Origin: Candidatus Coatesiibacteriota bacterium
Lineage (GTDB): Bacteria > RBG-13-66-14 > B26-G2 > WVWN01 > G020348885
DNA: 41,623 bases
NCBI GenBank assembly: GCA_020348885.1
Contig: CP070755.1
Coordinates: forward strand, 949,261-990,883
Reading direction: 5' to 3'
Part shown: positions 1 through 41,623 of the stretch, one piece after another
How positions within the stretch are numbered: the stretch's first letter is position 1
Layout of the letters: each line of letters begins with the position of its first letter
The notes under the pieces: generated by a model
The model's input: the letters and a program-made list of their open reading frames with translations, nothing else
Databases searched by the model: none
Told to the model about the DNA's origin: nothing
Translations under genes and position numbers: made by a program

Positions 1-167
1 GGAGTATAGAGCTTCCGTCGGGCGTGGAGATGGTCAAGCCGGGTGACAACGTGAACATGGACGTGGAGCTGATAACGCCGATCGCGATGGAGAAGGAGCT
101 CAGGTTCGCGATACGGGAGGGCGGACGTACGGTAGGTGCCGGCGTCGTTACCGGAATAAAAGAGTAG
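1..167 (+). CDS. tuf: Elongation factor Tu, C-terminal fragment (tuf copy 1, 5' end outside window)
   Basis: This is the last 54 residues of EF-Tu, the GTPase that delivers aminoacyl-tRNA to the ribosome. The reading frame runs from base 3 ([11 protein letters not shown]) to a TAG at 165-167 and ends in the domain III signature [17 protein letters not shown]. It aligns base for base with 16639-16805 of the complete second copy, with six differences in 167 bases. One of these changes the protein: Lys here replaces Met in GVEMVxPGDN, where E. coli and Thermus EF-Tu also have Met. Homology ends right after the stop codon. The window edge lies inside a repeated gene, which is where assemblies often break. 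The call is certain; the full length of this copy is unknown. Confidence 0.97.
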
Positions 168-179
168 GCCGGCCCGGAA

Positions 180-350
180 ATGGCAAAGAAGGGCAAAAAC
201 ATAATTATCGGTTTGGAATGTTCCGAATGTAACGAACGGAACTACGTCACCTACAAGAACCGGGAAAAACACCCGGACAAGCTGACGTTGAACAAGTACT
301 GCCCTAGGTGCCGACGCCACACCGGACATAAGGAGTGTAAAACCGCGTAA
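180..350 (+). CDS. rpmG: 50S ribosomal protein L33 (zinc-binding form)
   Basis: Small large-subunit protein of 56 residues near the E site. Four cysteines (C14, C17, C41, C44) form the two CxxC knuckles of the zinc-binding C+ form, and the Lys/Arg-rich body with [16 protein letters not shown] is typical of the family. The ATG at 180 lies 12 bases after the tuf stop, behind a weak GGCCCGG stretch. The order tuf-rpmG-tRNA-Trp-secE-nusG is common in bacteria. The C+ form implies that the protein needs zinc; no C- paralogue is visible in the window. Confidence 0.95.
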
Positions 351-411
351 CAGCGGTATAACCTTAGAACCTATACCTTTAGCCGCGGCTGTTGTAAGGC
401 GATTATAAATA

Positions 412-485
412 AGGGCCATAGCTCAACTAGGCAGAGCACTTGACTCCAAATCAAGCGGTTGGGGGTTCGATTCCCTCTGGCCCTG
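412..485 (+). tRNA. trpT: tRNA-Trp (anticodon CCA)
   Basis: A full cloverleaf can be folded by hand. The acceptor stem AGGGCCA pairs with TGGCCCT, the D arm has GCTC/GAGC, and the anticodon stem CTTGA/TCAAG holds the loop CTCCAAA, so the anticodon is CCA. The T arm GGGGG/CCCTC encloses TTCGATT, and the discriminator base is G. The 3' CCA is not encoded (AAA follows), so it must be added by the nucleotidyltransferase. It sits between rpmG and secE, the conserved location for this tRNA, and is probably processed from the operon transcript: a TATAAA at 404-409 lies too close to the mature 5' end to be its -10 box. Confidence 0.96.
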
Positions 486-568
486 AAATTAATAGGCCCG
501 GTAACGTGGCCGGGTGTGATAAACGTAGACGGCCGCCGTATTAAACCGGATTAGACGCGGAGACCGAT

Positions 569-748
569 ATGAAAAGGCTATGGACGTTTTTAATGGAGGT
601 TCGCGCCGAACTAAAGAAAGTAACGTGGCCTACGTGGGTCGAGCTCGTCAGTTCAACGGTCGTCGTAATAATTACGTCGATACTATTCGCGGTCGTAATA
701 GGTATATGGGATAAAATCCTCGAGCGTCTGGTAGTCATATTATTGTAG
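569..748 (+). CDS. secE: Preprotein translocase subunit SecE
   Basis: Short-form SecE of 59 residues, an essential membrane clamp of the SecYEG channel that partners the SecY encoded at 26400. The conserved amphipathic segment RAELKKVTWPTW (about residues 12-23) precedes one membrane span (about 26-46, rich in V and I). The ATG at 569 follows GGAG at 560-563, and the stop is TAG at 746-748. It lies between tRNA-Trp and nusG as in most bacteria. The length matches the single-span family found outside the Enterobacteria. Confidence 0.95.
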   Translation: MKRLWTFLMEVRAELKKVTWPTWVELVSSTVVVIITSILFAVVIGIWDKILERLVVILL

Positions 749-771
749 CGCGGTTTAAAGGCCAATCGTCT

Positions 772-1566
772 GTGGAAAAAGAACTCGAACATAACGAAAG
801 GGTCCTACCGGAGGGTGAAGAGACTCTCGCTGAAACCGACGACGCGCCGGTCACCGCTCGTACCGCGGTCGATACTGAACCGGGGACGGACGACCCGATA
901 ATCGCCGTCGCCGACGAAGAAGCGAGCATAGCCGAAGCTTCGACGGTCGAAGGGGAAACCGAAACGGACGAGCAACTACAACCGGAGGAACTGGAGCGGT
1001 TAATAGAACTACGAGTGGCCGACCCGGGCCGGCCCGATTTACATTGGTACGTGGTGCATACGCTCACTGGGCACGAAGAAAAAGTAAAAACTAGTATTTT
1101 GAAATCGATCCAGGACAGCGACTTGCAAGATTGCTTCGAAGAGGTTCTCGTACCTACCGAGGAAGTTACTAAAACTACGAAGAAAGGGAAGAAGACTTCG
1201 CGAAAGGTTTTTTTCCCCGGCTATATAATGGTAAGGATGGTAATAAACGAAAAGACCTGGTCGTTGGTCCGGGGAACGCCGGGCGTTACCGGTTTCGTAA
1301 AGACCGGTACGTTTCCGGTGCCGTTGAGCCCGGAAGAGGTCCGAATTACGCTAGACCAGATAGAAGGCCGCAAACCCCGGGTCGAGTACGTGGTGGACTT
1401 CGAACCGGGGGAATCGGTTAAGATAACCAGCGGGCCGTTCGCGGGGTTCACGGCCGTCGTCGAAGACGTATACCCGGAACGCCAGAAGATAAAGGTATTG
1501 GTTACGGTCTTCGGACGCGCCACGTCGGCGGAACTCGAACTTTCAGAAGTGGACAAAACCCGGTAA
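772..1566 (+). CDS. nusG: Transcription termination/antitermination protein NusG with acidic N-terminal extension
   Basis: NusG binds RNA polymerase across the cleft and couples transcription to Rho or to ribosomal protein S10. The NGN domain begins at W92 (WYVVHT) and includes the loop VFFPGYIMVRM. The KOW domain follows at about 207-264 (GESVKITSGPFAGF, VFGRAT). The protein has 264 residues against about 175-185 for most bacterial NusG. The excess is a roughly 85-residue N-terminal stretch dominated by Glu, Asp, Thr and Ala, with no recognised domain. The GTG at 772 is chosen because the frame stays open and compositionally protein-like. A GTG at 1015 would give a normal-length NusG but would leave a 266-base gap and lacks a nearby ribosome binding site. 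The NusG identity is certain; the start is likely but unproven. Confidence 0.93.
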   Translation: MEKELEHNERVLPEGEETLAETDDAPVTARTAVDTEPGTDDPIIAVADEEASIAEASTVEGETETDEQLQPEELERLIELRVADPGRPDLHWYVVHTLTGHEEKVKTSILKSIQDSDLQDCFEEVLVPTEEVTKTTKKGKKTSRKVFFPGYIMVRMVINEKTWSLVRGTPGVTGFVKTGTFPVPLSPEEVRITLDQIEGRKPRVEYVVDFEPGESVKITSGPFAGFTAVVEDVYPERQKIKVLVTVFGRATSAELELSEVDKTR

Positions 1567-1592
1567 GTAAACGGTAACGGACTGGTGTAGTT

Positions 1593-2015
1593 ATGGCGAA
1601 AAAGGTTACGGGTATTATTAAGTTGCAGGTCCCGGCGGGCCAGGCAAATCCGGCGCCGCCGGTCGGGCCGGCCCTCGGGCAGCACGGGTTGAACATAATG
1701 CAATTCTGTAATCAGTTCAATGAAGCGACCAAGGACCAGGCCGGTCTAATTCTGCCCGTGGTGATTACGGTATATAAGGATAAGAGTTTCACTTTCATAA
1801 CGAAGACGCCGCCGGCGGCGGTGTTATTGAAGAAAGCCGCGAATCTGGCGAAGGGCTCGCCCGAACCTAACAGGGAGAAGGTCGGTACCGTAACGATGGC
1901 CAAAGTGAAAGAGATAGCCGAACTTAAGATGCCGGACTTGAACGCGTCGTCGGTCGAAGCGGCTGTAAAAATTATTGAGGGTACGGCCCGGAGCATGGGG
2001 ATCGACGTAGTATAA
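1593..2015 (+). CDS. rplK: 50S ribosomal protein L11
   Basis: L11 (140 residues, usual length 140-145) forms the GTPase-associated centre with 23S rRNA and is the target of L11 methylation and of thiopeptides. The N-terminal sequence [20 protein letters not shown] with its proline cluster is diagnostic. The C-terminal rRNA-binding domain has [11 protein letters not shown] and ends GTARSMGI. The ATG at 1593 follows the nusG stop by 26 bases. It opens the rplKAJL run, which in E. coli is autoregulated by L1; I did not identify an L1 site here. Confidence 0.97.
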
Positions 2016-2052
2016 ACAAATACGTCCGTACGGCGTTACGGCGGAGTTAGAG

Positions 2053-2754
2053 ATGGCGGGAAAGAAATATAAAGAATCCAGGTTAAAAATCGACCGTTCC
2101 ATGGAATACGGTTTGGACGACGCTTGTCGGTTGACGAAAGAATGTGCGTACGCCGGGTTCGATGAATCGGTAGATCTGGCGTTCCGTCTCGGCGTGGACC
2201 CCAAGCACGCCGACCAGATGGTTCGGGGTTCGGTCAGTCTGCCCCACGGAACCGGGAAGACTCCGGTAGTACTCGTGTTCGCCAAAGGCGAAAAGGTGAA
2301 AGAAGCCGAAGCCGCCGGCGCCGATTACGTCGGCCTCGAGGAGTACGCGGAAAAGGTCCAGAAAGGTTGGATCGAGTTTGACGCCGTCGTCGCGACGCCC
2401 GACGTGATGAAAGAGGTCGGGAAACTCGGGAAGGTTTTGGGGCCCCACGGCTTGATGCCCAGCCCGAAGACCGGTACCGTTACGTTCGACGTGGGTCCGG
2501 CGGTCGACCAGATAAAAAAGGGCAAGGTCGATTATAAGGTGGACAAAGGCGGTAACGTCCATATTCCCGTGGGTCGCGTTAGCTTCGACGCGAAAGAACT
2601 TTTCGAAAACGCCGCCGCCGCGATAGAATCCGTCGTAAAAAACAGGCCCGCGTCGGCGAAAGGTACGTATCTGAAACGTTTGACGATTAGCACGACCCAC
2701 GGCCCGGGTATCAGGATAAACCGGCAGGAAGTGCAGTTGATGGTCGCTGGATAA
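2053..2754 (+). CDS. rplA: 50S ribosomal protein L1
   Basis: L1 (233 residues, usual length about 230) builds the L1 stalk that escorts deacylated tRNA from the E site, and in many bacteria it represses the L11-L1 mRNA. Two-domain L1 signatures are visible: [20 protein letters not shown] near the N-terminus, [19 protein letters not shown] in the middle and [17 protein letters not shown] at the end. The start is ATG 2053 after GGAG at 2042-2045. It lies between rplK and rplJ with short spacers. Confidence 0.97.
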
Positions 2755-2779
2755 TTGCGGCCGTCTCCTGGAGCGAAAT

Positions 2780-3586
2780 ATGGCTCTTACGTTGGAACAG
2801 AAAAAGAACGCCTTGTCTATACTGGTCGAAGAGTTCGGCCGGGCCGGCGGCGTAATCTTTACCGACTTCCGCGGCGTGAACGTCGACGGTATGACCGGTC
2901 TCCGCCGCGAGATGAGAGAGAAGGAACTCCGCTATTTCGTTTCCAAGCGGACGTTGATAAGCCGGGCTTTAAACGAAACGGAAATCGAAGTACCCGACGA
3001 GTTCCTTGACGGCGCCACAGGGCTGGTGTTTACCGACGAAGAACCCGTAGCGGCTTCCAAGGTGGTCGAAGACTTCCGGAAGGAGTTCCCGTCGTTTATC
3101 GTTAAAGGCGGGATCATGGGCGCCGTAACTTTGGCGCCCGCGGATATCAAATCGCTGGCGAAAACGCCGCCTCGGGAAGAACTACTCGCGAAGTTCGTTT
3201 CGTCTTTGAACTCGCCGATTTCGAATCTGGCGAACGTAACCGCCGGGATCTTAAGGGCCTTCATAAAAGTACTAAACGCCGTGGGTGAAACAAAAGGCGA
3301 GACAGAAAAAACCGGCGAGACAAGTGAATCTACCGGAACCACAAAGGATAGCGTGCCCAAAGAGGATTCGGGAATCGAGGAAGCTGTAGAAGCCGAAGAA
3401 TCTACAGGGGCGGAAGAAGCCGGCGCGACTGAAGAAGCTGGCGAAACTGACGAAGGTTCGGGAACCGAAAAAACTGTAGTGACGGAAGACGCCGGCGGAC
3501 CCGAAAAAACTGGCGAAAGCGAAGAGGTTAGCGGGACCGAAGAAGTTGACGGGATTGAAAAGGATAGTGGAACCGAAAAAGAATAA
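2780..3586 (+). CDS. rplJ: 50S ribosomal protein L10 with a long acidic repetitive C-terminal tail
   Basis: L10 anchors the L7/L12 stalk on the ribosome. Residues 1 to about 172 are an ordinary L10: EFGRAGGVIFTDFRGV, then REMREKELRYFVSKRTL, and the C-terminal helix ISNLANVTAGILRAFIKVLN that binds L7/L12 dimers. A tail of roughly 95 residues follows, made almost only of Glu, Thr, Gly, Ser, Ala and Asp. It is built from degenerate units such as TGE, GTEK, EEAG and TEE. The total of 268 residues compares with 165-180 usually. The frame is open without interruption and ends with TAA at 3584-3586. rplL follows, so stalk genes stay together. The tail's role is unknown; it could be disordered and surface exposed. 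Confidence 0.95.
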   Translation: MALTLEQKKNALSILVEEFGRAGGVIFTDFRGVNVDGMTGLRREMREKELRYFVSKRTLISRALNETEIEVPDEFLDGATGLVFTDEEPVAASKVVEDFRKEFPSFIVKGGIMGAVTLAPADIKSLAKTPPREELLAKFVSSLNSPISNLANVTAGILRAFIKVLNAVGETKGETEKTGETSESTGTTKDSVPKEDSGIEEAVEAEESTGAEEAGATEEAGETDEGSGTEKTVVTEDAGGPEKTGESEEVSGTEEVDGIEKDSGTEKE

Positions 3587-3640
3587 CTAACGTCATATAC
3601 TTAAGAAACGTCGTATATCCAGTACCAGGAGGAAGTAGAA

Positions 3641-4027
3641 GTGGCAAAGATGACTACAGACGAGCTAATAGACGTCATTAAAGAGATGACGGTTCTAGAG
3701 CTTTCCGACTTCGTCAAGGCGGTCGAGGACGAGTTCGGCGTAACCGCGGCCGCGCCGGTGGCGCCGGTAGCCGCGGTCGGCGCTCCCGCTGGCGGGGAAA
3801 CCGCGGCCGAGGAGAAGTCCGAGTTTAACGTCGTCTTGAAGGACGTGGGCGACCAGAAGGTTAAGGTTATCAAAGCGGTTCGTGAAGTAACTAGCCTGGG
3901 TTTGAAGGAAGCCAAGGAACTGGTCGAAGGCGCGCCGGTCACCGTCGCGGAAGGGCTATCGAAAGCTGACGCGGACGCGGCAAAAGCGAAAATCGAAGAG
4001 CAGGGCGCTACCATCGCCGTTGAGTAA
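3641..4027 (+). CDS. rplL: 50S ribosomal protein L7/L12
   Basis: Acidic stalk protein of 128 residues that recruits translational GTPases. The N-terminal dimerisation helix ([20 protein letters not shown]) is followed by an Ala/Pro/Gly-rich hinge (about residues 36-55). The C-terminal factor-binding domain has [20 protein letters not shown]. The GTG start at 3641 is fixed by AGGAGG at 3627-3632. As usual, rplL precedes rpoBC; a promoter-like site and a strong hairpin separate them, as described at 4048 and 4092. Confidence 0.97.
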
Positions 4028-4047
4028 CTTCACTTTATCTCGGGCTA

Positions 4048-4076
4048 TTGGCGAATCAGAGTAACCTAAATAGAAT
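4048..4076 (+). promoter_or_regulatory. Candidate sigma-70 type promoter upstream of rpoB
   Basis: TTGGCG at 4048-4053 and TAGAAT at 4071-4076 are separated by exactly 17 bases (4 of 6 and 5 of 6 consensus positions). The site lies in the 149-base rplL-rpoB spacer, so it could give rpoBC a supply of transcript independent of the ribosomal protein genes. Transcription would start near 4083, just ahead of the hairpin at 4092. Prediction by eye only. Confidence 0.45.
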
Positions 4077-4091
4077 GGATGGGGTTGTCGT

Positions 4092-4131
4092 AAAAAGGGA
4101 TGGCTGGCGGCATGTCGTCAATCCCTTTTTT
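4092..4131 (+). terminator. Hairpin with U-run between rplL and rpoB (attenuator)
   Basis: AAAAAGGGAT (4092-4101) pairs perfectly with ATCCCTTTTT (4121-4130), and the 3' arm ends in six T. The 19-base loop can form a further short stem (4106-4109 with 4116-4119). This has the shape of an intrinsic terminator. In E. coli the same spot carries a partial terminator that lowers rpoBC relative to rplL, so attenuation is the likely role. An outer helix between 4079-4086 and 4155-4162 could also enclose it and bring the rpoB ribosome binding site next to a stem. Confidence 0.8.
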
Positions 4132-4176
4132 GCGCCGTTTACGCGGTGTCGGTAAACCCCGTGGAGGTGTGGGACG

Positions 4177-7100
4177 TTGACGGTGGAACGGATAAATTTT
4201 TCGCGGATCCCTGATCCGATCGACCTGCCGAATCTACTCGATATACAGAAGAAATCATACGCGGAGTTCTTCCAGCACGAGGAGCTTCCCCAGAAGCGGC
4301 GGGAGGAAGGTCTGGAGTACGTCTTCCAGAATACTTTCCCGATTTACGACTTCAACGATGATTCCTTTATCGAGTTCGTGGATTATACGGTGGGGCTTCC
4401 GAAATTTACTATCGCCGAATGCAAGGTGAAGGGTCTAACTTACGCGGTTCCGCTGCGGGCCAGGTTCAGGTTGATCGTACGGGAACGGGAATCCGAAGAC
4501 GTCGAACCGAAGGTAAAGAACATACTCGAGGAAGAGCTTTACCTTGGCGAAGTACCCGTAATGACCGAGCGAGGATCGTTTATCATCAACGGCGCCGAGC
4601 GCGTGGTGGTAAACCAGCTGCACCGATCGCCGGGTTACGTTACTAAAGAGATTACCCATTCGAGCGGCCAGATACTCTATTCCGCTTCGATTATCCCGCA
4701 CCGCGGCTCCTGGTTGGAAATAGGTTTCGACACCAACGGTAACCTGAATTTTTCGGTGGACCGTACGAGCCGTCGCCCGAAAACACCGGTTACGGTCCTC
4801 ATACGGGCGTTCGGTTATGGCGACGCCCGCGAGATAGGCGAATTGTATCTGGACACGGAAAAAGCCGGGCCGACCAAGGATGTCGTCGGCCGATACTTAA
4901 CCGAGCCGGTCGTCGTGTCGTCCGACGGCGTGGAGACGACGTTGTTTAAACGTTTCACGCAATTGGAGGAAGCTCACCTTGACGTGTTGAAGGATAACGA
5001 TGTCAAGAAGGTAAACGTCTTTAAGGATACCGACGGCATCGAAGCTTCGTCGCTCGTACCGACCCTACAGAAAGACGACGAGAGTAAGGTAAAGACGAGG
5101 GAAGATGCGTTAATAAGGATTTATAGCGAACTCAGGCCGGGCGACTTGTCCAGTATCGAAACGGCCGAAAATTACTTCGAGAATTTATTCTTGAACCCGA
5201 GGCGCTACGACCTTAGCCGCGTCGGGCGGCTAAAATTGAACAAACGGTTCGGCCTGGAATTCGACCTGGAAGACCGAACGCTTCACAAGGAAGACGTAGT
5301 CGAAGCCGTTCGTTATATTCTCAAACTCCACTCGATAGAAGGCGATACCGACGACATCGACCATCTCGGCAACCGCCGGGTTAGGGCCGTGGGCGAACTC
5401 CTCGAGTACCGCTTTTTCGTCGGTCTCACGAGGATGGAACGGGTAATCAGGGAGCGCATGTCGATTCTCGATATCGACGAATGTATGCCCCGCGACCTGA
5501 TAAACGCCAAACCCTTGATGAGCGCTATACGCGAGTTCTTCGGTTCCAGCCAGCTTAGCCAGTTCCTGGATCAGATAAACCCGTTGGCGGAGCTTACCCA
5601 TAAACGCAAACTTTCGGCCGTGGGCCCTGGCGGTTTGAGTAGGGAGCGCGTGAACTTCGAGGTTCGCGACGTACATTATACCCATTACGGCCGGTTGTGT
5701 CCGATTGAGACGCCTGAAGGGCCGAATATAGGTTTGCTAAACAGCCTGGCTACGTATGGACGCGTTAACAAGTTCGGGTTTATAGAGACGCCTTACAGAA
5801 AGGTAAAAAAGGGTAAGGTTACCGACGAAATCGTTTACCTGGACGCCGACGAGGAGGACGAATACGTAATCGCCCAGGCGAACGCGCCGCTGGACAAGAG
5901 AGGCCGGTTCGAACGGGACGAAGTGTATGTCCGTGAGAGGGGAGAGTTCTTTTTGGTGCCACCGGAGCGGGTAGATTACATGGATATTTCGCCCCGGCAG
6001 CTCGTGTCTGTTTCGGCTTCGCTCATACCGTTCCTGGAGCACGACGACGCAAATCGGGCGCTGATGGGTTCGAACATGCAGCGTCAGGCGGTGCCGCTGG
6101 TAACCACCGAAACGCCTTTAATCGCGACGGGAACCGAGGAGCGTGTGGCTCGGGACAGTGGTGTTATGGTAATCGCCGAAGCTTCGGGCGAGGTGGAGAA
6201 GGTGACCGCCGACGAGGCGGTCATCCGGCCCGATACGGCAAAAGAAGACGCCGCTTATGGGTGGTTCGAACCTGATGTTTACAAATTGAAGAAATACCAG
6301 CGGACTAACCAGGACACTGCGTTCAATCAACGCCCGATTGTAAGGAAAGGCGATAAAGTTAAAGCGGGCCAAATAATCGCCGACGGGCCGGCGACGTGCG
6401 GGGGCGAACTCGCTCTAGGCCGGAATGTCCTCGTCGCGTTTATGCCGTGGATGGGATACAACTTCGAGGACGCGGTACTCGTCTCGCGGCGACTCGTGGA
6501 AAATGACGACTTTACTTCGATTCACATCGAGGAGTTCGAAATTGAGTGCCGTGAAACGAAGTTGGGGCGCGAGGAGATTACGCGGGACATCCCTAACGTA
6601 GGCGCCGACGCGCTTAAGAACTTGGACGACGAAGGGATTATATGGGTGGGCGCCGAAGTCCGGGCCGGCGACATTATGGTTGGCAAGGTAGTACCGAAAG
6701 GCGAAACCGAACTCACGCCCGAAGAGAAGTTGCTCAGGGCCATCTTCGGCGAAAAAGCGGGGGAAGTCCGGGACGCGTCGTTGAAAGCCCCGCCGGGGAT
6801 GAGTGGAATAGTCGTTGACGTAAAAGTATTCAGCCGTAAGGAAAGGGAGCGCGTTGATTCGAGGACGAGGGCGAAGGAAACTAGGGCTATAAACGTGCTC
6901 GAGAAAGAGAAAAACGAAAAAATCGAAGCGGCCCGGGAGATATGCGAAGCCCAGTTAACCAAATTGCTGAGCGGACAGACTTTTAATTACGACTTGACCG
7001 ACGAGTTGTCGGGCGAAGTATTGGCCGGTAAAGGGTCGAAGATTACGAAATCGAAGCTGAAGAAGGTACTGGAACCGACGATAGAAAAACGCGTGGAATT

Positions 7101-7959
7101 CCGTGGGGTGGTAGGCCGAAACGTCGCGAAGGTAGTAGGTCGTTACGTCGATTACGCCCACGAAACGTCCAGTAATATAGATAAGGAAATAGACCGTATA
7201 AGGAAGGGCGACGACCTTCCACCGGGCGTTTTAATGATGGTCAAGGTTTACGTGGCCAGGAAAAGGCGATTGACTATCGGCGATAAAATGGCCGGGCGGC
7301 ATGGGAACAAAGGTGTCGTCGCGAAAATACTCCCGACGGAAGATATGCCTTTTACTAAAGACGGTACGCCGGTGGATATCGTCCTCAACCCCCTAGGCGT
7401 CCCGAGCCGTTTGAACGTCGGGCAAATCCTGGAAACTCACTTGGGCTTGGCCGCCAATAAATTAGGGCTTTATTTCGAATCTCCGATTTTCGACGGCGCC
7501 ATGGAAGAGCAGATAAAGGATTATCTGGAGGAAGCCGGATATGATGCTTCCGGTAAGGTAATGCTGTTCGACGGGCGGACCGGGGAACCTTTCGCCGCGC
7601 CCGTTACGATAGGGCATATATATTTGATGAAGTTGTTACACCTGGCCGACGACAAGATACACGCCCGTTCGGTCGGGCCGTACAGCTTGGTTACCCAACA
7701 GCCGTTGGGCGGGAAAGGCCAATTCGGCGGGCAACGCTTTGGCGAGATGGAAGTCTGGGCCCTCGAAGCGTACGGCGCCGCTTATACCTTACAAGAGATG
7801 TTGACGGTGAAGTCCGACGATGTAATCGGACGGGCCAGAATGTACGAAGCGATAGTAAAGGGCCGTAATATACCGGAAGCCGAAACACCCGAATCGTTCA
7901 ACGTTCTGGTGCGCGAGTTGAGGGCTTTATGCCTCGATATAACGCCGGAGGAGGTGTAA
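4177..7959 (+). CDS. rpoB: DNA-directed RNA polymerase subunit beta
   Basis: The 1260-residue beta subunit forms one side of the catalytic cleft. Family landmarks appear in order: protrusion and lobe in the first 400 residues, the rifampicin region at about 455-490 ([20 protein letters not shown]), then [52 protein letters not shown] and the C-terminal clamp segment [14 protein letters not shown]. The TTG at 4177 follows GGAGG at 4163-4167 with nine bases between; a GTG at 4183 is the only close alternative. Relative to E. coli the rifampicin pocket has R529 replaced by Lys (K478) and S522 by Ala (A471), while D516, H526 and S531 are kept. The gene ends at TAA 7957-7959. Confidence 0.98.
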
Positions 7960-8016
7960 CAAGCTGGACTACGGGGAGTTATGACGGATTTGCCGGAGAA
8001 CGGATATTAAATAAAG

Positions 8017-8030
8017 ACGGGGGAACCCGT
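8017..8030 (+). promoter_or_regulatory. Small GNRA-type hairpin just upstream of the rpoC ribosome binding site
   Basis: ACGGG (8017-8021) and CCCGT (8026-8030) form a 5-bp stem closed by GGAA, a GNRA-type tetraloop. AAGGA (8031-8035) follows at once and is the probable ribosome binding site of rpoC. The 86-base rpoB-rpoC spacer also has GGAGGAGG at the end of rpoB (7948-7955), with no rpoC start beside it. The hairpin may tune rpoC initiation; this is inference from position. Confidence 0.35.
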
Positions 8031-8045
8031 AAGGACGGTGCGACT

Positions 8046-11000
8046 TTGATCTGGGGTTATTACGATACGGATAGAAGGAAGAAAAAGGATTTTTCGGCCG
8101 TTACGATAGGCATCGCGTCGCCGGAGAAGGTTCTTACATGGTCCCACGGCGAGGTAAAGAAAGCTGAGACGATAAATTACCGTACGTTCCGCCCGGAACG
8201 CGACGGCCTTTTCTGCGAACGTATATTCGGGCCGACCAAGGACTGGGAATGTTCGTGCGGTAAGTATAAGCGCATTAAGAACCGGAACGTCGTCTGCGAC
8301 CGGTGCGGCGTCGAAGTTACCGAGAGTCGTGTGCGCCGGGAACGTATGGGGCACATCAAACTCATAACGCCGTGTGCTCATATCTGGTTCGTGAAGGGTA
8401 CGCCCAGCTACATCGCGACGCTACTGGGCTTACGCGCCAAGGATATGGAAAGGGTGCTCTACTACGCGGCTTATCTGGTTGTCGACCCGGGCCTCGAAGA
8501 GACAGGATTGGCGAAGGGTCAGGTATTAACCGAGGAAGAGTACCGCGACGTAATGGGCCGTTTTCCGGGCGAGTTCCACGCCGAGATGGGCGCGCCAGCC
8601 GTCCGCGAGCTTCTTGCCGGTTTGGATCTTGACGCTCTTTCGGCGGAATTGAAGGTCGAGCTGGAAGAGACCGGCTCGAAGCAAAAGAAAAAGCAGATTA
8701 TCAGGCGGTTATCTATCGTCGAAGCCATGAGGACATCCGGGAACCGGCCGGAATGGATGATACTCGACGTTTTACCGGTTCTCCCGCCGGACCTCCGGCC
8801 GTTGGTTCCCCTCGACGGCGGCCGCTTTGCGACGAGCGACTTGAACGATTTATACCGGACGGTGATCAATAGAAACAACAGGCTACGCAAACTCATAGAA
8901 CTGAAGGCGCCGGACGTTATCCTTTGTAACGAGAAGCGTATGCTTCAGGAGGCGGTGGACGCCCTGCTAGACAACGGGCGCCGTGGTTACGTGGTCCGGG
9001 GGATGAACAACCGGCCCCTCAAGTCGTTGTCGGATAACCTTAAAGGTAAGCTCGGGCGCTTTCGGCAGAACCTACTCGGGAAGCGCGTCGACTACTCGGG
9101 CCGCGCGGTGATCGTCGTGGGACCGGAATTGAAACTACACCAGTGTGGGTTACCGAAGAAGATGGCGTTGGAGTTGTTCAAGCCGTTCATAATCCAGAAA
9201 TTGGAGGAACAGGGTTTCGTCCACACCATTAAGAGTGCGAAAAGGCTCGTCGAACAAGTCAAACCCGAGATATGGGACATCCTCGAGGAGGTCATACAGG
9301 ACCATCCGGTGTTATTGAACCGGGCGCCTACTCTCCATAGATTGGGTATCCAGTCGTTCCTGCCGGTACTGGTCGAAGGGTCCGCGATTAGAGTACATCC
9401 TCTAGTCTGTACGGCGTTCAATGCCGACTTCGACGGAGACCAGATGGCCGTACACGTTCCGATTTCGGTGGAAGCGCAGCTGGAAGCGAAAATGCTGCTG
9501 TTCAGCACGCGCAATATACTTTCGCCGGCCCACGGCGGCCCTCTGGCTGTCCCGTCACAGGATATCGTTCTGGGTTGTTATGCGTTGACGAAACCCAAGC
9601 CGGGCGAAAAGGGCGAAGGTAAATTTTTCGCGAACCAGGACGAAGCGTTATTGGCATACAGCCTCGGCGAGGTAGGGCGTTATGCCAACGTGAAAGTACG
9701 GGTAAACGGAGAGACCATCGAAACTACGATAGGCCGCCTTATATTCAACGACGTTTTACCGGCGGATTATCCTTACGTAAACGAGACGTTAGATAGAAAC
9801 GAGGTCGCCAAGGTAGTCGCCGACATATATAAACGCTACGGAAACGCCGAGACCGTCCGTGTTCTCGACGAGATTAAAAACCTCGGTTTTAAGTACGCTA
9901 CTCTTACGGGGGTTACGTTCGGCGTTGACGACCTTTTGATCCCGACCGAGAAAAAAACGCTGATTGACGAAACGAGGGAAGAGGTTTCCAAGATCGAGAA
10001 GGTTTACCAGGACGAAGCGATAACCTTCGGTGAACGTTACAACATGGTTATAGACGCGTGGACCCGTACGACCGATACACTCGGCGAAATGGTGTTTACG
10101 CAATTGGGCGAAGACCAGGACGGGTTCAACCCGGTTTTTATGATGGCCGACTCCGGCGCGCGGGGTTCTCGGACCCAGATACGGCAGTTGGCGGGGATTC
10201 GTGGGTTAATGGCCAAACCCCAGAAGAAGATAACCGGCCAGGTGGGCGAGATTATCGAACAGCCAATACTGTCCAACTTCCGGGAAGGGCTTTCGGTGCT
10301 CGAGTACTTCATTTCCACCCACGGCGGACGAAAAGGCTTGGCCGATACGGCCTTGAAGACGGCGGATGCGGGTTACCTTACGCGGCGCCTCGTCGATGTG
10401 GCCCACGACCTTATAGTCACGACAGACGACTGCCATACGCTTCTTGGGTTGGAAACGATGGCTATCAAGGAAGGCGAGGAGGTCATAGAACCGCTGAAAG
10501 ACCGCGTGCTGGGTCGCGTCGCTCTCGAGGACGTCGTCGATCCTATTACGGACGAGGTTTTGGTCGAGGCCAATACTGAGATTACCGAGGAACTCGCCGA
10601 GAAAATCGAAGACTCCCACGTGAAGTCAGTACGGATAAGATCCGTACTGACGTGCGAAGCGAAACGCGGCGTCTGCGCCAAGTGCTACGGGCGGAACCTC
10701 GCCCTTGGGAAGATGGTGGACGTAGGCGAAGCGGTGGGCGTTATAGCCGCGCAGTCAATAGGCGAACCGGGGACTCAGCTTACCCTACGGACGTTTCACG
10801 TCGGCGGAACCGCGAGCCGTATCGTAGAGCAGTCGGTTATTCAGGCAAAAGTCGCCGGGAAAGTGGATTTTAACCATCTCCGAGTCGCCGAACGGGAAAA
10901 AGGAACGAACGTAGTAATAAGCCGTAACGCGGAACTCTCGATTAAGGATATCGAAGGGCGTGTAACGATGACCTATCAGGTTCCTTACGGAGCCGTATTG

Positions 11001-12098
11001 TTGGTGAAAAAAGGTCAGAAACTCGAAGCTGGCGGTGATATATACGAGTGGGATCCGTATTCGGAACCGATATTGTCCGATGTAAAAGGAAAGGTCGCGT
11101 TTCGAGATGTAATCGAAGGGATAACGCTTCGGGAAGAGGTCGACGCCCAGTCGAAGATACAGCGGGTCGTGGTCGGCAGCCGGCGCCGGGATCTGGATCC
11201 GCACCTAATAGTCGAAGCCGGGCGGAATAAACAGGTCGAATACCCGATACCCTACGGCGCTTACTTGACCGTTTACGAAGGCGATAAAGTCGTACCGGGC
11301 CAACAACTCGTTAAGATACCGAGGGAAATTGGTAAGACCAGGGATATTACCGGCGGGCTTCCGCGGGTCGCGGAACTATTCGAAGCCCGGCATCCGAAGA
11401 ACCCAGCGGTCATATCGGAAATCGACGGTTTAGTGGAGATTGCAGGGACGAAAAAGGGGAAAAGGCAAATCGTCGTCAGAGGCGAACACCAAGAGATGGA
11501 GTACAGCATTCCCCGGGGGAAACACCTGAAGGTACATACCGGCGACGAGGTTACCGCCGGGCAACCCCTTTGCGACGGGAATATCGACCCTCGCGACATC
11601 CTGGACGTTAAAGGTGAAAAAGAAGTCCAGAAGTTCCTCGTTAACGAAATCCAGGAGGTTTACCGGCTCCAGGGCGTGAATATCAGCGATAAGCATCTCG
11701 AGTGTATCGTACGGAAAATGCTCCGGAAGGTCCGGATCGAGACGGTCGGTGACACCGATTTCCTGCCTAGTAAAACGGTGGACAAGTACCATTTCCGCGA
11801 GGTAAACGAAGAGATGATACGCGAAGGCAAGACGCCTGCGACCGCCAAGCCGATACTCCAGGGGATTACCGACGCGGCGTTATCGACAGATTCGTTCATC
11901 AGCGCGGCGTCGTTCCAGAAGACGACCCACGTCCTTACCGAGGCCGCGTTCTCGGGGCGCCGAGACGAGCTGCGGGGTTTGAAGGAAAACGTGATAATGG
12001 GACACTTAATCCCCGCAGGATCCGGGATTTATAAAATGTCTGATATCGAAATATCCGACGTGGAGGAAGTAGAAGTCGAAGCCGCCGAGGCGGTATAA
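8046..12098 (+). CDS. rpoC: DNA-directed RNA polymerase subunit beta'
   Basis: The catalytic largest subunit, 1350 residues from the chosen start. It has zinc ligands C69, C71, C84 and C87 (E. coli has 70, 72, 85 and 88), the magnesium-binding NADFDGD at 459-465, [14 protein letters not shown], a second zinc site with [11 protein letters not shown], the trigger-loop neighbourhood [20 protein letters not shown], and the C-terminal [14 protein letters not shown]. The reading frame is open back to an ATG at 7929 that overlaps rpoB by 31 bases. I prefer the TTG at 8046 because AAGGA lies ten bases upstream and because it places the first zinc knuckle within one residue of E. coli numbering. The extra 39 residues of the long form look unlike any beta' N-terminus. 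Confidence 0.95.
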
Positions 12099-12175
12099 CG
12101 ATTGTCGGAAAAACGGGCCGTGACCTTCACAAAGAGCGCGAACGGAACACCGAAATTCCCCGTACGGAGGGTATA

Positions 12176-12550
12176 ATGCCTACAGTAAACCAGTTAGTCC
12201 GTAAAGGGCGTAAACGGGCGAAGAAAACGTCTAAATCGCCCGCGCTGAAGAACTGTCCCCAGCGCCGCGGCGTTTGTACGCGCGTCTGGACGGTGACGCC
12301 TAAAAAACCGAACTCAGCGCTCCGGAAAGTCGCCAGTGTAAGGCTCACGTCCGGCATCGAGGTTACGGCGTATATACCCGGCGTCGGCCACAATTTACAG
12401 GAACATTCGATCGTTCTGGTCCGCGGCGGCCGTGTGAAAGACATACCGGGTGTACGATACCATATTATACGCGGTACGTTGGACGCGTTGGGCGTTGCCG
12501 ATCGCAACCAGGGACGTTCCAAGTACGGCGTTAAACGTCCGAAGAAGTAA
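12176..12550 (+). CDS. rpsL: 30S ribosomal protein S12
   Basis: Decoding-centre protein of 124 residues. The streptomycin-region motif [11 protein letters not shown] keeps the lysine equivalent to E. coli K42, and [15 protein letters not shown] keeps the Lys-Asp pair equivalent to K87/D88, so no known resistance substitution is present. The N-terminus [12 protein letters not shown] is canonical. ATG 12176 follows GGAGG at 12166-12170. It heads the str group, 77 bases after rpoC with no terminator-like hairpin between, so read-through from rpoBC is likely. Confidence 0.98.
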
Positions 12551-12607
12551 CCGCAACCGCCGGGCGGCTTTTTGGCGCCGTCCGTTCGAAGATAACCGGG
12601 AGGAACG

Positions 12608-13078
12608 ATGCCCCGCGGAAGAGCCGTACCGAAGAGAAATTGGGAACCCGACCCCCAGTACAACTCTACGCTGGTGACCCGTTTCGTAAACGCTTTAATG
12701 TTGAAGGGGAAACGGTCGGTCGCCGAGGATATATTCTATAAAGCTATGGAACGAATTCGCGAGCGTACAGGCGAAGACCCGTCCGCCGTGTTCAATCGAG
12801 CTATTAGTAACGTAAAACCCGTTCTGGAGGTAAAACCCAGGCGCGTAGGCGGTTCGACTTACCAGATACCTATTGAAGTCCCGCAGCGCAGACGAACGGC
12901 GCTGGCGATACGATGGCTGATAATGTTCACGCGAAAAAGGCACGAGAAAACGTTGATTGATAAACTCGCGGCCGAGTTAATCGACGCCGCTAATAATACC
13001 GGCGCGACCATCAAGAAAAAGGAAGATACCCATCGAATGGCCGAAGCCAATAAAGCGTTCGCTCACTATCGTTGGTAA
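12608..13078 (+). CDS. rpsG: 30S ribosomal protein S7
   Basis: Primary 16S rRNA binder of the 30S head, 156 residues (usual 155-157). Diagnostic stretches are [20 protein letters not shown] at the start, [20 protein letters not shown], the [14 protein letters not shown] hairpin, and [15 protein letters not shown] at the C-terminus. The start is ATG 12608 after GGGAGG at 12597-12602. In E. coli S7 represses the str mRNA from the rpsL-rpsG spacer. Here that spacer is 57 bases with only a short CCGC/GCGG stem followed by five T. Confidence 0.98.
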
Positions 13079-13195
13079 GTATCTTTATCGGGGTTGATTC
13101 CCCGGTCGTACGTCGGTTAATAATGAGCTGTTATGTAATGGAAAAAACGCTTTCGGTTAGACCGCCGTAGCCGGGTATTGGTTTTACGGTTTACC

Positions 13196-13223
13196 AAACC
13201 ATCCCCGGGCGCGGGGATGGTTT
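13196..13223 (+). terminator. Perfect 12-bp hairpin between rpsG and fusA
   Basis: AAACCATCCCCG (13196-13207) and CGGGGATGGTTT (13212-13223) pair without mismatch around a GGCG tetraloop. The T tract after it is short (TTTAT), so full termination is doubtful; partial termination, mRNA 3'-end protection or a processing site fit equally well. A smaller stem, CGGGG/CCCCG at 13089-13104, sits just after the rpsG stop. Together they make the 170-base rpsG-fusA spacer structured, and they suggest that fusA output is set separately from rpsL-rpsG. Confidence 0.6.
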
Positions 13224-13248
13224 ATCGTATGCCGAAAACGCGACAGTC

Positions 13249-15363
13249 GTGTCGAGAACAGTACCTATAGAGCGAATACGTAACGTCGGTATAGCCGCCC
13301 ACATCGACGCCGGGAAGACTACGACCACCGAGCGAATACTCTACTATACCGATAAGACGTACAAGATAGGCGAAGTGGACGAAGGCGCCGCCGAGATGGA
13401 CTGGATGGAACTCGAGCGGGAACGGGGGATTACTATCACGGCGGCGGCAACGACGGTCTCGTGGAACGACCACCGCATAAATATTATAGATACGCCCGGC
13501 CACGTCGATTTTACGGTGGAAGTGGAGCGGTCTTTACGCGTGTTGGACGGCGCCGTCGTCGTCTTCTGTGCCGTGGGGGGAGTGGAGCCGCAAACGGAAA
13601 CCGTCTGGCGGCAGGCCGACAGGTACAACGTTCCGAGGGTGGCGTTCGTGAATAAGATGGACCGGGTGGGCGCCGATTTCGACAGGGTTATCAAGGATTT
13701 AAGGGAGAAGTTGGGCGCCAACGCCGTTCCGATTCAGCTCCCCATTGGTGAGGCCGATAAGTTCGAGGGCGTCGTGGATTTGGTCAAGACCGAAGCTTTG
13801 ATTTTTGACGCCGATTCGCTGGGGAAGAACTTCGATAAGATACCGATATATAGCGTACCCGAACATTTGGTTTCGGTAGAGGACATAACCGCCGCCCGCG
13901 AGAGATTAATCGAAGCGGTCGCCGAGATAGACGAGGAGATTTGTGAGCTTTACGTCGACGGGCGTCCCGTAACTAATGAAGCTCTCCAGGCGGCCGTTCG
14001 GCGGATAACCGTAAACGACGGTTTTATACCGGTATTTTGCGGCTCGGCGCTTCGGAACATAGGCATCCAACCGTTGATCGATTCTATAGTGGAGTACTTG
14101 CCTTCGCCGGCGGAACTCCCGCCGATAACGGGGTTCAACCCGAAGACCGAAAAAAAGGCGCTCCGCAGCCCGGACGACGAAGAGCCTTTTTCTTCACTGG
14201 CTTTCAAAATCGCGACCGATAAATACGTCGGGCGGTTGACGTATTTACGGGTCTATTCCGGGCAGTTGAAGGTCGGCGGCTCGGTCTATAATACGACGTC
14301 CGGCAAGCGGGAGAGGATCAACAGACTGCTCCAGATGCACGCAAACGACCGGGATGAAATCGGGTCTGTGTTCGCCGGCGATATCGTAGGCGTAGTCGGG
14401 TTGCGCGACACGAAGACCGGCGATACGTTGTGCGACGAGAAACACCCCGTCGTCCTGGAGGCGATGGATTTCCCCGAGCCGGTGCTTTCGGTGGCGATAG
14501 AACCGAAGACGACCGCGGACGAATCGAAACTGGACGAGTCCCTCGCGAAGCTGGCCGAAGAGGATCCGACGTTCAAGGTTCGAAATGACCCGAACACGGG
14601 TCAGCTTTTAATCGAAGGGATGGGCGAACTACACCTGGAAATACTGACGAACCGGATGGTCCGCGAATTCGGCGTCGAAGCCAACATAGGTAAACCCCAG
14701 GTCGCGTATAAAGAAACCGTTACGACGTCCGGGTTGGGTAAAGCGGTTTTCGACAAGAAGATGGGGACGAAAGGTCAGTTTGCGTCGGTGACGCTGGAAG
14801 TAGTACCTTTGGCTCGGGGCGCGCGGTTTTCATTTGAGAACCGGTTGGAACCGAAGGCGATTCCGGACGAGTTCGTACGCGCGGTAGAGAAGGGAGCCGA
14901 AACGGCGGTCGACGCGGGACCCCTTTCGGGTTTCCCGGTTACCGATGTCGGTATCGCGTTGGTCGAAGCAGAAAGCCGCCCGGTGGACTCGACCGATATG
15001 ACGTTTCGGGTGGCCGCGCAAATGGCGTTCAACGAGGCCGTGGAGAAAGCCAAACCGGTGCTTTTAGAACCTTATATGTCGCTTGAAGTCGTTCTGCCGG
15101 AGGGATACGCCGGGGACGTGTTGAACGACCTGAACGCCCGTCGGGGCGACGTAGGGGGTATGGAACATCGGGCCGACGCCAAGGTAATTTCGGCAGTGGT
15201 ACCGCTATCGGATATGTTTGGTTACGCGTCGGCTATCCGAGCACTTACCCAAGGGCGTGCCACCTACACAATGGAGTTTTTACGCTACGATAATATACCT
15301 AAGAACATAAGTGACGAAATACTGAAACGGACGCGCGGTTTCGTACCCGATTTCGGCGGGTAA
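13249..15363 (+). CDS. fusA: Elongation factor G
   Basis: Translocase GTPase of 704 residues, the same length as E. coli EF-G. G1 is [10 protein letters not shown] (17-26), the switch I region ends [13 protein letters not shown]3 is DTPGHVDF and G4 is NKMD. Domain IV and V landmarks ([34 protein letters not shown]) are intact. The GTG at 13249 is set by the match of [19 protein letters not shown] to E. coli ARTTPIARYRNIGISAHID. No Shine-Dalgarno-like stretch precedes it, which is odd for so highly expressed a protein. The start lies 25 bases after the perfect hairpin at 13196-13223. Confidence 0.98.
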
Positions 15364-15423
15364 CGGGGTTATCTAAAACCGTCGAATACCGCGTTTTTAC
15401 GGGGGTTTAGGGGTAAAAAACTC

Positions 15424-15452
15424 TTTACTTTTAACGGCGTATATGCTATATA
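15424..15452 (+). promoter_or_regulatory. Candidate promoter for the tuf / S10 run
   Basis: TTTACT (15424-15429) and TATATA (15447-15452) are 17 bases apart in the 245-base fusA-tuf spacer, the longest gene-free stretch of the window. A TATATT reading of the -10 box at 15449-15454 is equally possible. The region is much richer in A and T than its surroundings. A start near 15460 would give a leader of about 150 bases holding the two hairpins listed next. Predicted by eye. Confidence 0.5.
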
Positions 15453-15479
15453 TTGCGCTCATTTTCGGGTTTTTAGGTG

Positions 15480-15499
15480 GGGTCGCGGGTTCGCGACCC
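15480..15499 (+). promoter_or_regulatory. Leader hairpin 1 upstream of tuf
   Basis: GGGTCGCG (15480-15487) and CGCGACCC (15492-15499) form a perfect 8-bp stem with a GGTT loop. It lacks a following U-run (TAATAA follows), so it is not a terminator by itself. It is separated by only four bases from the terminator-like stem at 15504, giving a tandem structure in the presumed tuf leader. Confidence 0.5.
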
Positions 15500-15503
15500 T
15501 AAT

Positions 15504-15533
15504 AAGGGGGTGTATCTTCTTTGACCCCCTTTT
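15504..15533 (+). terminator. Leader hairpin 2 upstream of tuf, terminator-like
   Basis: AAGGGGGT (15504-15511) pairs with ACCCCCTT (15524-15531), and the 3' arm runs into TTTT (15530-15533). The 12-base loop is pyrimidine-rich. It is either the terminator of fusA transcripts or, if the promoter at 15424 is used, an attenuator in the tuf leader. The U-run is short, so it probably works only partially. Confidence 0.5.
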
Positions 15534-15608
15534 AACGGGACGTCGTAACTAACTCTATTCATTAATCTTACGATTACCACCGTGTACCTTTAACGGGAGG
15601 GAATAGAA

Positions 15609-16805
<1,197 letters not shown>

Positions 16806-16817
16806 GCTAAGGTTTAA

Positions 16818-17126
16818 ATGACCGACAGTAAGATCAGGATAAAACTTCACGCGTACGACCACCGGGTCCTCGACCGGTCGGTTAAGGAGATATGTAGTAC
16901 AATCGAGCGAACCGGCGCGCGCGTAATTGGCCCGATTCCGTTGCCCACGAAGATAAGCAGGTACACGGTCAATCGGTCGCCTTTCGTGGACAAGAAGAGC
17001 CGGGAACAGTTCGAAATGCGGACGCATACCCGGTTAATCGAGATAGAAGAGCATTCGGCCGATACTATCGACGCTTTAACGCGCTTGCAGTTGCCGGCGG
17101 GCGTGGAAGCTGAGATGAAACTCTAA
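16818..17126 (+). CDS. rpsJ: 30S ribosomal protein S10 (NusE)
   Basis: S10 of 102 residues. It sits in the 30S head and doubles as NusE, the partner of NusB and of the NusG KOW domain. The signatures [29 protein letters not shown] and [12 protein letters not shown] are canonical. The start is ATG 16818, 12 bases past the tuf stop, with no clear Shine-Dalgarno, so translational coupling to tuf is likely. It is the first gene of the S10 group. Confidence 0.98.
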
Positions 17127-17146
17127 ACGGCGGCGTGGGTGTAACG

Positions 17147-17806
17147 ATGGCTTTGGGTATGATCGGAACGAAGTTGGGTATGACCCAGGTCTTCGACGAC
17201 GAGGGTAAGCTTGTACCTGTAACAGTTATCGAGCTGAAGCCGAACTACGTCGGCCAGGTAAAAACCGACGAGACCGACGGATATACCGCGCTTCAACTCG
17301 CTTACGGCGACGCGAAGGCGCCCCGCGAGAACGACAAGAAGCGGAGCCGCCTGAGTAAACCCGAGATGGGGCATCTGGAGAAGGCCGGGCTAGGCCCTAC
17401 GCGGTGGCTCTGCGAATTTCGGATGGACGACGTTTCGGAATATAAAACGGGCGACGCCGTTACGTGCGCTGTGTTAGCCGGGGTTCCGTACGTTGACGTT
17501 ACGGGCGTATCCAAAGGCCGTGGTTTCGCGGGGGTCATAAAAAGGCATAAGTTCCACCGGGGGCCTATGAGCCACGGGTCTAAATCCCACCGGCGCCCCG
17601 GGTCCGCCGGCTCGAGCGCTACGCCTTCCAAGGTTTTCAAGGGGAAGCGGATGCCGGGGCACTATGGCGCCCAAAAGGTTACGATACAGAACTTGGAAGT
17701 CGTTAGCATAGACGAAGATAATGAAGTAATTCTGGTGAAGGGCTCGGTGCCGGGCGCTAACGGGTCGAAGTTAATCGTGCGGCCCAGCGTAAAAGTGGCG
17801 GTTTAG
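17147..17806 (+). CDS. rplC: 50S ribosomal protein L3
   Basis: L3 (219 residues, usual 205-220) is an early assembly protein whose long loop reaches the peptidyl transferase centre. MIGTKLGMTQVFDDEG at the start, VTGVSKGRGFAGVIKRH and the basic loop HRGPMSHGSKSHRRPGS are typical, with GQR-like methylation context absent. I start at ATG 17147 because the family begins just before GxKxGMTQ; an in-frame GTG at 17135 would add four residues. Confidence 0.97.
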   Translation: MALGMIGTKLGMTQVFDDEGKLVPVTVIELKPNYVGQVKTDETDGYTALQLAYGDAKAPRENDKKRSRLSKPEMGHLEKAGLGPTRWLCEFRMDDVSEYKTGDAVTCAVLAGVPYVDVTGVSKGRGFAGVIKRHKFHRGPMSHGSKSHRRPGSAGSSATPSKVFKGKRMPGHYGAQKVTIQNLEVVSIDEDNEVILVKGSVPGANGSKLIVRPSVKVAV

Positions 17807-17827
17807 CGTACCGCGGCGCGTTTTGCA

Positions 17828-18457
17828 ATGAAGGTTAAAGTTTACAACCAATCCGGCGACGAAGTTGGAACGATGAACCTCGAAGACCGGGTCTTCGGCG
17901 TCGAGGCGAGGGAAGACCTCGTACACGAGGTTCTGGTCGCTCAACTCGCAGCGAAGCGGCCTGCTTCGGCCAGTACGAAGAACCGTTCCGCCGTCCGCGG
18001 CGGCGGCGCCAAGCCGTACCGGCAAAAAGGAACCGGCCGCGCGCGCCAGGGAACAATCCGGGCCGGGCAATATCGCGGCGGCGGCGTTATCTTTGGCCCG
18101 ACGGCCGACCGCAACTACAGGAAAAGAATACCCGCGAAAATACGCCGGTTAGCTTTGAGGTCCTGTCTTTCGGACAAGGTTAAGAACGACCGGCTAAAAG
18201 TACTGGATAAAATAGATTTTTCGGAATATAAGACGAAAGCCGCGCTGGGTGTAATTGAGAACCTGGATATAACGGGCTCGAAAACCTTGTTCGTAATGGA
18301 CGAGAAAAACGGTTACTTCGCTAAATCCGTGGCCAATATCCCCGATGCCAAAGCCGTATACGCTGGAAGCGTTAACGTTTACGATTTACTTTATCACGAT
18401 TTCCTCGTCCTGACGCGTGGAGCCGCCGAGATGCTCGGGGAGGCGTTCAAGGATTGA
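17828..18457 (+). CDS. rplD: 50S ribosomal protein L4
   Basis: L4 (209 residues) lines the exit tunnel and in some bacteria represses the S10 operon. The tunnel loop with [20 protein letters not shown] is intact (about residues 55-75), followed by [15 protein letters not shown]. The start is ATG 17828. It ends at TGA 18455-18457, overlapping the TTG of rplW by four bases (TTGA), a sign of coupled translation. It is also one of the clear cases showing that TGA is a stop codon in this genome. Confidence 0.97.
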
Positions 18458-18738
18458 AAGACCCCCACGACATAGTATTGAAGCCGCTTCTGACGGAGAA
18501 GATGGAGTTTTTAAAAGACGACTCGGGTAAGTACGCGTTCGCCGTTCAAAAAGGCGCGAACAAAATCGAGATCAAAGAAGCAATCGAATCAATATATAAC
18601 GTAACGGTTACGAAAGTCGCCGTTATGAATCAGCATGCGAAGAAGCGCAGAATAGGATGGATACAGGGACGTCGCTCGAGTTGGAAGAAAGCCATAGTAA
18701 CCCTTAAAGAGGGCGACTCGATAGAGTATTTCGAGTAG
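18454..18738 (+). CDS. rplW: 50S ribosomal protein L23
   Basis: L23 (94 residues) sits at the tunnel exit and docks trigger factor and SRP. DIVLKPLLTEKME near the N-terminus, YAFAVQKGANKIEIKEAIE, and the VTKVAVMNQHAKKRR loop match the family; the usual NTMN motif is VMNQ here. The start is TTG 18454 inside the rplD stop region, so ribosomes probably re-initiate from rplD. Confidence 0.96.
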   Translation: MKDPHDIVLKPLLTEKMEFLKDDSGKYAFAVQKGANKIEIKEAIESIYNVTVTKVAVMNQHAKKRRIGWIQGRRSSWKKAIVTLKEGDSIEYFE

Positions 18739-18746
18739 TTGGATAA

Positions 18747-19583
18747 ATGGGTGTAAGGAAATTCAAACCGACGTCGCCGGGTTCGCGCTTTAGAAGCGTT
18801 TCGGGTTTCGAGGAAATAACGAAGAAGAAGCCCGAGAAACGTCTGACTAAACCGAAAAGGCGCAGTTCCGGACGGAATAGCAAGGGCCGTATAACGATGC
18901 GGCGCCGTGGCGGTGGTACCAAGCGTAAGGTCCGCGTCGTCGACTTCAGACGCGACAACGACGGCGTTCCGGGCCGCGTCGCGTCGATAGAGTACGACCC
19001 GAACCGCTCGGCGCGGATAGCCCTCGTCGTTTACGCCGACGGTGATAAACGTTACATAATCGCGCCCGAAGGTTTGAAGGTCGGCGAAGCGGTAAAAAGT
19101 GGAACCGGTGCGGAATTAAAACGCGGTAACGTATTCAAACTGCGGGAGATACCGGTTGGTTCGATAATACACAACTTGGAATTAAAGCCGGGGAAAGGTG
19201 CCCAGGTGGCCAGGTCCGCCGGGACGAGTGTTATCCTGATGGCCAAGGAAGGCGACTACGCACATGTCAGGATGCCGTCGTCGGAGATACGGTTGGTGCA
19301 CCTCGACTGCCGGGCGGCTCTGGGCGAGGTCGGTAACTCCGAGCACGCCAACATAGTGTTAGGGAAAGCGGGCGCGGCCCGCCACCGCGGGCGTCGGCCC
19401 AAGGTCCGCGGCGTCGCGATGAACCCCAACGACCATCCCCACGGTGGCGGCGAAGGGAAGTCTAAGGGCGGAAACCACCCGACGTCGCCCTGGGGCTGGC
19501 AGACCAAGGGGCGGCGGACGCGCAAGAAGAAAGCTTCCGACCGGCTTATCGTATCGAGGCGGAGGACGCGGAGAAAGCGTTAG
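18747..19583 (+). CDS. rplB: 50S ribosomal protein L2
   Basis: L2 (278 residues, usual 272-278) is a universally conserved protein needed for subunit joining and peptidyl transfer. Key stretches are [30 protein letters not shown] (written here as [14 protein letters not shown]), [20 protein letters not shown], and the C-terminal catalytic-centre segment [18 protein letters not shown] with its conserved histidines. ATG 18747 lies eight bases after the rplW stop. Confidence 0.98.
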
Positions 19584-19605
19584 CCGTTTTATGTAGGGGG
19601 TAGTT

Positions 19606-19890
19606 TTGGCCCGTTCGACGAAAAAAGGCCCGTACGTAGACGCGAAGTTGCTGGAAAAGGTGTTGGCCCTGTCGCGTACCGGCGAGAAGAAGGTTGTCCG
19701 CACGTGGGCGCGCCGGTCAACTATACCGCCGGAGTTTGTGGGCCAAACCATAGCCGTGCACAACGGGCGTAAATTCATACCCGTTTACATTACCGAGGAC
19801 ATGGTGGGACATAAGCTGGGCGAGTTCGCGCCTACGCGGATATTCAGGAGCCACGGCGGGCCCGCCGGAAAAGCCCTGAAAATGAAGTAA
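19606..19890 (+). CDS. rpsS: 30S ribosomal protein S19
   Basis: S19 (94 residues) is a 30S head protein contacting S13 and the A-site finger. [34 protein letters not shown] and [17 protein letters not shown] are diagnostic. The start is TTG 19606 behind GGGGG at 19596-19600. A 7-bp stem (CAGTTAA 19896-19902 with TTAACTG 19912-19918) follows the stop, in the short spacer before rplV. Confidence 0.97.
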
Positions 19891-19941
19891 TAAAGCAGTT
19901 AATCCCGGGTTTTAACTGACCGAAACAAACGGTAAGCATAT

Positions 19942-20496
19942 ATGGAGTTCAGGGCCGTCCAAAAGTGGGAACGTATTTCGCCGGTGAAGGCTCGGCTCGT
20001 CGCCGATAACGTCCGGGGGCTGGACGTTCAGGACGCCCTCGAGATGTTGATGTTCATGCCCCAAAAAGCGGCGAAGATTATATACAAGACCGTCGCGTCC
20101 GCTCTGGCGAACGCCGAACACGTAGAAGGCGGAGAAAAACCAGACGTGGACCGGCTATACGTAAAAACCCTGACGGTCGATACCGGCCCGACGTTGAAAC
20201 GCATTAGCTATCGGGCGTACGGGCGCGCCAATAGGAAGCGGCGCCGTATGTCCCACGTGACGGTGGTCCTCGCGGAGCGCGAGTTGGCTGACGACGAGCT
20301 GGGAAAGAAGAAAGAGCACCGTACGAGTTTCTTCCGCAGAAGGAAAAAAGAGCGCGTCGAAACAGAAGAGGATGCGGTGGAGGCGAAGCCCGGAGCGCCG
20401 AAACAACCGAGGCGCCCGCGCAAGAAGAGCAGGAAGAAACTTACCGAAGAGCGTAAGGGGAAACGCAAGACCGTACAGAAACGGCCGGAACAGTAA
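19942..20496 (+). CDS. rplV: 50S ribosomal protein L22 with a basic C-terminal extension
   Basis: Residues 1 to about 115 are normal L22: ISPVKARLVADNVRG, ASALANAEHV, and the tunnel beta-hairpin GPTLKRISYRAYGRANRKRR. L22 is usually 110-120 residues, but this one has 184. The extra 70 or so residues are mainly Lys, Arg and Glu (RKKERVETEEDAVE, then RRPRKKSRKKLTEERKGKRK) and look disordered. ATG 19942 and the TAA at 20494-20496 bracket one open frame. Extensions of L22 occur in some lineages; what this one binds is unknown, although rRNA is the obvious guess. Confidence 0.95.
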   Translation: MEFRAVQKWERISPVKARLVADNVRGLDVQDALEMLMFMPQKAAKIIYKTVASALANAEHVEGGEKPDVDRLYVKTLTVDTGPTLKRISYRAYGRANRKRRRMSHVTVVLAERELADDELGKKKEHRTSFFRRRKKERVETEEDAVEAKPGAPKQPRRPRKKSRKKLTEERKGKRKTVQKRPEQ

Positions 20497-20525
20497 GCGA
20501 ACCGGGCAAACGCAAGGTGTAATTT

Positions 20526-21245
20526 ATGGGCCAAAAAACTCATCCGTTGGGTTTCCGACTTGGGTACTCGAAGACTTGGAAGTCCCGCTGGTATTCGAAG
20601 GATAACTATACCAAGTTCCTTCACGAGGATCTGAAGTTAAGGCGTTATATAAAGAGTAACTTGAAGAACGCCGCGATATCGAAGGTCGAGGTGGAACGTA
20701 CCGGTGAAAAAGCCCTCGTGTGTATTTACACGGGCCGTCCGGGGGTAATAATCGGGACCAAGGGCGTGCTTATAAAAGAACTGAGGGATAAGCTTCAGAG
20801 TCTCGTCGAGTCCGAAGTCGATATCGAAATCAGAGAAATACCAAACGCCGAGTTGGACGCTCAGTTGGTAGCCGAGAATATCGCCTCCCAACTCGAACGC
20901 CGTATGGGTTTCCGCCGGGCTATGAAAAAAGCCCTGGCGACCGTGATGAAGCTGGGCGCGAAGGGTTGTAAGGTCCAGATAAAAGGGCGTATAGGCGGCC
21001 GCGAAATGGCCAGGACGGAGCATTACGCCGAAGGGCGCGTTCCCCTGCAAGTGCTCCGCGCCGATATAGACTACGGTCTGGCCGAGGCGTTCACGATTTA
21101 CGGCGTTGTCGGCGTAAAGGTTTGGATATTCCACGACGAGGTGTTACCGGAGCAGATTAAGGGCGGCGACTTCCAGGAACCCGCGGCCCAGAGGAAGAAA
21201 CGGGGACGCCGCGGCAGGTCGAAGAAACGCAGACCGGGAAACTAA
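20526..21245 (+). CDS. rpsC: 30S ribosomal protein S3
   Basis: S3 (239 residues) lies at the mRNA entry tunnel and contributes helicase activity. MGQKTHPLGFRLGYSKTWKS is a textbook N-terminus. The KH domain has GRPGVIIGTKGVLIKELR, and the C-domain has KGRIGGREMARTEHYAEGR. The tail ends in a lysine/arginine block (KKRGRRGRSKKRRPG). ATG 20526 has no strong ribosome binding site but lies only 29 bases behind rplV. Confidence 0.98.
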   Translation: MGQKTHPLGFRLGYSKTWKSRWYSKDNYTKFLHEDLKLRRYIKSNLKNAAISKVEVERTGEKALVCIYTGRPGVIIGTKGVLIKELRDKLQSLVESEVDIEIREIPNAELDAQLVAENIASQLERRMGFRRAMKKALATVMKLGAKGCKVQIKGRIGGREMARTEHYAEGRVPLQVLRADIDYGLAEAFTIYGVVGVKVWIFHDEVLPEQIKGGDFQEPAAQRKKRGRRGRSKKRRPGN

Positions 21246-21277
21246 GGCGGCCGGCGAACGTATAAAAAGGTTTTCCT

Positions 21278-21691
21278 ATGTTAATGCCGAAAAGAACGAA
21301 GTACCGCAAACAGCAGCGCGGGCGCCGGCGCGGGAAAGCGCGGCGTGGCAACACGCTCGATTTCGGGTCTTACGGCCTGCAAGCCCGGGAAGCCGCGTGG
21401 CTCACCGGGAACCAGATCGAATCTGCTCGCGTCGCTATTACCCGGCACGTCAAGCGGACGGGAAAACTCTGGATACGTGTGTTTCCGGACAAGCCGGTAT
21501 CGAAAAAACCGCTCGAGGTTCGTATGGGTAAGGGTAAAGGCGCGCCCGAGTTTTGGGTGACGGTCGTTCGGCCCGGGCGGATGCTTTTCGAGCTCGAAGG
21601 TGTACCGTTGGACGTCGCGCGCGAGGCCATGCGGCGCGCGGCCCATAAGCTACCGATAAAGACGAAGTTCGTATATCGAGAGGAAGCTTAA
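21278..21691 (+). CDS. rplP: 50S ribosomal protein L16
   Basis: L16 (137 residues) helps position A-site tRNA. The start [20 protein letters not shown] is the family consensus, which favours ATG 21278 over the in-frame ATG at 21284. [20 protein letters not shown] and [19 protein letters not shown] follow. The stop TAA shares its last base with the ATG of rpmC (TAATG), indicating translational coupling. Confidence 0.97.
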
Positions 21692-21918
21692 TGCCGAGCG
21701 ATACGCCGAAAGCCGCCGAGTTACGGAACAAAACGGTCGAGGAGCTTACGGTGATGGTCCGGGAGCTTAAGGCCGACCTGTACGATACCAGGTCGAAGAT
21801 AGCGACCCGGCAAATCGAAGATAACAATAAAAGCCGGCGGCTGCGGCGGCAAATCGCCCGGATTTTAACGGTACTGAACGAGAAAACGGCGGCCGGTAAA
21901 AGCCTAACCGAAGCGTAA
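21691..21918 (+). CDS. rpmC: 50S ribosomal protein L29
   Basis: L29 (75 residues, usual 60-72) is a two-helix protein at the tunnel exit. ELRNKTVEELTVMVRELKAD and RQIARILTVLNEKT match the family's helix 1 and helix 2. It starts one base inside the rplP stop. A few extra residues occur at both ends (PSDTPKAA and GKSLTEA). Confidence 0.94.
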   Translation: MPSDTPKAAELRNKTVEELTVMVRELKADLYDTRSKIATRQIEDNNKSRRLRRQIARILTVLNEKTAAGKSLTEA

Positions 21919-21937
21919 TAAAAAGGAGTAGTAAGCG

Positions 21938-22219
21938 TTGATGACCGTAGGAAGTCAACAGAAAACCGAACGGGGAACAAGGAAAACCTTTACGGGTGAA
22001 GTCGTAAGTGCGGCGATGGAGAAGTCCGCTGTGGTGGAGGTTCAAACCGCCGTTAAAATGACCAAGTATAAAAAAGCCGCCAGGGTTCGGAAGAAGTTTG
22101 TAGTACACGACGAGAACAACGAATGCAGCGTAGGGGATACGGTCAGAATCGCCGAGACGCGTCCGTTGTCTAAAAGAAAACGCTGGTGCCTGATCGAGAT
22201 AGTGGAGAAGGCTAAATAA
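21938..22219 (+). CDS. rpsQ: 30S ribosomal protein S17
   Basis: S17 (93 residues, usual 80-90) is a primary 16S binder with an OB fold. [20 protein letters not shown], the [17 protein letters not shown] loop and [18 protein letters not shown] are diagnostic. AGGAG at 21924-21928 is nine bases ahead of a TTG at 21938, with an ATG right behind it at 21941. Either may serve as the start, differing by one residue. Confidence 0.96.
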
Positions 22220-22265
22220 CGCTTTTTGCGGAGAATCGTACTCACGAACCGAAAGCCGGATCACG

Positions 22266-22637
22266 ATGATAGGACCAACTTCCAGATTAATTGTTACCGA
22301 TAACTCCGGGGCAAAGAGAGCGTCCTGCATCCAGGTCATATCCGGCTCCGGTCAGAAGAAATACGGCGAGGTAGGAGATACTATAATCGCGACTATTAAA
22401 GACGCCGTTCCCCGCGGCGCCGTTAAGAAAGGGCAGGTCGTCCGGGCGGTAATCGTACGCACAAAAAAAGAGATGCGGCGCGACGACGGTTCCTACATAC
22501 GGTTCGACGATAACGCGTGCGTCGTGATAAACGAGACGGGCGACCCGGAAGGTACGCGGATTTTCGGGCCGGTCGCGCGGGAATTGCGCGAGAAAAGATA
22601 TATGAAAATCGTATCGCTAGCACCCGAAGTATTATAA
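22266..22637 (+). CDS. rplN: 50S ribosomal protein L14
   Basis: L14 (123 residues, usual 122) forms an inter-subunit bridge and is the docking site of the silencing factor Rsf[39 protein letters not shown] and [20 protein letters not shown] are canonical. The start is ATG 22266, with a short 46-base spacer after rpsQ. Confidence 0.98.
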
Positions 22638-22660
22638 CGCCAGGTCGGCGGTGAAGCACG

Positions 22661-23008
22661 GTGGCGGTGAAACAAAAGAAAAAAAATAAGCGGAAAGCGG
22701 GCATCAAAACCGGCGACACGGTGTTAATAATAACGGGTAAGGACGCCGGGGAACGAGGGCGCGTTATCGCCGTTTTCCCTGAAAAAAACCGCGTATTGGT
22801 CGAGGGCGTTAACTTCGTGAAGAAGCACGCCCGTAGGACTCGAGAAGACCGCAAGGGTGGGATTCACGAACTGGAAGCGTCGGTGGACCTGTCCAATGCG
22901 ATGCTGGTGTGTCCGAAGTGTAAGCAACCGACACGGGTAGGGCATATAATCCTTGCCGACGGCTCGAAAGTGCGGTCATGCAAAAAGTGCGGCGAAATCG
23001 TAGAATAG
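22661..23008 (+). CDS. rplX: 50S ribosomal protein L24 with C-terminal zinc knuckle
   Basis: L24 (115 residues) is an assembly initiator protein with a KOW motif near the N-terminus (KTGDTVLIITGKDAGERGRV). The NPxxQ-like loop reads VDLSNAMLVCPKCKQPTRVG. Two CxxC pairs (CPKC and CKKC) near the C-terminus resemble the zinc-binding L24 of many bacteria. The GTG at 22661 is supported by GGCGGTGAAG just upstream and by the usual N-terminal run of lysines. Confidence 0.97.
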   Translation: MAVKQKKKNKRKAGIKTGDTVLIITGKDAGERGRVIAVFPEKNRVLVEGVNFVKKHARRTREDRKGGIHELEASVDLSNAMLVCPKCKQPTRVGHIILADGSKVRSCKKCGEIVE

Positions 23009-23034
23009 GGAGCTAGGTCAAGCGAACGGGATTT

Positions 23035-23592
23035 ATGGTAGAACCGAGATTGAAAACCAAATTCCGGGAGGAAATCGTACCGGCGATGATGTCCGATTTT
23101 GGGTATAAAAACCCACATCAGGTTCCTCGCGTTTTGAAAATATCGGTGAACCAGGGGTTGGGTCGATTTCATGACGACGTGAAGGTGTTCGACGCCGCGG
23201 CGGTGGAGGTAGGTCTGATTACGGGTCAGAAGCCGGTCGTTACCCGGGCGAAGCGTTCGGTCGCCGGTTTCAAGATACGCGAGGGCATGCCGGCGGCGGT
23301 TCGGGTTACCCTGCGGCGTGACCGGATGTACGAGTTCCTTGACCGGTTGATATCGTTCGCTCTCCCGCGAATCCGCGATTTCCGGGGCGTAAACCCCGAC
23401 GGGTTCGACGGTCACGGGAACTATACCCTAGGTATAACCGAGCAGATAATCTTTCCCGAAATCGACTATGATAAGGTCGTAAAGATAACCGGGATGAACG
23501 TAACTATCGTAACGGACGCGCGGACTGACGAAGAAGCCCACGCGCTATTGACATATTTTGGTATGCCCTTCGCCGAGCCGGCGGCGGCATAG
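23035..23592 (+). CDS. rplE: 50S ribosomal protein L5
   Basis: L5 (185 residues, usual 178-185) binds 5S rRNA and contacts the P-site t[21 protein letters not shown], then [20 protein letters not shown] and [20 protein letters not shown] match the family. The usual motif VxNxGxG reads [10 protein letters not shown] here. The start is ATG 23035. The end at 23592 leaves 16 bases before rpsN. Confidence 0.97.
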
Positions 23593-23608
23593 AAGAGAAA
23601 TCCGAACG

Positions 23609-23794
23609 ATGGCGAAGAAATCGCTTATAGCCAAAGCCAAGCGGAAACCCAAGTTCAAGGTCCGGAAGTACAACAGGTGCCCGCTGTGTGGGCGCTCCAG
23701 GGCGTATATGCGGAAGTTCGATATGTGCAGGATTTGTTTCCGCGAGCTGGCCTTGAGAGGCGAGATACCGGGCGTTATCAAAGCGAGTTGGTAG
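23609..23794 (+). CDS. rpsN: 30S ribosomal protein S14, zinc-binding type Z
   Basis: Short S14 of 61 residues with C24, C27, C40 and C43 forming a zinc knuckle, the form also called Rps[21 protein letters not shown] and [19 protein letters not shown] are typical. The frame is open upstream, but ATG 23609 gives the standard length. A 99-base gap follows before rpsH, which is long for this part of the operon. It has a 6-bp stem (CGGCGG 23795-23800 with CCGCCG 23807-23812) and a perfect TATAAT at 23865-23870. Confidence 0.97.
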
Positions 23795-23893
23795 CGGCGG
23801 AGACGGCCGCCGGTTGACTCTCGGGAGTGTTTCGCGCGCGGCCGGAATACTAAACGAAGTTACTTATAATCCCGGTTTTTAAGGAACGAAGAT

Positions 23894-24292
23894 ATGACGA
23901 TGACAGACCCGATAGCCGATTTATTGACCAGAATTCGGAACGCGAACCGCGCCGGTTACGATAAAACCGACGTGCCTTTTTCCACGATGAAAGAGTCCCT
24001 CTGTCAAATCTTAAAAGAAGAGGGTTTTATCGAGGGCTATCGCGTACTGGAGCAGGAACCCGGCGACGTCGTCCGTATATATCTGAAATACGGAGAAGAC
24101 AAGGAAAAGTTCCTTACGGACCTCCAAAGGGTAAGTAGGCCGGGCCTTCGCGTTTACGTCGACAAAGAGCAAATCCCTCGGGTGCTGGGCGGTATCGGCG
24201 TCGCGATAATTTCGACTTCCCAGGGGATGATGACCGACGCCGAAGCCCGCAAGCGCGGTATCGGCGGAGAAGTAATCTGCAAGGTGTGGTAA
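23894..24292 (+). CDS. rpsH: 30S ribosomal protein S8
   Basis: S8 (132 residues) is a central-domain 16S binder and, in E. coli, the repressor of the spc operon. MTMTDPIADLLTRIRNANRA fixes the start at ATG 23894. The C-domain has ISTSQGMMTDAEARKRGIGG, whose STSxG motif contacts rRNA. The preceding 99-base spacer is a candidate place for an S8 control site, but I cannot show one. Confidence 0.98.
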   Translation: MTMTDPIADLLTRIRNANRAGYDKTDVPFSTMKESLCQILKEEGFIEGYRVLEQEPGDVVRIYLKYGEDKEKFLTDLQRVSRPGLRVYVDKEQIPRVLGGIGVAIISTSQGMMTDAEARKRGIGGEVICKVW

Positions 24293-24326
24293 GTACGCGG
24301 TCCGGCGCGGTTTGAAGGTTGAATAG

Positions 24327-24872
24327 ATGTCCCGAATAGGCAAATTACCGATAGAGATACCCGAGCAAGTAAAAGCGAACGTGGACGGCCAGACCGTCCA
24401 CGTTAAAGGGCCGCTGGGCGAACTTTCCAGGGTTGTACACCGTGTAATTGAGGTTAAGACCGACGGAAACGTAATTACTGTACACCCGCGCGATGAGACC
24501 AAGTTCGCCCGGTCGCTCCACGGCTTGTCGAGAAGCCTGCTCAAAAACATGGTCGTGGGCGTCTCCGAAGGTTTTTCGAAGGAGCTGGAAATCGTAGGGG
24601 TCGGTTATAAAGCCGAACAGGCTGGCGACGGTATGAAGTTTTCGGTCGGTTTCTGGCACCCTATTAATTATAACCCCCCCGATGGTATAAAAGTCGAGGT
24701 TACGTCGCCGACGACGTTGATTGTTAAAGGTATAGATAAAGAATTGGTCGGGCAGGTCGCGGCGGTAATCCGCGGGTTCCGCCCGCCGGAGCCGTACAAA
24801 GGTAAGGGTATCCGGTATAAGGGCGAGCGGGTGCGGCGTAAAGTCGCGAAAACCGTCGGTATAGGAATGTAA
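24327..24872 (+). CDS. rplF: 50S ribosomal protein L6
   Basis: L6 (181 residues, usual 177-180) sits near the factor-binding site. [20 protein letters not shown] is the standard start. [19 protein letters not shown] and [20 protein letters not shown] close the two duplicated L6 domains. The start is ATG 24327, with a 13-base gap to rplR. Confidence 0.98.
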
Positions 24873-24885
24873 CCGAACGGCAATT

Positions 24886-25248
24886 ATGCACAAGGATAAG
24901 AAAACAAGCGGTCGAACGAAGCGCCACCGGCGCGTACGTAAAAAAATCCGTGGAACGGGGGAACGCCCGCGGCTCGTAGTCTTCCGTAGCCTTCGGCATG
25001 TCTACGCTCAGTTGGTGGACGACGACTCGGGGAAAACCATTTGCGCGGCTTCTAGCCTGGACCCGAACCTAAAGGGGAAGGTCGCCGGCGGAAACGTCGA
25101 CGGAGCGAAAACCGTAGGTGAAGAGCTAGGCAAGAAAGCGCTGGGTCAAAATATCAAAACGGTCGTTTTCGATCGGGGCGGATATAAGTACCACGGCAGG
25201 GTGAAAGCCCTCGCCGAAAGCGCGAGGGAAACGGGACTGAAGTTCTAA
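24886..25248 (+). CDS. rplR: 50S ribosomal protein L18
   Basis: L18 (120 residues) binds 5S rRNA in the central protuberance. [40 protein letters not shown] and [20 protein letters not shown] with terminal GLKF are canonical. The start is ATG 24886, and the stop comes 13 bases before rpsE. Confidence 0.98.
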
Positions 25249-25261
25249 TCGAGGGACGGTA

Positions 25262-25924
25262 ATGGCACAGGATAGTTTCGTCGAAGACAGTGGACTACAG
25301 GAGCGAGTCGTCGCGATAAACAGGGTCGCGAAAGTCGTTAAAGGCGGACGCCGGTTCGGTTTCAACGCGCTAGTCGTCGTGGGCGATGGCGCCGGAAGCG
25401 TAGGATACGGTCTTGGGAAAGCCAACGAAGTAGCGCTAGCCGTAAATAAGGGCGTCGAACTCGCGAAGAAAAACTTAATGGAAATCCCGATAATAGACGG
25501 GACTATTCCGCATGAGGTCGTTACCAAGTACGGGGGGGCCAGGGTAATGATAAAACCGGCGTCGCCCGGTACGGGGGTTATCGCCGGGAGCGCTATGCGC
25601 GCCGTCCTAGAGCTAGCCGGCGTACATAATATATTGACCAAGTCCTTCAGGTCGAACAACCCGCACAACGTTATCAAGGCTACGTTGAAAGCCCTGGAAG
25701 AGTTGAAACATCCCGACGAAGCCGCGATACGGAAAGGCTTGGGAGTTAAACGGGCTGAGAAAGCCGAGAAAAAGGAAGACGTGAAGGTAAGCGTCCGGCG
25801 CCGCCGGAAAAAGCGGCGGGCCGGCGAAGAACCCGAAACGGAAACGACCGCCGCCGAATCCGCTGCGCCGGACGATGTGTCGGCGGAAGAAATAGAAGAA
25901 GAAGCGGAAGAAGAAAACGAATAG
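25262..25924 (+). CDS. rpsE: 30S ribosomal protein S5 with charged C-terminal tail
   Basis: S5 helps maintain decoding accuracy. The core has [39 protein letters not shown] and [20 protein letters not shown]. The core ends near residue 170, the usual full length, but this protein has 220 residues. The extra part is a basic block ([15 protein letters not shown]) followed by a strongly acidic Glu-rich tail ([12 protein letters not shown]). The start is ATG 25262. The next gene is normally rpmD (L30), but only 28 bases separate this stop from the rplO start, so rpmD is absent here. Confidence 0.96.
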
Positions 25925-25952
25925 CGTTTTCGCGTGGCGTTGGAGGTTTCAG

Positions 25953-26399
25953 GTGGAATTAGGGGAGTGATCGCCCAGACCGGGGTCAAAGAAGAGGCGT
26001 AAGCGCCTCGGGCGCGGCCCCGGTTCCGGGAAGGGTAAAACCTGCGGCCGCGGACATAAAGGCCAGAACGCCCGTTCCGGCGGCGGTGTACGCCGCGGTT
26101 TCGAGGGTGGACAGATGCCGCTCCACAGGCGCCTCCCGGCCAAGGGCTTTACGAGCGTCTTTAACCGCGAGAAGAAGGCAACCGCGGTCGTTAACGTCGG
26201 CCGTTTGGACGGCCTCGAAGGCACAGTCGACCTGGCCGTTTTGAAGGAAAAGGGTATCGTAAAGGGAAAAGGTATTACAAGGCTGAAGATACTCGGCGAC
26301 GGCGAGCTTAACGTCGCGTTGACGGTTCGGGCGAACCAGTTCTCGAAATCGGCGACCGCGAAGGTGAAAGCCGCCGGCGGCAAGGCCGAGGTGGTATAA
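25953..26399 (+). CDS. rplO: 50S ribosomal protein L15, with an in-frame TGA at codon 6
   Basis: GGAGG at 25942-25946 is followed by GTG at 25953 and codes for MELGE, then TGA at 25968-25970. In the same frame come [40 protein letters not shown] and [15 protein letters not shown], a complete L15 of normal length (148 codons) ending at TAA 26397-26399. E. coli L15 begins MRLNTLSPAEGSKK, so TGA stands exactly where Leu6 belongs; one base (TTA or TTG to TGA) explains it. No ATG, GTG or TTG occurs between the TGA and codon 55 (ATG 26115), which would delete the conserved rRNA-binding N-terminus. TGA is a real stop elsewhere here (rplD, map, the F420-ligase-like gene). Sequence error, true nonsense mutation or read-through cannot be told apart from sequence. 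Confidence 0.85.
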
Positions 26400-27731
26400 T
26401 TGTTCGAGATACTGAAAAGCTTCTTCGTCAACCTACGCAACATCTTCAAGATACCGGAGCTCAGGCGCCGGGTTCTAATAACCCTGGCTTTGATACTGGT
26501 TTACAGAATCGGCCGCCACGTACCGACGCCCGGCGTCGACGGCGCCGCCCTGACCGCGTTCTTCGAAGCTCAGAAAGGCACCCTGTTCGGCCTGTTCGAC
26601 CTGTTCTCCGGCGGCAACATGAAACGGGCAACTATCTTCGCTCTGGGGATAATGCCCTACATCTCCAGCTCGATTATCTTCCAGTTACTCGTAACGGTTA
26701 TCCCGTACCTGGAGAAACTATCGAAAGAGGGTGATACCGGCCGGAAAAAGATTACCCAGTACACTCGATACGGTACGGTTGTACTATCGGTTATTCAGTC
26801 TATGAGTATCAGCCTTTGGTTGGAAACGCTTGCACCCGGTGGGATACCTGTCGTTCCGGACCCGGGTTGGGGCTTCCGCTTGTTAACTATACTGACGATG
26901 ACCGCCGGAACCGCGTTCATAATGTGGTTGGGGGAGAAGATAACCGAATTTGGCATCGGGAACGGGATATCGCTTATTATATTCGCCGGAATCATCGCCG
27001 CGATGCCCGGAGGAACTATAAAGGTATTAAATAACCTGATACACGGCGAGATGCATATAGGGGTATTCATAGTATTGATATTGATAATGATCGCCGTGGT
27101 AATGGCAATTGTCTTCATGCAGGCGGGCCAGCGACGAATCAAGGTGCAATACGCTAAACGAATCAAGGGCCGAAAGGTTTATGGCGGCCAAGCGACCCAT
27201 ATACCGCTCCGGGTGAACACGGCGGGCGTTATCCCGGTCATCTTCGCCAGCTCGATAATAATGTTCCCGCAAACGATACTGACGTTCGTCGGCGGCAAGG
27301 GCGGTATCGTCGAACAGATAGCGGCGTACCTACTGCCCGGCGAAATCGGATATATAGTACTAGACGTGATACTAATCGTATTCTTCACGTACTTTTATAC
27401 GGCCGTCGTCCTTAACCCGGTCGACATGGCCGAGAATATGAAGAAGTACGGCGGGTACATTCCGGGGATACGCCCGGGTAAAAAGACCGCCGAGTTCATA
27501 GACCGTATATTGACCCGGATTACGCTCGCGGGCGCTTTATTCCTCGCGGCGGTGGACGTATTGCCGTCGATACTCATCAGGTTCATGAACATACCGTTCT
27601 ACTTCGGCGGTACCGGGTTGTTAATAGTAGTGGGCGTCGCGCTGGACACGATGCGGCAGGTAGAGTCGCACTTGCTTATGCGGCACTACGACGGGTTCGT
27701 TACGAAAGGCAGGATTCGGGGCCGGGTCTAG
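26400..27731 (+). CDS. secY: Preprotein translocase subunit SecY
   Basis: The pore of the Sec translocon, 443 residues with ten hydrophobic spans. ITLALILVYRIGRHVPTPGV is the conserved first span, with the plug region FDLFSGGNMKRATIFALGIM behind it. PYISSSIIFQLL, the cytosolic loop with RRIKVQYAKRIKGRK, and IPLRVNTAGVIPVIFASSI are all present. TTG 26400 follows directly on the rplO stop (TAATTG), with GGTGGTATAA ahead, so it depends on ribosomes arriving from rplO. That matters given the TGA early in rplO. It is the partner of SecE at 569. Confidence 0.98.
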   Translation: MFEILKSFFVNLRNIFKIPELRRRVLITLALILVYRIGRHVPTPGVDGAALTAFFEAQKGTLFGLFDLFSGGNMKRATIFALGIMPYISSSIIFQLLVTVIPYLEKLSKEGDTGRKKITQYTRYGTVVLSVIQSMSISLWLETLAPGGIPVVPDPGWGFRLLTILTMTAGTAFIMWLGEKITEFGIGNGISLIIFAGIIAAMPGGTIKVLNNLIHGEMHIGVFIVLILIMIAVVMAIVFMQAGQRRIKVQYAKRIKGRKVYGGQATHIPLRVNTAGVIPVIFASSIIMFPQTILTFVGGKGGIVEQIAAYLLPGEIGYIVLDVILIVFFTYFYTAVVLNPVDMAENMKKYGGYIPGIRPGKKTAEFIDRILTRITLAGALFLAAVDVLPSILIRFMNIPFYFGGTGLLIVVGVALDTMRQVESHLLMRHYDGFVTKGRIRGRV

Positions 27732-27746
27732 CGCGCCTCGTGGTCT

Positions 27747-28403
27747 ATGCGAGTGGTGCTGTTAGGTCCCCCCGGCGCGGGAAAAGGGACGCAGGCCGAA
27801 CGGCTGGCCGAATACTTCGGCGTAGCCCATCTTTCGACCGGCGATATGTTGCGGGCGGCCATCGCCGGCGGCACCGAACTGGGCCGTCAGGCCGAAGGTT
27901 ACGTGAACGCCGGGGAGCTGGTCCCGTCGGAGCTGTTGGCCGACGTAGTTAAAGAACGGCTTTACGAAGAGGGTGAGTTTCTACTCGACGGGTACCCGAG
28001 AAACGTGGCGCAAGCCGAGTTTCTGGAGACGCTAGAAGGGCTCACGCTGGACGGGGTGCTTTACGTGAACGTGGACGACGATACCCTCGTTCGGCGGTTA
28101 TCGGGAAGACGCATCTGCCCCGAAGACGGGACGATATATCATATAGAGAACGACCCGCCGCCGAACGGTAAGGACTGCGGCGTCTGCGGTGCGGAACTTA
28201 TACAGCGGGAAGATGACAGGGAGGAAACGGTTCGCCGGCGCCTGGGCGTGTATAAAGAAGAAACCGAACCGTTGATAAAGTTCTACAAATCCCGCGGCTT
28301 ACTAGCCGAGATAGACGGGAAAGGAACGGTGGACGAAGTTTTCACCAGAGCCGCCGAGGTACTGAAGGGGTACGACCGCGGGTTCGCCGATGATCACTGT
28401 TAA
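27747..28403 (+). CDS. adk: Adenylate kinase (long form)
   Basis: Catalyses ATP + AMP to 2 ADP in the cytoplasm. The P-loop GPPGAGKGTQ spans 7-16, the AMP-binding segment is LSTGDMLRAAI (29-39), the lid DGYPRN is at 81-86, and RREDD-type arginines occur in QREDDREETVRRRL. The 218-residue long form has a LID domain (about 122-160) with C124, D127, C144 and C147. This resembles a zinc site in which one cysteine is replaced by Asp; B. subtilis also uses three Cys and one Asp, but with the Asp at the fourth position. The 3' end overlaps map by 14 bases. The secY-adk-map order is classical. Confidence 0.98.
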   Translation: MRVVLLGPPGAGKGTQAERLAEYFGVAHLSTGDMLRAAIAGGTELGRQAEGYVNAGELVPSELLADVVKERLYEEGEFLLDGYPRNVAQAEFLETLEGLTLDGVLYVNVDDDTLVRRLSGRRICPEDGTIYHIENDPPPNGKDCGVCGAELIQREDDREETVRRRLGVYKEETEPLIKFYKSRGLLAEIDGKGTVDEVFTRAAEVLKGYDRGFADDHC

Positions 28404-29205
28404 ATCGCGGGCGGAACTAGATAAGATGGCGAAAGCGTCGGAAGTGGTTGTCGCGGCGCTTAAAGCCGCCCACGATATATTAGAGCCGGGCGTAACGACG
28501 GCCGCGCTAAACCGGGAAGTAAGGAAGACCGTCGAAAGCCGGGGTTGCAGGCCGGCGTTCCTCGGTTACAGGGGTTTCCCGGCCGCGACGTGCGTCTCGG
28601 TGAACGAAGAAGTGGTACACGGGATACCGTCCGAACGTCGTTCGCTGGCCGAAGGAGATATAGTTGGTATAGACGTGGGCGTCGAGTACAACGGATACTT
28701 CGGTGACGCGGCGTTTACGATGCCGGTCGGCGATGCGGAACCGGAAACCGACGCGTTATTGAAGCGCGGTAAGTTCTGCCTTGACGAAGCGATTAAGAAG
28801 GCGCTGGAAGGTAACAGACTCGGCGATATATCCAACACTATTCAGACCGGCGCCGAATCCGCCGGATATAACGTAGTCAGGGATTTCGTCGGGCACGGGA
28901 TAGGTTCGAACTTGCACGAGGAGCCGCAAATACCGAACTTCGGCCCCGCCGGAAAAGGGCCGCGGTTGAAAGCCGGGATGACCCTCGCGCTGGAACCTAT
29001 GCTTATGACCGGCGATTGGCGAGTAACCGTCTTGGGTGACAACTGGACGGTCGTAACGCGCGACGGGGCCCCGGCGGTACACTTCGAGCATACGGTTGTT
29101 GTGGGGAAGAACGAGCCGGAGGTACTGACGATAGGTTGGGAAGAGTTCATGGCGCTTTATTTCGAACAGACGGTCGGTGCCCCGTACACGGTGGAGGCCG
29201 TTTGA
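28390..29205 (+). CDS. map: Methionine aminopeptidase, type I
   Basis: Removes the initiator Met from nascent proteins at the tunnel exit. All five metal ligands are visible: D95 and D106 ([14 protein letters not shown]), H169 (FVGHGIG), E202 (ALEPM) and E233 (FEHTVVV), with H77 in VVHGIP and H176. At 271 residues it is slightly longer than the usual 250-265. The extra residues lie after the last ligand ([16 protein letters not shown] and beyond). ATG 28390 sits inside the adk end, and its TGA overlaps the infA TTG by three bases, so adk, map and infA are translationally linked. Confidence 0.97.
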
Positions 29206-29420
29206 CCAAAGAACGTAAGATACAGGTCGAGGGAACGGTAATCGAACCTCTACCGAACGCTATGTTCCGGGTGGAGTTGGATAACGGGCACGTGGTACTG
29301 GCTCATATCTGCGGTAAGATGAGGATGCATTTCGTCCGTATATTGCCGGGCGACCGGGTGAAAGTAGAAATTACGCCGTACGACCCGGACCGGGGAAGAA
29401 TAACTTGGCGCTATAAATAG
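29202..29420 (+). CDS. infA: Translation initiation factor IF-1
   Basis: OB-fold factor of 72 residues that occupies the 30S A site during initiation. [40 protein letters not shown] and [18 protein letters not shown] match E. coli IF-1 nearly position for position. TTG 29202 overlaps the map stop (TTTGA) and has GGAGG at 29192-29196 upstream. A longer frame from a GTG at 29136 exists, but it would add 22 residues with no counterpart. Confidence 0.97.
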
Positions 29421-29437
29421 GAGGTACGGCGGACCCT

Positions 29438-29453
29438 TCGATCCGGGGATCGA
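29438..29453 (+). promoter_or_regulatory. Hairpin between the ribosome binding site and the start codon of rpmJ
   Basis: TCGATC (29438-29443) pairs with GATCGA (29448-29453) around CGGG, ending one base before the rpmJ ATG. The only strong Shine-Dalgarno, AGGAGGT at 29419-29425, is 29 bases from that ATG. Folding the hairpin would shorten the effective distance to about 14 bases. No other start codon lies at a normal distance from the AGGAGGT. Confidence 0.5.
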
Positions 29454-29454
29454 T

Positions 29455-29568
29455 ATGAAAGTCAGGGCTAGCGTTAAAAAGATGTGTAATAAATGCAAGA
29501 TTATCCGGCGTAAGGGCGTCGTTCGGGTGATTTGCGAGAACCCTAAGCATAAACAGCGCCAGGGATAG
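29455..29568 (+). CDS. rpmJ: 50S ribosomal protein L36 (zinc-binding form)
   Basis: The smallest ribosomal protein, 37 residues, with the C-C-C-H zinc site C11, C14, C27 and H32. It reads [20 protein letters not shown] followed by [17 protein letters not shown], one-to-one with the family. It lies between infA and rpsM as in most bacteria. The start is ATG 29455 and the stop TAG 29566-29568. Its initiation region is structured, as described for the hairpin at 29438. Confidence 0.97.
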
Positions 29569-29584
29569 AACAGGGAGGGCGCAA

Positions 29585-29956
29585 GTGGCACGTATTGCAG
29601 GCGTAGATTTACCCCGTAATAAACGGGTGGAGATAGGATTGACATATATCTTCGGTATCGGCCGGACCCGGGCTGAAAAACTGCTTGAGAAAACGGGAAT
29701 CAACCCGGATACGCGGGTGAGCGATTTGACCGAGGCCGAGATTCAGAACCTGCGTTCTCTTATCGAGGAAGATTACCGCGTCGAAGGGGCGTTAAGGGCC
29801 GAGATAGCGGAGAACGTCAAGCGCTTAATCGCGATAAACAGTTACCGCGGATTGCGGCACAAGCGCGGGTTGCCGGTGCAGGGACAACGGACCCGGACCA
29901 ACGCGCGGACGCGCAAAGGGCCGAAGAAGACCGTGGGTCGCAGGAAGAAGAAGTAG
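29585..29956 (+). CDS. rpsM: 30S ribosomal protein S13
   Basis: S13 (123 residues) bridges the 30S head to the 50S and touches the P-site t[43 protein letters not shown], and the basic tail [20 protein letters not shown] with final KKK are canonical. GTG 29585 follows GGGAGGG at 29573-29579. Confidence 0.98.
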
Positions 29957-29976
29957 TACCGAGGAGGTAATACTTT

Positions 29977-30363
29977 TTGGCCGTACGTAAAAAAACAACG
30001 AAGAAAGTTAAACGCTCCGTCAACGAGGGCGTAGTGTATATATCTTCTACGTTCAATAATACGATTATAACGATTACCGACCTTGACGGGAACGTTATAG
30101 CGTGGGCTACAGGCGGGTCGGTTGGTTATAAAGGTTCGCGGAAGTCGACGCCGTACGCCGCGTCGATAGCGGCGGAGAACGCCATCCGTAAAGCGGTCGA
30201 TATGGGGTTGACCACGGTCGAGGTCCACGGTATAGGCCCGGGGCCGGGCCGGGAATCTGCCGTACGCCAGATACAGGCTTCGCGGCTAAAAATAAAAGGT
30301 ATAAGAGACCGGACGAAAATCCCCCATAACGGTTGCCGTCAGAGAAAAAGACGCCGCGTATAA
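29977..30363 (+). CDS. rpsK: 30S ribosomal protein S11
   Basis: S11 (128 residues) forms the platform near the E-site codon. [40 protein letters not shown] and the C-terminal [18 protein letters not shown] match the family. TTG 29977 is preceded by GAGGAGGT at 29961-29968. Confidence 0.98.
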
Positions 30364-30387
30364 CCGACTTGGGATTAAAGGAAAGTT

Positions 30388-31044
30388 ATGGCAAGGTATA
30401 AGGACGCCAGATGCAAGTTGTGTCGCCGCGAAGGCGTAAAGCTGTTCTTGAAAGGCGAACGCTGTTACACTCGCGGTAAATGCCCGATAGATAAAGCCGT
30501 GAGCCCGCGGAACTACCCGCCGGGGCAACACGGATTGGGGCGCGGCCGGCGACGGATGAAGGCGTCGGACTTTTCGATACGTCTTCGCGAAAAACAAAAA
30601 CTACGCAGGATTTACGGTATCCTGGAAACCCAGTTCAGAAACTATTTCAAAAAAGCTGCGCGGCAAAAAGGGGTAACGGGTGAGAACCTTATCCGTATGT
30701 TGGAGATGCGCTTGGATAATACCGTGTACCGGATGGGGCTGGCGATGTCCCGCAGCGGCGCGCGGCAGCTCGTTTCCCACGGACACGTTCTCGTGAACGG
30801 CAAACGCGCCAATATCCCTTCGCACCAGGTGAAGATAGACGACGTAATAACTCTGGCGGAGAAAGCGAAAGGTTTCGATGCGGTAAAGTACTCTCTGGAG
30901 TGGAACGCGTCGCGCCTTATGCCCGAGTGGATCAGTTTCGACGCCAAGCAGACCGAGGGTAAGATAGTCGCCGAGCCGTCGAGGGACCAGGTAACGCTGC
31001 CGGTTGAGGAGCAATTGGTCGTCGAGTATTACTCGCGGGTATAG
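30388..31044 (+). CDS. rpsD: 30S ribosomal protein S4 (four-cysteine form)
   Basis: S4 (218 residues) nucleates 30S assembly and, in many bacteria, represses the α operon. C9, C12, C26 and C32 form the zinc-binding N-terminus. NYPPGQHG and the S4 RNA-binding domain [20 protein letters not shown] follow. The start is ATG 30388 after GGAAAG. It is slightly longer than the usual 200-210 residues. Position rpsM-rpsK-rpsD-rpoA is conserved. Confidence 0.97.
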
Positions 31045-31097
31045 GGCATTTTCATATAACGTAGTCGTACGTCTTTACGAGGAGGGCCGTAACGTAT

Positions 31098-32072
31098 ATG
31101 AAGTGGACGGGTCTCAAGCGGCCGCGTAAGGTCAACTTCGACGAAGAGAGCGTAACGGAGACGTACGGCAAGTACGTCGTCGAACCGTTCGAGCAAGGTT
31201 TCGGTCTTACGGTCGGGAACGCACTCCGGCGCGTACTCCTTAGCTCTATCGAGGGTTCTGCTATCACCTCCGTTAAGATAGAGGACGTGTTACACGAATA
31301 TTCGACAATCCCGAACATAGTCGAAGATACGACCGAGATATTGATGAATTTAAAGGAACTCGTCGTTCGGCTGGAGAGTGACAAGCCGAGGAAGCTTCTG
31401 CTAGAGGTCGAGGGCGAAGGCGAAGTTACTGGCCAGGATATAATCGCCGACGCCGACGTTACGGTCGTAAACCCCGACCAGAAGATCGCGACCCTCGCCG
31501 ACAGCGGACGTTTGAAAATGGAAATGGAAGTGAAGCGCGGTCGCGGTTACGTGCCCGTGGAGCGTTTGAGAGACGAGGAGCAACCCGTCGGCGTAATCCC
31601 TTTGGACGCGGTCTTCACGCCAGTTCGCAAAGTTAGATATACGGTCGAGGATACGCGCGTCGGGCAAAGGACCGATTACGACAAATTAATCCTCGAGATT
31701 TGGACCGACGGCAGTATAACGCCTAACGAAGCCTTGTCGTCGTCGGCCGAAATCCTGAAGGAGCATTTCGAGATATTCATAGATTTCGAGACCGCGCCGG
31801 AGATAGAAACCGAAATAATCGACGGTGAACGAGAGCGTCTCAAAGAGATTCTGAACCGGGGCGTAGACGAACTGGAACTTTCGGTCCGGGCGGTCAACTG
31901 CCTCGAGACCGGGGAGATTAAGACGATAGGCGACCTGGTCCAAAAAACTGACCAGGAAATGCTTAAGTACCGTAACTTCGGCCGTAAGTCATTGAACGAA
32001 ATAAAGGAAGTGCTGGAAGAGATGGGTTTGTCCCTCGGTATGGACCTCAGCTGGCTCGACGATGGGGAATAG
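31098..32072 (+). CDS. rpoA: DNA-directed RNA polymerase subunit alpha
   Basis: Alpha (324 residues) dimerises to scaffold beta and beta'. The N-terminal domain has [20 protein letters not shown] and [20 protein letters not shown]. The C-terminal domain (about 250-315, with [20 protein letters not shown] and [20 protein letters not shown]) keeps the helix-hairpin-helix that binds UP elements and activators. The start is ATG 31098, with GGAGGG at 31081-31086 upstream. The gene completes a full RNA polymerase core set in this window. Confidence 0.98.
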
Positions 32073-32135
32073 AACCGACGAGGGACGGTACGGGTTTAGT
32101 GGGACGCGAACCGGTTTTGTAACACGGGGCTTGAA

Positions 32136-32621
32136 ATGAGACACGTAAAACGAAAAGGGAAACTCGGCAGGACGCCTTCGCACCGCGATGCGACGTTGCG
32201 TAACCTGGTTTCGTCGCTTATCGTGCACGAGCAGATTAAGACGACCGCCGCGAAGGCGAAAGCCGTGAAGCCGATAATCGACCGGCTTGTATCCAGGGCG
32301 AGAACGGATACTGTTCATTCCCGGCGGCTCGCGAATAGGATAATAAAAGACCGTTCAGTAATCCGTAAGTTGTATCAAGAGATTGCGCCTATGTTCCAGG
32401 ACCGGACCGGCGGCTACGTGCGTATCGTACGCGGTTACCCTCGCCGGGGCGACGGTGCGTCCGCCGTGATACTCGAGTTCATCGAAAAAACCAAAGGGTA
32501 CTATGAACTCGAGAAGGCCCGAGAAGAACGCCGTAAGGCCGAGAAAGAAAAGAAGATAGCCGCCGCCGATAAGGAAAAGGAAATGGAAAAGCAAATGACG
32601 GGCGGCCAAGCGGCTCTTTAG
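32136..32621 (+). CDS. rplQ: 50S ribosomal protein L17 with a charged C-terminal helix
   Basis: L17 lies near the tunnel exit. MRHVKRKGKLGRTPSHRDAT, LRNLVSSLIVHEQIKTTAAK and PRRGDGASAVILEFIE are typical, and the core ends near residue 120. The protein has 161 residues. The extra tail (EREERRKAEKEKK-like, then ADKEKEMEKQM) is predicted by eye to be a continuous, highly charged helix. The start is ATG 32136. It is the last gene of the ribosomal run; a terminator follows at 32670. Confidence 0.96.
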   Translation: MRHVKRKGKLGRTPSHRDATLRNLVSSLIVHEQIKTTAAKAKAVKPIIDRLVSRARTDTVHSRRLANRIIKDRSVIRKLYQEIAPMFQDRTGGYVRIVRGYPRRGDGASAVILEFIEKTKGYYELEKAREERRKAEKEKKIAAADKEKEMEKQMTGGQAAL

Positions 32622-32669
32622 AGCCACATCCGCTACGTTTATCGATAATATGAATAATGTATCGGCCCA

Positions 32670-32717
32670 GGGTTTCCGTTTACTCGGCAAGAGGACTACG
32701 GGAACCCTTTAATTTTT
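32670..32717 (+). terminator. Rho-independent terminator after rplQ
   Basis: GGGTTTCCGT (32670-32679) pairs with ACGGGAACCC (32698-32707) with one G-U pair, around an 18-base loop that can pair further. The tract TTTAATTTTT follows directly. It closes the ribosomal super-cluster, only 11 bases ahead of the next start codon. The next gene therefore either relies on read-through or has a promoter inside 32622-32670, where I see no convincing one. Confidence 0.7.
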
Positions 32718-32728
32718 AGGGGTACTCC

Positions 32729-33484
32729 TTGTCGTACGTTAAAAAAATACCCATCAAGACCCACGTGATAACCTACGGCGATGAAATCGCAGAGGTCGTG
32801 GACAGGTACTCCAAACCGCACAGACAAGAGGGCGATGTCATTATCGTATCGTCTAAGGTCGTATCGATTTGCCAGGGGCGTACCGTTTCCTTCGACGACG
32901 TGAAGGTTGGGTTCTGGGCAAACCTGCTCTGGCGTTTTGTAACGAAGCCACAATACGGAATCGGCGCGATCGGGCTTCCGGAGAAAATGCAAGCGGCGAT
33001 AGACCTTGTAGGGCTTCCGCGTATACTGTTAGCCGCCGCGGCCGCCGCCGTAACACGGCCGTTCGGTGTTCGGGGCGTTTTCTATAAAATCGCCGGCCAT
33101 GGCGTCGCCGAGATAGACGGATCGAGGATACTGACTTTCGAGCCGCAGATACGCTTGGTGGTTTACGGGCCGGAAAACGGCGACGAAGTAGCTACCGCTG
33201 TGCGGGACGTTACCGGCTGCGAGACCGCGATAATCGACGCCGGCGACTACGGCAACGTCGACGTTCTGGGCCGCTCGCCCGGGGTCGACGTCGATTGGGT
33301 CGAGGAGAACTGCCGGGACAACCCCCTGGGGCAGACACTCGAGCAGACGCCCGTCGGATTAATGCGGGCGATGGAGGGCGAACCGCCTGCGGATCTGGAC
33401 GACGAGCGCAAGAGGATACGAGCCGAAGCTATCGCGGAACTGGAGCGGCAAAAGCGGGAGTTGGAGGAGAAAGGCGAGCTTTGA
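32729..33484 (+). CDS. Coenzyme F420-0:L-glutamate ligase-like protein
   Basis: This 251-residue protein resembles the CofE/FbiB F420 gamma-glutamyl ligase family, whose true members add glutamate to F420-0 using GTP. The clearest match is the N-terminal segment EGDVIIVSSKVVSICQGRTV (about 34-53), the counterpart of the conserved SSKVVS-type strand. Further signs are GHGVAEIDGSR and a Gly/Asp-rich C-terminal half. Most non-F420 bacteria with such genes carry a divergent subfamily of unknown reaction, and this may be one: the protein has a hydrophobic AAAAAAAVTRPF stretch and a Glu/Lys-rich C-terminal helix. TTG 32729 is the start, and no strong ribosome binding site is visible. Its TGA overlaps the nitroreductase ATG (TGATG). 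In mycobacterial FbiB the ligase is fused to a nitroreductase-fold domain, which makes this pairing suggestive. Family moderately sure, reaction unknown. Confidence 0.65.
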   Translation: MSYVKKIPIKTHVITYGDEIAEVVDRYSKPHRQEGDVIIVSSKVVSICQGRTVSFDDVKVGFWANLLWRFVTKPQYGIGAIGLPEKMQAAIDLVGLPRILLAAAAAAVTRPFGVRGVFYKIAGHGVAEIDGSRILTFEPQIRLVVYGPENGDEVATAVRDVTGCETAIIDAGDYGNVDVLGRSPGVDVDWVEENCRDNPLGQTLEQTPVGLMRAMEGEPPADLDDERKRIRAEAIAELERQKRELEEKGEL

Positions 33485-33999
33485 TGGACGTTTTAGAAGC
33501 GATACTGGGGCGCCGTTCCATACGGCGGTTTCTCGACGAACCTTTGGAAGAGGGTCAAATCGAGAAGCTGCTCGAGGCCGCGCGGTGGGCGCCGTCGGGC
33601 GGTAATATGCAACCTTGGCGGTTCGTCGTCGTGGCAAACGGCGACGTTAAAAAACAGTTAGCGGCCGATTCATACGGCCAGAGGTTCGTGGCCGAAGCGC
33701 CCGTAGTTATTGGCGTGTTGGCTGTTCCCGAGGAGAGCGCGAAGCGCTATGGCGACAGGGGTCGCCTCCTGTACTCGATACAGGATACGGCCGCGGCTGT
33801 GCAGAACGTATTACTAGCGGCGTACGGCATGGGCCTCGGGACTTGTTGGGTCGGTGCGTTCGACGACGAAGCGGTCGCGAAAACCCTGGCGTGCCGCTCG
33901 GGCGAGGTTCCCGTAGCGCTGATACCGGTAGGATGGCCGGCCGAAGACGGCGGGTCGTCGCGCCGCGGACTAAATGAAATAGTACGATACTTGGAATAG
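33484..33999 (+). CDS. Nitroreductase family protein (FMN-dependent)
   Basis: A 171-residue flavin oxidoreductase of the nitroreductase fold. ILGRRSIRRFLDEPLEEGQI and AARWAPSGGNMQPWRFVVV carry the FMN-phosphate contacts (RRSIR and the SGGNMQPW motif). LLAAYGMGLGTCWVGAF is the conserved C-terminal half motif, followed by the PVGWPAE turn. ATG 33484 overlaps the stop of the ligase-like gene by one base, so the two are probably translated in step. A longer frame from 33295 exists but lies inside that gene. The substrate is unknown; the shared operon hints that the two act on the same cofactor or metabolite. Confidence 0.85.
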   Translation: MDVLEAILGRRSIRRFLDEPLEEGQIEKLLEAARWAPSGGNMQPWRFVVVANGDVKKQLAADSYGQRFVAEAPVVIGVLAVPEESAKRYGDRGRLLYSIQDTAAAVQNVLLAAYGMGLGTCWVGAFDDEAVAKTLACRSGEVPVALIPVGWPAEDGGSSRRGLNEIVRYLE

Positions 34000-34001
34000 T
34001 T

Positions 34002-34415
34002 ATGTCGGTTTATACCCATACGGCGCTGGGCGCGGCTGTCGGTATCGCCGCCGGTAATCCCGTAGCTGCCTTCTTCCTCGGCGCGGCTACCCACGTGGTG
34101 AGCGACGCCGTGTCCCACTACGATTCGGAGCGGGTGTGGCTGGAAGTGGTACTGGCGGCCACCGCGGGAGTTTTGCTCTCGTGGATAAGCGGATGGCGGA
34201 CGGTCGTACTGTTCGGGATATTGGGTGCCGCGCTCCCCGACGTCGATAACCTCCTGATATCGCTTAAAGTCTTACCGAAACGCTCCAAGGTTTTCCCGTC
34301 GCACGGCGGTTATTTACGCCACGGCGTCGAACTCGGCGTGCGAAACGCCGCGGTTCAAATCGCCGTGCTCGGCGTATTAACTTTATGGGTGTGCGTTGCG
34401 CCCGAGTTGCTTTAA
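34002..34415 (+). CDS. Small membrane-bound putative metal-dependent hydrolase (YdjM/DUF457-like)
   Basis: A protein of 137 residues with three or four hydrophobic segments (about 8-34, 46-60, 66-79 and 108-133). Metal-ligand type residues sit at the membrane edges: H6, H31, D35, H39 and D41 (ATHVVSDAVSHYD), D80 and D82 (LPDVDNLL), and H101 (FPSHGG). This pattern of histidines and a PDxD motif between spans is that of the YdjM / DUF457 inner-membrane hydrolase family, whose substrate is uncertain. ATG 34002 is two bases after the nitroreductase stop. Function here is inferred only from the pattern. Confidence 0.6.
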   Translation: MSVYTHTALGAAVGIAAGNPVAAFFLGAATHVVSDAVSHYDSERVWLEVVLAATAGVLLSWISGWRTVVLFGILGAALPDVDNLLISLKVLPKRSKVFPSHGGYLRHGVELGVRNAAVQIAVLGVLTLWVCVAPELL

Positions 34416-34450
34416 GGAAAGCGGGATTGGTAAAGGAGACGTGGTAAACT

Positions 34451-35014
34451 GTGATTAGTACGACCGATTTACGACCGGGGATGATAATAGAGATGGACGG
34501 CGAACTACTCCAGGTCGTTAAACAACAACACGTAAAACCGGGCAAAGGGCCTGCGTTTATGCGGATGACCTTCCGGAACGTACGCACCGGCGCGACCTTC
34601 GACGGGAAGCTCCGAACCGGCGAGAAGGTCAAGCGGATAATATTGGACGAACGGCCGGCCCAATACTTATACCGCGAGGGCGACGACTTCCATTTTATGG
34701 ACGAGGAAAGCTTCGAACAATTCACCTTGAGCGCCGACCAGCTGGGGGACACGGTTAAGTTTCTGAAAGAGTCAGAGAGTATAAATATCGCCGGGTACGA
34801 GGGCGACCCGGTCAGTATAACGCTTCCGATTTTCGTGGAGCTGGAAATTACTAAAACCGACCCCGACGTCCGCGGGGACACGGCCAGCGGCGGTTCGAAA
34901 CCGGCGACGCTGGAGACGGGAGCTGTAGTCCAGGTCCCCTTTTTTGTGTCGGAGGGCGACGTTATAAAAGTGGATACCCGGACCGGGGAGTACGTTGAAC
35001 GCGTAAGCGCTTAG
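34451..35014 (+). CDS. efp: Translation elongation factor P
   Basis: EF-P (187 residues) rescues ribosomes stalled at proline runs. The N-terminal KOW domain has the tip loop KPGKGPAF with K32 at the place of the modified lysine of E. coli EF-P (K34). The OB domains II and III end with GAVVQVPFFVSEGDVIKVDT and RTGEYVERVSA. GTG 34451 has GGAG at 34436-34439. No EpmA, EpmB, EarP or YmfI-type modification gene is nearby, so the state of K32 cannot be judged. The efp-accB-accC neighbourhood is common in bacteria. Confidence 0.97.
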   Translation: MISTTDLRPGMIIEMDGELLQVVKQQHVKPGKGPAFMRMTFRNVRTGATFDGKLRTGEKVKRIILDERPAQYLYREGDDFHFMDEESFEQFTLSADQLGDTVKFLKESESINIAGYEGDPVSITLPIFVELEITKTDPDVRGDTASGGSKPATLETGAVVQVPFFVSEGDVIKVDTRTGEYVERVSA

Positions 35015-35033
35015 GAATGCCGCGAATTTTCGG

Positions 35034-35062
35034 TTGCGGGTACGTGGGTCGTAACATATACT
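35034..35062 (+). promoter_or_regulatory. Candidate promoter upstream of accB
   Basis: TTGCGG (35034-35039) and TATACT (35057-35062) lie 17 bases apart, and a second TATACT overlaps at 35062-35067. The site falls in the 111-base efp-accB spacer. A start near 35070 would place the hairpin of 35081-35099 in the leader. Predicted by eye. Confidence 0.5.
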
Positions 35063-35080
35063 ATACTGGTGGATTATAGT

Positions 35081-35099
35081 CCGGCGAACACGTCGCCGG
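35081..35099 (+). promoter_or_regulatory. Hairpin in the accB leader
   Basis: CCGGCGA (35081-35087) and TCGCCGG (35093-35099) form a perfect 7-bp stem with an ACACG loop. No U-run follows (CATTTAAG), so it is not a terminator. It lies between the candidate promoter and the accB start at 35126 and may stabilise the mRNA 5' end or serve as a binding site. Confidence 0.4.
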
Positions 35100-35125
35100 C
35101 ATTTAAGAAAGTGGGGTAGGTTGCC

Positions 35126-35578
35126 TTGGATATAAATTTTATACGCCGGCTCGTGGATATCCTGGAGGAGAACGACCTCTTCGAAATCGAGGTAAGTACG
35201 CTGTTCAGGAAAGTCCGGGTGTCGCGCGGTGCGGCGATCGGTTCTGTCGTCGGGACCGTTCCTGCGCAGGCGGCCGGCCCCGCTGTTTCGGCGCCAGTCG
35301 CGGAGGAAGCGGCGGCCGCGGAGGAGGAAGAGTTGGGGCTTGTGGAGGTAACTTCGCCGATGGTCGGTACGTTCTACCGGGCGGCTTCCCCCGACGCGGA
35401 ACCGTACGTGGAGGAGGGGCAGTACGTGGAAAAGGGCGCCGTTATTTGTATTATCGAAGCTATGAAGATAATGAACGAAATCGAAAGCGAATATAACGGA
35501 ACGATACGTAAAATTAAGATATCGAACGCCGAGCCGGTGGAATACGGCCAGGCGTTAATGACGATAAAACCGGGTTAA
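35126..35578 (+). CDS. accB: Acetyl-CoA carboxylase biotin carboxyl carrier protein
   Basis: BCCP (150 residues) carries the biotin for the first step of fatty acid synthesis. An N-terminal helical region (1-40) is joined by an Ala/Pro/Glu linker (about 44-70) to the biotinyl domain (72-150). The biotin-accepting lysine K114 lies in IEAMKIMNE, and the protruding thumb reads SPMVGTFYRAASPDAEPYVE. TTG 35126 follows GGGGTAGG at 35112-35119. accC follows after 21 bases, the standard pair. Confidence 0.97.
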   Translation: MDINFIRRLVDILEENDLFEIEVSTLFRKVRVSRGAAIGSVVGTVPAQAAGPAVSAPVAEEAAAAEEEELGLVEVTSPMVGTFYRAASPDAEPYVEEGQYVEKGAVICIIEAMKIMNEIESEYNGTIRKIKISNAEPVEYGQALMTIKPG

Positions 35579-35599
35579 CCGGGGGCGTGGAGTACTCGC

Positions 35600-36943
35600 T
35601 TGTTCGATAGGATCCTGATAGCGAACCGGGGCGAAATCGCCGTAAGGGTAATACGTACGTGCCGGGAGTTGGGCGTCGAAACCGTCGTGGTTTACAGCGA
35701 AGCCGACGCCGATTCGCTGGCCGTCCGTATGGCGGATAAAGCGGTTTGTATTGGGCCGCCGCCGGCGGGTAAATCTTACTTGAACGTCCCCAGAATAATC
35801 GCTGCGGCGGAAGTGACCGACGCCGAAGCCGTCCACCCCGGATACGGTTTCCTGGCGGAGAACCCGTATTTCGCTGAAGCGTGCGAAGCGTCCAACATCG
35901 CTTTTATAGGGCCTACTTACGACGTTATAGCGAAGATGGGAGATAAGTCTCTGGCCCGGGAGTTGATGGGTAAAGCGGGCGTACCGCTGGTCCCGGGGAG
36001 TGACGGTCCAGTTAAGAACGAAGACGACGCGATAGGGGTAGCTAGAGAAATCGGGTACCCGGTTATGGTCAAGGCTTCGGCCGGCGGCGGCGGCCGCGGG
36101 ATGCGAATCGCTCACACCGACGCGTCTTTGCCAAAGGCTTTTACGGCGGCGCAGGTCGAAGCGGAAGCGGCTTTCGGGAACCCTGAGGTTTATATCGAGA
36201 AGGTAATCGATAACCCGAGGCACATAGAAGTACAGATAATAGGCGACGGCCGGGGCGGCGTCGTAGTCCTGGGCGAGAGGGACTGTTCGATTCAAAGGCG
36301 TCACCAGAAGCTGGTGGAGGAATCGCCGGCGAGTAACCTCCCGCGTAAAACCCGTGATAGGATTTTCAAATCGGCCCTGGCGGGTGCTCGCGCCGTGGAA
36401 TACCGGTCTGCCGGGACGGTAGAGTTTTTGGTGGACGACGGAGGGAAGTCGTACTTTATCGAGATGAACGCTAGGGTTCAGGTAGAGCATCCGGTTTCCG
36501 AGATGGTTTCGGGGATAGACATTATTGAGCAACAGCTGCGTGTCGCAGCCGGAGAGGACCTGCGCGGCCTCGACGTGGAGTTGGACGGGCACTCTATCGA
36601 ATGCCGGATCAACGCCGAGGACCCGAAGCACGACTTCAGGCCGGCGCCTGGCGAGATAACCGCGTATCTTCCGCCGGGCGGGACTGGCGTGCGCGTCGAC
36701 AGCCACGTTTACGCGGGGTACGTTGTACCCAGAGAGTACGACTCCCTTCTGGCCAAGCTTATTGTCTGGGCGCCGACGCGGAGCGAAGCGTGCGAGAGGA
36801 TGAAACGAGCACTAAGCGAGACGGTTATCGAGGGCGTACCGACTACGATACCGTTACACCTGGCTATCGTCCAGTCGGAACTTTTCAAAAAGGGCGGCCC
36901 GACGACCGCGTTTCTGGACGAGTTTAACGGCGAGTTTGGTTAG
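35600..36943 (+). CDS. accC: Acetyl-CoA carboxylase biotin carboxylase subunit
   Basis: Biotin carboxylase (447 residues) carboxylates biotin on BCCP using ATP and bicarbonate. MFDRILIANRGEIAVRVIRT is the classic start. The ATP-grasp glycine loop is KASAGGGGRGMRI, and HIEVQIIGDG, ERDCSIQRRHQKLVEESP, FIEMNARVQVEHPVSEMVSG and the C-terminal DSLLAKLIVW are all present. TTG 35600 lies about nine bases after GTGGAG. Together with accB it supplies half of the carboxylase; accA and accD are not in the window. Confidence 0.98.
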   Translation: MFDRILIANRGEIAVRVIRTCRELGVETVVVYSEADADSLAVRMADKAVCIGPPPAGKSYLNVPRIIAAAEVTDAEAVHPGYGFLAENPYFAEACEASNIAFIGPTYDVIAKMGDKSLARELMGKAGVPLVPGSDGPVKNEDDAIGVAREIGYPVMVKASAGGGGRGMRIAHTDASLPKAFTAAQVEAEAAFGNPEVYIEKVIDNPRHIEVQIIGDGRGGVVVLGERDCSIQRRHQKLVEESPASNLPRKTRDRIFKSALAGARAVEYRSAGTVEFLVDDGGKSYFIEMNARVQVEHPVSEMVSGIDIIEQQLRVAAGEDLRGLDVELDGHSIECRINAEDPKHDFRPAPGEITAYLPPGGTGVRVDSHVYAGYVVPREYDSLLAKLIVWAPTRSEACERMKRALSETVIEGVPTTIPLHLAIVQSELFKKGGPTTAFLDEFNGEFG

Positions 36944-36962
36944 AATATCCTATCGGCGACGG

Positions 36963-37005
36963 GGTTTACACGGAGGTGGTGATAAGACTTAATAGGACGT
37001 AAACC
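36963..37005 (+). promoter_or_regulatory. Inverted repeat overlapping a possible promoter, upstream of the unknown 695-residue gene
   Basis: GGTTTAC (36963-36969) and GTAAACC (36999-37005) are perfect inverted arms 29 bases apart, extendable by two G-T pairs. TTTACA (36965-36970), within and one base past the first arm, and CTTAAT (36988-36993) are 17 bases apart and could be -35 and -10 boxes, with the second arm near the start point. It may be an operator, an RNA stem or chance. Confidence 0.35.
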
Positions 37006-37026
37006 TTCTAGGTAAATCTATCGAAG

Positions 37027-39114
37027 ATGGTTAATCGAGGGGTGAGTTCTGTGTTAATTAACGGAAACTGTTCGAGTTTAATTATTATTACCAGCCCGAG
37101 TGATACCGGATATAGAGGACGTTGTATCGATCCGTTCGCTAATTCCGCCTGCCTTATAACCGAGGACGAAAAAAAGAAGTGCGAAGAAGGCTTTTTTTGT
37201 TGTTATTTCTCCGAGCTTTATTCTGAGTATCATTATTTCTGCCACCGGGATATCTGGCGCCGTTTCATCAAACCCCATGAGAACGGTCTGGACCTAATTT
37301 TATTCTGCTACCTTTCCGGTAACAAGGAACTCGTCGCGTCGGGTTTCTTCGGCGATATAGCGTCCGGTTCCGCTTACAGGGATATTAACGCCGGCCGTTT
37401 CGTAAAAGACGTCGAAGGGGACTACAGATACATCGTCGGAGCGCAGGACGGTTCGGTTCGCTTCCCGTACGATATTCTGTTACCCAAGTTGAATTCGATT
37501 TCGCCGGCCGGTTTTATCAGGACGGTTTCGGACGAGGAGATGATATCGGTTCTTAAAAAAGCGCGGTCCGTCATCGAACGTATTGAGAATTCGGCCGACG
37601 CGGAAGCGGTAAAGCGTATAGACGGTGCTATCGACGTGATATCGGAAACCGTTCGGGCGGCGGCGCCGTACCGCCGCGAGGGCGCGGTGTCGGTGGAACT
37701 GGCCGATTGGCTGCGGGAGCTGTTCGACGATACCGAGGAGATACCGGTAACCGATCTTAAAACCCAGGTATCTGAGTTACAGGACAGGGCTGCAACGACC
37801 GAGGACCCGCGGCACTTCCTCGTTGCGTCTAAGCTTCAATTTCGGAACGGCGATTATAAGTACGTTCTAAGCCTGGCCAATTTCTGTTATTTCTACGGAC
37901 ATAAACTCAAGAAAGGACAGGATTACGGGGGTGCCAAAAGGGCTTTCGCCGAAGCTGTTAAGTTGTACTTACTGGACCCGGTAGAGAAGAATTGGAAGAA
38001 GGACTACATAGAAAAATGCGTCGGCGAGTTCCTGAAACTCACGGCTTTCGACGTAGCCGACGAGTATGGCGAGGAACAAAGCTTCGAGGATTTCTTCACC
38101 GTTATGACGGACAAGGTCGGGCTGTTGGAAGACCATATACCGATAGAGGATTTGGGCAGGCGTATCGAAATCCAGTATTACTCGTCGCGCCTGGAAAGAT
38201 TCTGGGATCGGGGCGATACGGAAGGTTATATCGCCTTCTTCACGGGGAACGTAGCGGGGCGGCCGTTCGAGGATAGCATTAAACAGGCTCTGGCGGCGCG
38301 TTATTATCAGCTTCTCGCGAAAGATTTAGAGCAGCAGGGTACCGACGATACGTTGACGAAAGCGGCGGAATACAGGCGCGTCGCCGCGAACAAACAACGA
38401 AACCGCAGCGACGGCTCGTTTACCGTATCCGCTCACGAGGACTTAATCGAGATGAACAAGGACCTCGCGCTGGTCGCGTATCGGCAAGGCGACATCTCGA
38501 AGTTCCTCGAACGCATCGACGAGGCTATAGATACGGCTCGCCGGGTTTACGAGTCCGAGCCGACGCGACGTCGGAGGGAGAACGTATATTTCCTCGAGGG
38601 GTTGAAGTACCGCAACCTGGCCAAGAAATCCGATGTACCGGCCGGCGCCGAAGTCGCCGGCGGGCAGACCGCCCGTGCACATACCGCTATTGAAGGGTTT
38701 AAGACGGGTGTTATCGATGAAAGGATCATTTCGGCCGTTCTATCCAGCGACGGGACATCCGGTTTCGCAGAAGCATTGGATATAACGAGAAAGCTCCTGA
38801 ACGAAACAGAACGGGCAATACTTGAGGCGCCGTCCGGCGTGAGCGAGGGGTTTCCGCTATCGGTTTTATCCGTAGCGCTTTCGTTCTGTCTTGTTGACGA
38901 AGTCGGCGAAGAAGAACTCTGGGAATTCATAGGCGAAGTGGCCGAGTGCCGGACGGCGTTTCCCGGTTCCCCGGCCGTGCGAATCGCCGAGGTGGTAGCG
39001 GCGTGGTACCTTTGTCGTATTTTCGGTTTGGCGGGTGCGCGGAGTGAGCAGGATAACCTGCGTTCGGCCGTACGACGCGCGGTAGAAAACGCGTTGGGGC
39101 GGGGCGTCGTTTAA
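37027..39114 (+). CDS. Protein of unknown function, 695 residues (Cys-rich N-terminal domain, helical TPR-like body)
   Basis: I do not recognise this protein. Residues 1-100 hold eight cysteines (15, 33, 42, 52, 58, 59, 72, 94). Residues about 87-170 (GLDLILFCYLSG, ELVASGFFGDI, SVRFPYDILLP, then PAGFIRTVSDEEMISVL) loosely recall PUA/EVE-like folds, where a strand pattern is followed by a YPYR-like and a SxEE-like segment; this is only a hint. From about 250 to 690 it is mostly charged amphipathic helices resembling degenerate TPRs. There is no signal peptide and no membrane span. The ATG at 37027 is used, but a GTG at 37051 has a better spaced GAGGGG upstream. The 5' part is richer in A and T than the neighbours. 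Intact frame; neighbours are accC and comB. Confidence 0.7.
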   Translation: MVNRGVSSVLINGNCSSLIIITSPSDTGYRGRCIDPFANSACLITEDEKKKCEEGFFCCYFSELYSEYHYFCHRDIWRRFIKPHENGLDLILFCYLSGNKELVASGFFGDIASGSAYRDINAGRFVKDVEGDYRYIVGAQDGSVRFPYDILLPKLNSISPAGFIRTVSDEEMISVLKKARSVIERIENSADAEAVKRIDGAIDVISETVRAAAPYRREGAVSVELADWLRELFDDTEEIPVTDLKTQVSELQDRAATTEDPRHFLVASKLQFRNGDYKYVLSLANFCYFYGHKLKKGQDYGGAKRAFAEAVKLYLLDPVEKNWKKDYIEKCVGEFLKLTAFDVADEYGEEQSFEDFFTVMTDKVGLLEDHIPIEDLGRRIEIQYYSSRLERFWDRGDTEGYIAFFTGNVAGRPFEDSIKQALAARYYQLLAKDLEQQGTDDTLTKAAEYRRVAANKQRNRSDGSFTVSAHEDLIEMNKDLALVAYRQGDISKFLERIDEAIDTARRVYESEPTRRRRENVYFLEGLKYRNLAKKSDVPAGAEVAGGQTARAHTAIEGFKTGVIDERIISAVLSSDGTSGFAEALDITRKLLNETERAILEAPSGVSEGFPLSVLSVALSFCLVDEVGEEELWEFIGEVAECRTAFPGSPAVRIAEVVAAWYLCRIFGLAGARSEQDNLRSAVRRAVENALGRGVV

Positions 39115-39133
39115 ACATCGGGGGTCGGTCGCG

Positions 39134-39877
39134 ACGAAGGCTAAACAATTAGGAATATATACCCTGTTTACTTACGCGGAGGAGCCGCCTGTACCGCTCG
39201 ACGATACGGCGGCTTGCGTCGTAATCGACGTTCTCCGCGCGACGACCACAATGGTAGCGGCGCTGGCGGCGGGTGCGGCCGTCGTTTACCCGGTAGCCGA
39301 CGTCGAACTGGCTTTCGAGCGGCGCGACGAGATGAGGGCCGCCGGCGTTCCCGTGTTGTTAGGCGGCGAGCGCGGCGGTTTTCCGGTTGACGGCTTTGAT
39401 TTGGGGAACTCGCCGATGGAATATACAGCGGAAGTCGTCGCCGGAAAAACGTTGGTTTTGACTACGTCGAACGGCGCGGCGGCGATTGAGGTTATGTCGT
39501 CCGCTCCCACGTTGTTAGCGGCCGGGTTCGTTAATCTGGGAGCGACCGCCGAGTTTATCCTCGACCGCCGGGGTACGGTACTGCTTTGTTGTAGTGGGAA
39601 AGAGGGCCGCCCCGCGAGGGAGGACATTATTTGCGCCGGCGGTATAATTTGTTCCTTGAGGGATTATAATCCCGTTCTGGACGATTGCTCGGGTATAGCC
39701 GCCGATTTGTTTGAACGCGATTACGAGGATATTGAAGGGGTGTTACTGGATCGGGCCGATCATGGACGATACCTTGAGGATATCGGTTTCGTCTCGGATT
39801 TGCCGGCGGCGGCAAGCCTTGACCGTTATCCGATAGTGGTCGGCCGCCGGGACGAAGGCGGTTTCGTTATTATATAG
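39134..39877 (+). CDS. comB: 2-phosphosulfolactate phosphatase (ComB) family protein, no canonical start codon
   Basis: ComB enzymes are magnesium-dependent phosphatases that act on 2-phosphosulfolactate in coenzyme M biosynthesis; bacterial members often have uncertain roles. The frame contains VVIDVLRATTTMVAALAAGA, FDLGNSPMEYTAEVV, LVLTTSNGAAAIEVM and CCSGKEGRPAREDIICAGGI, all family signatures. The first ATG (39251) lies after the conserved VIDVLRATTT motif, so translation must begin upstream. No ATG, GTG or TTG exists in this frame between the preceding stop region and that motif. Candidates are ACG 39134 (reading MKAKQLGIYTLF if decoded as Met, with GGGGG at 39120-39124) and CTG 39164 (with AGGA at 39151-39154). 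The given start is inferred. Length would be 247 or 237 residues, normal for the family. Confidence 0.8.
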   Translation, partial: TKAKQLGIYTLFTYAEEPPVPLDDTAACVVIDVLRATTTMVAALAAGAAVVYPVADVELAFERRDEMRAAGVPVLLGGERGGFPVDGFDLGNSPMEYTAEVVAGKTLVLTTSNGAAAIEVMSSAPTLLAAGFVNLGATAEFILDRRGTVLLCCSGKEGRPAREDIICAGGIICSLRDYNPVLDDCSGIAADLFERDYEDIEGVLLDRADHGRYLEDIGFVSDLPAAASLDRYPIVVGRRDEGGFVII

Positions 39878-39880
39878 CCA

Positions 39881-41329
39881 ATGTTAAGGCGGCCTACATA
39901 TTCGAGTGAATACGAAGGCGCAGGGCCGGCCCCGAAGTCCGGGTTCGATCGGGCGTTGGAGTACGAGGCGGCCGGCCGCGTCGCGACCGCTTGCGCCGAG
40001 TACAAAGCGTACGCGGAAGAGTGCGCCGCCGCCGGCCGATATTCCGAAGCGATTACTTGCTTGCTGAAGGTGGATAATTACGGCTATCTGGACATAGAAG
40101 GCCGCAAACGCCTGGCAGGACTTTACATATTGAACGGCCGGAACGAGAAAGCGGCCGAGGTCTATAAGTCGGCGGCCGAGGATTTGGCGGCGCAGGGCAA
40201 GCCCGACGACGCGTTGGAAACGCTGCGTCGGGCCGTGGCTAAGCTTCCTGACCAGACGTCGTTGATTTACGACCTGGCCCGATTGTACGAAGACCTGGGC
40301 ATATCGGCCCACGCGGTTTCGCTGCTTATGGAGGTTATCCACGACCGTCCCGACGATACCGACGCGATGCTGGCCCTCGCGAATATATACCGAAACCGCA
40401 ACTCGATAGCGGAAGCCGTCGATATGTTGATGCGCGCCGCCGAGGTACACGAACGTCGGGGCGATACGGCGGCCGTGGCGGAGGTTTACCGGTTGGCGCT
40501 GGAATACGTCCCTGACAACCTTGCCGTGTTAAAAAAACTCGTCGATATATATCGTGAACTGGGCGACGACGAACGCGTCGTGGGGTATATGCATATGAGG
40601 GCCCGCGTATGTCTCGACCAGGGTACCAGGGAAAGGGCTCTTAATATCTACGCCGCGATAATGAATCTGGCTCCGGGTGACGAAACGGCGCGTAAGTACG
40701 TGGGCGATTCGGTGCAGTTCGTCTCGGTAATACCTCGGACGGAGAGGCCGGCCGAACGTCCCGCCGAAAGCAAACCGGGACCAGTCGAAGGACTGCCGGC
40801 CGAAAAAGTGGGGGAGGGACCCAAAAGCCTGGAAACGGACGCCGTAGCCGCCGAGACGAAGACGGCCTTTCCGCCGGACAAGCCGGTTCGTACGGCCCAC
40901 GATTTACTCGGTTTCGACCCGGAAAAGGAGTTCGGCGGCGGCGAGGCCGACCCGCAGGTGAACTACGATTTGGGTTTGATATATCTCGAGATGGGGTTGA
41001 CCGAGGCGGGTATCGGGTACCTCCAGGAGGCGAGCCGCGACCCGGCGCTACGGGTACGGGCGTGTAACTTGTTAGGTTTGTCTTTTTTAGAAACGGGTAT
41101 GCCCGAGGTCGCCGTAAAGGAGTTCGAGCGCGGGTTGGAAACGCCCGGGTTAACCGAGGACGAGGTCGTCGGCCTGTCCTACAACTTGGCTACCGCGTAC
41201 GAAGCGGTCGGAAACGTCGAAGCGGCCCTGGACGAGTTGCGCCGCGTCTATTCCATCGATATTAACTACCTTGAAGTAAAAAGAAGATTGGAAGGCCTGA
41301 CGCGGAAGCAGTTGGAACGCCCCGGTTAG
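39881..41329 (+). CDS. Tetratricopeptide repeat protein
   Basis: A 482-residue protein made of two TPR blocks. The first spans about 20-275, with repeats such as FDRALEYEAAGRVATACAEY, LAGLYILNGRNEKAAEVYKS and YDLARLYEDLGISAHAVSLL. A Pro/Glu/Ala-rich linker covers about 285-345. The second block, about 355-475, includes YDLGLIYLEMGLTEAGIGYL and YNLATAYEAVGNVEAALDEL. No signal peptide or membrane span is seen, so it is probably cytoplasmic. TPRs bind other proteins; the partner is unknown. ATG 39881 is three bases after the comB stop, so it likely shares the transcript with comB and perhaps the 695-residue gene. A strong terminator follows. Confidence 0.88.
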   Translation: MLRRPTYSSEYEGAGPAPKSGFDRALEYEAAGRVATACAEYKAYAEECAAAGRYSEAITCLLKVDNYGYLDIEGRKRLAGLYILNGRNEKAAEVYKSAAEDLAAQGKPDDALETLRRAVAKLPDQTSLIYDLARLYEDLGISAHAVSLLMEVIHDRPDDTDAMLALANIYRNRNSIAEAVDMLMRAAEVHERRGDTAAVAEVYRLALEYVPDNLAVLKKLVDIYRELGDDERVVGYMHMRARVCLDQGTRERALNIYAAIMNLAPGDETARKYVGDSVQFVSVIPRTERPAERPAESKPGPVEGLPAEKVGEGPKSLETDAVAAETKTAFPPDKPVRTAHDLLGFDPEKEFGGGEADPQVNYDLGLIYLEMGLTEAGIGYLQEASRDPALRVRACNLLGLSFLETGMPEVAVKEFERGLETPGLTEDEVVGLSYNLATAYEAVGNVEAALDELRRVYSIDINYLEVKRRLEGLTRKQLERPG

Positions 41330-41358
41330 TGGGGTGTAAACCCTTAGGAATAAAGGAG

Positions 41359-41384
41359 AAAAGGCGGCGCGGGAGCCGCCTTTT
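41359..41384. terminator. Bidirectional terminator between the TPR gene and the minus-strand PPC gene
   Basis: AAAAGGCGGC (41359-41368) and GCCGCCTTTT (41375-41384) pair perfectly over ten bases around GCGGGA. The A-run on one side and the T-run on the other make it symmetrical, so it can terminate transcripts coming from both directions. It lies 29 bases after the TPR stop and 29 bases from the minus-strand stop. Confidence 0.9.
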
Positions 41385-41413
41385 ATATTAATCGGTAACC
41401 GTTCGTGTTAACC

Positions 41414-41623
41414 CTACCGAGGCCATACCGCGAGACCGCCACACTCGTCCTTTGGCTCGCGAATCGGCGGGTCGCCTATAAGTTCGATAATAGCCAGCTC
41501 GCAGACGAAGATTTCGCAGCCGGGCAGACAGTGCCCGCCGAAAGCGTTACCGTCGCGGTCCGCGACCGTCAGGTGGCAATGGACGAACGGCTCGCCTTCG
41601 TTCAGGCTGACGTTGCCCGTTAG
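41414..41623 (-). CDS. PPC/DUF296-domain protein, C-terminal part (5' end outside window)
   Basis: Read on the minus strand from the window edge, the frame gives GNVSLNEGEPFVHCHLTVAD, RDGNAFGGHCLPGCEIFVCE and LAIIELIGDP, and it stops at TAG (41416-41414). This is the core of the PPC domain (also DUF296), with its FVHxHxxxxxxxGxxxGGHxxxG pattern. In bacteria it is a small stand-alone trimeric protein, some of which bind metal through these histidines; in plants it accompanies AT-hooks. About 70 residues are present, roughly half the usual protein. The plus-strand frame over the same bases has no family features and is an antisense shadow. Function in this organism is unknown. Confidence 0.85.
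   Translation of the reverse strand, partial: LTGNVSLNEGEPFVHCHLTVADRDGNAFGGHCLPGCEIFVCELAIIELIGDPPIREPKDECGGLAVWPR

Follow-up and report, generated by a model that had tools for sequence, protein, structure and literature searches.

The window, by which we mean the whole 41,623-nucleotide stretch of DNA analysed here, carries rplK-rplA-rplJ-rplL-rpoB in the order usual for bacteria, with ORFs at 1593, 2053, 2780, 3641 and 4177. Three genes of the region, nusG, rplJ and rplL, were named by NCBIfam, and rplK, rplA and rpoB were named from reading. The features of the rplJ region are collected in Table 1. The rplJ product, whose stop codon lies at 3584-3586, is a genuine bacterial L10: the NCBIfam model NF000955 matches residues 6-172 with 139.2 bits (cut-off 85) and the Pfam model PF00466 matches residues 5-101 with 80.9 bits (cut-off 22.8), this being the sole PF00466 match in the genome. 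The L12 encoded by rplL matches its NCBIfam family end to end and is a separate ORF, hence there is no single-ORF fusion of L10 and L12 here. A second, partial L12-like match elsewhere in the same genome (L171, G000:C1:27544-27618) reaches the family cut-off only with its neighbours.

Table 1. Features of rplJ and its downstream neighbour, in window coordinates
Feature	Position	Strand	Basis
rplJ, ribosomal protein L10 (uL10), 268 aa	2780-3586	+	ORF, NF000955, PF00466
L10 conserved core, residues 1-170	2780-3289	+	pLDDT, alignment to T. maritima L10 (PDB 1zav)
Long C-terminal helix, predicted, residues 132-177	3173-3310	+	AlphaFold2; L12-binding by homology
Acidic tail, predicted disordered, residues 171-268	3290-3583	+	Composition, pLDDT, charge-hydropathy
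16 diverged hexapeptide (18-nt) units, roughly G-T-E-(E/K)-x-(G/S)	3296-3583	+	Period-6 signal, synonymous-codon null, hexad listing
AGGAGG, likely Shine-Dalgarno of rplL	3627-3632	+	Read from sequence
rplL, ribosomal protein L7/L12, separate gene	3641-4027	+	TIGR00855, 149.2 bits, cut-off 84.4

Beyond its conserved core L10 continues into a tail of 98 residues (E27, T16, G15, S9, K8, A7, D6, V6, P2 and I2) with a net charge of -25. The tail contains 33 Asp or Glu and 8 Lys, with no aromatic residue, Leu or Met, and a Pfam search with the tail alone gave no match. The long C-terminal helix of L10 is described as the L12-binding element (PMC4592705), and the preliminary description of this DNA had claimed a long acidic tail following it; that tail is real and runs past the predicted helix.

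An assembly frameshift or other artefact might be suspected here, given that the genome is a single contig whose polishing state is not stated. However, the annotated frame is free of stop codons over 3290-3583, whereas the other two have 3 and 8 and would encode basic peptides, and the in-frame start of the tail, TKGETEKTGET, is similar to the short L10 ends of relatives in the same order (KETEGETATRA, QKGTETENAGN). Furthermore, at a lag of 18 nt the identity between repeat units is 0.63, 0.57 and 0.51 for codon positions 1, 2 and 3, and position 3 is also the least identical at lags of 36, 54, 72 and 90 nt, as would be expected if the annotated frame is the constrained one. We regard an artefact as very improbable.

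The same pattern bears on the idea that the tail is not a protein feature but one of the RNA or DNA, such as a promoter or a structure that controls rplL. The tail region does lie directly upstream of rplL, and a promoter and terminator scan of 2700-4200 found a weak sigma-70-like match (9/12) at 3555-3584, at the tail end, with two matches of this level in 1.5 kb against 0.4 expected. Such a match is unable to explain a repeat of 98 residues, however, and variation between units is greatest at third codon positions. RNA folding of 3290-3660 gave a stability no greater than that of shuffles (z 0.02), and an Rfam scan of window positions 1-9000 at gathering scores returned only a tRNA. This explanation is scarcely credible to us.

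An AlphaFold2 model of L10 made with 34 sequences has a mean pLDDT above 90 in each 10-residue block of residues 1-170, falling to 45-60 in the blocks of the tail, with no secondary structure past residue 177. The fraction of charged residues in the tail is 0.42 and the net charge per residue -0.26; its mean hydropathy of 0.355 is on the disordered side of the charge-hydropathy boundary, for which the formula gives 0.505. From the disorder prediction suggested in the preliminary description, the tail is probably an intrinsically disordered polyanion.

Self-comparison of the tail at a period of 6 residues gives 32 matches as opposed to 13.5 +/- 3.1 in residue shuffles (z about 6), and at a period of 12 residues 27 as opposed to 12.7 (z 4.5). 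The repeats were also examined at the DNA level, against a null in which synonymous codons were shuffled without altering the protein sequence. Identity at third codon positions at 18 nt (0.51) exceeds this null of 0.36 +/- 0.04 (p about 0.0003), as it does at 36 nt (p 0.04) and 72 nt (p about 0.001), with no significant excess at 90 nt (p 0.12). Hence the units appear to descend, at least in part, from 18-nt duplications of the DNA. Adjacent units share 57% DNA identity at this lag, which indicates that most of the array is not recent. The repeats had been described as recently expanded, and this is true at most of a short part, 3413-3455 (2.4 copies, 84% matches), which is the youngest-looking in the array.

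An array of this kind could have grown almost neutrally, by slippage or unequal duplication of 18-nt units at a solvent-exposed C-terminus, with the acidic bias left behind as basic or hydrophobic tails were purged. Codon usage is in line with this: GC3 is 0.41 in the tail vs 0.68 in the L10 core, which fits relaxed codon selection, and the Thr codon ACA makes up 5/16 of Thr codons in the tail vs 2/66 in rpoB.

Fourteen genomes of the phylum were searched, and among them there is no other from the same family. All four genomes of the same order (G001-G004) have an L10 that ends 11-12 residues past the core. Absence from close relatives, which the preliminary description had named as evidence against the tail, was therefore found in part, namely at the level of the order; it points to a lineage-specific feature rather than an error, and it also favours near-neutral growth. 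Within the same class, one L10 has 8 extra residues (G006) and another (G005; loci L012/L104) carries a differently built, K/E-rich tail of 221 residues, 83 acidic and 58 basic, with its strongest periods at 25 (z 8.1) and 31 (z 6.6) and weaker ones at 6 and 12 (z 4.0). This difference in construction again fits near-neutral growth. Elsewhere in the phylum L10 ends within 7-10 residues (G007, G008, G010) or 6-9 residues (G013), and the frames in G009 and G011 (175 and 174 aa) leave no room for a tail; the gene is split over two contigs in G012.

In a wider survey of 386 genomes sampled around that of the window (G000), 371 matched an L10 profile and 15 did not. The profile was built from 19 L10 rows, tail length being counted as residues beyond its last column, and every L10 match with a stop-to-stop frame of at least 203 aa was examined with the exception of a weak second hit in G269 (E 8.7e-4); in G330 the gene is a contig-edge fragment. 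Extensions of 40 residues or more that lack an L12 domain were found in 13 of the 371 L10 genes, under nine family labels, which bears out the earlier statement that a long L10 tail is uncommon. The lengths are 98 (G000), 221 (G005), 95 (G019), 93 (G306), 96 (G167), 52 (G165), 66 (G079), 50 (G220), 49 (G350), 81 (G186), 76 (G342), 49 (G378) and 47 aa (G337), and all 13 non-fusion extensions are net negative (-7 to -34). Shorter acidic tails, again all net negative, occur in at least G206 (36 aa), G064 (32 aa), G122 (31 aa), G250 (29 aa) and G346 (26 aa), and a Peregrinibacteria MAG (L041), alone among 11 loci of named assemblies, carries an acidic L10 tail of 44 aa with net charge -13. This last locus and two further genomes considered below, G386 and G388, lie outside the count of 13/371. 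The acidic L10 tail is thus unusual but not unique, being found also on L10 of unrelated bacteria. Judging by family labels rather than a tree, we infer that the tails of different lineages arose independently. A search of titles and the beginnings of abstracts in the open-licence literature yielded no paper on acidic tails of bacterial L10.

The survey brought up other forms of L10. In four of the 371 genomes L10 and L7/L12 are fused in one uninterrupted ORF (L018 in G040, L125 in G187, L135 in G323 and L139 in G307), and this ORF is the only PF00542 match in each of the four (completeness 89-100%). All four junctions have GGAGG followed by an in-frame start, ATG in three and GTG in one, from which sequence it would seem that free L12 may also arise by internal initiation. 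These fusions are possibly more interesting than the tail. Two f23 genomes (L123 in G031, L133 in G178) have about 86 and 100 residues inserted in the L10 core near profile positions 64-70, similar by eye to helix-hairpin-helix sequence. Genome G388, with 9% contamination, has two L10 matches (L173, L176), one with a 56-residue acidic tail and the other with 5 extra residues, and is probably a mixed bin.

Two families have several tailed members. With G386 added by an extra search, all four f11 genomes carry tails of similar size and charge (95, 93, 96 and 100 aa; net -34, -32, -31 and -39), whereas tail identity in the three pairs compared is 33-48% vs 58-78% in the core. For the pair G019-G306 dN/dS is about 0.23 in the tail vs 0.12 in the core, from a gapped alignment with high dS, and tail dS is saturated in the other two pairs, making this the sole pair for which an estimate could be had. 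Both the conservation of length and charge and the low ratio tell against near-neutral growth, and f11 provides the best evidence for what would be selection on tail length and charge. In f71, tails of 49-66 aa are present in four of five genomes, G388 included, the fifth (G387, 67% complete) giving no L10 match. Tail dN/dS here is about 0.64 (G220-G350), 0.47 (G079-G220) and 0.21 (G079-G350); values of up to 0.64 imply weaker constraint than in f11 and are on the side of near-neutral growth.

Other proteins of this genome were considered with regard to such segments. Among 384 crudely called ORFs (about 440 kb), six, L10 and NusG included, contain an acidic disordered-like 50-mer, which suggests that segments of this kind are tolerated in the genome, if not everywhere. 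NusG (window 772-1566) is extended at its N-terminus by about 90 residues of acidic character, its profile match starting at residue 92, and the NusG ORFs seen in the same order have N-terminal extensions that are shorter or less clear. S5 (window 25262-25924) runs on at its C-terminus for about 58 residues, at first basic and then acidic, with the profile ending at residue 162 of 220, and L22 (window 19942-20496) carries about 75 additional residues that are charged and for the most part basic, with the profile ending at residue 109 of 184. That three further proteins in the window are extended is consistent with near-neutral growth. Against it, L1, the operon neighbour of L10, is never extended by more than 5 aa at its C-terminus in the 116 loci fetched, some of which repeat a genome. 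The median pI of the 384 ORFs is 5.2. This pI is not obviously that of a halophile and gives no sign of a salt-in lifestyle, and the salt adaptation put forward in the preliminary description receives no backing from it. With regard to the temperature adaptation also put forward there, the IVYWREL fraction of these ORFs is 0.414.

From these data we favour, with a probability of roughly 0.45, a model where the part of L10 that follows the L12-binding helix has expanded to form a disordered polyanion of 98 residues, kept for its length and charge. Growth would have started from a short ancestral tail of E/T/G type, as in the relatives of the same order, and would have proceeded by duplication of 18-nt units in the DNA. 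The function would then depend on charge and length, the tail acting as an electrostatic bristle rather than a binding motif. Close to the base of the stalk, an expanded chain of negative charge would repel rRNA, tRNA and mRNA, so that free L10(L12)n or the stalk would make fewer non-specific contacts; this charge would add to that of L12, whose copies are acidic. In uL10, a cluster of negative residues is described as directed towards the mobile helix H43 of the stalk base (PMC11711686), suggesting that negative charge at this site is physically meaningful. On the other hand, the core of L10 already has an acidic pI (5.44) and L12 has a net charge of -11 per copy, so that the charge added by the tail may matter little. 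Near-neutral growth is a real possibility that we rate somewhat lower, and the two readings lie close together.

A broader form of the charge-and-length model would make disordered, acidic extensions of L10, about 50-100 residues long, a recurrent, convergent element of the stalk, selected for length and net charge and not for sequence, and tuning the stalk electrostatically, with this genome as a long, repeat-built example. We consider this generalization unlikely as it stands. If the tails are selected, they would give a universal, much-studied part of the ribosome an electrostatic layer that does not depend on sequence, and a comparative test could draw on the several separate tailed cases. 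If they are neutral, the L10 C-terminus would be one site at which low-complexity growth is tolerated in an essential ribosomal protein, in contrast to the neighbour L1, which is unextended in the loci examined.

Comparison with known systems begins with bacterial L10 itself. The core and C-terminal helix of T. maritima L10 (PDB 1zav), the rest of its chain included, align over query residues 3-174, and unlike the L10 described here that protein is tailless. The search for solved structures yielded 29 sequences, and in none of them does the best-matching stretch extend beyond query residue 174.

In archaea and eukaryotes the stalk base protein P0 (uL10) has an acidic flexible C-terminus, and the C-terminal ends of the stalk proteins bear a hydrophobic hook that binds translation factors. 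The acidic flexible C-terminus is the point of likeness to the present L10, and the tail might by the same token recruit or tune translation factors directly: it sits on the stalk adjoining L12, and the C-terminal domain of archaeal aP1 is described as binding EF1A (PMC6791870). The tail, however, lacks Leu, Met, Phe, Trp and Tyr and so has no P0-like hook, and L12, which recruits the factors in bacteria, is encoded here and complete to its family model. We therefore find direct recruitment improbable. A P0-type identity for this uL10 was also rejected, as there is no hydrophobic motif in the tail and three PRK04019-type models score 24.3-35.1 bits, far below their cut-offs of 331-381.

Hfq is likewise a bacterial protein that binds RNA and ends in an acidic, disordered segment (PMC5606850), and its example raises the idea that an RNA-mimicking tail autoinhibits RNA binding by L10. 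The L10(L12)4 complex is described as binding RNA and autoregulating rplJL in E. coli and B. subtilis (PMC4538822), the acidic tip of the Hfq C-terminal domain as competing with non-specific RNA (PMC5606850), and D/E repeats as able to speed target search among decoys (PMC10250230). Two of these sources (PMC5606850, PMC10250230) also lend the charge-and-length model its mechanistic support, by analogy only. The L10 core differs from that of Hfq in being acidic, with 14 K+R against 19 D+E in residues 1-100, which weakens a self-masking role of the Hfq type, and window positions 1-9000 hold no L10 leader above the Rfam gathering score. Binding of the L10 tail to its own protein would be hypothetical, and we hold autoinhibition to be even less probable than factor recruitment.

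Counterparts are also found in the acidic L10 tails of f11, f71, f56, f104 and others and of the Peregrinibacteria locus, which occupy the same place and are likewise low in complexity and net negative, with other repeat units and another composition than the tail described here.

Follow-up and report, generated by a model that had tools for sequence, protein, structure and literature searches.

A TGA within rplO of a draft Candidatus Coatesiibacteriota genome most probably reflects a consensus error

The only gene for ribosomal protein L15 (rplO) in a Candidatus Coatesiibacteriota genome (the source genome, G000) carries a TGA in frame at codon 6, which is real as recorded sequence and unsupported as biology. 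Comparison with L15 genes of related genomes, together with a survey of other in-frame stops in the same assembly, suggests that this TGA is very probably a single-base substitution error of the consensus, introduced during sequencing or assembly, or else a minority variant that the assembler took up into the consensus.

Results

The window, the whole 41.6-kb stretch of DNA that we analysed, contains the S10, spc and alpha ribosomal operons. In it, rplO lies between rpsE (25262-25924) and secY, an order that fits the spc operon. The original prediction had described a GTG start with a strong ribosome binding site upstream, an in-frame TGA in an otherwise full L15 frame, no usual start (ATG, GTG or TTG) in frame from the TGA until codon 55, and a secY start directly on the rplO stop codon; all of these were present in the recorded sequence (Table 1). 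The frame after the TGA remains open for 142 codons, and its translation was identified as L15 by the TIGR01071 profile (E 8.8e-46, 154-156 bits over 142 aa, against a curated cut-off of 77.95 bits). A profile search of the genome revealed no second L15 copy, leaving the rplO of the window as the sole L15. Translation starting at codon 55 is too late for a working L15. In the given sequence, L15 is not encoded by a single uninterrupted frame, and we judge this interruption to be due to a sequence error. As separate observations on this region, rpmD (L30) is missing between rpsE and rplO (25925-25952), and S5, the rpsE product, is extended at its C-terminus by a long charged stretch.

Table 1 Features of the rplO locus (window coordinates) and other G000 genes with in-frame stop or UGA codons
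Feature	Position	Strand	Basis or remark
rplO ribosome binding site, GGAGG	25942..25946	+	six bases 5' of GTG; read from sequence
rplO codons 1-5, GTG GAA TTA GGG GAG (VELGE)	25953..25967	+	same-order relatives have MKLGE
In-frame TGA, rplO codon 6	25968..25970	+	Leu in relatives; sequence and comparison with relatives
Rest of rplO (L15)	25971..26399	+	open and conserved, stop TAA 26397-26399; TIGR01071, Pfam Ribosomal_L27A
Stable hairpin 3' of TGA	25978..26025	+	folding; not TGA-specific
ATG, codon 55	26115..26117	+	earliest usual start past TGA; read from sequence
secY	26400..27731	+	intact, TTG start abutting rplO TAA; read from sequence, profile match
MvhD-like protein, UGA in GG-U-HPGDCHY	G000:C1 ~789,781	-	locus L131; probable selenoprotein
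Hydrogenase large subunit, UGA in RICGV-U-P	G000:C1 ~788,352	-	locus L131; probable selenoprotein
Cysteinyl-tRNA synthetase (CysRS), sole full-length copy	L261, G000:C1:1331235-1332605	-	internal TAG; 505 bits
CCG-domain Fe-S oxidoreductase	L128:11882-13274 = G000:C1 401,882-403,274		in-frame TAG; Trp in relative
RimO	L128:16413-17744 = G000:C1 406,413-407,744		in-frame TAA
Sigma-54-dependent regulator			in-frame TAA; Tyr in relative
DUF4139-like protein			in-frame TAA; name is a reading of the sequence
DUF5916/CBM9-like protein			in-frame TAG; name is a reading of the sequence
M16-type peptidase			TAA; further candidate, ab initio scan
GAF/PAS protein			TAA; further candidate, ab initio scan

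We compared 124 L15 loci, two of which represent the window's own gene. Leu, the residue predicted for codon 6, occupies this position in 96 of the 124 loci, with mostly Ile, Val or Met in the remainder; Cys was found at none of the 124, and a stop at none of the 122 other loci. The closest relatives compared belong to the same order (G001-G004) and share the L15 N-terminus MKLGEL. The original prediction had proposed checking codon 6 in sister genomes: all four have intact genes with Leu and none has TGA, the codon being CTC in G001, G002 and G004 and TTG in G003. It had also placed TGA one base away from TTA or TTG, which holds for TTA, whereas TTG is two bases off. In contrast to the same-order relatives, G007-G011, from other classes of the phylum, have a shorter and differently built L15 N-terminus (MQLKPSNN..., MDLVSGN...; loci L118-L122), and the first L15 residues are accordingly not universally fixed.

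L15 of G000 is 61-63% identical to that of the same-order genomes. As a measure of constraint, we divided the mean divergence between G000 and G002-G004 by the divergence among G002-G004. The ratio for L15 was 1.54; across the operon region, 16 genes gave ratios between 1.34 and 3.41, and only one was lower than that of L15. This low ratio argues that constraint has not been lost on the G000 branch, where rplO appears to evolve under normal constraint with no accelerated divergence. L15 was also kept in all 51 relatives whose genomes are at least 90% complete.

We then considered the assembly. The 2.6-Mb "single contig" of G000 is a draft: separate pieces were linked with N runs that are each exactly 100 long, and 1.24 Mb contained 95 of these runs. 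The window corresponds to one such piece, flanked by the N runs 949161-949260 and 990884-990983. The "one contig" of G004 is likewise a draft, with 149 runs of 100 N in 0.8 Mb. The contig counts of both genomes overstate assembly quality.

A 1.24-Mb sample of G000 was surveyed for other in-frame stops. The affected genes each contain one such stop in a frame that is otherwise full length, and TAA, TAG and TGA are all represented (Table 1). Among them is the sole full-length CysRS, which is complete and conserved apart from its TAG; a sole CysRS is indispensable to a bacterium. The genes for the Fe-S oxidoreductase and RimO are neighbours, and both start at 100-N gaps. No frame-shifted splits were detected in the sampled G000 genes having homologues. 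Comparable nonsense codons numbered four in 69,643 aligned residues of G000, in addition to two known from a separate comparison, while in the reverse comparison the 95,751 residues aligned from G002-G004 yielded one, in an NHL-type protein with TGA in place of Trp. Among ABC and radical-SAM domains, a stop was present in 1 of 58 in G000 and in none among the matches listed in G001-G004.

An ab initio codon-score scan of read-through frames served solely as a source of candidates, each of which was then judged singly. Its rates, taken from a second version because the first was over-strict, were 28/Mb in G000 versus 43-52/Mb in the relatives; as they mix in gene junctions and antisense frames, they do not discriminate, and we rejected them as evidence. 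Most "stops" of an initial screen were antisense artefacts and were dropped.

A consensus error, the first of four options named in the original prediction, is strongly favoured because G000 contains single-stop lesions free of frameshifts in unrelated conserved genes, including a gene that cannot be lost, the sole CysRS. The rplO stop is moreover unique among all L15 compared, in a gene that is otherwise intact. Against this explanation, the other stops imply mixed base changes with no single error signature. From about one stop per ten thousand codons, and our own estimate that about 1 in 20 substitutions gives a stop, the wrong-base rate of G000 would be roughly one per one to two kilobases, a rough figure, and some stops may be real. 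Also against a consensus error, some of the other in-frame stops could be real pseudogenes, and none of the other 20-odd RNA polymerase and ribosomal genes of the window's contig is broken, so that the local error density is low. From the pattern and the controls, we infer that the base at rplO codon 6 is wrong. In a draft, metagenome-type genome such as this, one erroneous base, or a minority variant, would yield TGA in the rplO consensus, the implied change in a one-step case being TTA to TGA (T to G). In the living organism, codon 6 would most probably encode Leu, and full-length L15 would be translated normally from the GTG.

A recent, real nonsense mutation, with the sampled population lacking L15 and tolerating its loss, is an unlikely alternative. 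E. coli rplO null strains are known, the TGA stands in the assembled sequence, and the variable N-terminus in G007-G011 is compatible with some freedom in the first residues. However, the divergence of rplO is not accelerated, L15 is retained throughout the near-complete genomes, and termination at codon 6 should exert polar effects on secY and on the adk-map-rpsM-rpsK-rpsD-rpoA-rplQ genes that follow. Moreover, tolerance of this kind could not account for the stop that the assembly shows in CysRS.

Read-through of the UGA by near-cognate decoding or suppression, giving L15 at a lower dose, would explain why rplO is still constrained, and a hairpin of -35 kcal/mol lies 3' of the UGA. We nevertheless regard it as very unlikely. 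As a read-through or SECIS signal the hairpin was rejected: its z-score was -2.6 against dinucleotide shuffles but only about -1.9 (about 1.9 s.d.) against synonymous shuffles, and G004, which has no stop, has a stronger one. Programmed read-through would entail a conserved stop with constraint on both sides, whereas the UGA is conserved in no relative. Genes for both RF1 and RF2 are present; the apparent shortening of RF2 was discarded as a clue, since that gene is truncated by a contig end. TGA terminates 95 of 634 long ORFs in the G000 sample, and no suppressor tRNA with a UCA, UUA or CUA anticodon was found among 21 tRNAs in 1.24 Mb of G000. Read-through is further weakened because the other in-frame stops of G000 are mostly TAA and TAG, which no UGA mechanism would cover.

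The UGA was nonetheless a legitimate suspect for selenocysteine, because G000 encodes SelA (410 bits) and SelB (344 bits), both over their cut-offs, and contains at least two convincing selenocysteine codons. These are the UGAs of the MvhD-like protein and the hydrogenase large subunit, which are common to G000 and G002 (contig 7) and each have a downstream hairpin whose apical loop contains AGG. On the basis of these genes, G000 appears to decode UGA as selenocysteine. For tRNA-Sec, Rfam matches were below threshold, with tRNA-Leu/Ser as the best. Published selenoprotein searches demand Sec/Cys pairs (PMC1088965, PMC13188914), and the bSECIS rule calls for a stable stem and, at a distance of 16-37 nt from the UGA, a G within the first two positions of the loop. 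At rplO, no Cys homologue was found for codon 6. The stable L15 fold presents a UAAG loop at 29 nt, whereas in the real SECIS loops of the lineage AGG lies 20-22 nt from the UGA. Only by opening a G-C pair can the L15 hairpin be made to fit, which also succeeds for 4-6% of the ordinary codons in the window, and the hairpin fails the published energy limit. Under the published model (PMC13188914), no SECIS was matched in rplO, with a marginal match only under relaxed limits. That the rplO UGA is a selenocysteine codon is therefore extremely improbable.

Restart of translation past the TGA at a non-standard codon merits practically no credence: ATT, ATC, ATA and CTG, like the usual starts, are absent in frame from the first codons past the TGA, and we found no evidence favouring it.

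Discussion

The original prediction was thus partly supported: the sequence features and the first-named explanation stood, whereas dose control by read-through, re-initiation and tolerated loss of L15 found no support. It is highly improbable, in our view, that the UGA is both real and decoded, through read-through or an unusual insertion, so as to limit L15 and, via coupling, SecY in a selenocysteine-using bacterium. If true, a ribosomal protein gene would be recoded here, for which there are few precedents. A more practical consequence is that, without read checks, the G000 draft is unfit as evidence for recoding, pseudogenes or exceptions to essentiality, and broken markers of this sort may depress the completeness reported for it (90%).

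Three known situations offer comparisons. The E. coli rplO null mutants would be alike in the absence of L15 if the stop were real; they differ in that rplO of G000 shows no sign of relaxed constraint and in the polar effect that its stop would have on secY and the genes farther along. Bacterial selenoprotein genes with bSECIS elements (PMC13188914; PMC1088965) share with rplO an in-frame UGA, a hairpin behind it and a genome encoding SelA and SelB, whereas the rplO site has no Cys homologue, presents the wrong apical loop in its stable fold and is unconserved in relatives. Although the rplO case is drawn from pattern and controls rather than from reads, it resembles the nonsense consensus errors of draft and metagenome-assembled genomes, in which single substitutions producing all three stops are scattered over otherwise intact, single-copy conserved genes.
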